Shown: positions 1 through 35,369 of the stretch, in pieces
How positions within the stretch are numbered: the first letter of the stretch is position 1
Layout of the letters: every line of letters begins with the position of its first letter
Origin: Cytophagaceae bacterium SCN 52-12
GTDB lineage: Bacteria; Bacteroidota; Bacteroidia; Cytophagales; Spirosomataceae
Reading direction: 5' to 3'
Assembly: GCA_001724175.1 (NCBI GenBank)
Contig: MEDT01000055.1
Location: forward strand, 1-35,369
DNA length: 35,369 bases
Notes under the pieces: generated by a model
What the model saw: only the letters and a program-made list of their open reading frames with translations
Told to the model about the DNA's origin: nothing
Database searches by the model: none
Position numbers and translations under genes: made by a program

Positions 1-994
1 AAGGCAGGGCCTCAAAGGTCCGGGAGAAGGTCTGCGTCGCGTTGCCGCATTCATTTTGTGCCGTAAAGGAAATCGTATAACTGGTCGCTTCTTCTATTTT
101 GATCCTTATCACTGACGAGTCCGGTTTGACCAGCTCCTGCACCGAATACGCTCCCCCGGAAATTCTCCACGGGAACCGCGTCGTTAGCAGCGATCCCGAC
201 GCATCCAGCAATAACGTACTGTCTTCGTCTTCCCCCATACACAGCACTTCGCTGTCGAAGCCCTCGATCTCCGCGCGCGTAGTGGGCAGCTTCTTCAGGT
301 TAAAATGCACCGGCTCGCTGGTTGAGCTTGTTCCGCATATACTCGAGCTTACACTCAGCCTTACCCAATATTCCTGGCTCGGATCGGCAAACATCTGGCC
401 GCCTATATTCTGTGTTCTGAAAGTCCTCCCGTCGCTGAACTCCCAGAGCCAGGTCAATGCCTGCCCTGTGCGGCCGCAGGAAGTGTTCGTAAAAGTACTG
501 TTTTTATCTTCGCAGGCTGCTGTTACCGTAGGTTGGGCTATAGGCGCCTTGTTAATGCTCAGCCGTGCAATATTGATATCGATGCAATTGTCGTCGGTGC
601 TGGAAATAATGATGTTGTATTCCAGGAGCCCGGAAGCGCAGTTGTTTTTGAAAGAGGTCAGGTTATAGGTTTTGGTATAGGAACGTTCTCCCGTGCCGGT
701 AACGGCCACTACCGTACCGTCTCCCCAGGCAATCTGGTATTTGCCGGCGCCGCATCCTCCCGGGCTTGCGATTACCTCGACGGTAAGCGTCGTTGCGTCC
801 CTCTCGGAATCCCAGCAAAGCCGCTTCCCGGCATTTCCCGTATCGGCAAACCGGATGGCCGCTCTGTCCTGAGCCAATACCGGTTGGGTAAAAAACCAGA
901 ATGTCAGCAGAAAAAAACCGTACTCCCTCCAGTAAAAAGTGATGCTACAATTCACCTTGCCATTATTAGTAACCTCGTAATCCTCCCTGGGCAT
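1..994 (-). CDS. Secreted PKD-domain protein, partial (C-terminus beyond left edge)
   Basis: This frame stays open on the minus strand from an ATG at 994 to the window edge, giving 331 codons without a stop. The ATG is preceded by a good Shine-Dalgarno (GAGGA, about 8 nt upstream) and by a TAACTTTG promoter element. Residues about 24-42 form a hydrophobic signal peptide ending in PVLAQ-D, after an unusually long polar N-terminus of about 20 residues. The mature part contains PKD-like beta-sandwich segments: one around WGDGTVV with a following SYTKTYN strand, one around WEFSDGRTF, and a third beginning near the LLLDASGS stretch. Several Cys residues could form disulfides. Proteins of this kind in Bacteroidota are usually large surface or gliding-associated proteins with a C-terminal sorting domain, but that end is not visible here, so the precise role is unknown. 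Confidence 0.8.
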   Translation of the reverse strand, partial: MPREDYEVTNNGKVNCSITFYWREYGFFLLTFWFFTQPVLAQDRAAIRFADTGNAGKRLCWDSERDATTLTVEVIASPGGCGAGKYQIAWGDGTVVAVTGTGERSYTKTYNLTSFKNNCASGLLEYNIIISSTDDNCIDINIARLSINKAPIAQPTVTAACEDKNSTFTNTSCGRTGQALTWLWEFSDGRTFRTQNIGGQMFADPSQEYWVRLSVSSSICGTSSTSEPVHFNLKKLPTTRAEIEGFDSEVLCMGEDEDSTLLLDASGSLLTTRFPWRISGGAYSVQELVKPDSSVIRIKIEEATSYTISFTAQNECGNATQTFSRTFEALP

Positions 995-1067
995 TGGGGG
1001 CTTCCTCAGGGAGAAATATTACACTATGCTTTTGCAAACAGGCTCAGCAAAAACCGTGAGCTCCCGA

Positions 1068-1075
1068 CAAAGTTA
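1068..1075 (-). promoter_or_regulatory. Bacteroidota-type -7 promoter element (TAACTTTG) for the PKD-protein gene
   Basis: On the minus strand the octamer TAACTTTG matches TAnnTTTG exactly and lies in the 141-bp gap between the ModF-like gene and the PKD-protein gene. It would give a leader of about 65 nt before the ATG at 994. No clear -33 TTG is seen. Confidence 0.5.
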
Positions 1076-1135
1076 AAAATTTGCTTCGTGACCCCATATA
1101 AATACGCTCTTAACTTAGTTAACGTTGAATTGCCG

Positions 1136-2629
1136 TCAAATAATCTGTTCCACCCTTCCGTCTTTCAAAGACAGGCTCCTGTTCACACAGGATGGGATTT
1201 CATTAGGATAGTGAGATACGTAGATCAGCGTATGGGAAGACATGGCGCAAATGGCGTCCACCGTCTGCCGGAAATATTCAGTAGTGGCAAGATCCAGTCC
1301 CTGGCACGGCTCATCCAGGACGAGTATAGGCGGATTCTTAACAAGCGCTCTCGCCAGCAAAACCAGCCGTTGTTCTCCCCTGGAGATATTCCTGAAAGTT
1401 TTCTCCAGCAGGTCCTCTATTTTCAGTATCCTGGCGACGAGGTGAATGCGTTCTTCCTGAGCGGGATTGATTTTCCGGAAGTAGACGCCGGTGGCATCGA
1501 AAAAGCCGGACCCTATCGCTTTATAGACGCTGGTATCGGCCGGGAAATACAGGTGCAGCTCCGGGGAAACATGCCCTATCCGCTGCTTGATATCCCACAT
1601 GGAAAACCCCTTTCCCCTGCCAGGCCTCCCGAATATTTCGAAATCATTGGCAAAACGCTGCGGGTGATCTGCAGTAATGATGCTGAGCAGCGTGGATTTA
1701 CCCGATCCATTAGGGCCCGAAAGCGACCATCTTTCGCCCTTTTTTACTTCCCAGCTTACGTCGTCCAGGACAGCCCTTCCATCGTAAACCACGCGTATAT
1801 TACGTAGCCTGAACGCATAGTCGAAATCGTTTCCGGAAGGTTCTCCAAGCTGTTTCAGCAAGCCGAGATCGACAGCAGGCTTTTCCCTTCTCGTCTCAAA
1901 CCGCGATTCTTCCCTTTTCCACTCCGCTAAAGGCAGGGCCGAAATGACCTCTCCTTCACCCAGTTCGAGCACATGCGTAATAAAATCAGGTATCTCCCCG
2001 GGTGAGGTAACCAGAATAATCGTTTTCCCGGCGCCTGCCATAGACGCCATCGCCTCCTTCAAAACCTTCCTGGAAAATACATCCAGGCCCGTAAACGGAT
2101 AATCAAACAGCAATATGCCGGTCTTTTTAAGAAGAGAAGTAGCCAGGAGCATTCTTCTTGTTTCACCGTTAGACAAGGTAACAAAAGGATGATCCAGCAA
2201 ATGCGTAAGCGACAGCAAAGACGCTACAGCTTCAAGGTCAGTGTCTGATACGGCGGAAGGAGCAAGCTTTACAGAGGCCTCATTTACCGTTCCGACAGGC
2301 TTCATCCGGTTGGTGAGCACGGCCCTTACCGACGGGGCTATTTCCGCGTCCTGCGACTGGAAACGCTGCTGGTAATACTGGGCCGCCGATCTGACTACCC
2401 GGTTGAAGGAATAATCTGCAGCGACAAGCTCCACGGTAGCCTTTCGCTCCACTTTACCGCTGCGGGGCATCAATCGTCCGGCCAGGGTTTCCAGGAGCAC
2501 CGACTTACCTGCGCCGTTTCCTCCTACTATCGCCCATTGCTCTCCCTCGTTCACCTGCCAGGAGATATTATTCAGTACCGGGTTGTCATATTTCCTTACA
2601 AAGACGTTTGAGAGTTTAAGCAGATTCAT
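1136..2629 (-). CDS. modF: ModF-like protein with two ABC ATPase domains
   Basis: This 497-residue protein has two ABC ATPase domains and no membrane segment. NBD1 has a Walker A motif GGNGAGKS (residues 36-43) and signature LSNGETRR (152-159). NBD2 has Walker A GPNGSGKS (305-312), signature ISRGEQRLVLLARAL (415-429), Walker B ILVLDEP (435-441) and a switch His in VSHYPNEIP (H473). The layout, length and the C-terminal SHxxxExPxC pattern resemble E. coli ModF, a cytosolic protein encoded beside the molybdate transporter. NBD1 looks degenerate: the catalytic Glu after Walker B is Tyr177 (LLFDYP) and the switch His is replaced by Ser209. No modABC genes are nearby, so a link to molybdate rests only on similarity. 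The gene sits downstream of pdhB but is separated from it by a strong terminator. Confidence 0.8.
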   Translation of the reverse strand: MNLLKLSNVFVRKYDNPVLNNISWQVNEGEQWAIVGGNGAGKSVLLETLAGRLMPRSGKVERKATVELVAADYSFNRVVRSAAQYYQQRFQSQDAEIAPSVRAVLTNRMKPVGTVNEASVKLAPSAVSDTDLEAVASLLSLTHLLDHPFVTLSNGETRRMLLATSLLKKTGILLFDYPFTGLDVFSRKVLKEAMASMAGAGKTIILVTSPGEIPDFITHVLELGEGEVISALPLAEWKREESRFETRREKPAVDLGLLKQLGEPSGNDFDYAFRLRNIRVVYDGRAVLDDVSWEVKKGERWSLSGPNGSGKSTLLSIITADHPQRFANDFEIFGRPGRGKGFSMWDIKQRIGHVSPELHLYFPADTSVYKAIGSGFFDATGVYFRKINPAQEERIHLVARILKIEDLLEKTFRNISRGEQRLVLLARALVKNPPILVLDEPCQGLDLATTEYFRQTVDAICAMSSHTLIYVSHYPNEIPSCVNRSLSLKDGRVEQII

Positions 2630-2694
2630 TTTAGAACGAAATTAAGCTGGCTGTTACCTCGCCCCCCGTCACCCTCTCCTCCCCTTCAAAAGCT

Positions 2695-2724
2695 AAAAAA
2701 AGCAACCGGCTGGTACCGGTTGCT
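2695..2724 (-). terminator. Rho-independent terminator of pdhB
   Basis: The sequence 2702-2709 pairs perfectly with 2716-2723 (GCAACCGG / CCGGTTGC, 6-nt loop). On the minus strand the stem is followed by seven T (2695-2701). It lies 22 bp after the pdhB stop and should end that transcript before the ModF-like gene. Confidence 0.85.
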
Positions 2725-2745
2725 TCGATATTGAAATGCATTCTC

Positions 2746-3726
2746 TTATTTATAGAGTACGGCTTTTACGGCTTCTACTGTCCGCTTTACGTTCGGGAGT
2801 ATTTCCTCTATCAATGTAGGAGCATAAGGCAGGGGAACATCCCTGCTGTTGACCCTTATAACAGGCGCATCCAGGTAGTCGAAAGCGTAGCGCTGTACAT
2901 GGTAGGCGATCTCGGAAGAAATTGCCGCCAGGGGCCACGCTTCCTCTACTACGACAAGCCTGTTTGTTTTTTTGACCGACGCCACCACAGCTGCATAGTC
3001 TATCGGACGGACCGTACGCAGGTCGATAAGCTCTACGCTGATACCTTCCTTCTCCAGCTCATCGATAGCAGGCAAGACTACTCTCGGGATCATTTTCCCG
3101 AAAGAAACGATTGTTACGTCGTTTCCTTCTTTTTTTATGTCGGCTTTGCCGAGGGGGAGCAGGTACTCATCCTCCGGAACCTCCATTTTATCGCCGTACA
3201 TAAGCTCCGATTCCATGAAAATAACCGGATCGTTATCCCGGATCGAGCTTTTCAGCAGCCCTTTGGCATCATACGGGTTAGCAGGAACGACTACTTTCAG
3301 TCCCGGCGTATTGGCAAACCAGTTTTCAAAATTCTGGGAATGCTGCGCGCCCAGCTGACCGGCATTACCGGTAGGCCCGCGGAATACGATCGGCGCCGAG
3401 TACTGGCCGCCCGACATGGAAAGCATTTTGGCAGCTCCGTTGATGATCTGGTCGATTGCGACCAGCGAGAAGTTGAAAGTCATAAACTCTATGATCGGGC
3501 GCAGGCCGTTTGCGGCGGCTCCGATGCCTATCCCGGCAAACCCCAGCTCGGCAATCGGAGTGTCGATCACCCTGTCGGGTCCGAACTCTGCCAGCATCCC
3601 CTGGCTGGCCTTATAAGCGCCGTTGTATTCAGCCACCTCTTCGCCCATCAGGAAGATGTTCTTATCGCGGCGCATTTCTTCGGACATTGCGTCCCTGATC
3701 GCATCTCTGAATGCTATTACTGCCAT
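2746..3726 (-). CDS. pdhB: Pyruvate dehydrogenase E1 component, beta subunit
   Basis: This 326-residue protein is the beta subunit of the thiamine-diphosphate-dependent E1 enzyme, which decarboxylates pyruvate and passes the acetyl group to E2 lipoyl domains. It has the usual length for stand-alone E1-beta. The ThDP-contacting Glu lies in DTPIAELGFAGIGIGAA (E60), and the RGPTG-xx-GQLGAQHSQ loop (about 115-130) is intact. The C-terminal transketolase-C domain carries the DLRTVRPID and VVEEAWPLA motifs. No pdhA or E2 gene is adjacent; a pdhB separate from pdhA/E2 is common in Bacteroidota. The other 2-oxoacid E1-beta subunits (branched-chain acceptor) are less likely given the close match to PdhB motifs. 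The ATG at 3726 lacks an obvious Shine-Dalgarno. Confidence 0.93.
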   Translation of the reverse strand: MAVIAFRDAIRDAMSEEMRRDKNIFLMGEEVAEYNGAYKASQGMLAEFGPDRVIDTPIAELGFAGIGIGAAANGLRPIIEFMTFNFSLVAIDQIINGAAKMLSMSGGQYSAPIVFRGPTGNAGQLGAQHSQNFENWFANTPGLKVVVPANPYDAKGLLKSSIRDNDPVIFMESELMYGDKMEVPEDEYLLPLGKADIKKEGNDVTIVSFGKMIPRVVLPAIDELEKEGISVELIDLRTVRPIDYAAVVASVKKTNRLVVVEEAWPLAAISSEIAYHVQRYAFDYLDAPVIRVNSRDVPLPYAPTLIEEILPNVKRTVEAVKAVLYK

Positions 3727-3863
3727 TCGTACGTAATCTTATTACTGTTAATAATAACTGCTTCTCGGCAAAGCGGTAAAATTAGGGAAAGAACCTCAAT
3801 TCTCATAATAACCCTGCCGCCGCAAGGCAAAACTTTCCGGGCTTCAACGTCATGATTTTCGAA

Positions 3864-6188
3864 TCAGAAAAACCTCCTCGTAAAAATCACCACATCGGTA
3901 TTTCTCCCTTTGTCATCAGCGCATGAAATTTTCACCACGCCCGACGGGGGTTCCAGGAATACCGGCTGGGAAGGCGGGGCTTTTTTCAACACCCGGTCGT
4001 TCACCAGCCACGTAACGCTGCCTACGTCCTGCGCTGCCTGGCACATAAGCTGAATTTCCGTGCCTTTGCCCGCCTGGAGATGGTATTCCGTCCCCTCCTG
4101 GGGACTTACAATTACCGGCGCCCCTTCCACGAATATCCTGTCGCAGCCGGGATTATGGGGCGGTATCTTGGGATACGGGATTTTGGCATAGTTATAGAAT
4201 GCGATAAGCTCGGGCGACAGGTTCGGGTAGCTTTTCTTCGACACCTCGCCGGCAGGCAGGCAATGAGCGCAATAGGATATCTTTCCCGCGGCATCTGTAA
4301 AGACCTGCCGTAAATGCTCGCAACGTCTGAAGCCCGAAACGCCTATGATCGCCTCGCCGTTCACTATGTCCGTACAACCTTCTGCCGGGATATCGCCTGT
4401 ATGGGAACACACCTTCCGGAGCTCCAGCTGAGCCGGCCTCGCAAACCAGTCTTTCGGGGAGTTGTAGTCGATCGTATTAAAGAGCTCAAACAAAAGAGGA
4501 GTGGCGATATTTGCGCCGCTGAGCTCAGGAACGCCTTTCCCCGAGAAATTCCCGACCCATACCCCGATCGTATACCGCTTGTTGTATCCAATGCTCCAGG
4601 CGTCCCTCTTGCCATAGGAAGTCCCCGTTTTCCAGGCTATACGCGGCAGCCGGTAGGTATTATGAAAGCTGTTGGGCAGATCCGGCCGGTCCGACTGCGA
4701 CAGGATCTGCGTTACCAGGTAAGCCGACTCTTCCGAAATAAGGGGTACGCCCGGCGCATCCTTTACAGATCCCTTTACAAGCTTTACCCCGCTATAGCGC
4801 CCACGTCTGGCGAACATCGCGTACATACGGGTCAGCTCTTCCAGCGTCGCTCCGCACCCGCCCAGGATCAGCGAAAGCCCCAGCCCGTCGGCCTGCTTGT
4901 CGATCGTCCTGAACCCCGCTTTTTTCAGCTGATCGATCATGCTTTTTATCTCCAGCTGCCGGAGCAGCTTAACAGCCGGTATGTTGAGCGAGTTGGCAAG
5001 CGCAAATTCTACCGTGACCGGACCTTTGAATTTCATGTCAAAATTCTCAGGCTCGTATCCTCCGAAATTGGAGGGAACATCGTTGATCACACTTTTAGGT
5101 ATCGCCAATCCTTTATCAAAGACGGAAGCATACAAAAAGGGCTTGAGCGTACTGCCGGGCGACCTGATTGCCCGGACCCCGTCGACCTGGCCTCCGTCAA
5201 ACGGGTTGCCGAAGTCGGCGGACCCTACGTAGCCTTCCGCTTCCATCGTTTCGTTGTTCAGTACCAGGACTGCGGCATTATGTATGCCGAGCGACCGGAT
5301 CCGGTTGACATAGTTATTTACCAGCGCCTCTGCCTGCGACTGCACGGGTTGCCGGAGCGAAGCCGCGATGATATGATCTGAGGGATATTCTTTTCTTATC
5401 CTTAACGCCAGGTGGGGCGCTTTCCGGGGTGCTTCCCGTCTGGCGGCTTCCATAGGCTCTTCCAGCGCATCTTCAACCACTCCCTCCGGGAAAAGACGGC
5501 TCTTTCCGAACCTTTTCAGCCACTTGTTCCGCTCGCCAAGGAGGCGCCGGCTTCCTTTTTTTCCGGGTGTAAGGTAGGCAGGATTATTGGGGATTACCGT
5601 AAGCGTTGTGATTTCGGCAAGGCTCAGCAGCCTGGGCGGCTTCCCGAAATAAAGCACGGAGGCCGACCTTACCCCTTCTATATTCCCTCCAAAAGGTACC
5701 AGGTTGAAATACATCTGCAGGATCTCGTCCTTCGAATACCTTCTTTCCAGCCTGAACGCATTCCATGCCTCGATCAGCTTGCTTTTAAGCGTGCGGGGCC
5801 TCGGCTGCATCATGCGCACGACCTGCATGGTAATGGTAGAAGCGCCCGAAACCGTTTCGCGGTGTATGAGGTTGGCTGCCAGCGCCTTTAAGGCCGAAAA
5901 GGGATTAACTCCGGGGTGGTAATAGAAATACTTGTCTTCCTTGTACAGGAACGTTTTCTTTAAAAGAGGCGTAATTTCCCCGAGCTCAGCATACATACGC
6001 CACTTGTCGTCGGCGGAAAGAAACGCGTGCATAAGCTCTCCGTTCTGATCTTTGATCTGTACGGAATAGGAAATATTCTTTTCAAAGGGAAATACCAGGT
6101 CGTAGACCTTTATCATTATCCAGCCCGCAAGGATTACCCGGATCCAGGGTTTCCTTAACCAGCTGCGAAGCACGTCTTTCGACAACAT
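3864..6188 (-). CDS. pbpC: Penicillin-binding protein 1C (bifunctional glycosyltransferase/transpeptidase)
   Basis: This 774-residue class A PBP is expected to polymerise and cross-link peptidoglycan on the periplasmic face of the inner membrane. A single N-terminal anchor spans about residues 15-30. The glycosyltransferase domain shows the catalytic Glu in KEDKYFYYHPG (E84) and GASTITMQ (115-122). The transpeptidase domain has SxxK at S346-K349 (GSTLKP), SxN at 400-402 and KTGT at 520-523. The C-terminal about 85 residues match the beta-rich BiPBP_C domain that distinguishes PBP1C from PBP1A/1B. In many bacteria pbpC is paired with an alpha-2-macroglobulin gene; here the upstream neighbour is instead a secreted TPR protein, 44 bp away and probably co-transcribed. 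Confidence 0.92.
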   Translation of the reverse strand: MLSKDVLRSWLRKPWIRVILAGWIMIKVYDLVFPFEKNISYSVQIKDQNGELMHAFLSADDKWRMYAELGEITPLLKKTFLYKEDKYFYYHPGVNPFSALKALAANLIHRETVSGASTITMQVVRMMQPRPRTLKSKLIEAWNAFRLERRYSKDEILQMYFNLVPFGGNIEGVRSASVLYFGKPPRLLSLAEITTLTVIPNNPAYLTPGKKGSRRLLGERNKWLKRFGKSRLFPEGVVEDALEEPMEAARREAPRKAPHLALRIRKEYPSDHIIAASLRQPVQSQAEALVNNYVNRIRSLGIHNAAVLVLNNETMEAEGYVGSADFGNPFDGGQVDGVRAIRSPGSTLKPFLYASVFDKGLAIPKSVINDVPSNFGGYEPENFDMKFKGPVTVEFALANSLNIPAVKLLRQLEIKSMIDQLKKAGFRTIDKQADGLGLSLILGGCGATLEELTRMYAMFARRGRYSGVKLVKGSVKDAPGVPLISEESAYLVTQILSQSDRPDLPNSFHNTYRLPRIAWKTGTSYGKRDAWSIGYNKRYTIGVWVGNFSGKGVPELSGANIATPLLFELFNTIDYNSPKDWFARPAQLELRKVCSHTGDIPAEGCTDIVNGEAIIGVSGFRRCEHLRQVFTDAAGKISYCAHCLPAGEVSKKSYPNLSPELIAFYNYAKIPYPKIPPHNPGCDRIFVEGAPVIVSPQEGTEYHLQAGKGTEIQLMCQAAQDVGSVTWLVNDRVLKKAPPSQPVFLEPPSGVVKISCADDKGRNTDVVIFTRRFF

Positions 6189-6232
6189 AGAAGTATGAAA
6201 GGCTCCGTCCGGGATATCGGCAATGAAGCAGG

Positions 6233-6988
6233 CTAATTAGCTGTGCTTTTAAAAAATCCTCTCGGATCCGGTGATTTTTCCGACAGCTGCTCGACAAACT
6301 GGAGGTTGACAAGCGAGAAATTGAGCGCTCTGCCCTTATGCAGGTTTTCCCAGGCCTGATTGTAATTCCCCCGGTAATATTCAGCGACAGACAAATTAAA
6401 AAACGTCTGTGCGTAGCCGGGATCGAGAACGGCGGCCTGCTCGAGCAGGCGCTGTATATCTTCCAGCTTAAGGCTGTCGGCAGATTCTTCGTAGAGTTTG
6501 ATAGAAATAGAAGACAGATCGACCATCAGGGGCACGTTCTGGGGATCTATTTCCACTCCCTTCTTCAGCATCCGGAAGGCGCTGTTAAAATCTTCGCGCT
6601 GGAAACACACTACCCCTAACCCCCAGTAGGCGTCTACATTTTTCTCATTCAGCAGGTAAGCCAGGTTGAAACGGTAGGAAGCAGTATCCAGCTGACCTTC
6701 CTGCAGGTATTCCCAGCCTCTGGCGGCAAAAAACTGGCTGGCTTCTTTGCGGGAGCCGAAATTGGCGTCGCAATCGTTCAAAAAGCTGATCTCCTCCTTA
6801 ATCTGGTCTGAGGATTTCCGCAATTCGCCAAAAAGAGGTAATATTTTCCTTTCGGAAAGAGATAAAACCCGCTTCTCCTGCGAGGGCTCCGCAGCTGGCT
6901 GGCTGTTGCTGACCAGCTGTGCCTGTGCTCTCACTATCCCGGGTAAAACCAGCGCGAACCAAATACCGACACCGACCTGAATCCTCAT
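6233..6988 (-). CDS. Secreted TPR-repeat protein
   Basis: This 251-residue protein begins with a signal peptide (hydrophobic 3-18, cleavage near RAQAQ, about residue 22). After a charged linker it has helical pairs with TPR character at about residues 85-118, 119-152 and 198-232 (A-xx-W-G-L-G, P-xx-Y.. patterns), plus a looser repeat between. TPR proteins are scaffolds, and no enzymatic motif is visible. It sits 44 bp upstream of pbpC on the same strand, so it may act with PBP1C in the periplasm, but that is inferred from position only. Exact function unknown. Confidence 0.75.
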   Translation of the reverse strand: MRIQVGVGIWFALVLPGIVRAQAQLVSNSQPAAEPSQEKRVLSLSERKILPLFGELRKSSDQIKEEISFLNDCDANFGSRKEASQFFAARGWEYLQEGQLDTASYRFNLAYLLNEKNVDAYWGLGVVCFQREDFNSAFRMLKKGVEIDPQNVPLMVDLSSISIKLYEESADSLKLEDIQRLLEQAAVLDPGYAQTFFNLSVAEYYRGNYNQAWENLHKGRALNFSLVNLQFVEQLSEKSPDPRGFFKSTAN

Positions 6989-7075
6989 TTTTTATGCTTT
7001 TCTAACCTGTAAATTCGTAAGAAGGGATATAAGCTAATATGAAACGGTAAGTATACAACAATTATTATATTTTTT

Positions 7076-8386
7076 TCAACTCTTCCGTTTTGAACCTCGC
7101 CTGGCCGGAGCTGATTTTTGGACCGGACGGCTTTTTTTCTCATGGAAAGCGCCCTGAAAATCCGGGTCCTCCCGCCGCCGCTGATTGTCTATTTCCCTGA
7201 GCATGACCTGTTTCTCCTCGAAAGAGGTGGGTGCTATCGTAATGTCAGGCAGGTCCTGCCCCGGAATCTCCATCCTGATCAGGGCTTCAATTTTTTTAAT
7301 ATGATATTCGTCAGCCATCGTCATAAACGTGATCGCCTGCCCCCGGCTGTTGGCCCGCCCTGTCCTTCCGATCCGGTGTACATAATCCTCGTAGATCAGC
7401 GGCACATCAAAATTAATGACATGGCTGACTTCGCTGACGTCTATTCCCCGCGAGGTAACATCGGTGGTTACCAGCACGCTTATGTCGCCGTTTTTAAAGT
7501 CATTCATGGCATTGATACGGGTATTCTGGCCTTTATTGGCATGTATTACCCGGATCTTTTCTTCAGGTATCACCTTCCTTTCCAGGAATTTATAGATGTT
7601 ATTGGCCGTTTCCTTCGTCCTGGTAAAAACCATTACCCGGTTAAAGTCCTCGTTTTGCCTCAGAAGATGTTCCAGTAAAAAAACCTTCGTTCTGAAATTC
7701 GGCACTCTGAACAAAACCTGGTCTACCATCTGCGAAGTAGTAGCCTGCGGGGAAACCTCTACCCTGGTAGGGTACTCCAGGAATTCTGCCGAAAGCCGCT
7801 CTACCTTTTCAGGGAACGTGGCCGAAAACAAAAGGTTCTGCCGCTTCGTAGGGATCACCTCCAGGATTTTCCTGATCTGGGGCATGAAGCCCATATCCAT
7901 CATCTTGTCGGCTTCATCCAGGACCAGCGTATTCAGATGCTTTACCGTGATCTCGTTTTTCAGGTAAATATCCATAAAACGCCCAGGCGTGCTGACGATA
8001 ATATCGACACCATTCCGAACGCTCTCTATCTGCCGGGTAGCCCCGATACCCCCGTAAAGGCAGGTATGCCTCAGCCCCGTATACCGTGCCAGGGTCTCAA
8101 TGACTTCGCCCGTCTGAAGCACGAGCTCCCGGGTAGGCGACAATACCAGCGCCCTTACATGGTCGCCTTGCGGATATTTCAGTTTCATCAGCAACGGCAA
8201 TACGAATGCAGCCGTCTTTCCCGTTCCGGTCTGCGCAATTCCCAGCACGTCGTGCCCGGCCAGGATAAGGGGAATGGCCTGGCTCTGAACGGGCGTAGGC
8301 TGCTTATAGCCGGCTTCAGCAACGGCATTGAGAAGCTGGCGGTTAAGTTTAAGATCCTCAAAAGATATTGCAGCCGTATTTTCCAT
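7076..8386 (-). CDS. DEAD-box RNA helicase, RhlE-like
   Basis: This 436-residue helicase has the complete motif set: F-x17-Q motif (F9 to Q35), Walker A AQTGTGKT (51-58), PTREL (84-88), DEAD (157-160), SAT (188-190), TSRGID (311-316) and HRIGRTGR (337-344). A short basic tail after residue 400 (RRGSKRKS at the end) would bind RNA. RhlE-group helicases remodel rRNA precursors or assist mRNA turnover; the exact subgroup cannot be fixed by eye. It is monocistronic and divergent from the FAD/Fe-S dehydrogenase gene. A near-consensus TACCTTTA lies only 4 nt before the ATG. Confidence 0.9.
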   Translation of the reverse strand: MENTAAISFEDLKLNRQLLNAVAEAGYKQPTPVQSQAIPLILAGHDVLGIAQTGTGKTAAFVLPLLMKLKYPQGDHVRALVLSPTRELVLQTGEVIETLARYTGLRHTCLYGGIGATRQIESVRNGVDIIVSTPGRFMDIYLKNEITVKHLNTLVLDEADKMMDMGFMPQIRKILEVIPTKRQNLLFSATFPEKVERLSAEFLEYPTRVEVSPQATTSQMVDQVLFRVPNFRTKVFLLEHLLRQNEDFNRVMVFTRTKETANNIYKFLERKVIPEEKIRVIHANKGQNTRINAMNDFKNGDISVLVTTDVTSRGIDVSEVSHVINFDVPLIYEDYVHRIGRTGRANSRGQAITFMTMADEYHIKKIEALIRMEIPGQDLPDITIAPTSFEEKQVMLREIDNQRRREDPDFQGAFHEKKSRPVQKSAPARRGSKRKS

Positions 8387-8491
8387 TGTGTAAAGGTATG
8401 GAAATATAACGGAATGAGCATTTTGCGGACAATTTCGGAACAGCGCCGGGTAATTAGAGTCGATGCCGCCCTTGTTTTGAGAAGACTTGCT

Positions 8492-8499
8492 TAACTTTG
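8492..8499 (+). promoter_or_regulatory. Bacteroidota-type -7 promoter element (TAACTTTG) for the FAD/Fe-S dehydrogenase
   Basis: TAACTTTG matches TAnnTTTG exactly. Transcription would begin near 8505, downstream of the in-frame ATG at 8501. This argues that translation starts at the ATG at 8531 (preceded by ACGAAGA). Confidence 0.55.
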
Positions 8500-8530
8500 T
8501 GTGTTTGCAAAATATTGTATTTTACGAAGA

Positions 8531-11494
8531 ATGTCTATCGAAGCAACTGCAGGCAGTATATCTTTTGCCGAGCTCTCCTCCGGGTTGGAAGGCGAGTTCT
8601 ACAGCGACGATCTGATGCGTACGCTGTATGCTACAGACTCGTCCGCTTACCGCGAAATGCCTCTTGCCGTAGCCATACCGAAGTCTGAAGGCGACCTGAA
8701 AAAGCTGATCCGGTTTGCCGGCGAAAAGCAGATCCCGCTGATCCCGCGCACGGCGGGTACTTCGCTTGCCGGACAGGTGGTAGGCCATGGAATCGTGGTA
8801 GACGTTTCCAGGTACTTCAATAAAATTCTAGAGATCAATCCTGAAGAAAAATGGGCACGTGTGCAGCCGGGAGTCGTAAGAGATGAGCTCAATATGGCCC
8901 TCAAACCTTTCGGTCTGTATTTCGGTCCCGAAACCTCCACGGCAAACCGGGCAATGATCGGCGGAATGGTCGGAAATAACTCCTGCGGGTCCAACTCGGT
9001 AGTTTACGGCAGCACCCGGGAACACCTGCTGGAAGTGAGGGCGCTGCTGGCCGACGGGTCGGAAGCGGTGTTTAAAAACATCTCTCCTGAAGAGCTGGAA
9101 AGCCTGAAGACAGGGAAAGACGAATCTCCACTTCTCAGGCAGATCTATCATACCACCGACCGGATCCTTTCCGATCCGGTCAACCAAAGCGAAATCCGCA
9201 GGAACTTCCCCAAAAAATCGATCGAGAGGCGAAATACCGGCTATGCGCTCGATATGCTGCTCGATTGCAGCCCTTATACAAGCGACGGGCCTGCGTTCAA
9301 TATGTGCAGGCTTATTGCAGGCTCGGAAGGTACGCTGTGCTTCCTCACGGAAATCAAAGTCAATATTATCCCGCTTCCTCCTCCATCACAGGGACTGGTA
9401 TGCGCGCATTTTCACACGATCGACGAAGCGCTCAGGGCTACAGTCCTTTCTCTGAAGTACAAGCCCCAGGCAGTGGAGCTGATCGACAGCTACATCCTGG
9501 AATGCGCCGATAAGAACCCGGAACAAAGACAAAATGCCTTTTTCGTGCAATACACCGAAAACGGCGATTACCCTGCCATCCTTGTCGTAGATGTCTCGAA
9601 TGAAACCCCCGAAAAGGTCAGGCAGACAGCCGGAAACCTGGAAGCGGAGTTCAGGGCAAAAGGAATGGGTTACCACTTCCCGCTGCTCACAGGCGATGAT
9701 ACGAAGAAGATCTGGGCGCTGAGAAAAGCCGGGCTTGGGCTCCTTGCCAATATTCCCGGCGACGAAAAAGCAGTCGCGGTCATCGAAGACACCGCGGTAG
9801 ACGTGGAAGACCAGCCGGAATACATCCGGGACTTTAACCTGATCCTGCAAAAGCACGGTATGTCGGCAGTACACTACGCCCATGCCGGATCGGGAGAGAT
9901 ACACCTGCGGCCGATCATCAACCTGAAGACCGGCGAGGGGCACCGCCAGTTCAGGCTCATTGCCGAAGAAATCGCCGCCCTGGTAAAGAGGTACGACGGC
10001 TCCCTGTCAGGCGAGCACGGGGACGGCCGGCTCAGAGGAGAGTTCATTCCCCTGATGGTGGGTGATCACAACTACGGGCTGTTCAAGCAAATCAAGGCCA
10101 CCTGGGATCCGAATGGGATCTTCAATCCCGGCAAAATAACGGATACGCCTCCCATGGATACCTTTCTCCGCTATGAGGCCGACCAGGAAACCCCTGAAAT
10201 CGCTACCTACTTCCGGTTTGAGAACCAGACGATACTCCAGCACGCGGAGCAATGCAACGGTTCGGCCGACTGTCGCAAAAGCCATCTCAGCGGCGGGACC
10301 ATGTGTCCCAGCTTTATGGCCACCAGGAATGAAAAGGACAGCACCAGGGCCAGGGCCAATATACTGAGGGAAATGCTCACTCATTCGGATAAAGCTAATC
10401 GTTTTGATCACGAAGAAATAAAAGAAGTATTTGACCTTTGCCTCGCCTGCAAGGGATGTAAAAGCGAATGCCCTTCCAACGTAGACGTCGCCAAGCTGAA
10501 AATGGAATTTCTCCAGCATTACCACGACGAGCACGGTGTGCCGCTCCGGTCGTGGCTTGTCGGGAATTTCAGCAAAATGACCGGCCTGGCTGCCGGCATT
10601 GCGCCGTGGGGCTACAACCTTATTTTCAAAAATGCCCCTCTCCGGAAAATAGCCAACCGCATGGTCGGCTTCCATCCGGAACGGACCATGCCCCTGCTGC
10701 ACAAGACTACCCTGAAAAAATGGTTTTCGGGCAGGAAGAAAGATACTATGCGTGAAAGCAACGGCCGCAGGGTTTACTTTTTCTGTGATGAGTTTACGAA
10801 CTACAACGATGTCGAAATAGGAAAAAAGGCGATCGGAGTACTGGAAAAACTGGGTTATGAGGTCATCATACCCGACCATGCGCCGTCGGGCAGGCCCCAG
10901 CTTTCCAAAGGGCTCCTGAGAGACGCGAAGAAAATCGCCAACCGGAACGTTGCCTCGCTCAGGGAGATCATAAGCAACGACACGCCCCTGGTCGGTATCG
11001 AGCCTTCTGCGATCCTGACTTTCCGCGACGAATACCCCGACCTGGTAGACGACTCCCTTGTCGAAGCAGCGAAGTCATTGGCTGTAAACTGCCTCCAGTT
11101 CGACGAATTTGTGTCGAAGGAGATGGAAGCCAAAAGGATCCCGAAAGATGCGTTCACTTCAGAGAAACGTCTTATCAAGCTGCACGGCCACTGCCAGCAA
11201 AAATCTGTTTCCGGCCTTGTGGCTGCCAAAAAGATGCTTTCCTTCCCCGAAAACTACAGCGTACAGCTTATTCCTTCCGGATGCTGCGGCATGGCCGGCT
11301 CTTTCGGCTACGAAAAAGAGCACTACGACATTTCAATGAAAATCGGGGAGCTGGTATTGTTCCCGACCGTAAGAAACCAGCCTGAAGAGGTGATCATAGC
11401 GGCGCCCGGTACGAGCTGCCGGCACCAGATCCATGACGGTACGGGACGTAAGGCGCTGCATCCGGCAGAAGTGTTGTGGGAGGCGCTGGTGTAA
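8531..11494 (+). CDS. YdiJ-like FAD-linked dehydrogenase with 4Fe-4S and CCG domains
   Basis: The 987-residue protein fuses three modules. An N-terminal FAD-binding domain of the VAO/GlcD type (about 40-260) has the PRTAGTSLAGQ and GGMVGNNSCGS motifs. A FAD-oxidase C-terminal domain (about 270-540) includes HAGSGEIHLRP and SGEHGDG. The C-terminal Fe-S half has CLACKGCKSECP (from C637) and CCG-type motifs GHCQQKS (C888) and SGCCGMAGSFG (C918-C919). The architecture and length match E. coli YdiJ, reported as a D-2-hydroxyglutarate dehydrogenase, and relate to GlcDF-type glycolate and Dld-type lactate dehydrogenases. The likely reaction is oxidation of a D-2-hydroxyacid with electrons passed to a carrier; the substrate cannot be read from sequence. 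The ATG at 8531 is preferred over 8501 because the promoter element overlaps the upstream region. The gene stands alone. Confidence 0.88.
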   Translation: MSIEATAGSISFAELSSGLEGEFYSDDLMRTLYATDSSAYREMPLAVAIPKSEGDLKKLIRFAGEKQIPLIPRTAGTSLAGQVVGHGIVVDVSRYFNKILEINPEEKWARVQPGVVRDELNMALKPFGLYFGPETSTANRAMIGGMVGNNSCGSNSVVYGSTREHLLEVRALLADGSEAVFKNISPEELESLKTGKDESPLLRQIYHTTDRILSDPVNQSEIRRNFPKKSIERRNTGYALDMLLDCSPYTSDGPAFNMCRLIAGSEGTLCFLTEIKVNIIPLPPPSQGLVCAHFHTIDEALRATVLSLKYKPQAVELIDSYILECADKNPEQRQNAFFVQYTENGDYPAILVVDVSNETPEKVRQTAGNLEAEFRAKGMGYHFPLLTGDDTKKIWALRKAGLGLLANIPGDEKAVAVIEDTAVDVEDQPEYIRDFNLILQKHGMSAVHYAHAGSGEIHLRPIINLKTGEGHRQFRLIAEEIAALVKRYDGSLSGEHGDGRLRGEFIPLMVGDHNYGLFKQIKATWDPNGIFNPGKITDTPPMDTFLRYEADQETPEIATYFRFENQTILQHAEQCNGSADCRKSHLSGGTMCPSFMATRNEKDSTRARANILREMLTHSDKANRFDHEEIKEVFDLCLACKGCKSECPSNVDVAKLKMEFLQHYHDEHGVPLRSWLVGNFSKMTGLAAGIAPWGYNLIFKNAPLRKIANRMVGFHPERTMPLLHKTTLKKWFSGRKKDTMRESNGRRVYFFCDEFTNYNDVEIGKKAIGVLEKLGYEVIIPDHAPSGRPQLSKGLLRDAKKIANRNVASLREIISNDTPLVGIEPSAILTFRDEYPDLVDDSLVEAAKSLAVNCLQFDEFVSKEMEAKRIPKDAFTSEKRLIKLHGHCQQKSVSGLVAAKKMLSFPENYSVQLIPSGCCGMAGSFGYEKEHYDISMKIGELVLFPTVRNQPEEVIIAAPGTSCRHQIHDGTGRKALHPAEVLWEALV

Positions 11495-11533
11495 CGAAGT
11501 GCAGGTTTAATTGGAATTTTACAGGGTCATCTG

Positions 11534-11836
11534 TTAAACATCTTCGGCAGACGCTTCTGTTTTTAGATGATACGGCTTCGCCTTAAGCATACGAATATTA
11601 TGATATTCTTCCATGATCGTCGTATCTTCTGCCGGCACTACCCCACTATCTATCCAATTACTTACTGTTGCGGTATTCTCAATACCAAAGCGATTGCAGT
11701 ATTCTTTTACCGTTACCCACTCGGTCATGTCAAACTCGATACCTCTGCTTGCCAGGTACGCTCGCCCCTGTTCGATCAAAGCAGCAGACTCCGAAAGGAT
11801 CCGATCCAGTTCTTCTTTTATTTCTTCTCTACTCAT
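11534..11836 (-). CDS. Small HTH (MerR/excisionase-like) protein of unknown function
   Basis: This 100-residue acidic protein is not a named family I can recognise. Residues 1-35 are predicted amphipathic helix (EEIKEELDRILSESAALIEQG). Residues 40-70 (EWVTVKEYCNRFGI followed by VSNWIDSGVVP) read like the helix-turn-helix and wing of MerR or excisionase-type DNA-binding folds: T-V-K-E-Y with a later W-I-x-x-G-V-V-P. It is the second gene of a two-gene unit, 39 bp after a coiled-coil microprotein. A perfect 16-bp palindrome (11855-11870) lies in the gap and could be its operator. It may instead be a phage-derived or toxin-antitoxin regulator; this cannot be decided here. Confidence 0.6.
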   Translation of the reverse strand: MSREEIKEELDRILSESAALIEQGRAYLASRGIEFDMTEWVTVKEYCNRFGIENTATVSNWIDSGVVPAEDTTIMEEYHNIRMLKAKPYHLKTEASAEDV

Positions 11837-11854
11837 ATCGTATTCGGGTTAAAT

Positions 11855-11870
11855 GAGGAGATCCCTCCTC
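11855..11870. promoter_or_regulatory. Perfect palindrome (candidate operator) upstream of the HTH gene
   Basis: GAGGAG (11855-11860) and CTCCTC (11865-11870) are perfect inverted repeats with a 4-bp spacer, 18 bp before the HTH gene's ATG. As RNA it could also form a small hairpin upstream of that start. Binding is inferred, not seen. Confidence 0.4.
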
Positions 11871-11875
11871 CCTGG

Positions 11876-12007
11876 TTATTTTCTTTTTTCAAGCTCTTCC
11901 AGAATATCTGTTATTTTCCTGATCTGATCGAGGATCTCGTTGATTTCTCTTTCTGTCAAATTCGTTTGCCGATCTCTTAGGAATTGTTTCAGCGCAGCCA
12001 GCTTCAT
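11876..12007 (-). CDS. Coiled-coil microprotein (43 aa)
   Basis: A short minus-strand frame runs from ATG 12007 (AAGG immediately before it) to TAA at 11876. It encodes a highly charged 43-residue helix with heptad-like Leu/Ile spacing (EINEILDQIRKITDILEEL), typical of a coiled coil. An in-frame upstream ATG at 12028 would add seven residues (MIIFHLR). It precedes the HTH gene by 39 bp, so the two are likely co-transcribed. The regular hydrophobic pattern and operon position support it being real, but it is short and I recognise no family. Confidence 0.5.
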   Translation of the reverse strand: MKLAALKQFLRDRQTNLTEREINEILDQIRKITDILEELEKRK

Positions 12008-12028
12008 CCTTAAATGAAAAATGATCAT

Positions 12029-12571
12029 TCTATCTTTAATATGTATAATTGGTATAGTAAAAATACAAAATGTTACGGAGACACAACAGATTTTGAATAT
12101 TCTTTTTATCTCAAGCAGAAATCATCTTAAGCCTTTTTAGCTCATTTTTTGTGGATCATCCGGGAATTAGCCTGTACCGGGAGAACCGGAACTAACTATG
12201 CCAGGGAAAATAGACGGGAGTTCTTAAAAATGGCGAATAGAGATACGGCTTTAGCCATTGAGATAAATCTGATAGCTCTCTGTGTCAAATCAGGCGCCTT
12301 CTTGCAGAGGATCGTGCCCGCGGCACTTGTACGCTTGGGTTATTTCAGGGCCTTTTCGTTACCCGGCTTGAATCCCGGTCTACAATATAGGGCCGATCCT
12401 ATGGATCTTTACCTCTTAACAAAATTAGAAACCTAGAAAAATACAACACCCTCTATAGCTTTTAGACTTGAGTCCTTTTAAGCTATCAGAACGGCAACTG
12501 AGTAGCCAACGAGGTACCAAGATAGGCAAGAAGAGGTTTGACAGGAGGTTATATTGATTTTACGAAGCCTT
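12029..12571. other. AT-rich intergenic stretch without a convincing gene
   Basis: About 540 bp between the microprotein and the YgcG-like gene. It is visibly more AT-rich than the flanks, at least over 12030-12160. A 95-codon open frame on the plus strand (12149-12436) overlaps hairpin repeats and has no recognisable protein signature, so it is not called. The only structured elements seen are the hairpins at 12314-12326 and 12395-12407. It may hold the promoter of the HTH unit and remnants of decayed sequence. Confidence 0.55.
12314..12407. repeat. REP-like composite hairpin element (copy 1)
   Basis: The segment contains a perfect hairpin GTGCC-CGC-GGCAC (12314-12326), a CCGG-flanked segment (12363-12378), and a perfect hairpin GATCC-TAT-GGATC (12395-12407) followed by TTT. 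The layout (CCGG-rich element, then an ATATRGGGCC-like spacer, then a short hairpin ending in CTTT) resembles the element at 22484-22530 between trpF and trpB. Such elements are common between genes in Bacteroidota. Confidence 0.5.
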
Positions 12572-13357
12572 CTAATAACTTCCTCCCGCGCCGCCGCCGC
12601 CGAAGCTTCCGCCACCGAAGCCGCCAAAACCTCCGCCGCCACCGCCGAAGCCGCCTCCGAAACCTCCGCCGCCCCAGCTACCCGAGGAGCGTCCGCGGCC
12701 TGAGTAAGTGGTATAGGGCCAGAATACCGGTCCGGCGTTATATCCTCTTCCCCGGTTATTCCCACCCTTTCCACCGGCCGAGATCGCGATCAGCACGATG
12801 ATGAATATGATAATAAAAACAAGCAGCCCGACAGGGAACCCCTCTTCCTCGTCCGCAGGATCGGCCTTGTATTCGCCTGATGCATATCTGATAATGGCAT
12901 CTACGCCCTTGTCGAGACCCCTGTAGAACATCCCGTTCCTGAAGTCCGGTATAATGACCTGGTTGATGATCCGGTTGGCTATGGCATCGGGAATAGCCCC
13001 CTCCATTCCGTAGCCCGTGGCGATAAACACCTTCCTATCGGAAGAGGCCCAGAGGATCACCAAACCATTGTTTTTACCTTGCTGGCCAACTCCCCACTCA
13101 CGTCCCAGGGCAAAGGCATAATCGGCGATCGGGTAGTCGCCGGTAGTGGGAACGACCACCACCGTGATCTGGGTAGAAGTGGAGTCATTATACGCGACCA
13201 GCTTTTGCTCAAGGGCGGCGGCCTCTGTCGGGTTCAGCTGTTTGGCAAAATCGTTGACGAGCCGCGGAGGATCGGGCTTGGGCGGAATGTGCTGTGCAAA
13301 CCCCGCCAGACCGGACAGGAAGATAAAAAAAACGGAAAGAAACTCCTTTTTACTCAT
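12572..13357 (-). CDS. YgcG-like TPM-domain membrane protein
   Basis: This 261-residue protein has a signal peptide (residues 1-22, ending GFAQ). A TPM domain spans about 33-165, with the LVNDFAKQLNP start and the core G-x-NNGLVILWASSDRKVFIATGYGMEG. One transmembrane segment follows at about 176-196, then a very Gly-rich tail (from about 225) ending GGGAGGSY. This is the classic YgcG architecture: a periplasmic TPM domain tethered to the membrane with a low-complexity glycine tail. TPM domains have been linked to phosphatase activity or photosystem repair in plants; the bacterial function is unclear. It begins 3 bp after the small TPM gene's stop and so is co-transcribed with it, and LemA lies upstream, a widespread LemA-TPM association. 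Confidence 0.85.
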   Translation of the reverse strand: MSKKEFLSVFFIFLSGLAGFAQHIPPKPDPPRLVNDFAKQLNPTEAAALEQKLVAYNDSTSTQITVVVVPTTGDYPIADYAFALGREWGVGQQGKNNGLVILWASSDRKVFIATGYGMEGAIPDAIANRIINQVIIPDFRNGMFYRGLDKGVDAIIRYASGEYKADPADEEEGFPVGLLVFIIIFIIVLIAISAGGKGGNNRGRGYNAGPVFWPYTTYSGRGRSSGSWGGGGFGGGFGGGGGGFGGFGGGSFGGGGAGGSY

Positions 13358-13360
13358 TTT

Positions 13361-13804
13361 CTATTTGCCAAAAACAATCTCATCCGGCAGCTCGTTGTCT
13401 TTGTTTCCATGGTTAGGAAAGTGTTTCCTTAGCTGCTCTCCTGCTTCCAGGATTCCCCCGACAAAGCCTTCGGCAAACTCTCCTTTTATAAAGTGTCCGC
13501 GCAGGTATTCCCTGGTCGTTTCCCAGAAATTGGCAGGGACTTTCTCGTGGATCCCCTTGTCCCCTATCACAGCGAACTTATGGTCTTCATGAGCCAGGTA
13601 AAAAAGCACCCCGTTGCGGAGCACTGTCCGGTTCATTTCCAGTTCATCAAAAACGGCCAGCGCCCGCTCGATCACGTCTCCCGGGCAGTTTTCTTCGATG
13701 AAAACCTTCAGTTCCCCGGACGTCATTTTTTCGGCAGCTGCAATTGCATCCACAACCTGCTTTTGCTGCTCCGCGGTAAAGAACGGTGCCTTGCTGAATG
13801 ACAT
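13361..13804 (-). CDS. Soluble TPM-domain protein
   Basis: This 147-residue protein is a single TPM domain without signal peptide or membrane segment. It shows the family's opening (FTAEQQKQVVDAIAAAEKMTSGELKVFIE), the central GVLFYLAHEDHKFAVIGDKGIHEKV block and the C-terminal helix E-G-F-VGGILEAGEQLRKHFP. It is the middle gene of lemA - small TPM - YgcG-like TPM, all on the minus strand. Its stop lies 3 bp before the next start, which points to translational coupling. A cytoplasmic partner for the membrane-bound TPM protein is plausible but inferred. Confidence 0.85.
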   Translation of the reverse strand: MSFSKAPFFTAEQQKQVVDAIAAAEKMTSGELKVFIEENCPGDVIERALAVFDELEMNRTVLRNGVLFYLAHEDHKFAVIGDKGIHEKVPANFWETTREYLRGHFIKGEFAEGFVGGILEAGEQLRKHFPNHGNKDNELPDEIVFGK

Positions 13805-13849
13805 TTTTGCGAAAGATTAATCTATATCCCCATGTAACACACACTCTCT

Positions 13850-13914
13850 CCCTCTGCGGCTTCGCGGCTCTGCGTGAAACAAAACGCTCGTAAAGGCGCA
13901 AAGACGCAGAGATT
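13850..13914. repeat. Intergenic inverted repeat of the CGCAGAG type
   Basis: The left arm CCTCTGCGGCTTCGCGG is roughly complementary to the right arm AAAGGCGCAAAGACGCAGAG (imperfect). This GCAAAGACGCAGAG motif is a familiar dispersed intergenic repeat in Bacteroidota genomes. It fills most of the gap between lemA and the small TPM gene. Confidence 0.55.
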
Positions 13915-13932
13915 TAGCTCGTAAACTGACTA

Positions 13933-14514
13933 CTAAAACTGCACCGTAGGGGCATTCTGCGCTGCCGCGGAAGCCTCGAATGGCGTTTTGGTGTTAAACC
14001 CGAAAATCCCTGCCATGATATTGGCCGGGAAGGATCTTACAGTCGAGTTATAATCCCTTACCGCAGCATTGAAGTCATTCCGCGCTACCGTAATGCGGTT
14101 TTCGGTACCCTCGAGCTGTGCCTGCAGTTCAAGGAAATTCTGGTTGGCCTTCAGCTCGGGATAACGCTCTACCGTCACCAGGAGACGCGAAAGAGCGCTG
14201 CTTAGCCCGTCCTGCGCCGCCTGGAATTTCTGTATATTCTCAGGAGTAAGATTATCAGGGCTGATCGTCGTCTGGGTAGCCTTTGAGCGTGCCTCTATCA
14301 CCCCTTCAAGTGTGCTTTTTTCAAAATCTGCTGCACCTTTTACCGTATTGACCAGATTCGGGATCAGGTCAGATCGTCTCTGGTACTGGCTTTGTACTTT
14401 CGCCCAAGCTTCCTTGACGGCTTCGTCTTTGCTTACCATCCCGTTATAAGTGCCGCAGCTGGTAGAGCCTAATGCGACGAGAATAACCATCAGAGATACT
14501 ACAATTCTGGACAT
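13933..14514 (-). CDS. lemA: LemA family protein
   Basis: With the ATG at 14514 the product is 193 residues. A hydrophobic N-terminus ([16 protein letters not shown]) ends in a possible lipobox Cys (C20), so it may be a lipoprotein or membrane-anchored. The LemA core follows: [24 protein letters not shown], then [12 protein letters not shown] (about residues 50-61), and later the conserved [18 protein letters not shown]-x-VAR-x-DFN-x-AV-x-DYN and [12 protein letters not shown]. The TTG start at 14559 is rejected because it lies inside the -7 element TACATTTG, so the mRNA starts downstream of it. It heads the lemA-TPM-TPM cluster. LemA's biochemical role is not established. Confidence 0.9.
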
Positions 14515-14556
14515 AATGGTACTTGTTTGTTTTGTGATGCGATAGTTAAAACAGAT

Positions 14557-14564
14557 CAAATGTA
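14557..14564 (-). promoter_or_regulatory. Bacteroidota-type -7 promoter element (TACATTTG) for lemA
   Basis: On the minus strand TACATTTG matches TAnnTTTG. It lies just past the stop of the cryptochrome-like gene and gives a leader of about 37 nt before the lemA ATG at 14514, making the LemA/TPM cluster a separate transcription unit. Confidence 0.55.
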
Positions 14565-14571
14565 ACGAATA

Positions 14572-15723
14572 TTAAAGAATATCCTCCATCTTGCCGGGGC
14601 CCACTCCTGCAAAATAATTCCATATTCCCCAGTTCAAAGCCACCTCGTAATTCATCAGCTGGCTTTCAAACCAGGCGGCGCCCCACGTCCAGTTCACGCC
14701 CAGCTCGCCTATCAGGTGTTGTGCGGCAACCTTCGATTCTCCGAAGCCGAGCACGCCTTTCGCGCCCAGCGCTTCCATCGACCGGTTTACTTCGGGGTCG
14801 GAAGTTTTGCCATCCTTCCATTGATGAAAGCTTTCCCGGTCGTATTTCCACTCTTTATCTATCCGGTGAACCAGGCCCGAGGGCTTAAACAAACGGGTTC
14901 CGTATTTCAGCGCCAGGAACTGGAGATAGTCCCGCCAGGAAAGCTGCTCGTACAGCGCGGCGCCAAGCGGAGTACCCGACGTATGATGATAGGCCAGGCG
15001 GGGGCTTATGAGGCCGTCGGAAACCCAGTTCAGGAATTCTTCCGTACCTGCCTCTCCGGATGCTACCCGCGACTTCAGCTCTGCTTCCGTTATGCTGCGT
15101 ACGTCAGGGTTTTTACCGGCCTTCAGCTCCTCCTCGCCAAACCCCAGCTCTCTCAGGTCGGGCAGGACAGAGCCTGTCTCGCCCGTCATAAACGGTATTG
15201 CTTCCTGCCCGGGTAAAGGTTTCCTGACGGGTGTTTGCCGGGTCAGCTCCGCAAACCGGCCGTACTCTTCCGGAAGGCGGGAGATATAGACCGGCAGGTC
15301 GTGCGGGTGAATGAGGGTACTCATCCACGTAAGCGATATATCGACGTTAATCCCTTTCAGCCTTTTACTCAGGGAGGCCTCTACGTTGGTCTCCTCGAGG
15401 GTGATCTCTTTGGAAGCGCGAACTTCAGCAACCTGGTGAAGCTTTGCCAGGTCTGCAATGATCTTCTCGGGCTCCCCTACCCTTATGATAAGGTCTCCCT
15501 GCTTTTCCTGAAGCCTTTCCTGCAGGTTGCGAACCGCATCAAGAATATGATATGCCCGGTTTAGCCCGGTTTTCCTGAAACCGAGATCGCGGAGCCTGAA
15601 ACGCCTGGGATCAAAAACATATACCGGTAAAAGCTCGGTCGCGTCGCCGGCTGCCGTCCAGAATGCTTCATTGTCGTCGAGCCGCAGGTCGTTGCGAAAC
15701 CAATAGATAATGCGATTTTCCAA
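14572..15723 (-). CDS. Divergent, shortened DASH-type cryptochrome/photolyase-like protein
   Basis: This 383-residue protein has a clear N-terminal photolyase domain (IIYWFRNDLRLDDNEAF at 5-21, VYVFDPR at 34-40), with DASH-like spacing. The C-terminal half has WRDYLQFLALKYG (263-275), WTWGAAWFES (345-354) and NWGIWNYFAGVG (364-375), all in the FAD/DNA-binding domain. Compared with the usual DASH pattern, three things are missing or changed: the SKxSPWLALG-type segment before ISPR is deleted, the SNRGRQ-type segment is FGESKVA (327-333), and the chain stops 8 residues after AGVG. FAD binding or photochemistry may therefore be altered. Classic members repair cyclobutane dimers or sense blue light. 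It follows the CtpA-type protease gene by 43 bp on the same strand. Confidence 0.82.
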   Translation of the reverse strand: MENRIIYWFRNDLRLDDNEAFWTAAGDATELLPVYVFDPRRFRLRDLGFRKTGLNRAYHILDAVRNLQERLQEKQGDLIIRVGEPEKIIADLAKLHQVAEVRASKEITLEETNVEASLSKRLKGINVDISLTWMSTLIHPHDLPVYISRLPEEYGRFAELTRQTPVRKPLPGQEAIPFMTGETGSVLPDLRELGFGEEELKAGKNPDVRSITEAELKSRVASGEAGTEEFLNWVSDGLISPRLAYHHTSGTPLGAALYEQLSWRDYLQFLALKYGTRLFKPSGLVHRIDKEWKYDRESFHQWKDGKTSDPEVNRSMEALGAKGVLGFGESKVAAQHLIGELGVNWTWGAAWFESQLMNYEVALNWGIWNYFAGVGPGKMEDIL

Positions 15724-15766
15724 AACTACGTGAATAACTGGCGTATTAAATCACAAATTAGGTCAT

Positions 15767-17458
15767 TTATTGCGGGTTTACCCGGTCAAAATCTCCTTTT
15801 TCCAGCGCCCGGGCGCTATCAAACCGGCGCAATGCTTCCTGGTAAATATTATCCGACGGGTTAATGATCTGGTACACCTCATTCGAAAGACCGTCTTTCC
15901 GCTGTTTTCCCCACACGTAGCGCCCCAGGAGCGCCTTTACCTCGAGCTGTATCTGCGGCCGTGATTTCCGAAAATCCTTTTCGTTAAATTCTATCCCCTG
16001 CCTCCTGCTTTCCCGGACGATCTCCTCCAGCATTTTATCGGTCACTATAAAATCTTCCCGGAATTTTGAAAAGGATTCCTTCTGCAATGTTTTTTCGTTT
16101 TGGGCCGCATATTTAACAGCATAGTCGCGGATGATATTCTTACCCCTCAGCTCAAACAGGTATTTACTGTTCCCGCTGCTATCCCTGGCAACGAAAACAT
16201 CCGGCATAATGCCCCCACCGCCGTATACCTCCCTGCCTCCGCTGGTCTTATACTTCAGGTCTTTATTGAGATGAATGCTGTCTGCATGAAAAAACTCCCC
16301 GTTATCATATCTCTTTAAAAGATCTTTCTGGTATTCTTCGCTGCCTCCCATCTCGTAATGCTTTTGAATACTACGCCCGGAAGGAGTATAGTAACGGGAA
16401 ACCGTAAGCCTCAGCTCCGACCCGTCGGAGAGCTTCTGGGGCATCTGTACCAGTCCTTTTCCAAAGGTGCGGCGGCCGACGATCAGCGCCCTGTCATGAT
16501 CCTGCAGAGCCCCCGCCACAATTTCCGAAGCCGAAGCGCTGCCTTCATCGACAAGCACCACGATGGGCCCTTCTTCAAACATCCCCGCTATATGCGCCCT
16601 GCTTTCCCGGTCGAAGCGCTTTCCTTTTCCTTTCGTATAGACCAGCAGCTTATCGCCCGAAATAAACTCGTCGGCCATGTTGACGGCCCGTTCCATATAC
16701 CCTCCGGGGTTACCTCTCAGGTCGAGAACAAGCTGCTCAAGACCCTGGCTTTTCAGCTGCTCAAGCGCCTTCTTAAACTCGTCGTAAGTCGATTCCGAAA
16801 AACGGGTCACCTTTATATAGCCTGTCCTCTTGTCCACCATATAGGCGGCATCTACCGAATAGGTTGGTATCCTGTTCCGGGTCACATTGAAAACCAGAGG
16901 ATCCTTCACTCCGCCCCGCTCCACTGCCAGCTTTACCTGCGTGCCCCGCTTTCCTCTCAGCATTTTAAAAACCTTGGTATTGGTAACCCCCGGGCCCGAA
17001 AGGGCATTATCGTCGACTGTCAGAATACGGTCGCCGCTTACGATGCCTACCTCTTCCGAAGGCCCGCCGAACAGAGGAGTCACGACAAAGACCGTGTCGT
17101 TGTAGATATTGAATTCCACCCCGATCCCGTCAAATCCCGATTCCAGCTGCGAGCGCGCGGCAATGGCCTCCTCGCTTGTGAGATACGACGTATGCGGGTC
17201 CAGCTTCTCGAGCATTTTGGTTATGGAATAATCCACCAGGTCTGTCGTATTGACGGTATCTACATAATACTGGTCGATACCGCTTAAAACTTCCCTGAAT
17301 TTGGTATACCCGTCGGCCAGATCATTGGTTCTTCCGCTGCCTCCCAGCAACGTGGCCCCGATCACAATACCGCCCGCAAGAGCCAGGCTGAGCATAATCG
17401 GGATCCGTACCTGGACAGGCGTATTCCGGATATCATCTCTCTCTTGATTTTTATTCAT
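15767..17458 (-). CDS. ctpA: S41 family C-terminal processing peptidase (CtpA/Prc type)
   Basis: The 563-residue product starts at ATG 17458, preceded by AAGGAAG; longer starts would overlap the acetoacetyl-CoA synthetase gene. An N-terminal membrane anchor or uncleaved signal lies at about residues 18-38. A PDZ domain covers about 105-185 (GFDGIGVEF, the SGDRIL repeat). The S41 catalytic core shows LVLDLRGNPGG, the catalytic Ser region EGSASASEIVAGALQDHDRA and the Lys loop RRTFGKGLVQ. A long C-terminal extension continues after the core. Such proteases trim or degrade periplasmic proteins from their C-termini. It lies between the acetoacetyl-CoA synthetase and the cryptochrome-like gene, with short gaps suggesting one transcript. 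Confidence 0.9.
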   Translation of the reverse strand: MNKNQERDDIRNTPVQVRIPIMLSLALAGGIVIGATLLGGSGRTNDLADGYTKFREVLSGIDQYYVDTVNTTDLVDYSITKMLEKLDPHTSYLTSEEAIAARSQLESGFDGIGVEFNIYNDTVFVVTPLFGGPSEEVGIVSGDRILTVDDNALSGPGVTNTKVFKMLRGKRGTQVKLAVERGGVKDPLVFNVTRNRIPTYSVDAAYMVDKRTGYIKVTRFSESTYDEFKKALEQLKSQGLEQLVLDLRGNPGGYMERAVNMADEFISGDKLLVYTKGKGKRFDRESRAHIAGMFEEGPIVVLVDEGSASASEIVAGALQDHDRALIVGRRTFGKGLVQMPQKLSDGSELRLTVSRYYTPSGRSIQKHYEMGGSEEYQKDLLKRYDNGEFFHADSIHLNKDLKYKTSGGREVYGGGGIMPDVFVARDSSGNSKYLFELRGKNIIRDYAVKYAAQNEKTLQKESFSKFREDFIVTDKMLEEIVRESRRQGIEFNEKDFRKSRPQIQLEVKALLGRYVWGKQRKDGLSNEVYQIINPSDNIYQEALRRFDSARALEKGDFDRVNPQ

Positions 17459-17516
17459 CGGCTTCCTTATTTCTGTCTTTCCATTAAAAATAATAATTCC
17501 GGCTGAAATCTGGTGC

Positions 17517-19478
17517 TTATTTTCCCTTGTCAGCCAGCAGGCTCTCAAAAAAAGAAACCGATCCCGGGTTTGCCATGGCTTCCTTGCTCACAGCGCTGCC
17601 GGGATTCATTCCCATTAATATCTTTTTCACCGGCGTCTCCATTTTTTTACCGCTTTTGGTATAGGGTATATCGGGCGCAACGACCATTTCGTCGGGGACA
17701 TGCCTCGGACTATAGTCTGCACGAAGCCTCGCCTTTATCCTGCCTGCCAGGTCGTCGGTGAAGCTCATTCCTTCGTTCATCACAAGAAACAGGTATATTT
17801 TGTCCTGGTCTTCCAGGTAGATCACCAGGCTGTCTTTCACTTCTTCAAAGCTTTCGGCAACGTTATAAATTTCGGAAGGCCCGATCCTTACGCCCTGCCT
17901 GTTTAGGGTCGCATCGGAGCGTCCGTAGATAATGACGGTTCCGTACGGTGTAATTTCTATCCAGTCTCCGTGAGTCCATACATTTTCAAAACGTGTGAAG
18001 TAGCTTTCGCGGTATCTTTTATCGTCAGTATCGTTCCAGAAACCCACCGGCATGCTCGGCATCGGCTGGGAAATCACCATCTCTCCCGGCTCTCCTATCA
18101 GCGGGTTCCCGTTTTCGTCATAGCTTTCCACCTTCGCCCCGAGCATCCTGCACTGTATTTCTCCGGCGTATACCGGGCTAAGCGGGCATCCGCCGACAAA
18201 AGCGCTGCAAACGTCGGTGCCTCCGCTGAGAGACACCAGCCAGGCATCTTCTTTAATATGATCGTAAACCCATTTAAACATTTCGGATGTCAGCGGCGAA
18301 CCGGTAGAGCCGATGCTCCTCAGGGTTTTAAGCTCCCTGTGAACCAGCTGGTCGCCGGCCTTCATGCAGGCGTTGAAAAAGGACGCTCCTGCCCCGAAAT
18401 GGTTGATCTTCGCCACCGAGGCCAGGTCCCATAAAACATTGATATCCGGAAAACCCGGAGATCCGTCATATAAGGTAAGCGTGGCGCCTGTCAGAAGGGC
18501 ACTCAACGCATAGTTCCACATCATCCAGCCCGTTGTGGAATACCAGAAAAAATTTTCGCCCGGCCGCACATCCTGGTGAAAAACCAATGCTTTCAGGTGT
18601 TCCAGCAGGCACCCGCCGGCGCTGTGCACTATTGCCTTGGGCTTCCCGGTAGTCCCGGAAGAATACAAGACCCATATCGGGTGAGAAAAAGGCATCGCCT
18701 CGAATTCCAGCACAGGCGCCGACGCCATGAGGATATCATTCCAGGAAATGAACCCCGATACATCGCAGTCCTGGTCGAGATACGGGATTACCACCATATG
18801 CTTCACGGAAGGTATCGCCCCCTGTATGAGGGTAATGTCTTCCAGCTTGTTGAACTTCCGCCCGTTATAGGAATACCCGTCGACAGCGAATATCACTTTG
18901 GGCGATATCTGGTAAAACCGGTCGACCACCGCCATATTTCCGAAATCAGGCGAGCAGCAGGACCAGACCGCTCCCACAGAATTGGTCGCCAGGAATGCTA
19001 CGATGGCATGAGGGGTATTGGGCAGCACCCCCGCCACCCGGTCGCCGGGCCTGATCCCGACGCTTTTCAGCCAGGAAGCTACCGCGGCTACCTGCTTCTC
19101 CAGGCTTTCCCACGAAATGGGGGTCAGCTTCTGCCCTTCCGATTTAAACCATATGGCCGGACGCTTTTTATTCTTGTTTTTGAAAACATTTTCCGCATAG
19201 CTGAGGGTTGCCCTTTCAAACCAGCGGGTTCCGATGAAGCCGTCCTTTCCACGATTCAGTACCTGCGTGTGGGCATCCTTCTTCTTTACGGAAAAATAAA
19301 CCCAGAGGCTTTCCCAAAAACTCTCTATGTCTGTCACCGACCAATGCCATAGATCGTCATAAGTATTGAAATAGAGGCCTTTCTTTACAAAAAGCCAGTC
19401 CATGTACTTTTTAATATTGGCATTTTCCAGCAAAGCCGGGTCCGGCTTCCAAAGCGGAGTTCTAGAAGTTTTGTTCAT
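17517..19478 (-). CDS. Acetoacetyl-CoA synthetase (acetoacetate-CoA ligase)
   Basis: This 653-residue adenylate-forming enzyme activates acetoacetate to acetoacetyl-CoA with ATP and CoA. The P-loop LYSSGTTGKPKAIVHS, GSTGSPL, the HGDW Asp and GRSDATLNRQGVRIG motifs are intact, as is the C-terminal catalytic Lys region PYTKSGKKMETPVKK. Features that separate AACS from acetyl-CoA synthetase are present: an ACS-type N-terminal domain with WSVTDIESFWESLW, SVGAVWSCCSPDFG and the GGTDVCSAFVGG motif. It would let the cell use ketone bodies or PHB-derived acetoacetate. It heads the run aacS - ctpA - cryptochrome-like. No canonical TAnnTTTG is seen upstream. Confidence 0.9.
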   Translation of the reverse strand: MNKTSRTPLWKPDPALLENANIKKYMDWLFVKKGLYFNTYDDLWHWSVTDIESFWESLWVYFSVKKKDAHTQVLNRGKDGFIGTRWFERATLSYAENVFKNKNKKRPAIWFKSEGQKLTPISWESLEKQVAAVASWLKSVGIRPGDRVAGVLPNTPHAIVAFLATNSVGAVWSCCSPDFGNMAVVDRFYQISPKVIFAVDGYSYNGRKFNKLEDITLIQGAIPSVKHMVVIPYLDQDCDVSGFISWNDILMASAPVLEFEAMPFSHPIWVLYSSGTTGKPKAIVHSAGGCLLEHLKALVFHQDVRPGENFFWYSTTGWMMWNYALSALLTGATLTLYDGSPGFPDINVLWDLASVAKINHFGAGASFFNACMKAGDQLVHRELKTLRSIGSTGSPLTSEMFKWVYDHIKEDAWLVSLSGGTDVCSAFVGGCPLSPVYAGEIQCRMLGAKVESYDENGNPLIGEPGEMVISQPMPSMPVGFWNDTDDKRYRESYFTRFENVWTHGDWIEITPYGTVIIYGRSDATLNRQGVRIGPSEIYNVAESFEEVKDSLVIYLEDQDKIYLFLVMNEGMSFTDDLAGRIKARLRADYSPRHVPDEMVVAPDIPYTKSGKKMETPVKKILMGMNPGSAVSKEAMANPGSVSFFESLLADKGK

Positions 19479-19579
19479 AAAGGGTTTTTAAGGTACAGGA
19501 CCCAGGTTAAATAAACGTGTTAAAGTAGCATTTTTTTACAAAGCAATATAGAAGATGCATCGATCGGCTGAATAATATT

Positions 19580-19587
19580 TACCTTTG
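19580..19587 (+). promoter_or_regulatory. Bacteroidota-type -7 promoter element (TACCTTTG) for the pseudouridine synthase
   Basis: TACCTTTG matches TAnnTTTG and predicts transcription from about 19593. It overlaps an in-frame TTG at 19585, which therefore cannot be the start and leaves the ATG at 19615. Confidence 0.55.
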
Positions 19588-19614
19588 ATCCCGCTTTCCG
19601 GGACAGTAGAAATT

Positions 19615-21237
19615 ATGACAGACGTCAGGGAGCAAACATACAGCAGCGACACAGAGTTCCTCAGGAAAATGAAAAAGAGAAGCGATTTCGAAAATGACAG
19701 GCGCGGAGCCGGAGGCCCGGATTCCCACCGCCGGGAGCCCGGACGTCGGGAAGATGAAAGCCGGCGCGGGGAAGATGCACGCGCTTACAGGGGGAGACCT
19801 CAGGAAGATCCGCGGGATCGTGATGACCGGCCCTACGGCAGGAGATCGCGCGGAGAGAATCGTTCCGGTCCTGACAGCCAGCCGAAGGAATCCCGTGGTT
19901 TCAGTAAGCCGGGAGACTGGAAAAAAGCCGGGGAAAGACCATTTCCCCGGGAATATGACCGTGAAAAAAGCGGGTCGAAAGACCGTGAACGTGAGGCCCG
20001 CCCGTTCCAGGGGCGGTACTCGGGAGATAAAGGACCCGACAGGGACTTTTCCGGAGAAAGGAGACGTAGCAGCTCCCGGGACGACAGAGAGACCGGAAGA
20101 AGGGGCAGGGATGATGAGGCCCGGTATTCAGAAGATAAAGGAGATGACAAACGGTTTTCAGGGGAAAGGAGAAGAAGTGGCTTCCGGGATGAAAGGGAGT
20201 CAGGAAGAAGAAGCAGGGATCATGAGGGTCGGTACCCGGAAGATAAAGGGCCTGATAGAGGCTTTTCCGGGGAAAAAAGACCGTATTCCCGCAGATTTGA
20301 CAAGGACGAAAAACCGGACGGGGCATCCGATTTCCGGCCGCGCGAAGGCCGCTTTCAGCGGCGTTCTCCCGGCAACGATGAGAGATTTACCGATCCCGGG
20401 CCGGCAAGGGGAAGACGGGAAGAGAAAGAAGAAAGCTTCCGGCGGACGTCCGACAGGATGCAGCGCCCGGACTATTATGCCCGTGACGCAGGCAGGAAAA
20501 ATACCAAAAACGCGGCGCCCGGCCAGGACGACCGGATACGCCTGAACCGCTTTATAGCCAATGCCGGTATCTGCTCGAGAAGAGAAGCCGACGAGCTCAT
20601 CGAAGCCGGACAGATTACCGTAAACGGCAAAGTGGTCAATGAAATGGGCTTCAAGGTCGGGCCGGCCGATGTCGTCAAGTACGGTAAGCGTATATTGAAC
20701 GCAGAGAAGCTCGTCTATATCCTTCTCAACAAGCCGAAGGATTATATCACCACTACCGATGATCCTGAAGACCGGCGGACGGTGCTTCATCTGATAGAAG
20801 GCGCCTGTGAAGAGCGGGTTTATCCCGTCGGGCGACTGGACAGGAACACGACGGGCCTGCTGCTCATCACCAACGACGGGGAGCTGGCCGACAAGCTTAC
20901 CCATCCTTCGCACAACATTAAAAAGGTATACCAGGCGGAGCTGGACAAACCTATCACGCTCGAAGATTTTGAAACCCTGAAAAACGGGGTCGAGCTGGAG
21001 GATGGATTTGTCAAGCCGGACGACATCGGGATCGTGACGCCCGACGCGTTCGTGGTCGGAATAGAAATCCACAGCGGGCGTAACCGCATCGTGCGGCGCA
21101 TGTTCGAGCACCTCGGCTACGAAGTCAAAAAGCTTGATCGCACGACCTTCGCCGGGTTGAACAAAAAGGATCTTCCGAGAGGCAACTGGCGGTTCCTTAC
21201 TCAAAAGGAGGTGATCACGCTGAAGTTCCTGGTCTGA
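19615..21237 (+). CDS. rluB: RluB/RsuA-family 23S rRNA pseudouridine synthase with repetitive N-terminal tail
   Basis: The 540-residue protein has two parts. The first about 300 residues are a highly charged Arg/Asp/Gly/Ser-rich, presumably disordered tail. Inside it a 36-residue unit (starting RYSGDKGPDRDFSGERRR) is repeated nearly three times at residues 134-169, 170-205 and 206-236. From residue 307 follows an S4 RNA-binding domain (RLNRFIANAGICSRREADELI) and the pseudouridine synthase domain with the catalytic Asp in VGRLDRNTTGLLLIT, plus SGRNRIVRRMFEHLGYEVKKLDR. RluB-group enzymes modify 23S rRNA near the peptidyl-transferase centre; RluE/RluF/RsuA relatives cannot be excluded. Basic tails of this type are frequent in Bacteroidota homologues and probably bind rRNA. 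Monocistronic, convergent with trpB, ending in a hairpin terminator at 21246-21278. Confidence 0.88.
   Translation: MTDVREQTYSSDTEFLRKMKKRSDFENDRRGAGGPDSHRREPGRREDESRRGEDARAYRGRPQEDPRDRDDRPYGRRSRGENRSGPDSQPKESRGFSKPGDWKKAGERPFPREYDREKSGSKDREREARPFQGRYSGDKGPDRDFSGERRRSSSRDDRETGRRGRDDEARYSEDKGDDKRFSGERRRSGFRDERESGRRSRDHEGRYPEDKGPDRGFSGEKRPYSRRFDKDEKPDGASDFRPREGRFQRRSPGNDERFTDPGPARGRREEKEESFRRTSDRMQRPDYYARDAGRKNTKNAAPGQDDRIRLNRFIANAGICSRREADELIEAGQITVNGKVVNEMGFKVGPADVVKYGKRILNAEKLVYILLNKPKDYITTTDDPEDRRTVLHLIEGACEERVYPVGRLDRNTTGLLLITNDGELADKLTHPSHNIKKVYQAELDKPITLEDFETLKNGVELEDGFVKPDDIGIVTPDAFVVGIEIHSGRNRIVRRMFEHLGYEVKKLDRTTFAGLNKKDLPRGNWRFLTQKEVITLKFLV
20014..20325 (+). repeat. 108-bp in-frame tandem repeat inside the pseudouridine synthase gene
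   Basis: Units at 20014-20121, 20122-20229 and a partial third from 20230 encode RYxxDKGxDxxFSGEKR-like repeats. Because the unit is a multiple of three, copy-number changes would keep the reading frame. Confidence 0.75.
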
Positions 21238-21245
21238 GATACAGT

Positions 21246-21278
21246 GGCTGGCAGCTATCAGCTGTCAGCCATTTTTTT
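21246..21278 (+). terminator. Hairpin terminator of rluB made from an AGCTATCAGC-type repeat, overlapping the trpB stop
   Basis: 21246-21256 pairs with 21260-21270 (GGCTGGCAGCT / AGCTGTCAGCC, one G-U pair, 3-nt loop) and is followed on the plus strand by seven T. It also encodes the trpB stop and last codons on the minus strand. Confidence 0.75.
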
Positions 21279-22466
21279 CATATACGTACCCATATCCTTG
21301 TCTCCTCTTCCGGACAGGTTTACCACTACGACGTCTTCCGGGCTGAAATTCATTCTGCCCAGCACAGCAAGGGCATGTGAAGACTCCAGGGCGGGGATGA
21401 TCCCTTCAAGCCTGGTCAGCTCAAACGCCGCTTCCACCACCTCATCGTCGGTAGCAGACAAAAACGTCGCACGGCCCGTTTCAAACAGGTGGGCGTGTAT
21501 AGGACCGATACCCGGGTAATCCAGGCCCGCCGAGATGGAATAGGGCTCGACGACCTGTCCGTCCTCCGTTTGCATCAGAATGGTCTTGCTCCCGTGCAAT
21601 ACTCCCGGTTTGCCCAGCGCAGTGGTCGCTGCCGAATGCCCCGAATCCACCCCCAGCCCTGCAGCTTCCACGGCTACCAGCTTTACGGAAGGCGTATGGA
21701 GATAATGATAGAAAGCGCCGGCAGCATTGCTCCCTCCTCCTACGCATGCCATTACGTAGTCAGGGGTTTCGCGGCCTTCCTGCTCCATGAGCTGCTGCCT
21801 GATCTCTTCCGATATAACCGATTGGAACCTGGCTACCATGTCAGGATACGGATGAGGGCCTACTACCGAGCCTATGATATAATGGGTATCCTCAGGGTTG
21901 TTTATCCAGTGGCGCATGGCTTCGTTGGTCGCATCTTTCAGCGTCTTCGAGCCGCAGGTAGCCGCCCGCACCTCGGCGCCCAGCATTTTCATGCGGGCCA
22001 CGTTGGGGGCCTGACGCTGTATATCTACCTCTCCCATGTAAACGATACATTCGAGGTTCATGAGCGCGCAGACGGTAGCGGTAGCCACGCCATGCTGGCC
22101 AGCCCCGGTTTCCGCCACTATTTTCTTTTTTCCCAGCCGCTGCGCCAGCAGTATCTGCCCTATCGTATTGTTCACTTTATGGGCGCCCGTATGGCACAGG
22201 TCTTCCCGCTTAAGATAAATCCTGCCGCCATACTTCGCGGAAAGCCTTTCTGCATAATAAAGCGGCGTAGGCCGTCCGACGTAGTTCTTCAACAGGTACC
22301 TGAACTGTTTCTGAAAGCTTTCTTCTGAAATAAGCGCAAGATATTTTTGCTGAAGCTCCTCCACATTGGGATGCAGCATTTCGGGAACAAAAGCGCCGCC
22401 GTAATTCCCGTAGTACCCTCTTTGGTCAACCTCAAAAGATTTTTCTGTCAATCTGCTTTCGATCAT
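21258..22466 (-). CDS. trpB: Tryptophan synthase beta chain
   Basis: This 402-residue PLP enzyme condenses indole with L-serine to give tryptophan. The PLP Lys is in [13 protein letters not shown] (K97), the phosphate-binding loop is [10 protein letters not shown], and the C-terminal block has [13 protein letters not shown]. Length is normal for TrpB1, the form that pairs with TrpA. It is the last gene of the trp operon here. The usual partner trpA does not follow: the next gene is rluB on the other strand. Its last residues (MADS) and stop fall in the repeat that also forms the rluB terminator. A REP-like hairpin element precedes it. Confidence 0.96.
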
Positions 22467-22483
22467 TGTCTTTGTTTTCTTTC

Positions 22484-22530
22484 CCCGGGGCTGCGCCCCG
22501 GGCCGATGTATGGCGCCCTTTCAGGGCTTT
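22484..22530. repeat. REP-like double-hairpin element between trpF and trpB (copy 2)
   Basis: A perfect palindrome CCCGGGGC-TGC-GCCCCGGG (22484-22502) is followed by a short spacer and a GCCC-TTTCA-GGGC hairpin (22515-22527) ending in TTT. This CCCCGGG / GCGCCCTTTCAGGGCTTT pair is a common dispersed intergenic element in Bacteroidota. It occupies most of the 70-bp trpF-trpB gap and could affect mRNA stability. Confidence 0.65.
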
Positions 22531-22536
22531 AAAAAA

Positions 22537-23178
22537 TTAGTCCTGCTCTTCGTCGGGCCGTATTTTCTGGATAAATGCGCGTACCTGCTCTATGTTTTTC
22601 ATTCCGGGCTCGATTTCAAATTTGCTGTTGATGTCGACCCCGTATATCGGTAGTGTCTTGTTCAGCAGCAGCACCTCGTCGATATTATCGATCCCTATTC
22701 CACCGCTTAAGAAAAAAGGCTTTTCGTTATCGTATTTTCTGAGGATGCTCCAGTCGAAGGACATCCCGTTCCCGCCGGGACTTTTACCGGGCGTGTCGAA
22801 AAGGAAAAAATCGCAGTGGGGTTTGTAATTGTTCAGCATCGCAAAATTGAAGTGCTCGTCGACCAGGAAAGCCTTGATGATGTTGACGCCTTTCTGACGG
22901 ATGCTCCTGCAAAAATCCGGAAGCTCGCTCCCGTGGAGCTGAACGTACTGGAGGTCGTACTGCTTTACCACCGACAGGATATAATCAGGGCTTGCATTTA
23001 CAAAAACCCCGACTTTGTTGATCCCTCTCGGGATTGCCCTGATCGTTTCGTCGTCCAGCGCATCGCCTACGTACCTGGGCGACTTCTCATAGAATATAAA
23101 CCCGATAAATGACGGACGCAAGGCTACCAGCTCCCGGATATTAGCCTTGTCCCGCATTCCGCATACTTTGACTTTCAT
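22537..23178 (-). CDS. trpF: Phosphoribosylanthranilate isomerase
   Basis: This 213-residue (beta/alpha)8 enzyme carries out the Amadori rearrangement of phosphoribosylanthranilate to CdRP. The catalytic Cys is in VKVCGMRD (C6), and the phosphate-binding features FDTPGKSPGGNG-x-SFDW and LSGGIGIDNI are present, ending with GVDINSKFE-x-x-PG-x-K, all diagnostic of TrpF. Stand-alone rather than fused to TrpC, as usual in Bacteroidota. It lies 108 bp after trpC, with the gap taken up by a repeat. Confidence 0.95.
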   Translation of the reverse strand: MKVKVCGMRDKANIRELVALRPSFIGFIFYEKSPRYVGDALDDETIRAIPRGINKVGVFVNASPDYILSVVKQYDLQYVQLHGSELPDFCRSIRQKGVNIIKAFLVDEHFNFAMLNNYKPHCDFFLFDTPGKSPGGNGMSFDWSILRKYDNEKPFFLSGGIGIDNIDEVLLLNKTLPIYGVDINSKFEIEPGMKNIEQVRAFIQKIRPDEEQD

Positions 23179-23203
23179 ACGATCGATAATTTATATGAAA
23201 AAT

Positions 23204-23287
23204 AGCAATCAGCTATCAGCAGTCAGCTATCGGCGCTTATTCATCAGCTATCGGGCTGATCGCTGATTTCTGACTACTGACAGCTAT
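23204..23287. repeat. AGCTATCAGC-type repeat between trpC and trpF
   Basis: The segment is a run of degenerate copies of TCAGCTATCAGC/GCTGATCGCTGA in both orientations, giving several alternative hairpins. The same motif recurs at 21244-21271, about 31221-31240 and 34497-34597. Confidence 0.65.
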
Positions 23288-24103
23288 TTATGTGTGTTCA
23301 AATAGCGCCCGCTGACCGGCTATCTGTTCCTGCAACGCCTGCAGGGTTTTGGCAGGAGTCTCCGTTTTCATAAACGTCTCTCCTATCAGGAATCCCTTAT
23401 AGCCTGCCCGGAAAAGCTTCCACAGCGTCTTCGCATCTTTCAGCCCGCTCTCCGATATTTTAACAAATGTATCCGGGATCTGTTCAGACAGCTCGAGGGA
23501 TACGTCTATCGAAGTTACAAAATTCTTCAGGTTTCTGTTATTTACCCCCACTATATCCACCGAATCGCACAAAGTCTGCTGAAGTTCCTCCGCGTTATGC
23601 ACCTCCAGCAATACTTCCATTCCAAGCCGGTGAGCCTTCAGGCTCAGCTCCCTTACTTCCGAAGGAGAAAGACAGGCTGCGATCAGCAGCACCAGGTCGG
23701 CACCGATCGCTTTCGCTTCGAATAGCTGGTATTCATCGATTATAAAATCCTTCCTCAGCATCGGTATGCCCGGGTTTGCCGCTCTTGCTGCCAGGAAATC
23801 GTCGAAATCACCCCCGAAATAATGCTTGTCCGTAAGCACCGACAAAGCTGCGGCCCCCGCTTCCGCATATCCCCTGGTAACCACTTCCGGCCTGGCATTC
23901 CCGTTGATGACCCCTTTCGACGGGGACTGCTTTTTAAACTCCGATATAATGGCGGGAACCTCCGCTTTTTCTAATGCAGCTTTCAACGAAACCGGGACCC
24001 TGGCGAACAAAGGCCTCCGCTCGAGCTCCGCCAGGGGCACCTCCTGCCTGGCTGCATCCACCTCTTTTCGCTTATTGGCTACGATCTGCTCTAATATATT
24101 CAT
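23288..24103 (-). CDS. trpC: Indole-3-glycerol phosphate synthase
   Basis: This 271-residue (beta/alpha)8 enzyme closes the indole ring by decarboxylating CdRP. The signature ISEFKKQSPSKG (residues 53-64) includes the catalytic Lys and Glu, and LRKDFIIDEYQ, GVNNRNLKNF and SESGL all match IGPS. Start ATG 24103 gives the expected MNILEQIVANKRKEV opening. It lies between the alpha/beta hydrolase and trpF in the operon. Confidence 0.96.
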   Translation of the reverse strand: MNILEQIVANKRKEVDAARQEVPLAELERRPLFARVPVSLKAALEKAEVPAIISEFKKQSPSKGVINGNARPEVVTRGYAEAGAAALSVLTDKHYFGGDFDDFLAARAANPGIPMLRKDFIIDEYQLFEAKAIGADLVLLIAACLSPSEVRELSLKAHRLGMEVLLEVHNAEELQQTLCDSVDIVGVNNRNLKNFVTSIDVSLELSEQIPDTFVKISESGLKDAKTLWKLFRAGYKGFLIGETFMKTETPAKTLQALQEQIAGQRALFEHT

Positions 24104-24151
24104 GCTGGTATTTTTTAGCTTTCTATGTGTTGCCTGTAAAGTTGCTCTTTT

Positions 24152-24856
24152 TCATTCTCCCTTCTTTCTTGAGTGGCTGAGCATCCATTCGAGCAGCCTG
24201 TATTCGTTATCCGGGTCATAGACAAAATGAATGGAATGGCCCTCTCCCTTTAGCCTCGTATATTTTACGCTGCCGCCGCAGTCTTTCAGCGCCTTCACCT
24301 TCTGTTCCGTCTCGGATATCGGAACCACGTGGTCTTCCGTGCCATGAAAAGTCCAGACCGGGGTATCCTTCAGCCTGCACAGCTGGTAGGTGTCGCTTGC
24401 CCAGGCGCACAGGGGCGCCAAAGCAGCAAAAGTCCCGGGATAACGTTTGGCGACGTCAAAAGTACCTCCGCCGCCCATGCTGACGCCCGTCAGGTAGATC
24501 CGGTCGGGATCGATGCGGTACCGGCTGTTCAATTCCTTCAGCAAGGGGCCGGCCCAGTCTTCGGAAGACCATAGCCTGCCGGAAGGACATTGCGGCGCTA
24601 CCAGGATAAAATCAAACTTCCTGCCGTCTTCGGCCATCCGCGGCAGCCCCGATACCTTAACCGAAGCCAGGTTGCTGCCTCTGGCGGAGCTTCCGTGCAA
24701 ATAGATCACGAGGGGATATGCCTTTTTCGCCGCAGCGTAGCCCGCCGGCAGATAGCTCAGGTAAGAGTAGCTGACGGCGGTCCCGCCAGCGGGGGCTTTA
24801 CCCGGCGAAAGAAATCCCGCAAAAGCCAGCAGGAGAAAAGCTAAACCGGTAACCAT
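24152..24856 (-). CDS. Secreted alpha/beta hydrolase (esterase/peptidase-like) inside the trp operon
   Basis: This 234-residue protein has an N-terminal signal peptide (about 1-23) and an alpha/beta-hydrolase fold of the prolyl-oligopeptidase / PHB-depolymerase-like type. The oxyanion region is VIYLHGSSARG (50-60), the nucleophile elbow GVSMGGG gives Ser126, and the acid and base are Asp175 (HGTEDHVVP) and His207 (GEGHSIH). Substrate unknown; extracytoplasmic carbohydrate esters or lipases are typical of relatives. Its gaps to trpD (42 bp) and trpC (48 bp) are short and on the same strand, so it is co-transcribed with tryptophan genes although its secreted location does not fit the pathway. 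It may be a passenger gene. Confidence 0.82.
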   Translation of the reverse strand: MVTGLAFLLLAFAGFLSPGKAPAGGTAVSYSYLSYLPAGYAAAKKAYPLVIYLHGSSARGSNLASVKVSGLPRMAEDGRKFDFILVAPQCPSGRLWSSEDWAGPLLKELNSRYRIDPDRIYLTGVSMGGGGTFDVAKRYPGTFAALAPLCAWASDTYQLCRLKDTPVWTFHGTEDHVVPISETEQKVKALKDCGGSVKYTRLKGEGHSIHFVYDPDNEYRLLEWMLSHSRKKGE

Positions 24857-24898
24857 TTTTTTCTGAAAAACTGCTACACTCCAAAATTAACCAAGTTT

Positions 24899-25891
24899 TC
24901 AGGACGCTTCGAGGAATCTCTTAAAATGTTGCAAAGCCTTCCCGCTCTCCAGCGCCTCCCTGGCCAGCGAAATTGCCTCCTCCAGAGGAGCATCGGGATT
25001 CGCCGCGTACAAAGCCAGGCCCGCGTTGGCAATCACTACCTGCTTTTGAGCCTCCGTAGCTTCGTTTTTAAGTACCGCTTCGAAGATCCCGGCCGATTCC
25101 TGCACGGTCTCTCCCCCCGACAGCGAAACGGGATCCAGCAACGGAAATCCCAGATTTCCGGGATGGATCACTTCGTCTTTTTCAGGCGTACTGATTTTAA
25201 AAGGACCGGTAAGCGACACCTCGTCGTAGCCGTCGAGCCCGTGAACAATCAGGAAATTCTTGTCTGAGAGTTGGTACAGGTAGGAATAAAGACGCATGAT
25301 CTCGAGGTTGAAAACGCCTACCAGCTGCTTTTTAGGCAGTGCAGGGTTCACCATCGGGCCCAGTATATTAAAGAAAGTCTTGATCCCGAGCTGTCCGCGT
25401 ATAGGGCCGACGTTTTTGAGCGCCGGGTGAAACAGGGGAGCATGCAGGAAACATACGCCCGACCTGTCGATCTGCCTTTTAAGCACGTCCTCGTTATTGG
25501 TAAAAGGAGCGCCGAAATATTCCATGACAGTCGATGACCCGCAATGGGATGAGACCCCGTAATTACCGTGTTTGGCGACATTCTGCCCCGCAGCCGCTAC
25601 GACGAAGCACGACAGGGTCGAGATGTTAAAGGTATCTTTCCCGTCGCCGCCGGTACCGCAGACGTCCATCGGGTCGAAGCCCGACAAGTCTATCGGCACT
25701 CTTAGCTCCAGCAGCGCATCGCGGAAGCCCTCGAGCTCCTCAACGGTAATGCTCCTCATCACGAAAGCAGTCATAAAGGCTGCCATCTGCGCAGGATTGT
25801 ATTCTCCGCGCGCCATACCTGTCAGAACATGCTTTGCCTGCTCTTTCGACAAGTGTTTGTATTCAAAAAGATGTGTTAGTATACTTTTCAT
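24899..25891 (-). CDS. trpD: Anthranilate phosphoribosyltransferase
   Basis: This 330-residue enzyme transfers phosphoribose from PRPP to anthranilate. The PRPP loop DVCGTGGDGKDTFNIST (from about residue 77), KHGNYGVSS and the later PxLxNVxPIRGxLGxKTFFNxLGPxxNP block are intact. Length is typical and it is not fused to TrpG. It starts 15 bp after the trpG stop, consistent with coupling. Confidence 0.96.
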   Translation of the reverse strand: MKSILTHLFEYKHLSKEQAKHVLTGMARGEYNPAQMAAFMTAFVMRSITVEELEGFRDALLELRVPIDLSGFDPMDVCGTGGDGKDTFNISTLSCFVVAAAGQNVAKHGNYGVSSHCGSSTVMEYFGAPFTNNEDVLKRQIDRSGVCFLHAPLFHPALKNVGPIRGQLGIKTFFNILGPMVNPALPKKQLVGVFNLEIMRLYSYLYQLSDKNFLIVHGLDGYDEVSLTGPFKISTPEKDEVIHPGNLGFPLLDPVSLSGGETVQESAGIFEAVLKNEATEAQKQVVIANAGLALYAANPDAPLEEAISLAREALESGKALQHFKRFLEAS

Positions 25892-25906
25892 TTCGCTCCG
25901 GGCTTC

Positions 25907-26473
25907 TTATGCTTTCAACCAGTTCTCCAACATTTCTTTACCGTATTCGGTGAGTACCGATTCCGGGTGGAACTGCAGCCCCTTCACGTCATACCGGGTG
26001 TGCGCGATTCCCATTACCCGGCCTTCCCTGTCGACGGCGGTAATTTTCAGATCTTCCGGGACAGACGCCGGTATGACCGTCCAGGAGTGATAGCGGCCGG
26101 CCCTGAAGCTTCCGGGAATTCCCCTGAACAGCCGGTCGGAAGGGTCTGTTACGGTTACTTCGTGGCTTACGCCGTGCAGCACGTCCGTCATATTCTCGAG
26201 CGAAGCCCCGAATACCTCGGCGATCCCCTGCTCACCCAGGCATATGCCCAGGATGCTTTTCGAAGGCGCATACGCCCTGATCAGGTCCTGCATGATGCCG
26301 GCCTCGGAAGGTATCCCCGGCCCGGGCGACAGCAGGATTTTGTCGTAAGCGCTTACATCCTCCAGCGCTATTTTGTCGTTTCTGAAAACCTCAACCCCTG
26401 AATGCAGCTCCCGCAGGATGTACACCAGGTTGTAGGTAAATGAATCGTAATTGTCGAGAACGAGAATTCGCAT
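25907..26473 (-). CDS. trpG: Anthranilate synthase component II (glutamine amidotransferase)
   Basis: This 188-residue class I glutamine amidotransferase supplies ammonia to TrpE. The nucleophile is Cys78 in GICLGEQ, with His169 and Glu171 in QFHPESVLTEYG. The oxyanion motif SPGPGIPSEAG (49-59) is present. The residue after LG in the nucleophile loop is Glu rather than the common His, a tolerated variant. It follows trpE with a 67-bp gap that contains an ATTCAT-type repeat. PabA, for folate, would share the motifs, but the position in the trp operon favours TrpG. Confidence 0.95.
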   Translation of the reverse strand: MRILVLDNYDSFTYNLVYILRELHSGVEVFRNDKIALEDVSAYDKILLSPGPGIPSEAGIMQDLIRAYAPSKSILGICLGEQGIAEVFGASLENMTDVLHGVSHEVTVTDPSDRLFRGIPGSFRAGRYHSWTVIPASVPEDLKITAVDREGRVMGIAHTRYDVKGLQFHPESVLTEYGKEMLENWLKA

Positions 26474-26506
26474 ATGGTTTGTCTTGAAATTTTTATCCGG
26501 GACCTT

Positions 26507-26540
26507 TAATTCATGATTCTTAATTCATAACTCATAATTA
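26507..26540. repeat. ATTCATAATT-type AT-rich repeat between trpE and trpG
   Basis: Three degenerate copies of TTAATTCAT / AACTCATAATT occupy half of the gap directly after the trpE stop. Such ATTCAT runs are frequent between Bacteroidota genes. Confidence 0.5.
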
Positions 26541-27950
26541 CTAAAGCGCCTCCGCTTCCGCTATCGCCTTCCTGAGCGCCGCCAGCTTGTTGTTGATCTC
26601 CTGCAATTCGCTTTCAACGTCAGATTTGGCTACTACTCCCATTCCGGCCCTGTAATAAAGCGTATTGTCCCTGCTGAAAAAGGTCCTGATCGCGATGGCA
26701 TGATTGAAGTCGCCGTTAAAGCCGATAAATCCTATGGCGCCGCCATAAATGCTCCTGTTTGTCGTCTCGAGCCCGTTGATGATCTTCATGGCCATATGCT
26801 TGGGAGCGCCTGAGAGGGTCCCGGCAGGAAAAGTATCCGCCACCAGCTGCAAGGGGTTTGTCTGCTCGTTCATGATGCCGGATACCGTCGATACGAGGTG
26901 GATCACATGGGAGTAATACTGGACTTCCTTGTAGGTATCCACTTTCACGCTGTGACAGTTCCTGCTGAGATCATTCCGCGCCAGGTCTACGAGCATCACG
27001 TGCTCTGCGCTTTCCTTGGGGTCGTCGAGCAGCTTCTGGGCTGCCTGTGCGTCGGCAGCATCGTCTCCGGTGCGCCGGAACGTACCCGCGATGGGGTGTA
27101 TTTCTGCTTTGGTTCCCTTGATGTAAATCTGCTTTTCAGGCGAAGAGCCGAATACCCTGTAGCTTCCGTAATCGAAATAAAAGAGATAGGGCGAAGGGTT
27201 GATCGACCTCAAAGCCCTGTATACGTTAAAATCATCACCCCGAAACTTCCTGCTGAACCTGCGCGAAGGCACGATCTGGAACACATCTCCCCTGAGACAG
27301 TGATCGATACATTTTCTGATCACACCCCGCATTTCGTCGTCTGTCGCATTCGAAGTTTCCGGCGTGGTAGTTTTAAAGTCGTAGCGCGGGAAGTTCCGGT
27401 TCCTGATCAGGACTTCCAGGCGGTCGAGCCCGTCTGAAGGCTCCTGGCCACCGTAGCTGTGTTCAAAAAGATAAAGCTCGTTTTTGAAATGATTGATGGC
27501 GATGACATACCGGAAAACCTGGTAGAAGATCTGGTCTACCTCCGTCGCTTTTTCCTGCGGCTGAATGGCAATATCCTCAAAATAGCTGACAGCATCGTAG
27601 GCGATATGCCCGAACAATCCGTTCGTAATAAAAGGAAATCCCTGGTCTTCGGTTTTAAAGCGGCCGGAGAACCCCTGCAATGCTTTTACCGCTTCCTTCC
27701 TGTCCTCCAGCTCAAAGGTTTCCGTCGTTCCGTCGGGGAACTTCTGTATTACCTGCCCCTGGTTGATCTTAAAGGAAGCCACCGGCTCGCAGCAGATATA
27801 GGAAAAGGAATTTGAAGCAGTATGGTAGTCCGAGCTTTCCAGGAGAATGGAGTTAACGTACTTGTCGCGGAGCTGCAGGTAGATGGAAACCGGCGTGATC
27901 GTATCTGCCAGGAGTTTTTTGTAGCGGGTTTTTACGTTATATATCGTCAT
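26541..27950 (-). CDS. trpE: Anthranilate synthase component I
   Basis: This 469-residue enzyme converts chorismate to anthranilate. The N-terminal LLES motif (ILLESS, 35-40) is the known tryptophan feedback-inhibition site. The chorismate-binding domain has GDVFQIVPSRRF, GTFRRTG, the LVDLARND block, GTLSGAPKHMA and YGGAIGFIGFNGDFNHAIAIRT. LLES plus the genomic context distinguish it from PabB. It is the first enzyme gene of the operon and lies directly after an attenuator (leader ORF 28060-28134, terminator 27987-28027), so it is controlled both by attenuation and by feedback. Confidence 0.96.
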   Translation of the reverse strand: MTIYNVKTRYKKLLADTITPVSIYLQLRDKYVNSILLESSDYHTASNSFSYICCEPVASFKINQGQVIQKFPDGTTETFELEDRKEAVKALQGFSGRFKTEDQGFPFITNGLFGHIAYDAVSYFEDIAIQPQEKATEVDQIFYQVFRYVIAINHFKNELYLFEHSYGGQEPSDGLDRLEVLIRNRNFPRYDFKTTTPETSNATDDEMRGVIRKCIDHCLRGDVFQIVPSRRFSRKFRGDDFNVYRALRSINPSPYLFYFDYGSYRVFGSSPEKQIYIKGTKAEIHPIAGTFRRTGDDAADAQAAQKLLDDPKESAEHVMLVDLARNDLSRNCHSVKVDTYKEVQYYSHVIHLVSTVSGIMNEQTNPLQLVADTFPAGTLSGAPKHMAMKIINGLETTNRSIYGGAIGFIGFNGDFNHAIAIRTFFSRDNTLYYRAGMGVVAKSDVESELQEINNKLAALRKAIAEAEAL

Positions 27951-27986
27951 GTTTTTCAGGATAAATACCTATTAAATTTTTGTATC

Positions 27987-28027
27987 AAAAAAAAAGCGGC
28001 CCGTTGTCAGGATGGACAACGGGCCGC
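27987..28027 (-). terminator. trp operon attenuator terminator
   Basis: A perfect 13-bp stem (GCGGCCCGTTGTC at 27996-28008 pairing with 28015-28027, 6-nt loop) is followed on the minus strand by nine T (27987-27995). It lies between the leader ORF and trpE, 36 bp before the trpE start. The segment TGGACA at the end of the leader ORF can pair with TGTCCA in the 5' arm and loop of this stem, offering an antiterminator. Confidence 0.88.
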
Positions 28028-28059
28028 ATATGTATCTTCGATTTATTTTTGACAATAAC

Positions 28060-28134
28060 CTATATAGCGCGGGTGTCCACCGAACGGAATGACTCCTGCC
28101 ACCACCACAAAGCTATATGAGCTATACTGATCAT
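28060..28134 (-). CDS. trpL: trp leader peptide (24 aa with Trp-Trp-Trp)
   Basis: An ATG at 28134, preceded by AGAAG, opens a 24-codon ORF with three consecutive TGG codons (codons 10-12, at 28099-28107) and ends in TAG at 28060. Downstream is a strong terminator, then trpE. This is the standard layout of ribosome-mediated attenuation: with scarce charged tRNA-Trp the ribosome stalls at the Trp codons, the antiterminator forms, and trpE is transcribed. Three Trp in 24 residues by chance is very unlikely. The peptide itself has no role beyond translation. Confidence 0.9.
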   Translation of the reverse strand: MISIAHIALWWWQESFRSVDTRAI

Positions 28135-28157
28135 CTTCTGTTTTTGACTTTACGGGG

Positions 28158-28165
28158 CAAATGTA
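28158..28165 (-). promoter_or_regulatory. Bacteroidota-type -7 promoter element (TACATTTG) of the trp operon
   Basis: TACATTTG on the minus strand matches TAnnTTTG and predicts transcription about 20 nt before the trpL ATG. A clear -33 element is not seen. Confidence 0.6.
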
Positions 28166-28219
28166 TAAACCTTGTCCGAATAAAGGAAGACCCGGACCGG
28201 TTTTTTTCTTATATATTGA

Positions 28220-28227
28220 TAATTTTG
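28220..28227 (+). promoter_or_regulatory. Bacteroidota-type -7 promoter element (TAATTTTG) for nth
   Basis: TAATTTTG matches TAnnTTTG, is divergent from the trp promoter, and lies about 40 bp before the nth start. Confidence 0.5.
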
Positions 28228-28267
28228 TGCCCTGATTATTATTGAGAATGCAGTCTGGAGTCTGATT

Positions 28268-28912
28268 ATGTTAAAAAAAGAGCGTTTCCGGCTATTCCTG
28301 GAATATTTTTCGACCCACTTTCCCGAACCTCAAACCGAGCTCCACTACGGAAATCCCTATGAGCTGCTTGTGGCGGTAGTGCTGTCGGCGCAATGCACTG
28401 ATAAACGCGTAAACATGGTGACTCCTGCGCTCTTCGATCGCTTTCCGGACGCAGTTTCGCTGGCGGCTTCCACCCCTGAAGAGGTTTTTACCTACATCAG
28501 GTCCATCTCCTACCCGAACAACAAAAGCAAGCACCTGGTGGGCCTGGCCAGGATGCTGGAAACAGAATTCGGATCGGAAGTACCGGCAAAGCAGGAAGAC
28601 CTGCAACGTTTGCCCGGCGTAGGCCGTAAGACTGCTAATGTAATAGCGTCCGTTATTTTTAACCAGCCCGCTATGGCCGTCGATACGCATGTTTTCAGGG
28701 TTTCACATCGTCTCGGGTTAGTGGGTGCAAAGGCCACAACCCCGCTTGCAGTAGAAAAGGAGCTTGTAAAATACATCCCTACCGGGTTGATTCACAAAGC
28801 TCACCACTGGCTTATTTTGCACGGTCGCTATATTTGCGTGGCGCGTAATCCCAAATGCGGGGAATGTCCCCTGAGCAGCTTCTGCAAATACTACGAAAAG
28901 AAGGCCGCCTAG
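28268..28912 (+). CDS. nth: Endonuclease III
   Basis: This 214-residue base-excision repair glycosylase/AP lyase removes oxidised pyrimidines. The helix-hairpin-helix LPGVGRKTANV carries catalytic Lys121, and Asp139 lies in MAVDTHVFR. The C-terminal 4Fe-4S cluster has Cys190-x6-Cys197-x2-Cys200-x5-Cys206, the canonical Nth spacing. It is divergent from trpL/trpE and stands alone, with its own TAATTTTG element. Confidence 0.95.
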   Translation: MLKKERFRLFLEYFSTHFPEPQTELHYGNPYELLVAVVLSAQCTDKRVNMVTPALFDRFPDAVSLAASTPEEVFTYIRSISYPNNKSKHLVGLARMLETEFGSEVPAKQEDLQRLPGVGRKTANVIASVIFNQPAMAVDTHVFRVSHRLGLVGAKATTPLAVEKELVKYIPTGLIHKAHHWLILHGRYICVARNPKCGECPLSSFCKYYEKKAA

Positions 28913-29038
28913 AAAATTTCCGGCGGGCTACAACCAAATCAGGCGCTGAAAACTCCTCATTTAAACAGGCATTACATTTTTAACCACTATAATAGATTTT
29001 GCGTCAACATGTTTTTAAAGAAAAAAGAACGATTTTTC

Positions 29039-29893
29039 ATGAAAAAGACCATCTCAAGTATTTTGATTTTGTGTGTCGTATACCTTACGTCCTGTATGAA
29101 AGGTGTCGACGAGGTAGCGAAGCAGGAAGAAAATAAAAAACAGATCCAGGAATATCTCACAGCCAATAATCTTACGCCGACCAGGGATACCCTGGGGCTG
29201 TATGCCGTGATCCGCGATTTCAACCCCGGAGCCAAAAGGCTGACCTTCGGCGATTCTGTAAAGCTGAACTACGAAATTTACCTGCTCGACGGGACGAAGG
29301 TCATGAGCAGCGAGGCCGGCAAGCCGTTTGAATACTTATTCGGTTACCCCCCGCTGTACGCTTTCGACCTGGCTTTGAACTGGATGAGAGTTGGTGAAAG
29401 GGCCACTGTGCTGGCGCCCTATTATCTCGCTTTTTTGTCGGGTGGAAGTACCGATGGCAAAATTCCCGGCTATGCGCCCATCCGCATTGAAATCGAGCTC
29501 GTCAGCTCGAAAAGCGAAAATGATCAGATCTCCGAATATATAGCCAGGAAAGGGTACGAAGTAGGCCTCACCACAGGTGAAAACGTGAATATCGTCTGGC
29601 TGAATAAAGTAGAGGAGGGTGATTCCCTGGGAATGGGAAAACAGCTTACCGTAGCTTACCAGGGCTTTCTTTTAAGCGGCAAAAAATTCGACGAGGGCGC
29701 GCTGAACCACCTGACCGGTTCTTCCGAACATATCAAAGGTTTCGACCGGGGCCTGAGGAAGATGAAGCTCGGAGAGAAAGCTGTCATTATTTTCCCTTCC
29801 AAATTAGGTTACGGTGAAACCGGCACACCAGACCGAATTATCCCTCCCTTTGCTCCTCTTGCATTTGAAGTTGAGATTACGAAGGTTAACTAG
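29039..29893 (+). CDS. Lipoprotein with tandem FKBP-type peptidyl-prolyl isomerase domains
   Basis: The 284-residue product starts at ATG 29039; an in-frame ATG at 29009 lies 8 bp after a TAGATTTTG promoter-like element and would spoil the signal peptide. The lipoprotein signal ends in LTSC (C19). A first FKBP-like domain (about 60-150) is divergent. The second (about 195-284) is better preserved: GKQLTVAYQGFLLSGKKFDEG, IKGFDRGLRKMKLGEKAVIIFPSKLGYGETG and IPPFAPLAFEVEI. Such lipoproteins assist folding at the outer membrane or periplasm, and gliding bacteria have related Gld/FKBP lipoproteins. A hairpin terminator follows. Confidence 0.88.
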   Translation: MKKTISSILILCVVYLTSCMKGVDEVAKQEENKKQIQEYLTANNLTPTRDTLGLYAVIRDFNPGAKRLTFGDSVKLNYEIYLLDGTKVMSSEAGKPFEYLFGYPPLYAFDLALNWMRVGERATVLAPYYLAFLSGGSTDGKIPGYAPIRIEIELVSSKSENDQISEYIARKGYEVGLTTGENVNIVWLNKVEEGDSLGMGKQLTVAYQGFLLSGKKFDEGALNHLTGSSEHIKGFDRGLRKMKLGEKAVIIFPSKLGYGETGTPDRIIPPFAPLAFEVEITKVN

Positions 29894-29917
29894 GCAAAAA
29901 TCATTCTCCATATGCAC

Positions 29918-29942
29918 AAAGCCGGCTTACTGAGCCGGCTTT
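29918..29942. terminator. Bidirectional hairpin between the FKBP and metallophosphoesterase genes
   Basis: AAAGCCGGCT (29918-29927) pairs perfectly with AGCCGGCTTT (29933-29942) with a 5-nt loop, and the stem can be extended by outer GC/CA pairs. It lies between two convergent genes, so it may serve both. The U-tract is short. Confidence 0.65.
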
Positions 29943-29971
29943 GCGCATAATTATACGTTGCGCGCCGGAAC

Positions 29972-31207
29972 TCACTGCGAATAGATGCTAAGCCCGTCGG
30001 CATATTCACCCGGTTCCCGGCTCAATTCTCCTGTGCTTATATCGACATGCCAGCGCTCCGAAAGGATCGGCTTATCTTCGAGGTCCCGGTAGGATGCGGT
30101 CATGCTGCTGCCTTTCAGCGTCAGCATGACAAACCCGTTGTATCCTATATCATGGCGCCCTACCCTGGCTTTGATCCGCTGGTCGTAGAATGCTATCCGG
30201 TCCCGGTCCCGGCTATCCGGAGGCAGATCCATTTCCACAGGCATCCCGCCGGTCCCGATACATCGCCCATATACCGGCAGGCCGCTCGCTGCTTCCTGGA
30301 ATTTATAGCCGATCAGCCGGTGCTCATGCCCCCAGAACCAGATGACCGGCCTGCCCGGCTGCTTCAGTATACCGGCTACCTGCTCCGCCGGTTTCCGGTA
30401 CCCTTTCCTGAAGCCCGAGATGACGGGATGATGGCTCAAAAAGATAATCCCCCTCCGGTCGGAAGGGTCTCCCAGCCTGACCTGCTCCTCCAGCCATCCG
30501 ACCTGCTCCGGTCTCAGGTGGCAATCGGGCGGGAACAGCACCTCCAGCAACGGGCGTCCTACCGAAGTGTAACCCGTATCCAGACCGATAATCCTCCAGT
30601 ATTCGTTCTCAAGGCAAAAAAACCCGGCCTGCTGCGTTCGTTTCAGCTGGCCGTCCATGGCGTACATTGCCGGGAGCAGATGGTTGAAAAATGCGTTCCC
30701 GTTTGAATACATTTCGTGGTTGCCGGAAAGCGTCAGGCTGCCCGACTTCCCGTAATACCATGAGGCATGCGGCGCCGTAAAATTCTCTTCAACTTCCTTA
30801 GGAGCACCCACAAAATAAATATCGCCCAGATGCAGCGTATAATCGGGCACATACCGGGCAACCATGTGAGCGACCGCATCCGATTCCTTCGTATCATTTG
30901 CCCAGTCGGAAAGCAGCGCTATCGTCACCTCGTCCTTCTGCGAGGCGGGCTGAAGCGGGTAAATTCCCGTATCGTCATTGGCGGGATAATACTGATAAGG
31001 ATGCCTCCGTCCCAGACGGCTTTTCAGGTAATGCCAGCCGAAGCCTATTATATTGGTCTTGACAAACTCGTCGATCCTGCGTGTTACCGATGATGTTTCG
31101 GCAACATATTTTTCATACAGCTTCTGTTGGGCCTTCGCATGGTTTTCGGCTTCTGTATGTCCTAAATCCAGGTATTTTTCGGTATTACTTTCTGAGCGCA
31201 GCGACAT
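29972..31207 (-). CDS. Calcineurin-like metallophosphoesterase
   Basis: This 411-residue protein lacks a signal peptide or clear membrane segment. The metallophosphoesterase motifs run in order: LLSDWAND (motif I, with Trp in the D-x-H position as in purple-acid-like members), LHLGDIYFVG, LSGNHEMYS, FLSHHPVISG and WGHEHRLIGY. A beta-rich C-terminal part follows. The substrate is not evident. It is downstream of the RIC-like hemerythrin gene by 34 bp, probably in one operon. The gap contains a short CAGCTGTCGG repeat remnant. Confidence 0.82.
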   Translation of the reverse strand: MSLRSESNTEKYLDLGHTEAENHAKAQQKLYEKYVAETSSVTRRIDEFVKTNIIGFGWHYLKSRLGRRHPYQYYPANDDTGIYPLQPASQKDEVTIALLSDWANDTKESDAVAHMVARYVPDYTLHLGDIYFVGAPKEVEENFTAPHASWYYGKSGSLTLSGNHEMYSNGNAFFNHLLPAMYAMDGQLKRTQQAGFFCLENEYWRIIGLDTGYTSVGRPLLEVLFPPDCHLRPEQVGWLEEQVRLGDPSDRRGIIFLSHHPVISGFRKGYRKPAEQVAGILKQPGRPVIWFWGHEHRLIGYKFQEAASGLPVYGRCIGTGGMPVEMDLPPDSRDRDRIAFYDQRIKARVGRHDIGYNGFVMLTLKGSSMTASYRDLEDKPILSERWHVDISTGELSREPGEYADGLSIYSQ

Positions 31208-31241
31208 ATCTGTTAATTGAGCATCAGCTGTCGGCCGGAAG

Positions 31242-31958
31242 CTACAGGGTCTCCTTCAATTTTTTCTCCAGCTCTTCCGCCAGAGGTACGAGCACGTGAT
31301 CCTCGATAATAGCATGCTTGCGGAGCTCCATTTCGAAAAGCTCGACCTGGTTGAGGAAGATCCGGTAGGGAAGCGGCGGCGCCTCGTCTTTTTCCACAAA
31401 GCTGTGGATGATCACGCTCACTTCTTTCAGCTCCTCCTCTACTTCGTCGTGATTCTCACTGAAAGCGTCGATCGAATTGCTTTTGAACAGCTCCCGCAGC
31501 TCCTCTTTGGACAGTAACCCCTTTTCTGCCTGTATCAGCTGCCGGATATAAGGCAGCACCAGGTTTTCCTCGAGCTTGAAATGCCTGACCAGCTTATTTT
31601 TATATTGGTTAAAAAACAGGGCAAGACTGGCCAGAAGCTGGTGTGTCTGCCCGAATTTGCTGAAAATATGCAGCAGGGACTGCTCCAGCTCAGGCACCTT
31701 CTTGGTCAGGTAATAGCGGTGAGAAGCATGTATATAGGTAACTATTTCCTCCAGTGAAAACTTCCTCAGCTTCTGATGGAAAAAATCGGCGTCGCTGTCC
31801 GAAGCATACAGGTCCAGTATCAGCTCCACCAGCTCATGATTAAGCTCTATCCCTTCGAATGTACGCTTCTGCGTCACCACCGGTTCGTCCAGCCTTTCAG
31901 TAACCAGTTCGTACATTTTAGTGGTGGAGATCAGCTCCTCGTATGTTCTCGGATTCAT
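31242..31958 (-). CDS. RIC/hemerythrin-like di-iron protein (YtfE/ScdA-related, Cys-free)
   Basis: This 238-residue all-helical protein shows the hemerythrin-like ligand pattern of repair-of-iron-centres proteins: His80 (IHASHRYYL), His106 (FGQTHQ), His126-x3-Glu130 (VRHFKLEENLVLPYI), His170 (SENHDEVEEEL) and His215-x5-His221 (RKHAIIEDHVLVPL). RIC proteins help restore Fe-S clusters after nitrosative or oxidative stress. The N-terminal Cys-pair motif of YtfE/ScdA is not present, and I see no Cys in the chain, so the ScdA_N part is lost or diverged. A possible promoter (TAACTTTA with TTTTG 18 bp upstream) precedes it. Family assignment is by ligand pattern only. Confidence 0.75.
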   Translation of the reverse strand: MNPRTYEELISTTKMYELVTERLDEPVVTQKRTFEGIELNHELVELILDLYASDSDADFFHQKLRKFSLEEIVTYIHASHRYYLTKKVPELEQSLLHIFSKFGQTHQLLASLALFFNQYKNKLVRHFKLEENLVLPYIRQLIQAEKGLLSKEELRELFKSNSIDAFSENHDEVEEELKEVSVIIHSFVEKDEAPPLPYRIFLNQVELFEMELRKHAIIEDHVLVPLAEELEKKLKETL

Positions 31959-31981
31959 AGGTCAGATTCTTTAAATTTTTC

Positions 31982-31989
31982 TAAAGTTA
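31982..31989 (-). promoter_or_regulatory. Possible promoter (-7 TAACTTTA, -33 TTTTG) for the hemerythrin-like gene
   Basis: On the minus strand TAACTTTA differs from TAnnTTTG in the last base but has TTTTG 18 bp upstream (32008-32012), the expected -33 position, and lies 24 bp before the start. Confidence 0.4.
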
Positions 31990-32073
31990 TCATCTTTTGA
32001 AAAAACTCAAAATGACAAGAGTGGTAAAGTCGATAAAAAAAACTCTGTATTCGGTTATTTGGAGCCCGTAAAG

Positions 32074-33525
32074 TTAAAGCTGCTCCCGGAGCAGCGGCAG
32101 GCTCATGCAGTGGAATCCGCCCCTTGCCCTCGAAAGCTCGGCAGACGGTATCCTGATCAGCGTGTCTTTCAGGCTGTCGGGCGTGCGGCTGCCCGATTCG
32201 AACTCCAGCAGCAGCGTCCCGGCGTCGGTTACCTCGAAGCCGGCCTGCCGGAATGCCTCCGAAGTCATATCGTTGCGGTCATAGCCCAGCACGACTCCTT
32301 CCCGGATCGCCAGCAGGTTGCACGAATCCGTCCATTGCTCGCGATCGCTGTAAGGAAACTCACCCATCCCTGAATAGATAAACTTGACAGGCTCATCGCC
32401 GCCCAGGTCCTTCAGGCTGATCTCCTGCAGGAGATCTTCGAGGTTATCGATCCGGACGGGCATATCGCTGTCGGCCTCAAACTGGAGGATTTCCAGCTCC
32501 TCCTCGATCTGCTTCCCGGCAAAAAAATGAAGGACATCCTTTTTCTTCTGCCGGTCGCTGTGCCGGCCCAACGACTTGAGCAATACCCATACATTTTTCC
32601 GGACCTGCGTAAAAATCGTATCTATATGCATATAATCGCGCTTCTTAGGAATCCTGATGACGGTTATCTTCTCCACTATTCCCTTTTCAAAAAGCACTGC
32701 GATCGCCTGTTGGACAGCATACAGGGACGTCCGCTGGCTGTAGCCTATCAGCAGATGCTGCGGCGAAACCATCATGACATCTCCTCCTTCCAGCGTAGAA
32801 CGGTAGTATTCGCTGGCGTATTTTTCATCCGGCAGCAGAAAAGGGCCGGGGTTATCGGGCAGCTCGAGAATTTCCGGAACATGCCTGTTAAAATAGGAAT
32901 GATTGAAAAAAATATACTGTGCCAGGAGTGATTCCCTCGTCCTGACGCTGGTGGCAGGCTTGCTCAGCAGGATGTGCCTGTTGATCACGATGCCTATATC
33001 CCTGGTAAAGATGAGATTCGGCAGAGGCGCAAACAGCATGGTACGGTCGGGGAGCGTTCCTGAGATGAAGATGCGGGCAAGCTCGGCTGCATCAAACGTG
33101 TCGAGGTATTCCTGTGTTTTGTAGGAGCAGCGTTCTATTCCGCAGATAGAAGATGTCAGCTTCAGCCGTATCGTTTTGTCATGCAGGATCCCGGCCAGTA
33201 AAACTTCAAACTCCACCACGTTCGGGGAATTGAAATAATCGCGATGGCCCGGCTTGAAAAAGCCCCTTTCTTCATCTGCCAGCAGCCGGTGCGTATGGCC
33301 TTTTATTTTATCCGGGTCGAGAAACCAGAGCAGGAGCATGACATAATAATCATACTCCTTTCTCCGCATCGTATCCAGGTGCACGATGTCCTCAAACAGC
33401 CAGTCCTGGGCTTTGGAAGGTATGACCTTGCCAAGCCCCCGGTCAGGGCTGTGTATAAGGACCCGCCGGAGGGCGCCGATTTCGGAAGATACTCCGACAG
33501 ATGTGTTATTTCCGGTTTTACTCAT
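32074..33525 (-). CDS. Arginine deiminase-family protein (ArcA-like, long)
   Basis: With ATG 33525 the product is 483 residues, longer than the usual roughly 410 of ArcA. The family pattern is clear: VSSEIGALRRVLIHSPD, LPNLIFTRDIG, LEGGDVMMVSP, YMHIDTIFTQV, REQWTDSCNLLAIREG, YDRNDMT and the nucleophile Cys473 in GGFHCMSLPL. ADI converts arginine to citrulline and ammonia. FTRDP is FTRDI and the canonical GGPRCMS is GGFHCMS, so the substrate could differ. No arcB/arcC genes are adjacent. The longer start at 33639 adds an improbable leader; homology begins near residue 11 from 33525. It is divergent from sufC. Confidence 0.82.
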   Translation of the reverse strand: MSKTGNNTSVGVSSEIGALRRVLIHSPDRGLGKVIPSKAQDWLFEDIVHLDTMRRKEYDYYVMLLLWFLDPDKIKGHTHRLLADEERGFFKPGHRDYFNSPNVVEFEVLLAGILHDKTIRLKLTSSICGIERCSYKTQEYLDTFDAAELARIFISGTLPDRTMLFAPLPNLIFTRDIGIVINRHILLSKPATSVRTRESLLAQYIFFNHSYFNRHVPEILELPDNPGPFLLPDEKYASEYYRSTLEGGDVMMVSPQHLLIGYSQRTSLYAVQQAIAVLFEKGIVEKITVIRIPKKRDYMHIDTIFTQVRKNVWVLLKSLGRHSDRQKKKDVLHFFAGKQIEEELEILQFEADSDMPVRIDNLEDLLQEISLKDLGGDEPVKFIYSGMGEFPYSDREQWTDSCNLLAIREGVVLGYDRNDMTSEAFRQAGFEVTDAGTLLLEFESGSRTPDSLKDTLIRIPSAELSRARGGFHCMSLPLLREQL

Positions 33526-33681
33526 GTTGTGAAGTTGTAAAGTTGGGTCTCCCCTCCACCTATTTAGCGGATTCCGCACAAAAAAGCAAATTCCAGGAAC
33601 AAGTAGACGGCTTATTCGGTTGATTAAAGCAGAAGGCACGGGATTTCACTTTACCGGTTTTATTTAACGGCTAATCCTTGC

Positions 33682-33689
33682 TACTTTTG
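33682..33689 (+). promoter_or_regulatory. Bacteroidota-type -7 promoter element (TACTTTTG) for sufC
   Basis: TACTTTTG matches TAnnTTTG and lies 40 bp before the sufC ATG. It shows that sufC can start its own transcript. Confidence 0.55.
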
Positions 33690-33729
33690 TATTCTTTTTT
33701 GATTTTGAAAATCTCACTAACAAGGGTAT

Positions 33730-34488
33730 ATGCTCAGCATTAAAGGCCTTCGGGCTTCTATCGGAGATAAGGAAATACTGAACGGCATAGATCTGGAAAT
33801 CAATCCCGGAGAAATACATGCCATCATGGGCCCCAATGGTTCGGGAAAAAGCACGCTGGCTTCGGTTCTGGCCGGAAGGGAAGATTATGAAGTGACGGCG
33901 GGCACTATCGAGTACAAAGGAATCGACCTGCTTGAAAAAGCGCCCGAAGAGCGCGCTGCAGAAGGAATTTTTCTCGCATTTCAATATCCTGTCGAGATCC
34001 CGGGAGTTACTACTATCAATTTCCTGAAAACTGCGGTCAATGAAATCAGGAAGTACAACGGTCAGAATCCTCTGGATGCGGCCCAGTTCCTCAAGCTCGT
34101 CAGGGAAAAGGCAAAGCTTGTCAATATGAATGACTCGCTGCTCAAAAGAGCGCTGAACGAGGGTTTCTCGGGCGGTGAGAAAAAAAGGAACGAAATTTTC
34201 CAGATGGCCGTCCTGGAACCCACCCTGGCTATCCTGGACGAAACGGATTCGGGCCTGGACATCGATGCGCTCCGGATAGTTTCGGAGGGAGTGAACAAGC
34301 TGCGGTCGCCCGAACGGTCTACTATCGTTGTAACGCACTACCAGCGGCTGCTCGACTACATCGTACCGGATTTTGTCCACGTGCTGTATAAGGGGCGCAT
34401 TGTCAAATCCGGCCCGAAAGAGCTTGCTCTGGAGCTGGAAGAGAAGGGTTACGACTGGATCAAGAAAGAGGCTGCGGACGTGGTTTAA
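33730..34488 (+). CDS. sufC: Fe-S cluster assembly ATPase SufC
   Basis: This 252-residue cytosolic ABC-type ATPase drives the SufBCD scaffold for Fe-S cluster assembly. Walker A GPNGSGKST is at 34-42, the SufC-type signature FSGGEKKRNEIFQMA at 146-160, and Walker B LAILDETDSGLDIDAL at 167-182. The Q-loop lies in FLAFQYPVEIPGV. It is followed by sufD after a 118-bp gap. The usual upstream neighbour sufB is absent here: the gene beyond the promoter is the divergent arginine-deiminase-like gene. Confidence 0.96.
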   Translation: MLSIKGLRASIGDKEILNGIDLEINPGEIHAIMGPNGSGKSTLASVLAGREDYEVTAGTIEYKGIDLLEKAPEERAAEGIFLAFQYPVEIPGVTTINFLKTAVNEIRKYNGQNPLDAAQFLKLVREKAKLVNMNDSLLKRALNEGFSGGEKKRNEIFQMAVLEPTLAILDETDSGLDIDALRIVSEGVNKLRSPERSTIVVTHYQRLLDYIVPDFVHVLYKGRIVKSGPKELALELEEKGYDWIKKEAADVV

Positions 34489-34496
34489 TGAAATGA

Positions 34497-34597
34497 GCGG
34501 TCAGATATCAGCCGTCAGAAATCAGCTATCGGCACGCGTCTGCACGCAGACCGTCGACGAATAAGGGCTGAAGGCTGGTTGCTGAAGGCCGATAGCT
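34497..34597. repeat. Hairpin-rich AGCTATCGGC-type repeat between sufC and sufD
   Basis: AGCTATCGGC (34524-34533) and GCCGATAGCT (34588-34597) are perfect 10-bp inverted repeats, enclosing a perfect GTCTGC-AC-GCAGAC hairpin (34538-34551). The right arm ends in TTTT, so as RNA it could work as a partial terminator or mRNA-processing structure between sufC and sufD. Confidence 0.6.
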
Positions 34598-34606
34598 TTT
34601 ATACAC

Positions 34607-35369
34607 ATGAAAGAAAATACAATTCTCAAAGACTTGCTGGCAGAGGACTTTGCGCACCGGGAAGCCCTAGCCAACGGTCAGGCGAAGAGTTCATCATTTC
34701 AACAACGAAAAAGTGCTTTTCAACAGTTCGAAACACTAGGATTTCCCACTCCCAGAAACGAAGAGTGGAAATATTCGAATGTCAAAAACCTGGTGAATGA
34801 AAGCTATTCCTTTAACAGGCCTGGTGACCTGACTGAGGCGGATCTGGCTTCTCTGAGCATTCCCGACCTGGTCGGAAATATTATTTATTTCGTGAATGGG
34901 GTTTACCAGCCGGATCTTTCCAGGGTGGTCTCCCCGGCGGAGGAGGTGCTCATTTCTTCGCTGAGGGAAGCCCGGAAAACGCATCCCGATCTTCTCGAAT
35001 CCTATTTCAACAAGCTTGCGAAAAATGGGGAAGAGGCATTTACGGCCTTGAATACCGCTTTTGCGGACGATGGTCTTTTTATCCACGTACCGGAAGGAAA
35101 GGTAGTTGAGCAGCCGGTGATCCTCCGTTTCGTATCGGATGCCCGCAGTGAAAATACCGGGTGTATGTCGAGGGTAATAATAGCCGCAGAAAAAAATGCG
35201 CAGCTCAAGTTTGTCGAATCATTCCGGACCATCGGCGACGGCAAAGTCTTCACCAATATGGTCACCGAAGTTTCGGTAGCGCCGTCGGCAAACGTAGAAT
35301 ATTACAAAGTCCAGATAGAATCCGGGAATACCCACCACATCGGGACCACCCAGGTACGGATGCTCGACC
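34607..35369 (+). CDS. sufD: Fe-S cluster assembly protein SufD, partial (C-terminus beyond right edge)
   Basis: The frame is open from ATG 34607 to the window edge for 254 codons. The N-terminus has the SufD-type helical region leading to FPTPRNEEWKYSNVKNL, then IIYFVNGVYQPDLS, the LNTAFADDGLFIHVPEG block and the beginning of the beta-helix core (CMSRVIIAAEKNAQLKFVESF). SufD is a subunit of the SufBC2D scaffold. The missing part should hold the rest of the beta-helix and the C-terminal helical domain, and sufS would be expected next. Confidence 0.92.
   Translation, partial: MKENTILKDLLAEDFAHREALANGQAKSSSFQQRKSAFQQFETLGFPTPRNEEWKYSNVKNLVNESYSFNRPGDLTEADLASLSIPDLVGNIIYFVNGVYQPDLSRVVSPAEEVLISSLREARKTHPDLLESYFNKLAKNGEEAFTALNTAFADDGLFIHVPEGKVVEQPVILRFVSDARSENTGCMSRVIIAAEKNAQLKFVESFRTIGDGKVFTNMVTEVSVAPSANVEYYKVQIESGNTHHIGTTQVRMLD

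Follow-up and report, generated by a model that had tools for sequence, protein, structure and literature searches.

Tryptophan leaders have been described in Bacteroidota before. Rfam family RF01692, 'Bacteroid-trp, Bacteroidete tryptophan peptide leader RNA', dates from Weinberg et al. 2010 (PMC2864571). A 2019 paper notes this family upstream of the Flavobacterium psychrophilum trp operon and likens it to the E. coli attenuator (PMC6414381), and a 2021 transcriptome of the same organism reports strong clues to leader-peptide attenuation before amino-acid operons (PMC9723704). The main text of a survey of premature terminators (PMC2965389) contains no Bacteroidota or trp-leader case. The kind of switch dealt with here is already known in the phylum, and the statement of an earlier, sequence-only reading of this DNA that it is little described there was not upheld, given the 2010 family and its discussion in 2019. 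The version in the window is divergent and is missed by RF01692, as are most of its close relatives.

The window (the whole stretch of 35,369 nucleotides that was analysed, from Cytophagaceae bacterium SCN 52-12) carries upstream of trpE an element that we read, with a probability of about 0.93, as a ribosome-mediated transcription attenuator of the trp operon controlled by charged tRNA-Trp. This reading is strongly supported by conservation across the phylum, by covariation of both terminator and antiterminator, by constrained folds and by a duplicate before trpBA. The parts of the element, their conservation, the covariation of the 2:3 and 3:4 helices and the outcome of the masked folds were observed. 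From these we infer the dependence on tryptophan and, for the window leader, its translation, its tryptophan response, where transcription starts, and that termination (with its efficiency) and read-through take place. Of the features of the attenuator class, consecutive regulatory codons, a terminator before the first structural gene and a computed antiterminator that a ribosome can block were found; the anti-antiterminator (1:2) hairpin has support across species and is weak in the window.

The promoter, the WWW ORF, the 13-bp hairpin and the nine U given by the sequence-only reading matched base for base on re-reading (Table 1). The complementarities it had pointed out are also all present, namely TGGACA (28079-28074) with TGTCCA (28018-28013), CCGC with GCGG, and GGTG with CACC. 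The promoter box is separated from the leader AUG by 23 nt, and from the position of the box the 5' UTR would be roughly 18-20 nt long. At the -33 position the window has a weak element (CCTTTATTC). Of 200 dinucleotide shuffles, 199 folded less well than the leader (z -3.5), and the hairpin is a very strong terminator on folding.

Table 1. Features of the leader and operon in the window, and comparable loci in relatives. Positions are those of the window unless a locus is named.
Feature	Position	Strand	Remarks
-7 promoter element TACATTTG	28165-28158	-	Bacteroidota type TAnnTTTG; transcription start predicted from its position
Leader peptide ORF MISIAHIALWWWQESFRSVDTRAI*	28134-28060	-	24 codons + TAG
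Three consecutive Trp codons TGGTGGTGG	28107-28099	-	Control (stall) site
Putative region 1 (GTCATTCC)	28093-28086	-	Just 3' of Trp run; placed by analogy with relatives
Region 2 (GGTGGACACCCGC)	28081-28069	-	Antiterminator 5' strand; inside leader ORF end
Region 3 (GCGGCCCGTTGTCCATCC)	28027-28010	-	Terminator 5' arm + loop; antiterminator 3' strand
Intrinsic terminator (region 3 with region 4)	28027-27987	-	13-bp perfect stem, 6-nt loop, nine U
Terminator 5' arm GCGGCCCGTTGTC	28027-28015	-	Followed by loop CATCCT
Terminator 3' arm GACAACGGGCCGC	28008-27996	-
Nine T of terminator	27995-27987	-
trpE ATG	27950	-	First gene 3' of terminator
trpE, anthranilate synthase component I	26541-27950	-	Pfam Anth_synt_I_N + Chorismate_bind
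Operon remainder: trpG, trpD, alpha/beta-hydrolase gene, trpC, trpF, trpB	21258-26473	-
-7 box 4-8 nt before leader AUG	L017, L021, L026, L120, L121, L123, L130, L153 and others
Second WWW leader + terminator before trpBA	L222 (G020:C7, about 2060-2180)	-
Second WWW leader + terminator before trpBA	L223 3006-3125	+
Tandem Trp leader ORFs before trpE	L139 1178-1459		Fulvivirga kasyanovii
Tandem Trp leader ORFs before trpE	L130 1199-1488		Rufibacter ruber

RF01692 gave no match in the window, either at the gathering cut-off or at E<=10, and none in the whole source genome. Among 59 relatives the model matched 6 at E<=0.01 and 2 above the cut-off, all at the trpE site. Flavobacterial loci (L055, L063) are matched, as are the trpE leaders of a few members of the source's own family (G027, G035, G005). 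The window leader shares with RF01692 the phylum, the site upstream of trpE and the kind of element, a tryptophan peptide leader; its terminator is longer and more GC-rich, and its regions 2 and 3 differ. Intermediates link the two, as own-family relatives match RF01692, and a covariance model made from 31 same-family relatives with the window left out (R1) matches the window as well as flavobacterial loci. On these comparisons the window leader is very probably a divergent homologue in the RF01692 group that the model misses. It is outside RF01692 by the model's score criterion and belongs there by mechanism and position.

The enterobacterial Rfam family Trp_leader likewise had no match in the window at the gathering cut-off or at E<=10, and scans of the window with Rfam at both settings gave no relevant family. 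With enterobacterial trpL the window leader has in common the consecutive Trp codons, the alternative 2:3 and 3:4 helices, the intrinsic terminator and trpE as the next gene. It differs in its Bacteroidota promoter and in its 1:2 helix, a weak one placed 3' of the Trp run. To our knowledge, no use of a Shine-Dalgarno sequence is expected in Bacteroidota, unlike at enterobacterial trpL. The leaders predicted in F. psychrophilum belong to the same phylum, and attenuation was inferred for them too (PMC9723704, PMC6414381); the window leader is of a different family and sequence, and the mechanism in both is a prediction.

Conservation of the leader and terminator before trpE

Loci of trpE were located via TrpE in 59 relatives, in part of 296 genomes of the phylum and in 80 named records, chiefly Cytophagales. 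The detector called an in-frame ORF whose run of two or more Trp codons is followed, after 5-130 nt, by a terminator. A search of this kind in related trpE upstream regions had been proposed in the sequence-only reading, and the layout was found to be kept upstream of trpE in 179 of 197 Bacteroidota loci, 154 of them with WWW. The same detector found nothing in 197 reverse complements and 1970 dinucleotide shuffles. Leaders with WW or WWW are present in nearly all relatives. In the alignment of relatives (A1) the Trp codons are invariant or nearly so, and the leader peptide outside the Trp run is poorly conserved. The source's family includes leaders that are the same or almost the same as those of Runella. 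On these sequence comparisons, the layout of leader and terminator before trpE is not coincidental.

R1 matched the window leader with an E of 3.2e-9 when the window was searched. In the whole source genome the leader was the sole strong match (E 4.7e-7), with the next best at 0.05. Absence of the Trp run or hairpin from close relatives had been named as an outcome that would count against the attenuator; R1 matched at E<=0.01 in 150 of 150 family genomes, covering 36 of 36 genera. One of these 150 matches (E 0.002) comes from G010, which has no full trpE match, and is probably noise. Weaker R1 matches within the window, at 21184-21275 (+; E 0.003) and 21241-21334 (-), coincide with the convergent terminator 3' of trpB and were rejected as leaders.

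A textbook trp attenuator thus appears as the rule before trpE in Cytophagales and in much of Bacteroidota, and most cases escape the public RNA model. R1 is a covariance model ready for use, and RF01692 could be rebuilt, given that the element is near-universal in the source's family.

Alternative helices and the position of the ribosome

Among the 31 relatives, 8 of the 11 consensus pairs of the terminator stem have changed in a compensatory way. For the 2:3 helix, the stretch from the Trp run to the terminator was paired with the terminator arm and loop of its own or of other species. Own pairings had a mean of -13.4 kcal/mol, against -9.8 (sd 0.25) when region 3 was permuted between species (z -14). 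The effect was seen when the set was limited to the source's family (z -5.1), to the named Cytophagales (z -8.4) or to loci outside the class (z -5.3), and it persisted when the set was thinned to 36 dissimilar sequences (z -11.1). It was not significant within family f25, a Flavobacteriaceae-like set in which the sequences hardly vary. In the window, GGTGGACACCCGC pairs with GCGGCCCGTTGTCCATCC at -18.0 kcal/mol, a value that no partner from another family equals. The complementarity is visible by eye in relatives, as GTTGAACAG/CTGTTCAAC in L018 and GATGAATGG/CCGTTCATC in L027. The antiterminator of the sequence-only reading, in which the end of the leader ORF pairs with the terminator 5' arm and loop through TGGACA/TGTCCA and CCGC/GCGG, proved right in view of this strong cross-species covariation.

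In relatives, region 1 directly adjoins the Trp run on its 3' side and forms pairs with region 2, such as CGTTCttCTC...GAGatGAACG in L004. Across species, own 1:2 pairings scored -5.2 compared with -4.1 for permuted ones (z -8). The corresponding helix in the window (28093-28086 with 28081-28075) is weak at -5.7 kcal/mol, and 24% of foreign partners are equally good. A different 1:2 hairpin had been suggested, in which GGTG of the Trp codons pairs with CACC. It found no support, as the constrained folds do not favour it and region 1 of the relatives is placed 3' of the Trp run. A covariation test between the Trp codons and region 2 gave z -0.1, with low power since the codons are invariant.

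Folds under the constraints of a stalled or a translating ribosome, also proposed in the sequence-only reading, left the 2:3 helix in place with the ribosome at the Trp codons and abolished it with the ribosome at the stop codon. Before region 4 is made, P(2:3) was 0.96-0.97 with the ribosome mask on any Trp codon and 0.0 with the mask on the stop codon. In the absence of a ribosome, 2:3 prevails at this stage (P 0.96) because the 1:2 helix of the window is weak, and once a ribosome has been released, basal termination would be leakier than in E. coli. Once region 4 is made, the terminator 3:4 has a P of 1.0 in every ribosome state. Since the terminator wins in every state of the completed RNA, the switch must be kinetic. 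The decision is kinetic in classical attenuation as well.

In the proposed mechanism, transcription would start about 20 nt upstream of the leader ORF. With charged tRNA-Trp in short supply, the leading ribosome would stall at the WWW codons and leave region 2 free to pair with region 3 as soon as the latter is transcribed. No terminator would then form, and RNA polymerase would continue into trpEGD-hydrolase-trpCFB. When tryptophan is plentiful, the ribosome would reach the UAG at 28062-28060 and cover region 2, region 3 would pair with region 4, and transcription would stop at the U run.

An ordinary terminator or insulator between trpE and the divergent nth-like gene that begins at 28268 (+), next to a WWW ORF present by chance, would account for the great strength of the hairpin and suits an intergenic region with a divergent neighbour. 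It does not account for the recurrence of leader and terminator together before trpE and in none of the controls, nor for the copying of the pair before trpBA in one genus, and the 2:3 covariation would have no role. Given this conservation, such a terminator is very unlikely. Control of the same RNA by another tryptophan effector, namely a TRAP-like protein, a T-box, a riboswitch for free tryptophan or TnaC-like stalling on free tryptophan, has in its favour that Trp codons occur in TnaC-type peptides too. However, no T-box or other Rfam regulator was found in the scans of the window, and the leader shows no (G/U)AG array. The invariant part of the peptide is the Trp codon run, with little conservation beyond it, unlike what is expected of a peptide that senses free tryptophan. 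The chance of such an effector is small.

Leader genes close to structural genes in Bacteroidota have been proposed as aids to reinitiation (PMC4833913), and the leader ribosome could by analogy gate reinitiation at trpE in place of termination. But 109 nt lie between the leader UAG and the trpE start, with the 13-bp hairpin and nine U in between, and the conserved alternative pairing is aimed at the terminator arm and not at the start of trpE. Mainly translational control is therefore hardly probable.

Promoters and extra leaders in relatives

The motif TAnnTTTG was present within 60 nt of the leader start in 141 of 179 leaders, compared with 4.6% of shuffles, and 97 of these 141 had TTTG at the -33 distance (9% of control positions). 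The gap between box and AUG is often just 4-8 nt (mode 4), as seen in Runella, Emticicia, Rufibacter and several flavobacteria. The Bacteroidota box is centred at -7 (PMC7366714), so a gap of 4-8 nt would put the start at the leader AUG or within a few nt of it. This suggests that in many genera the leader mRNAs are leaderless or nearly so. Transcripts with no 5' UTR or a very short one are uncommon elsewhere in Bacteroidota; 5' UTRs under 10 nt make up 3.7% in B. thetaiotaomicron, and 5.5% are leaderless in F. psychrophilum. A described case is trpL/rnTrpL, the trpE attenuator of Sinorhizobium meliloti, whose leader mRNA starts at the AUG (PMC7298713). It has no 5' UTR, and the position of the promoter points to the same in many of the window's relatives; it belongs to an Alphaproteobacterium, and the window leader itself, with its 23-nt gap, is not leaderless.

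In the genus of G020 and G497, trpBA lies apart from trpE. The leader before trpE reads MNVSFAKAWWWQLGSLR, and a second leader, MNNSFAKAWWWQLRNLG, stands with its own terminator directly before trpB. The leader and terminator before trpBA are evidently a duplicate of the attenuator before trpE. As the element follows the trp genes in a split operon, its function is supported.

The attenuator is ordinary in principle and reveals no new principle. Its interest lies in its breadth, in the trpBA copy, in the tandem leaders and in the apparently leaderless leaders of relatives. We regard as tentative, with odds slightly short of even, the wider proposal that ribosome-mediated trp attenuation is ancestral across Bacteroidota and far wider than the Rfam family, dispenses with Shine-Dalgarno initiation, acts in many genera on leaderless leader mRNAs (AUG within a few nt of the start), and stays with the trp genes if their operon breaks up. 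Promoters that abut the AUG, tandem leaders and the copy before trpBA are natural experiments on the coupling of ribosome and RNA polymerase without a Shine-Dalgarno sequence.

The trp operon and its surroundings

The genes of the window operon all run in one direction, in the order trpE-trpG-trpD-hydrolase-trpC-trpF-trpB, and a convergent terminator lies 3' of trpB. The closest named TrpE is that of Emticicia (67%); together with the Runella-like leaders of its family, this makes the source most probably a Spirosomataceae-like member of Cytophagales. The operon ends with trpB and lacks trpA, which is found on another contig (G000:C131:4544-5260); no Trp leader was detectable near this separate trpA. 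An alpha/beta-hydrolase (esterase-like) gene is located within the operon between trpD and trpC, at 24152-24856 (-). In F. psychrophilum the trp transcript carries a gene for an elastinolytic protease, according to the 2019 paper (PMC6414381), which is a possible parallel to the hydrolase gene.

Between trpB and trpF, an Rfam Acido-Lenti-1 hairpin was found at 22484-22528 (+) with 46.5 bits. The element is a dispersed repeat in the source's family, with 27 copies in one genome (G011), and it may be a mobile palindromic repeat. Some of the copies in that genome are in a regular array with a spacing of 140 bases.
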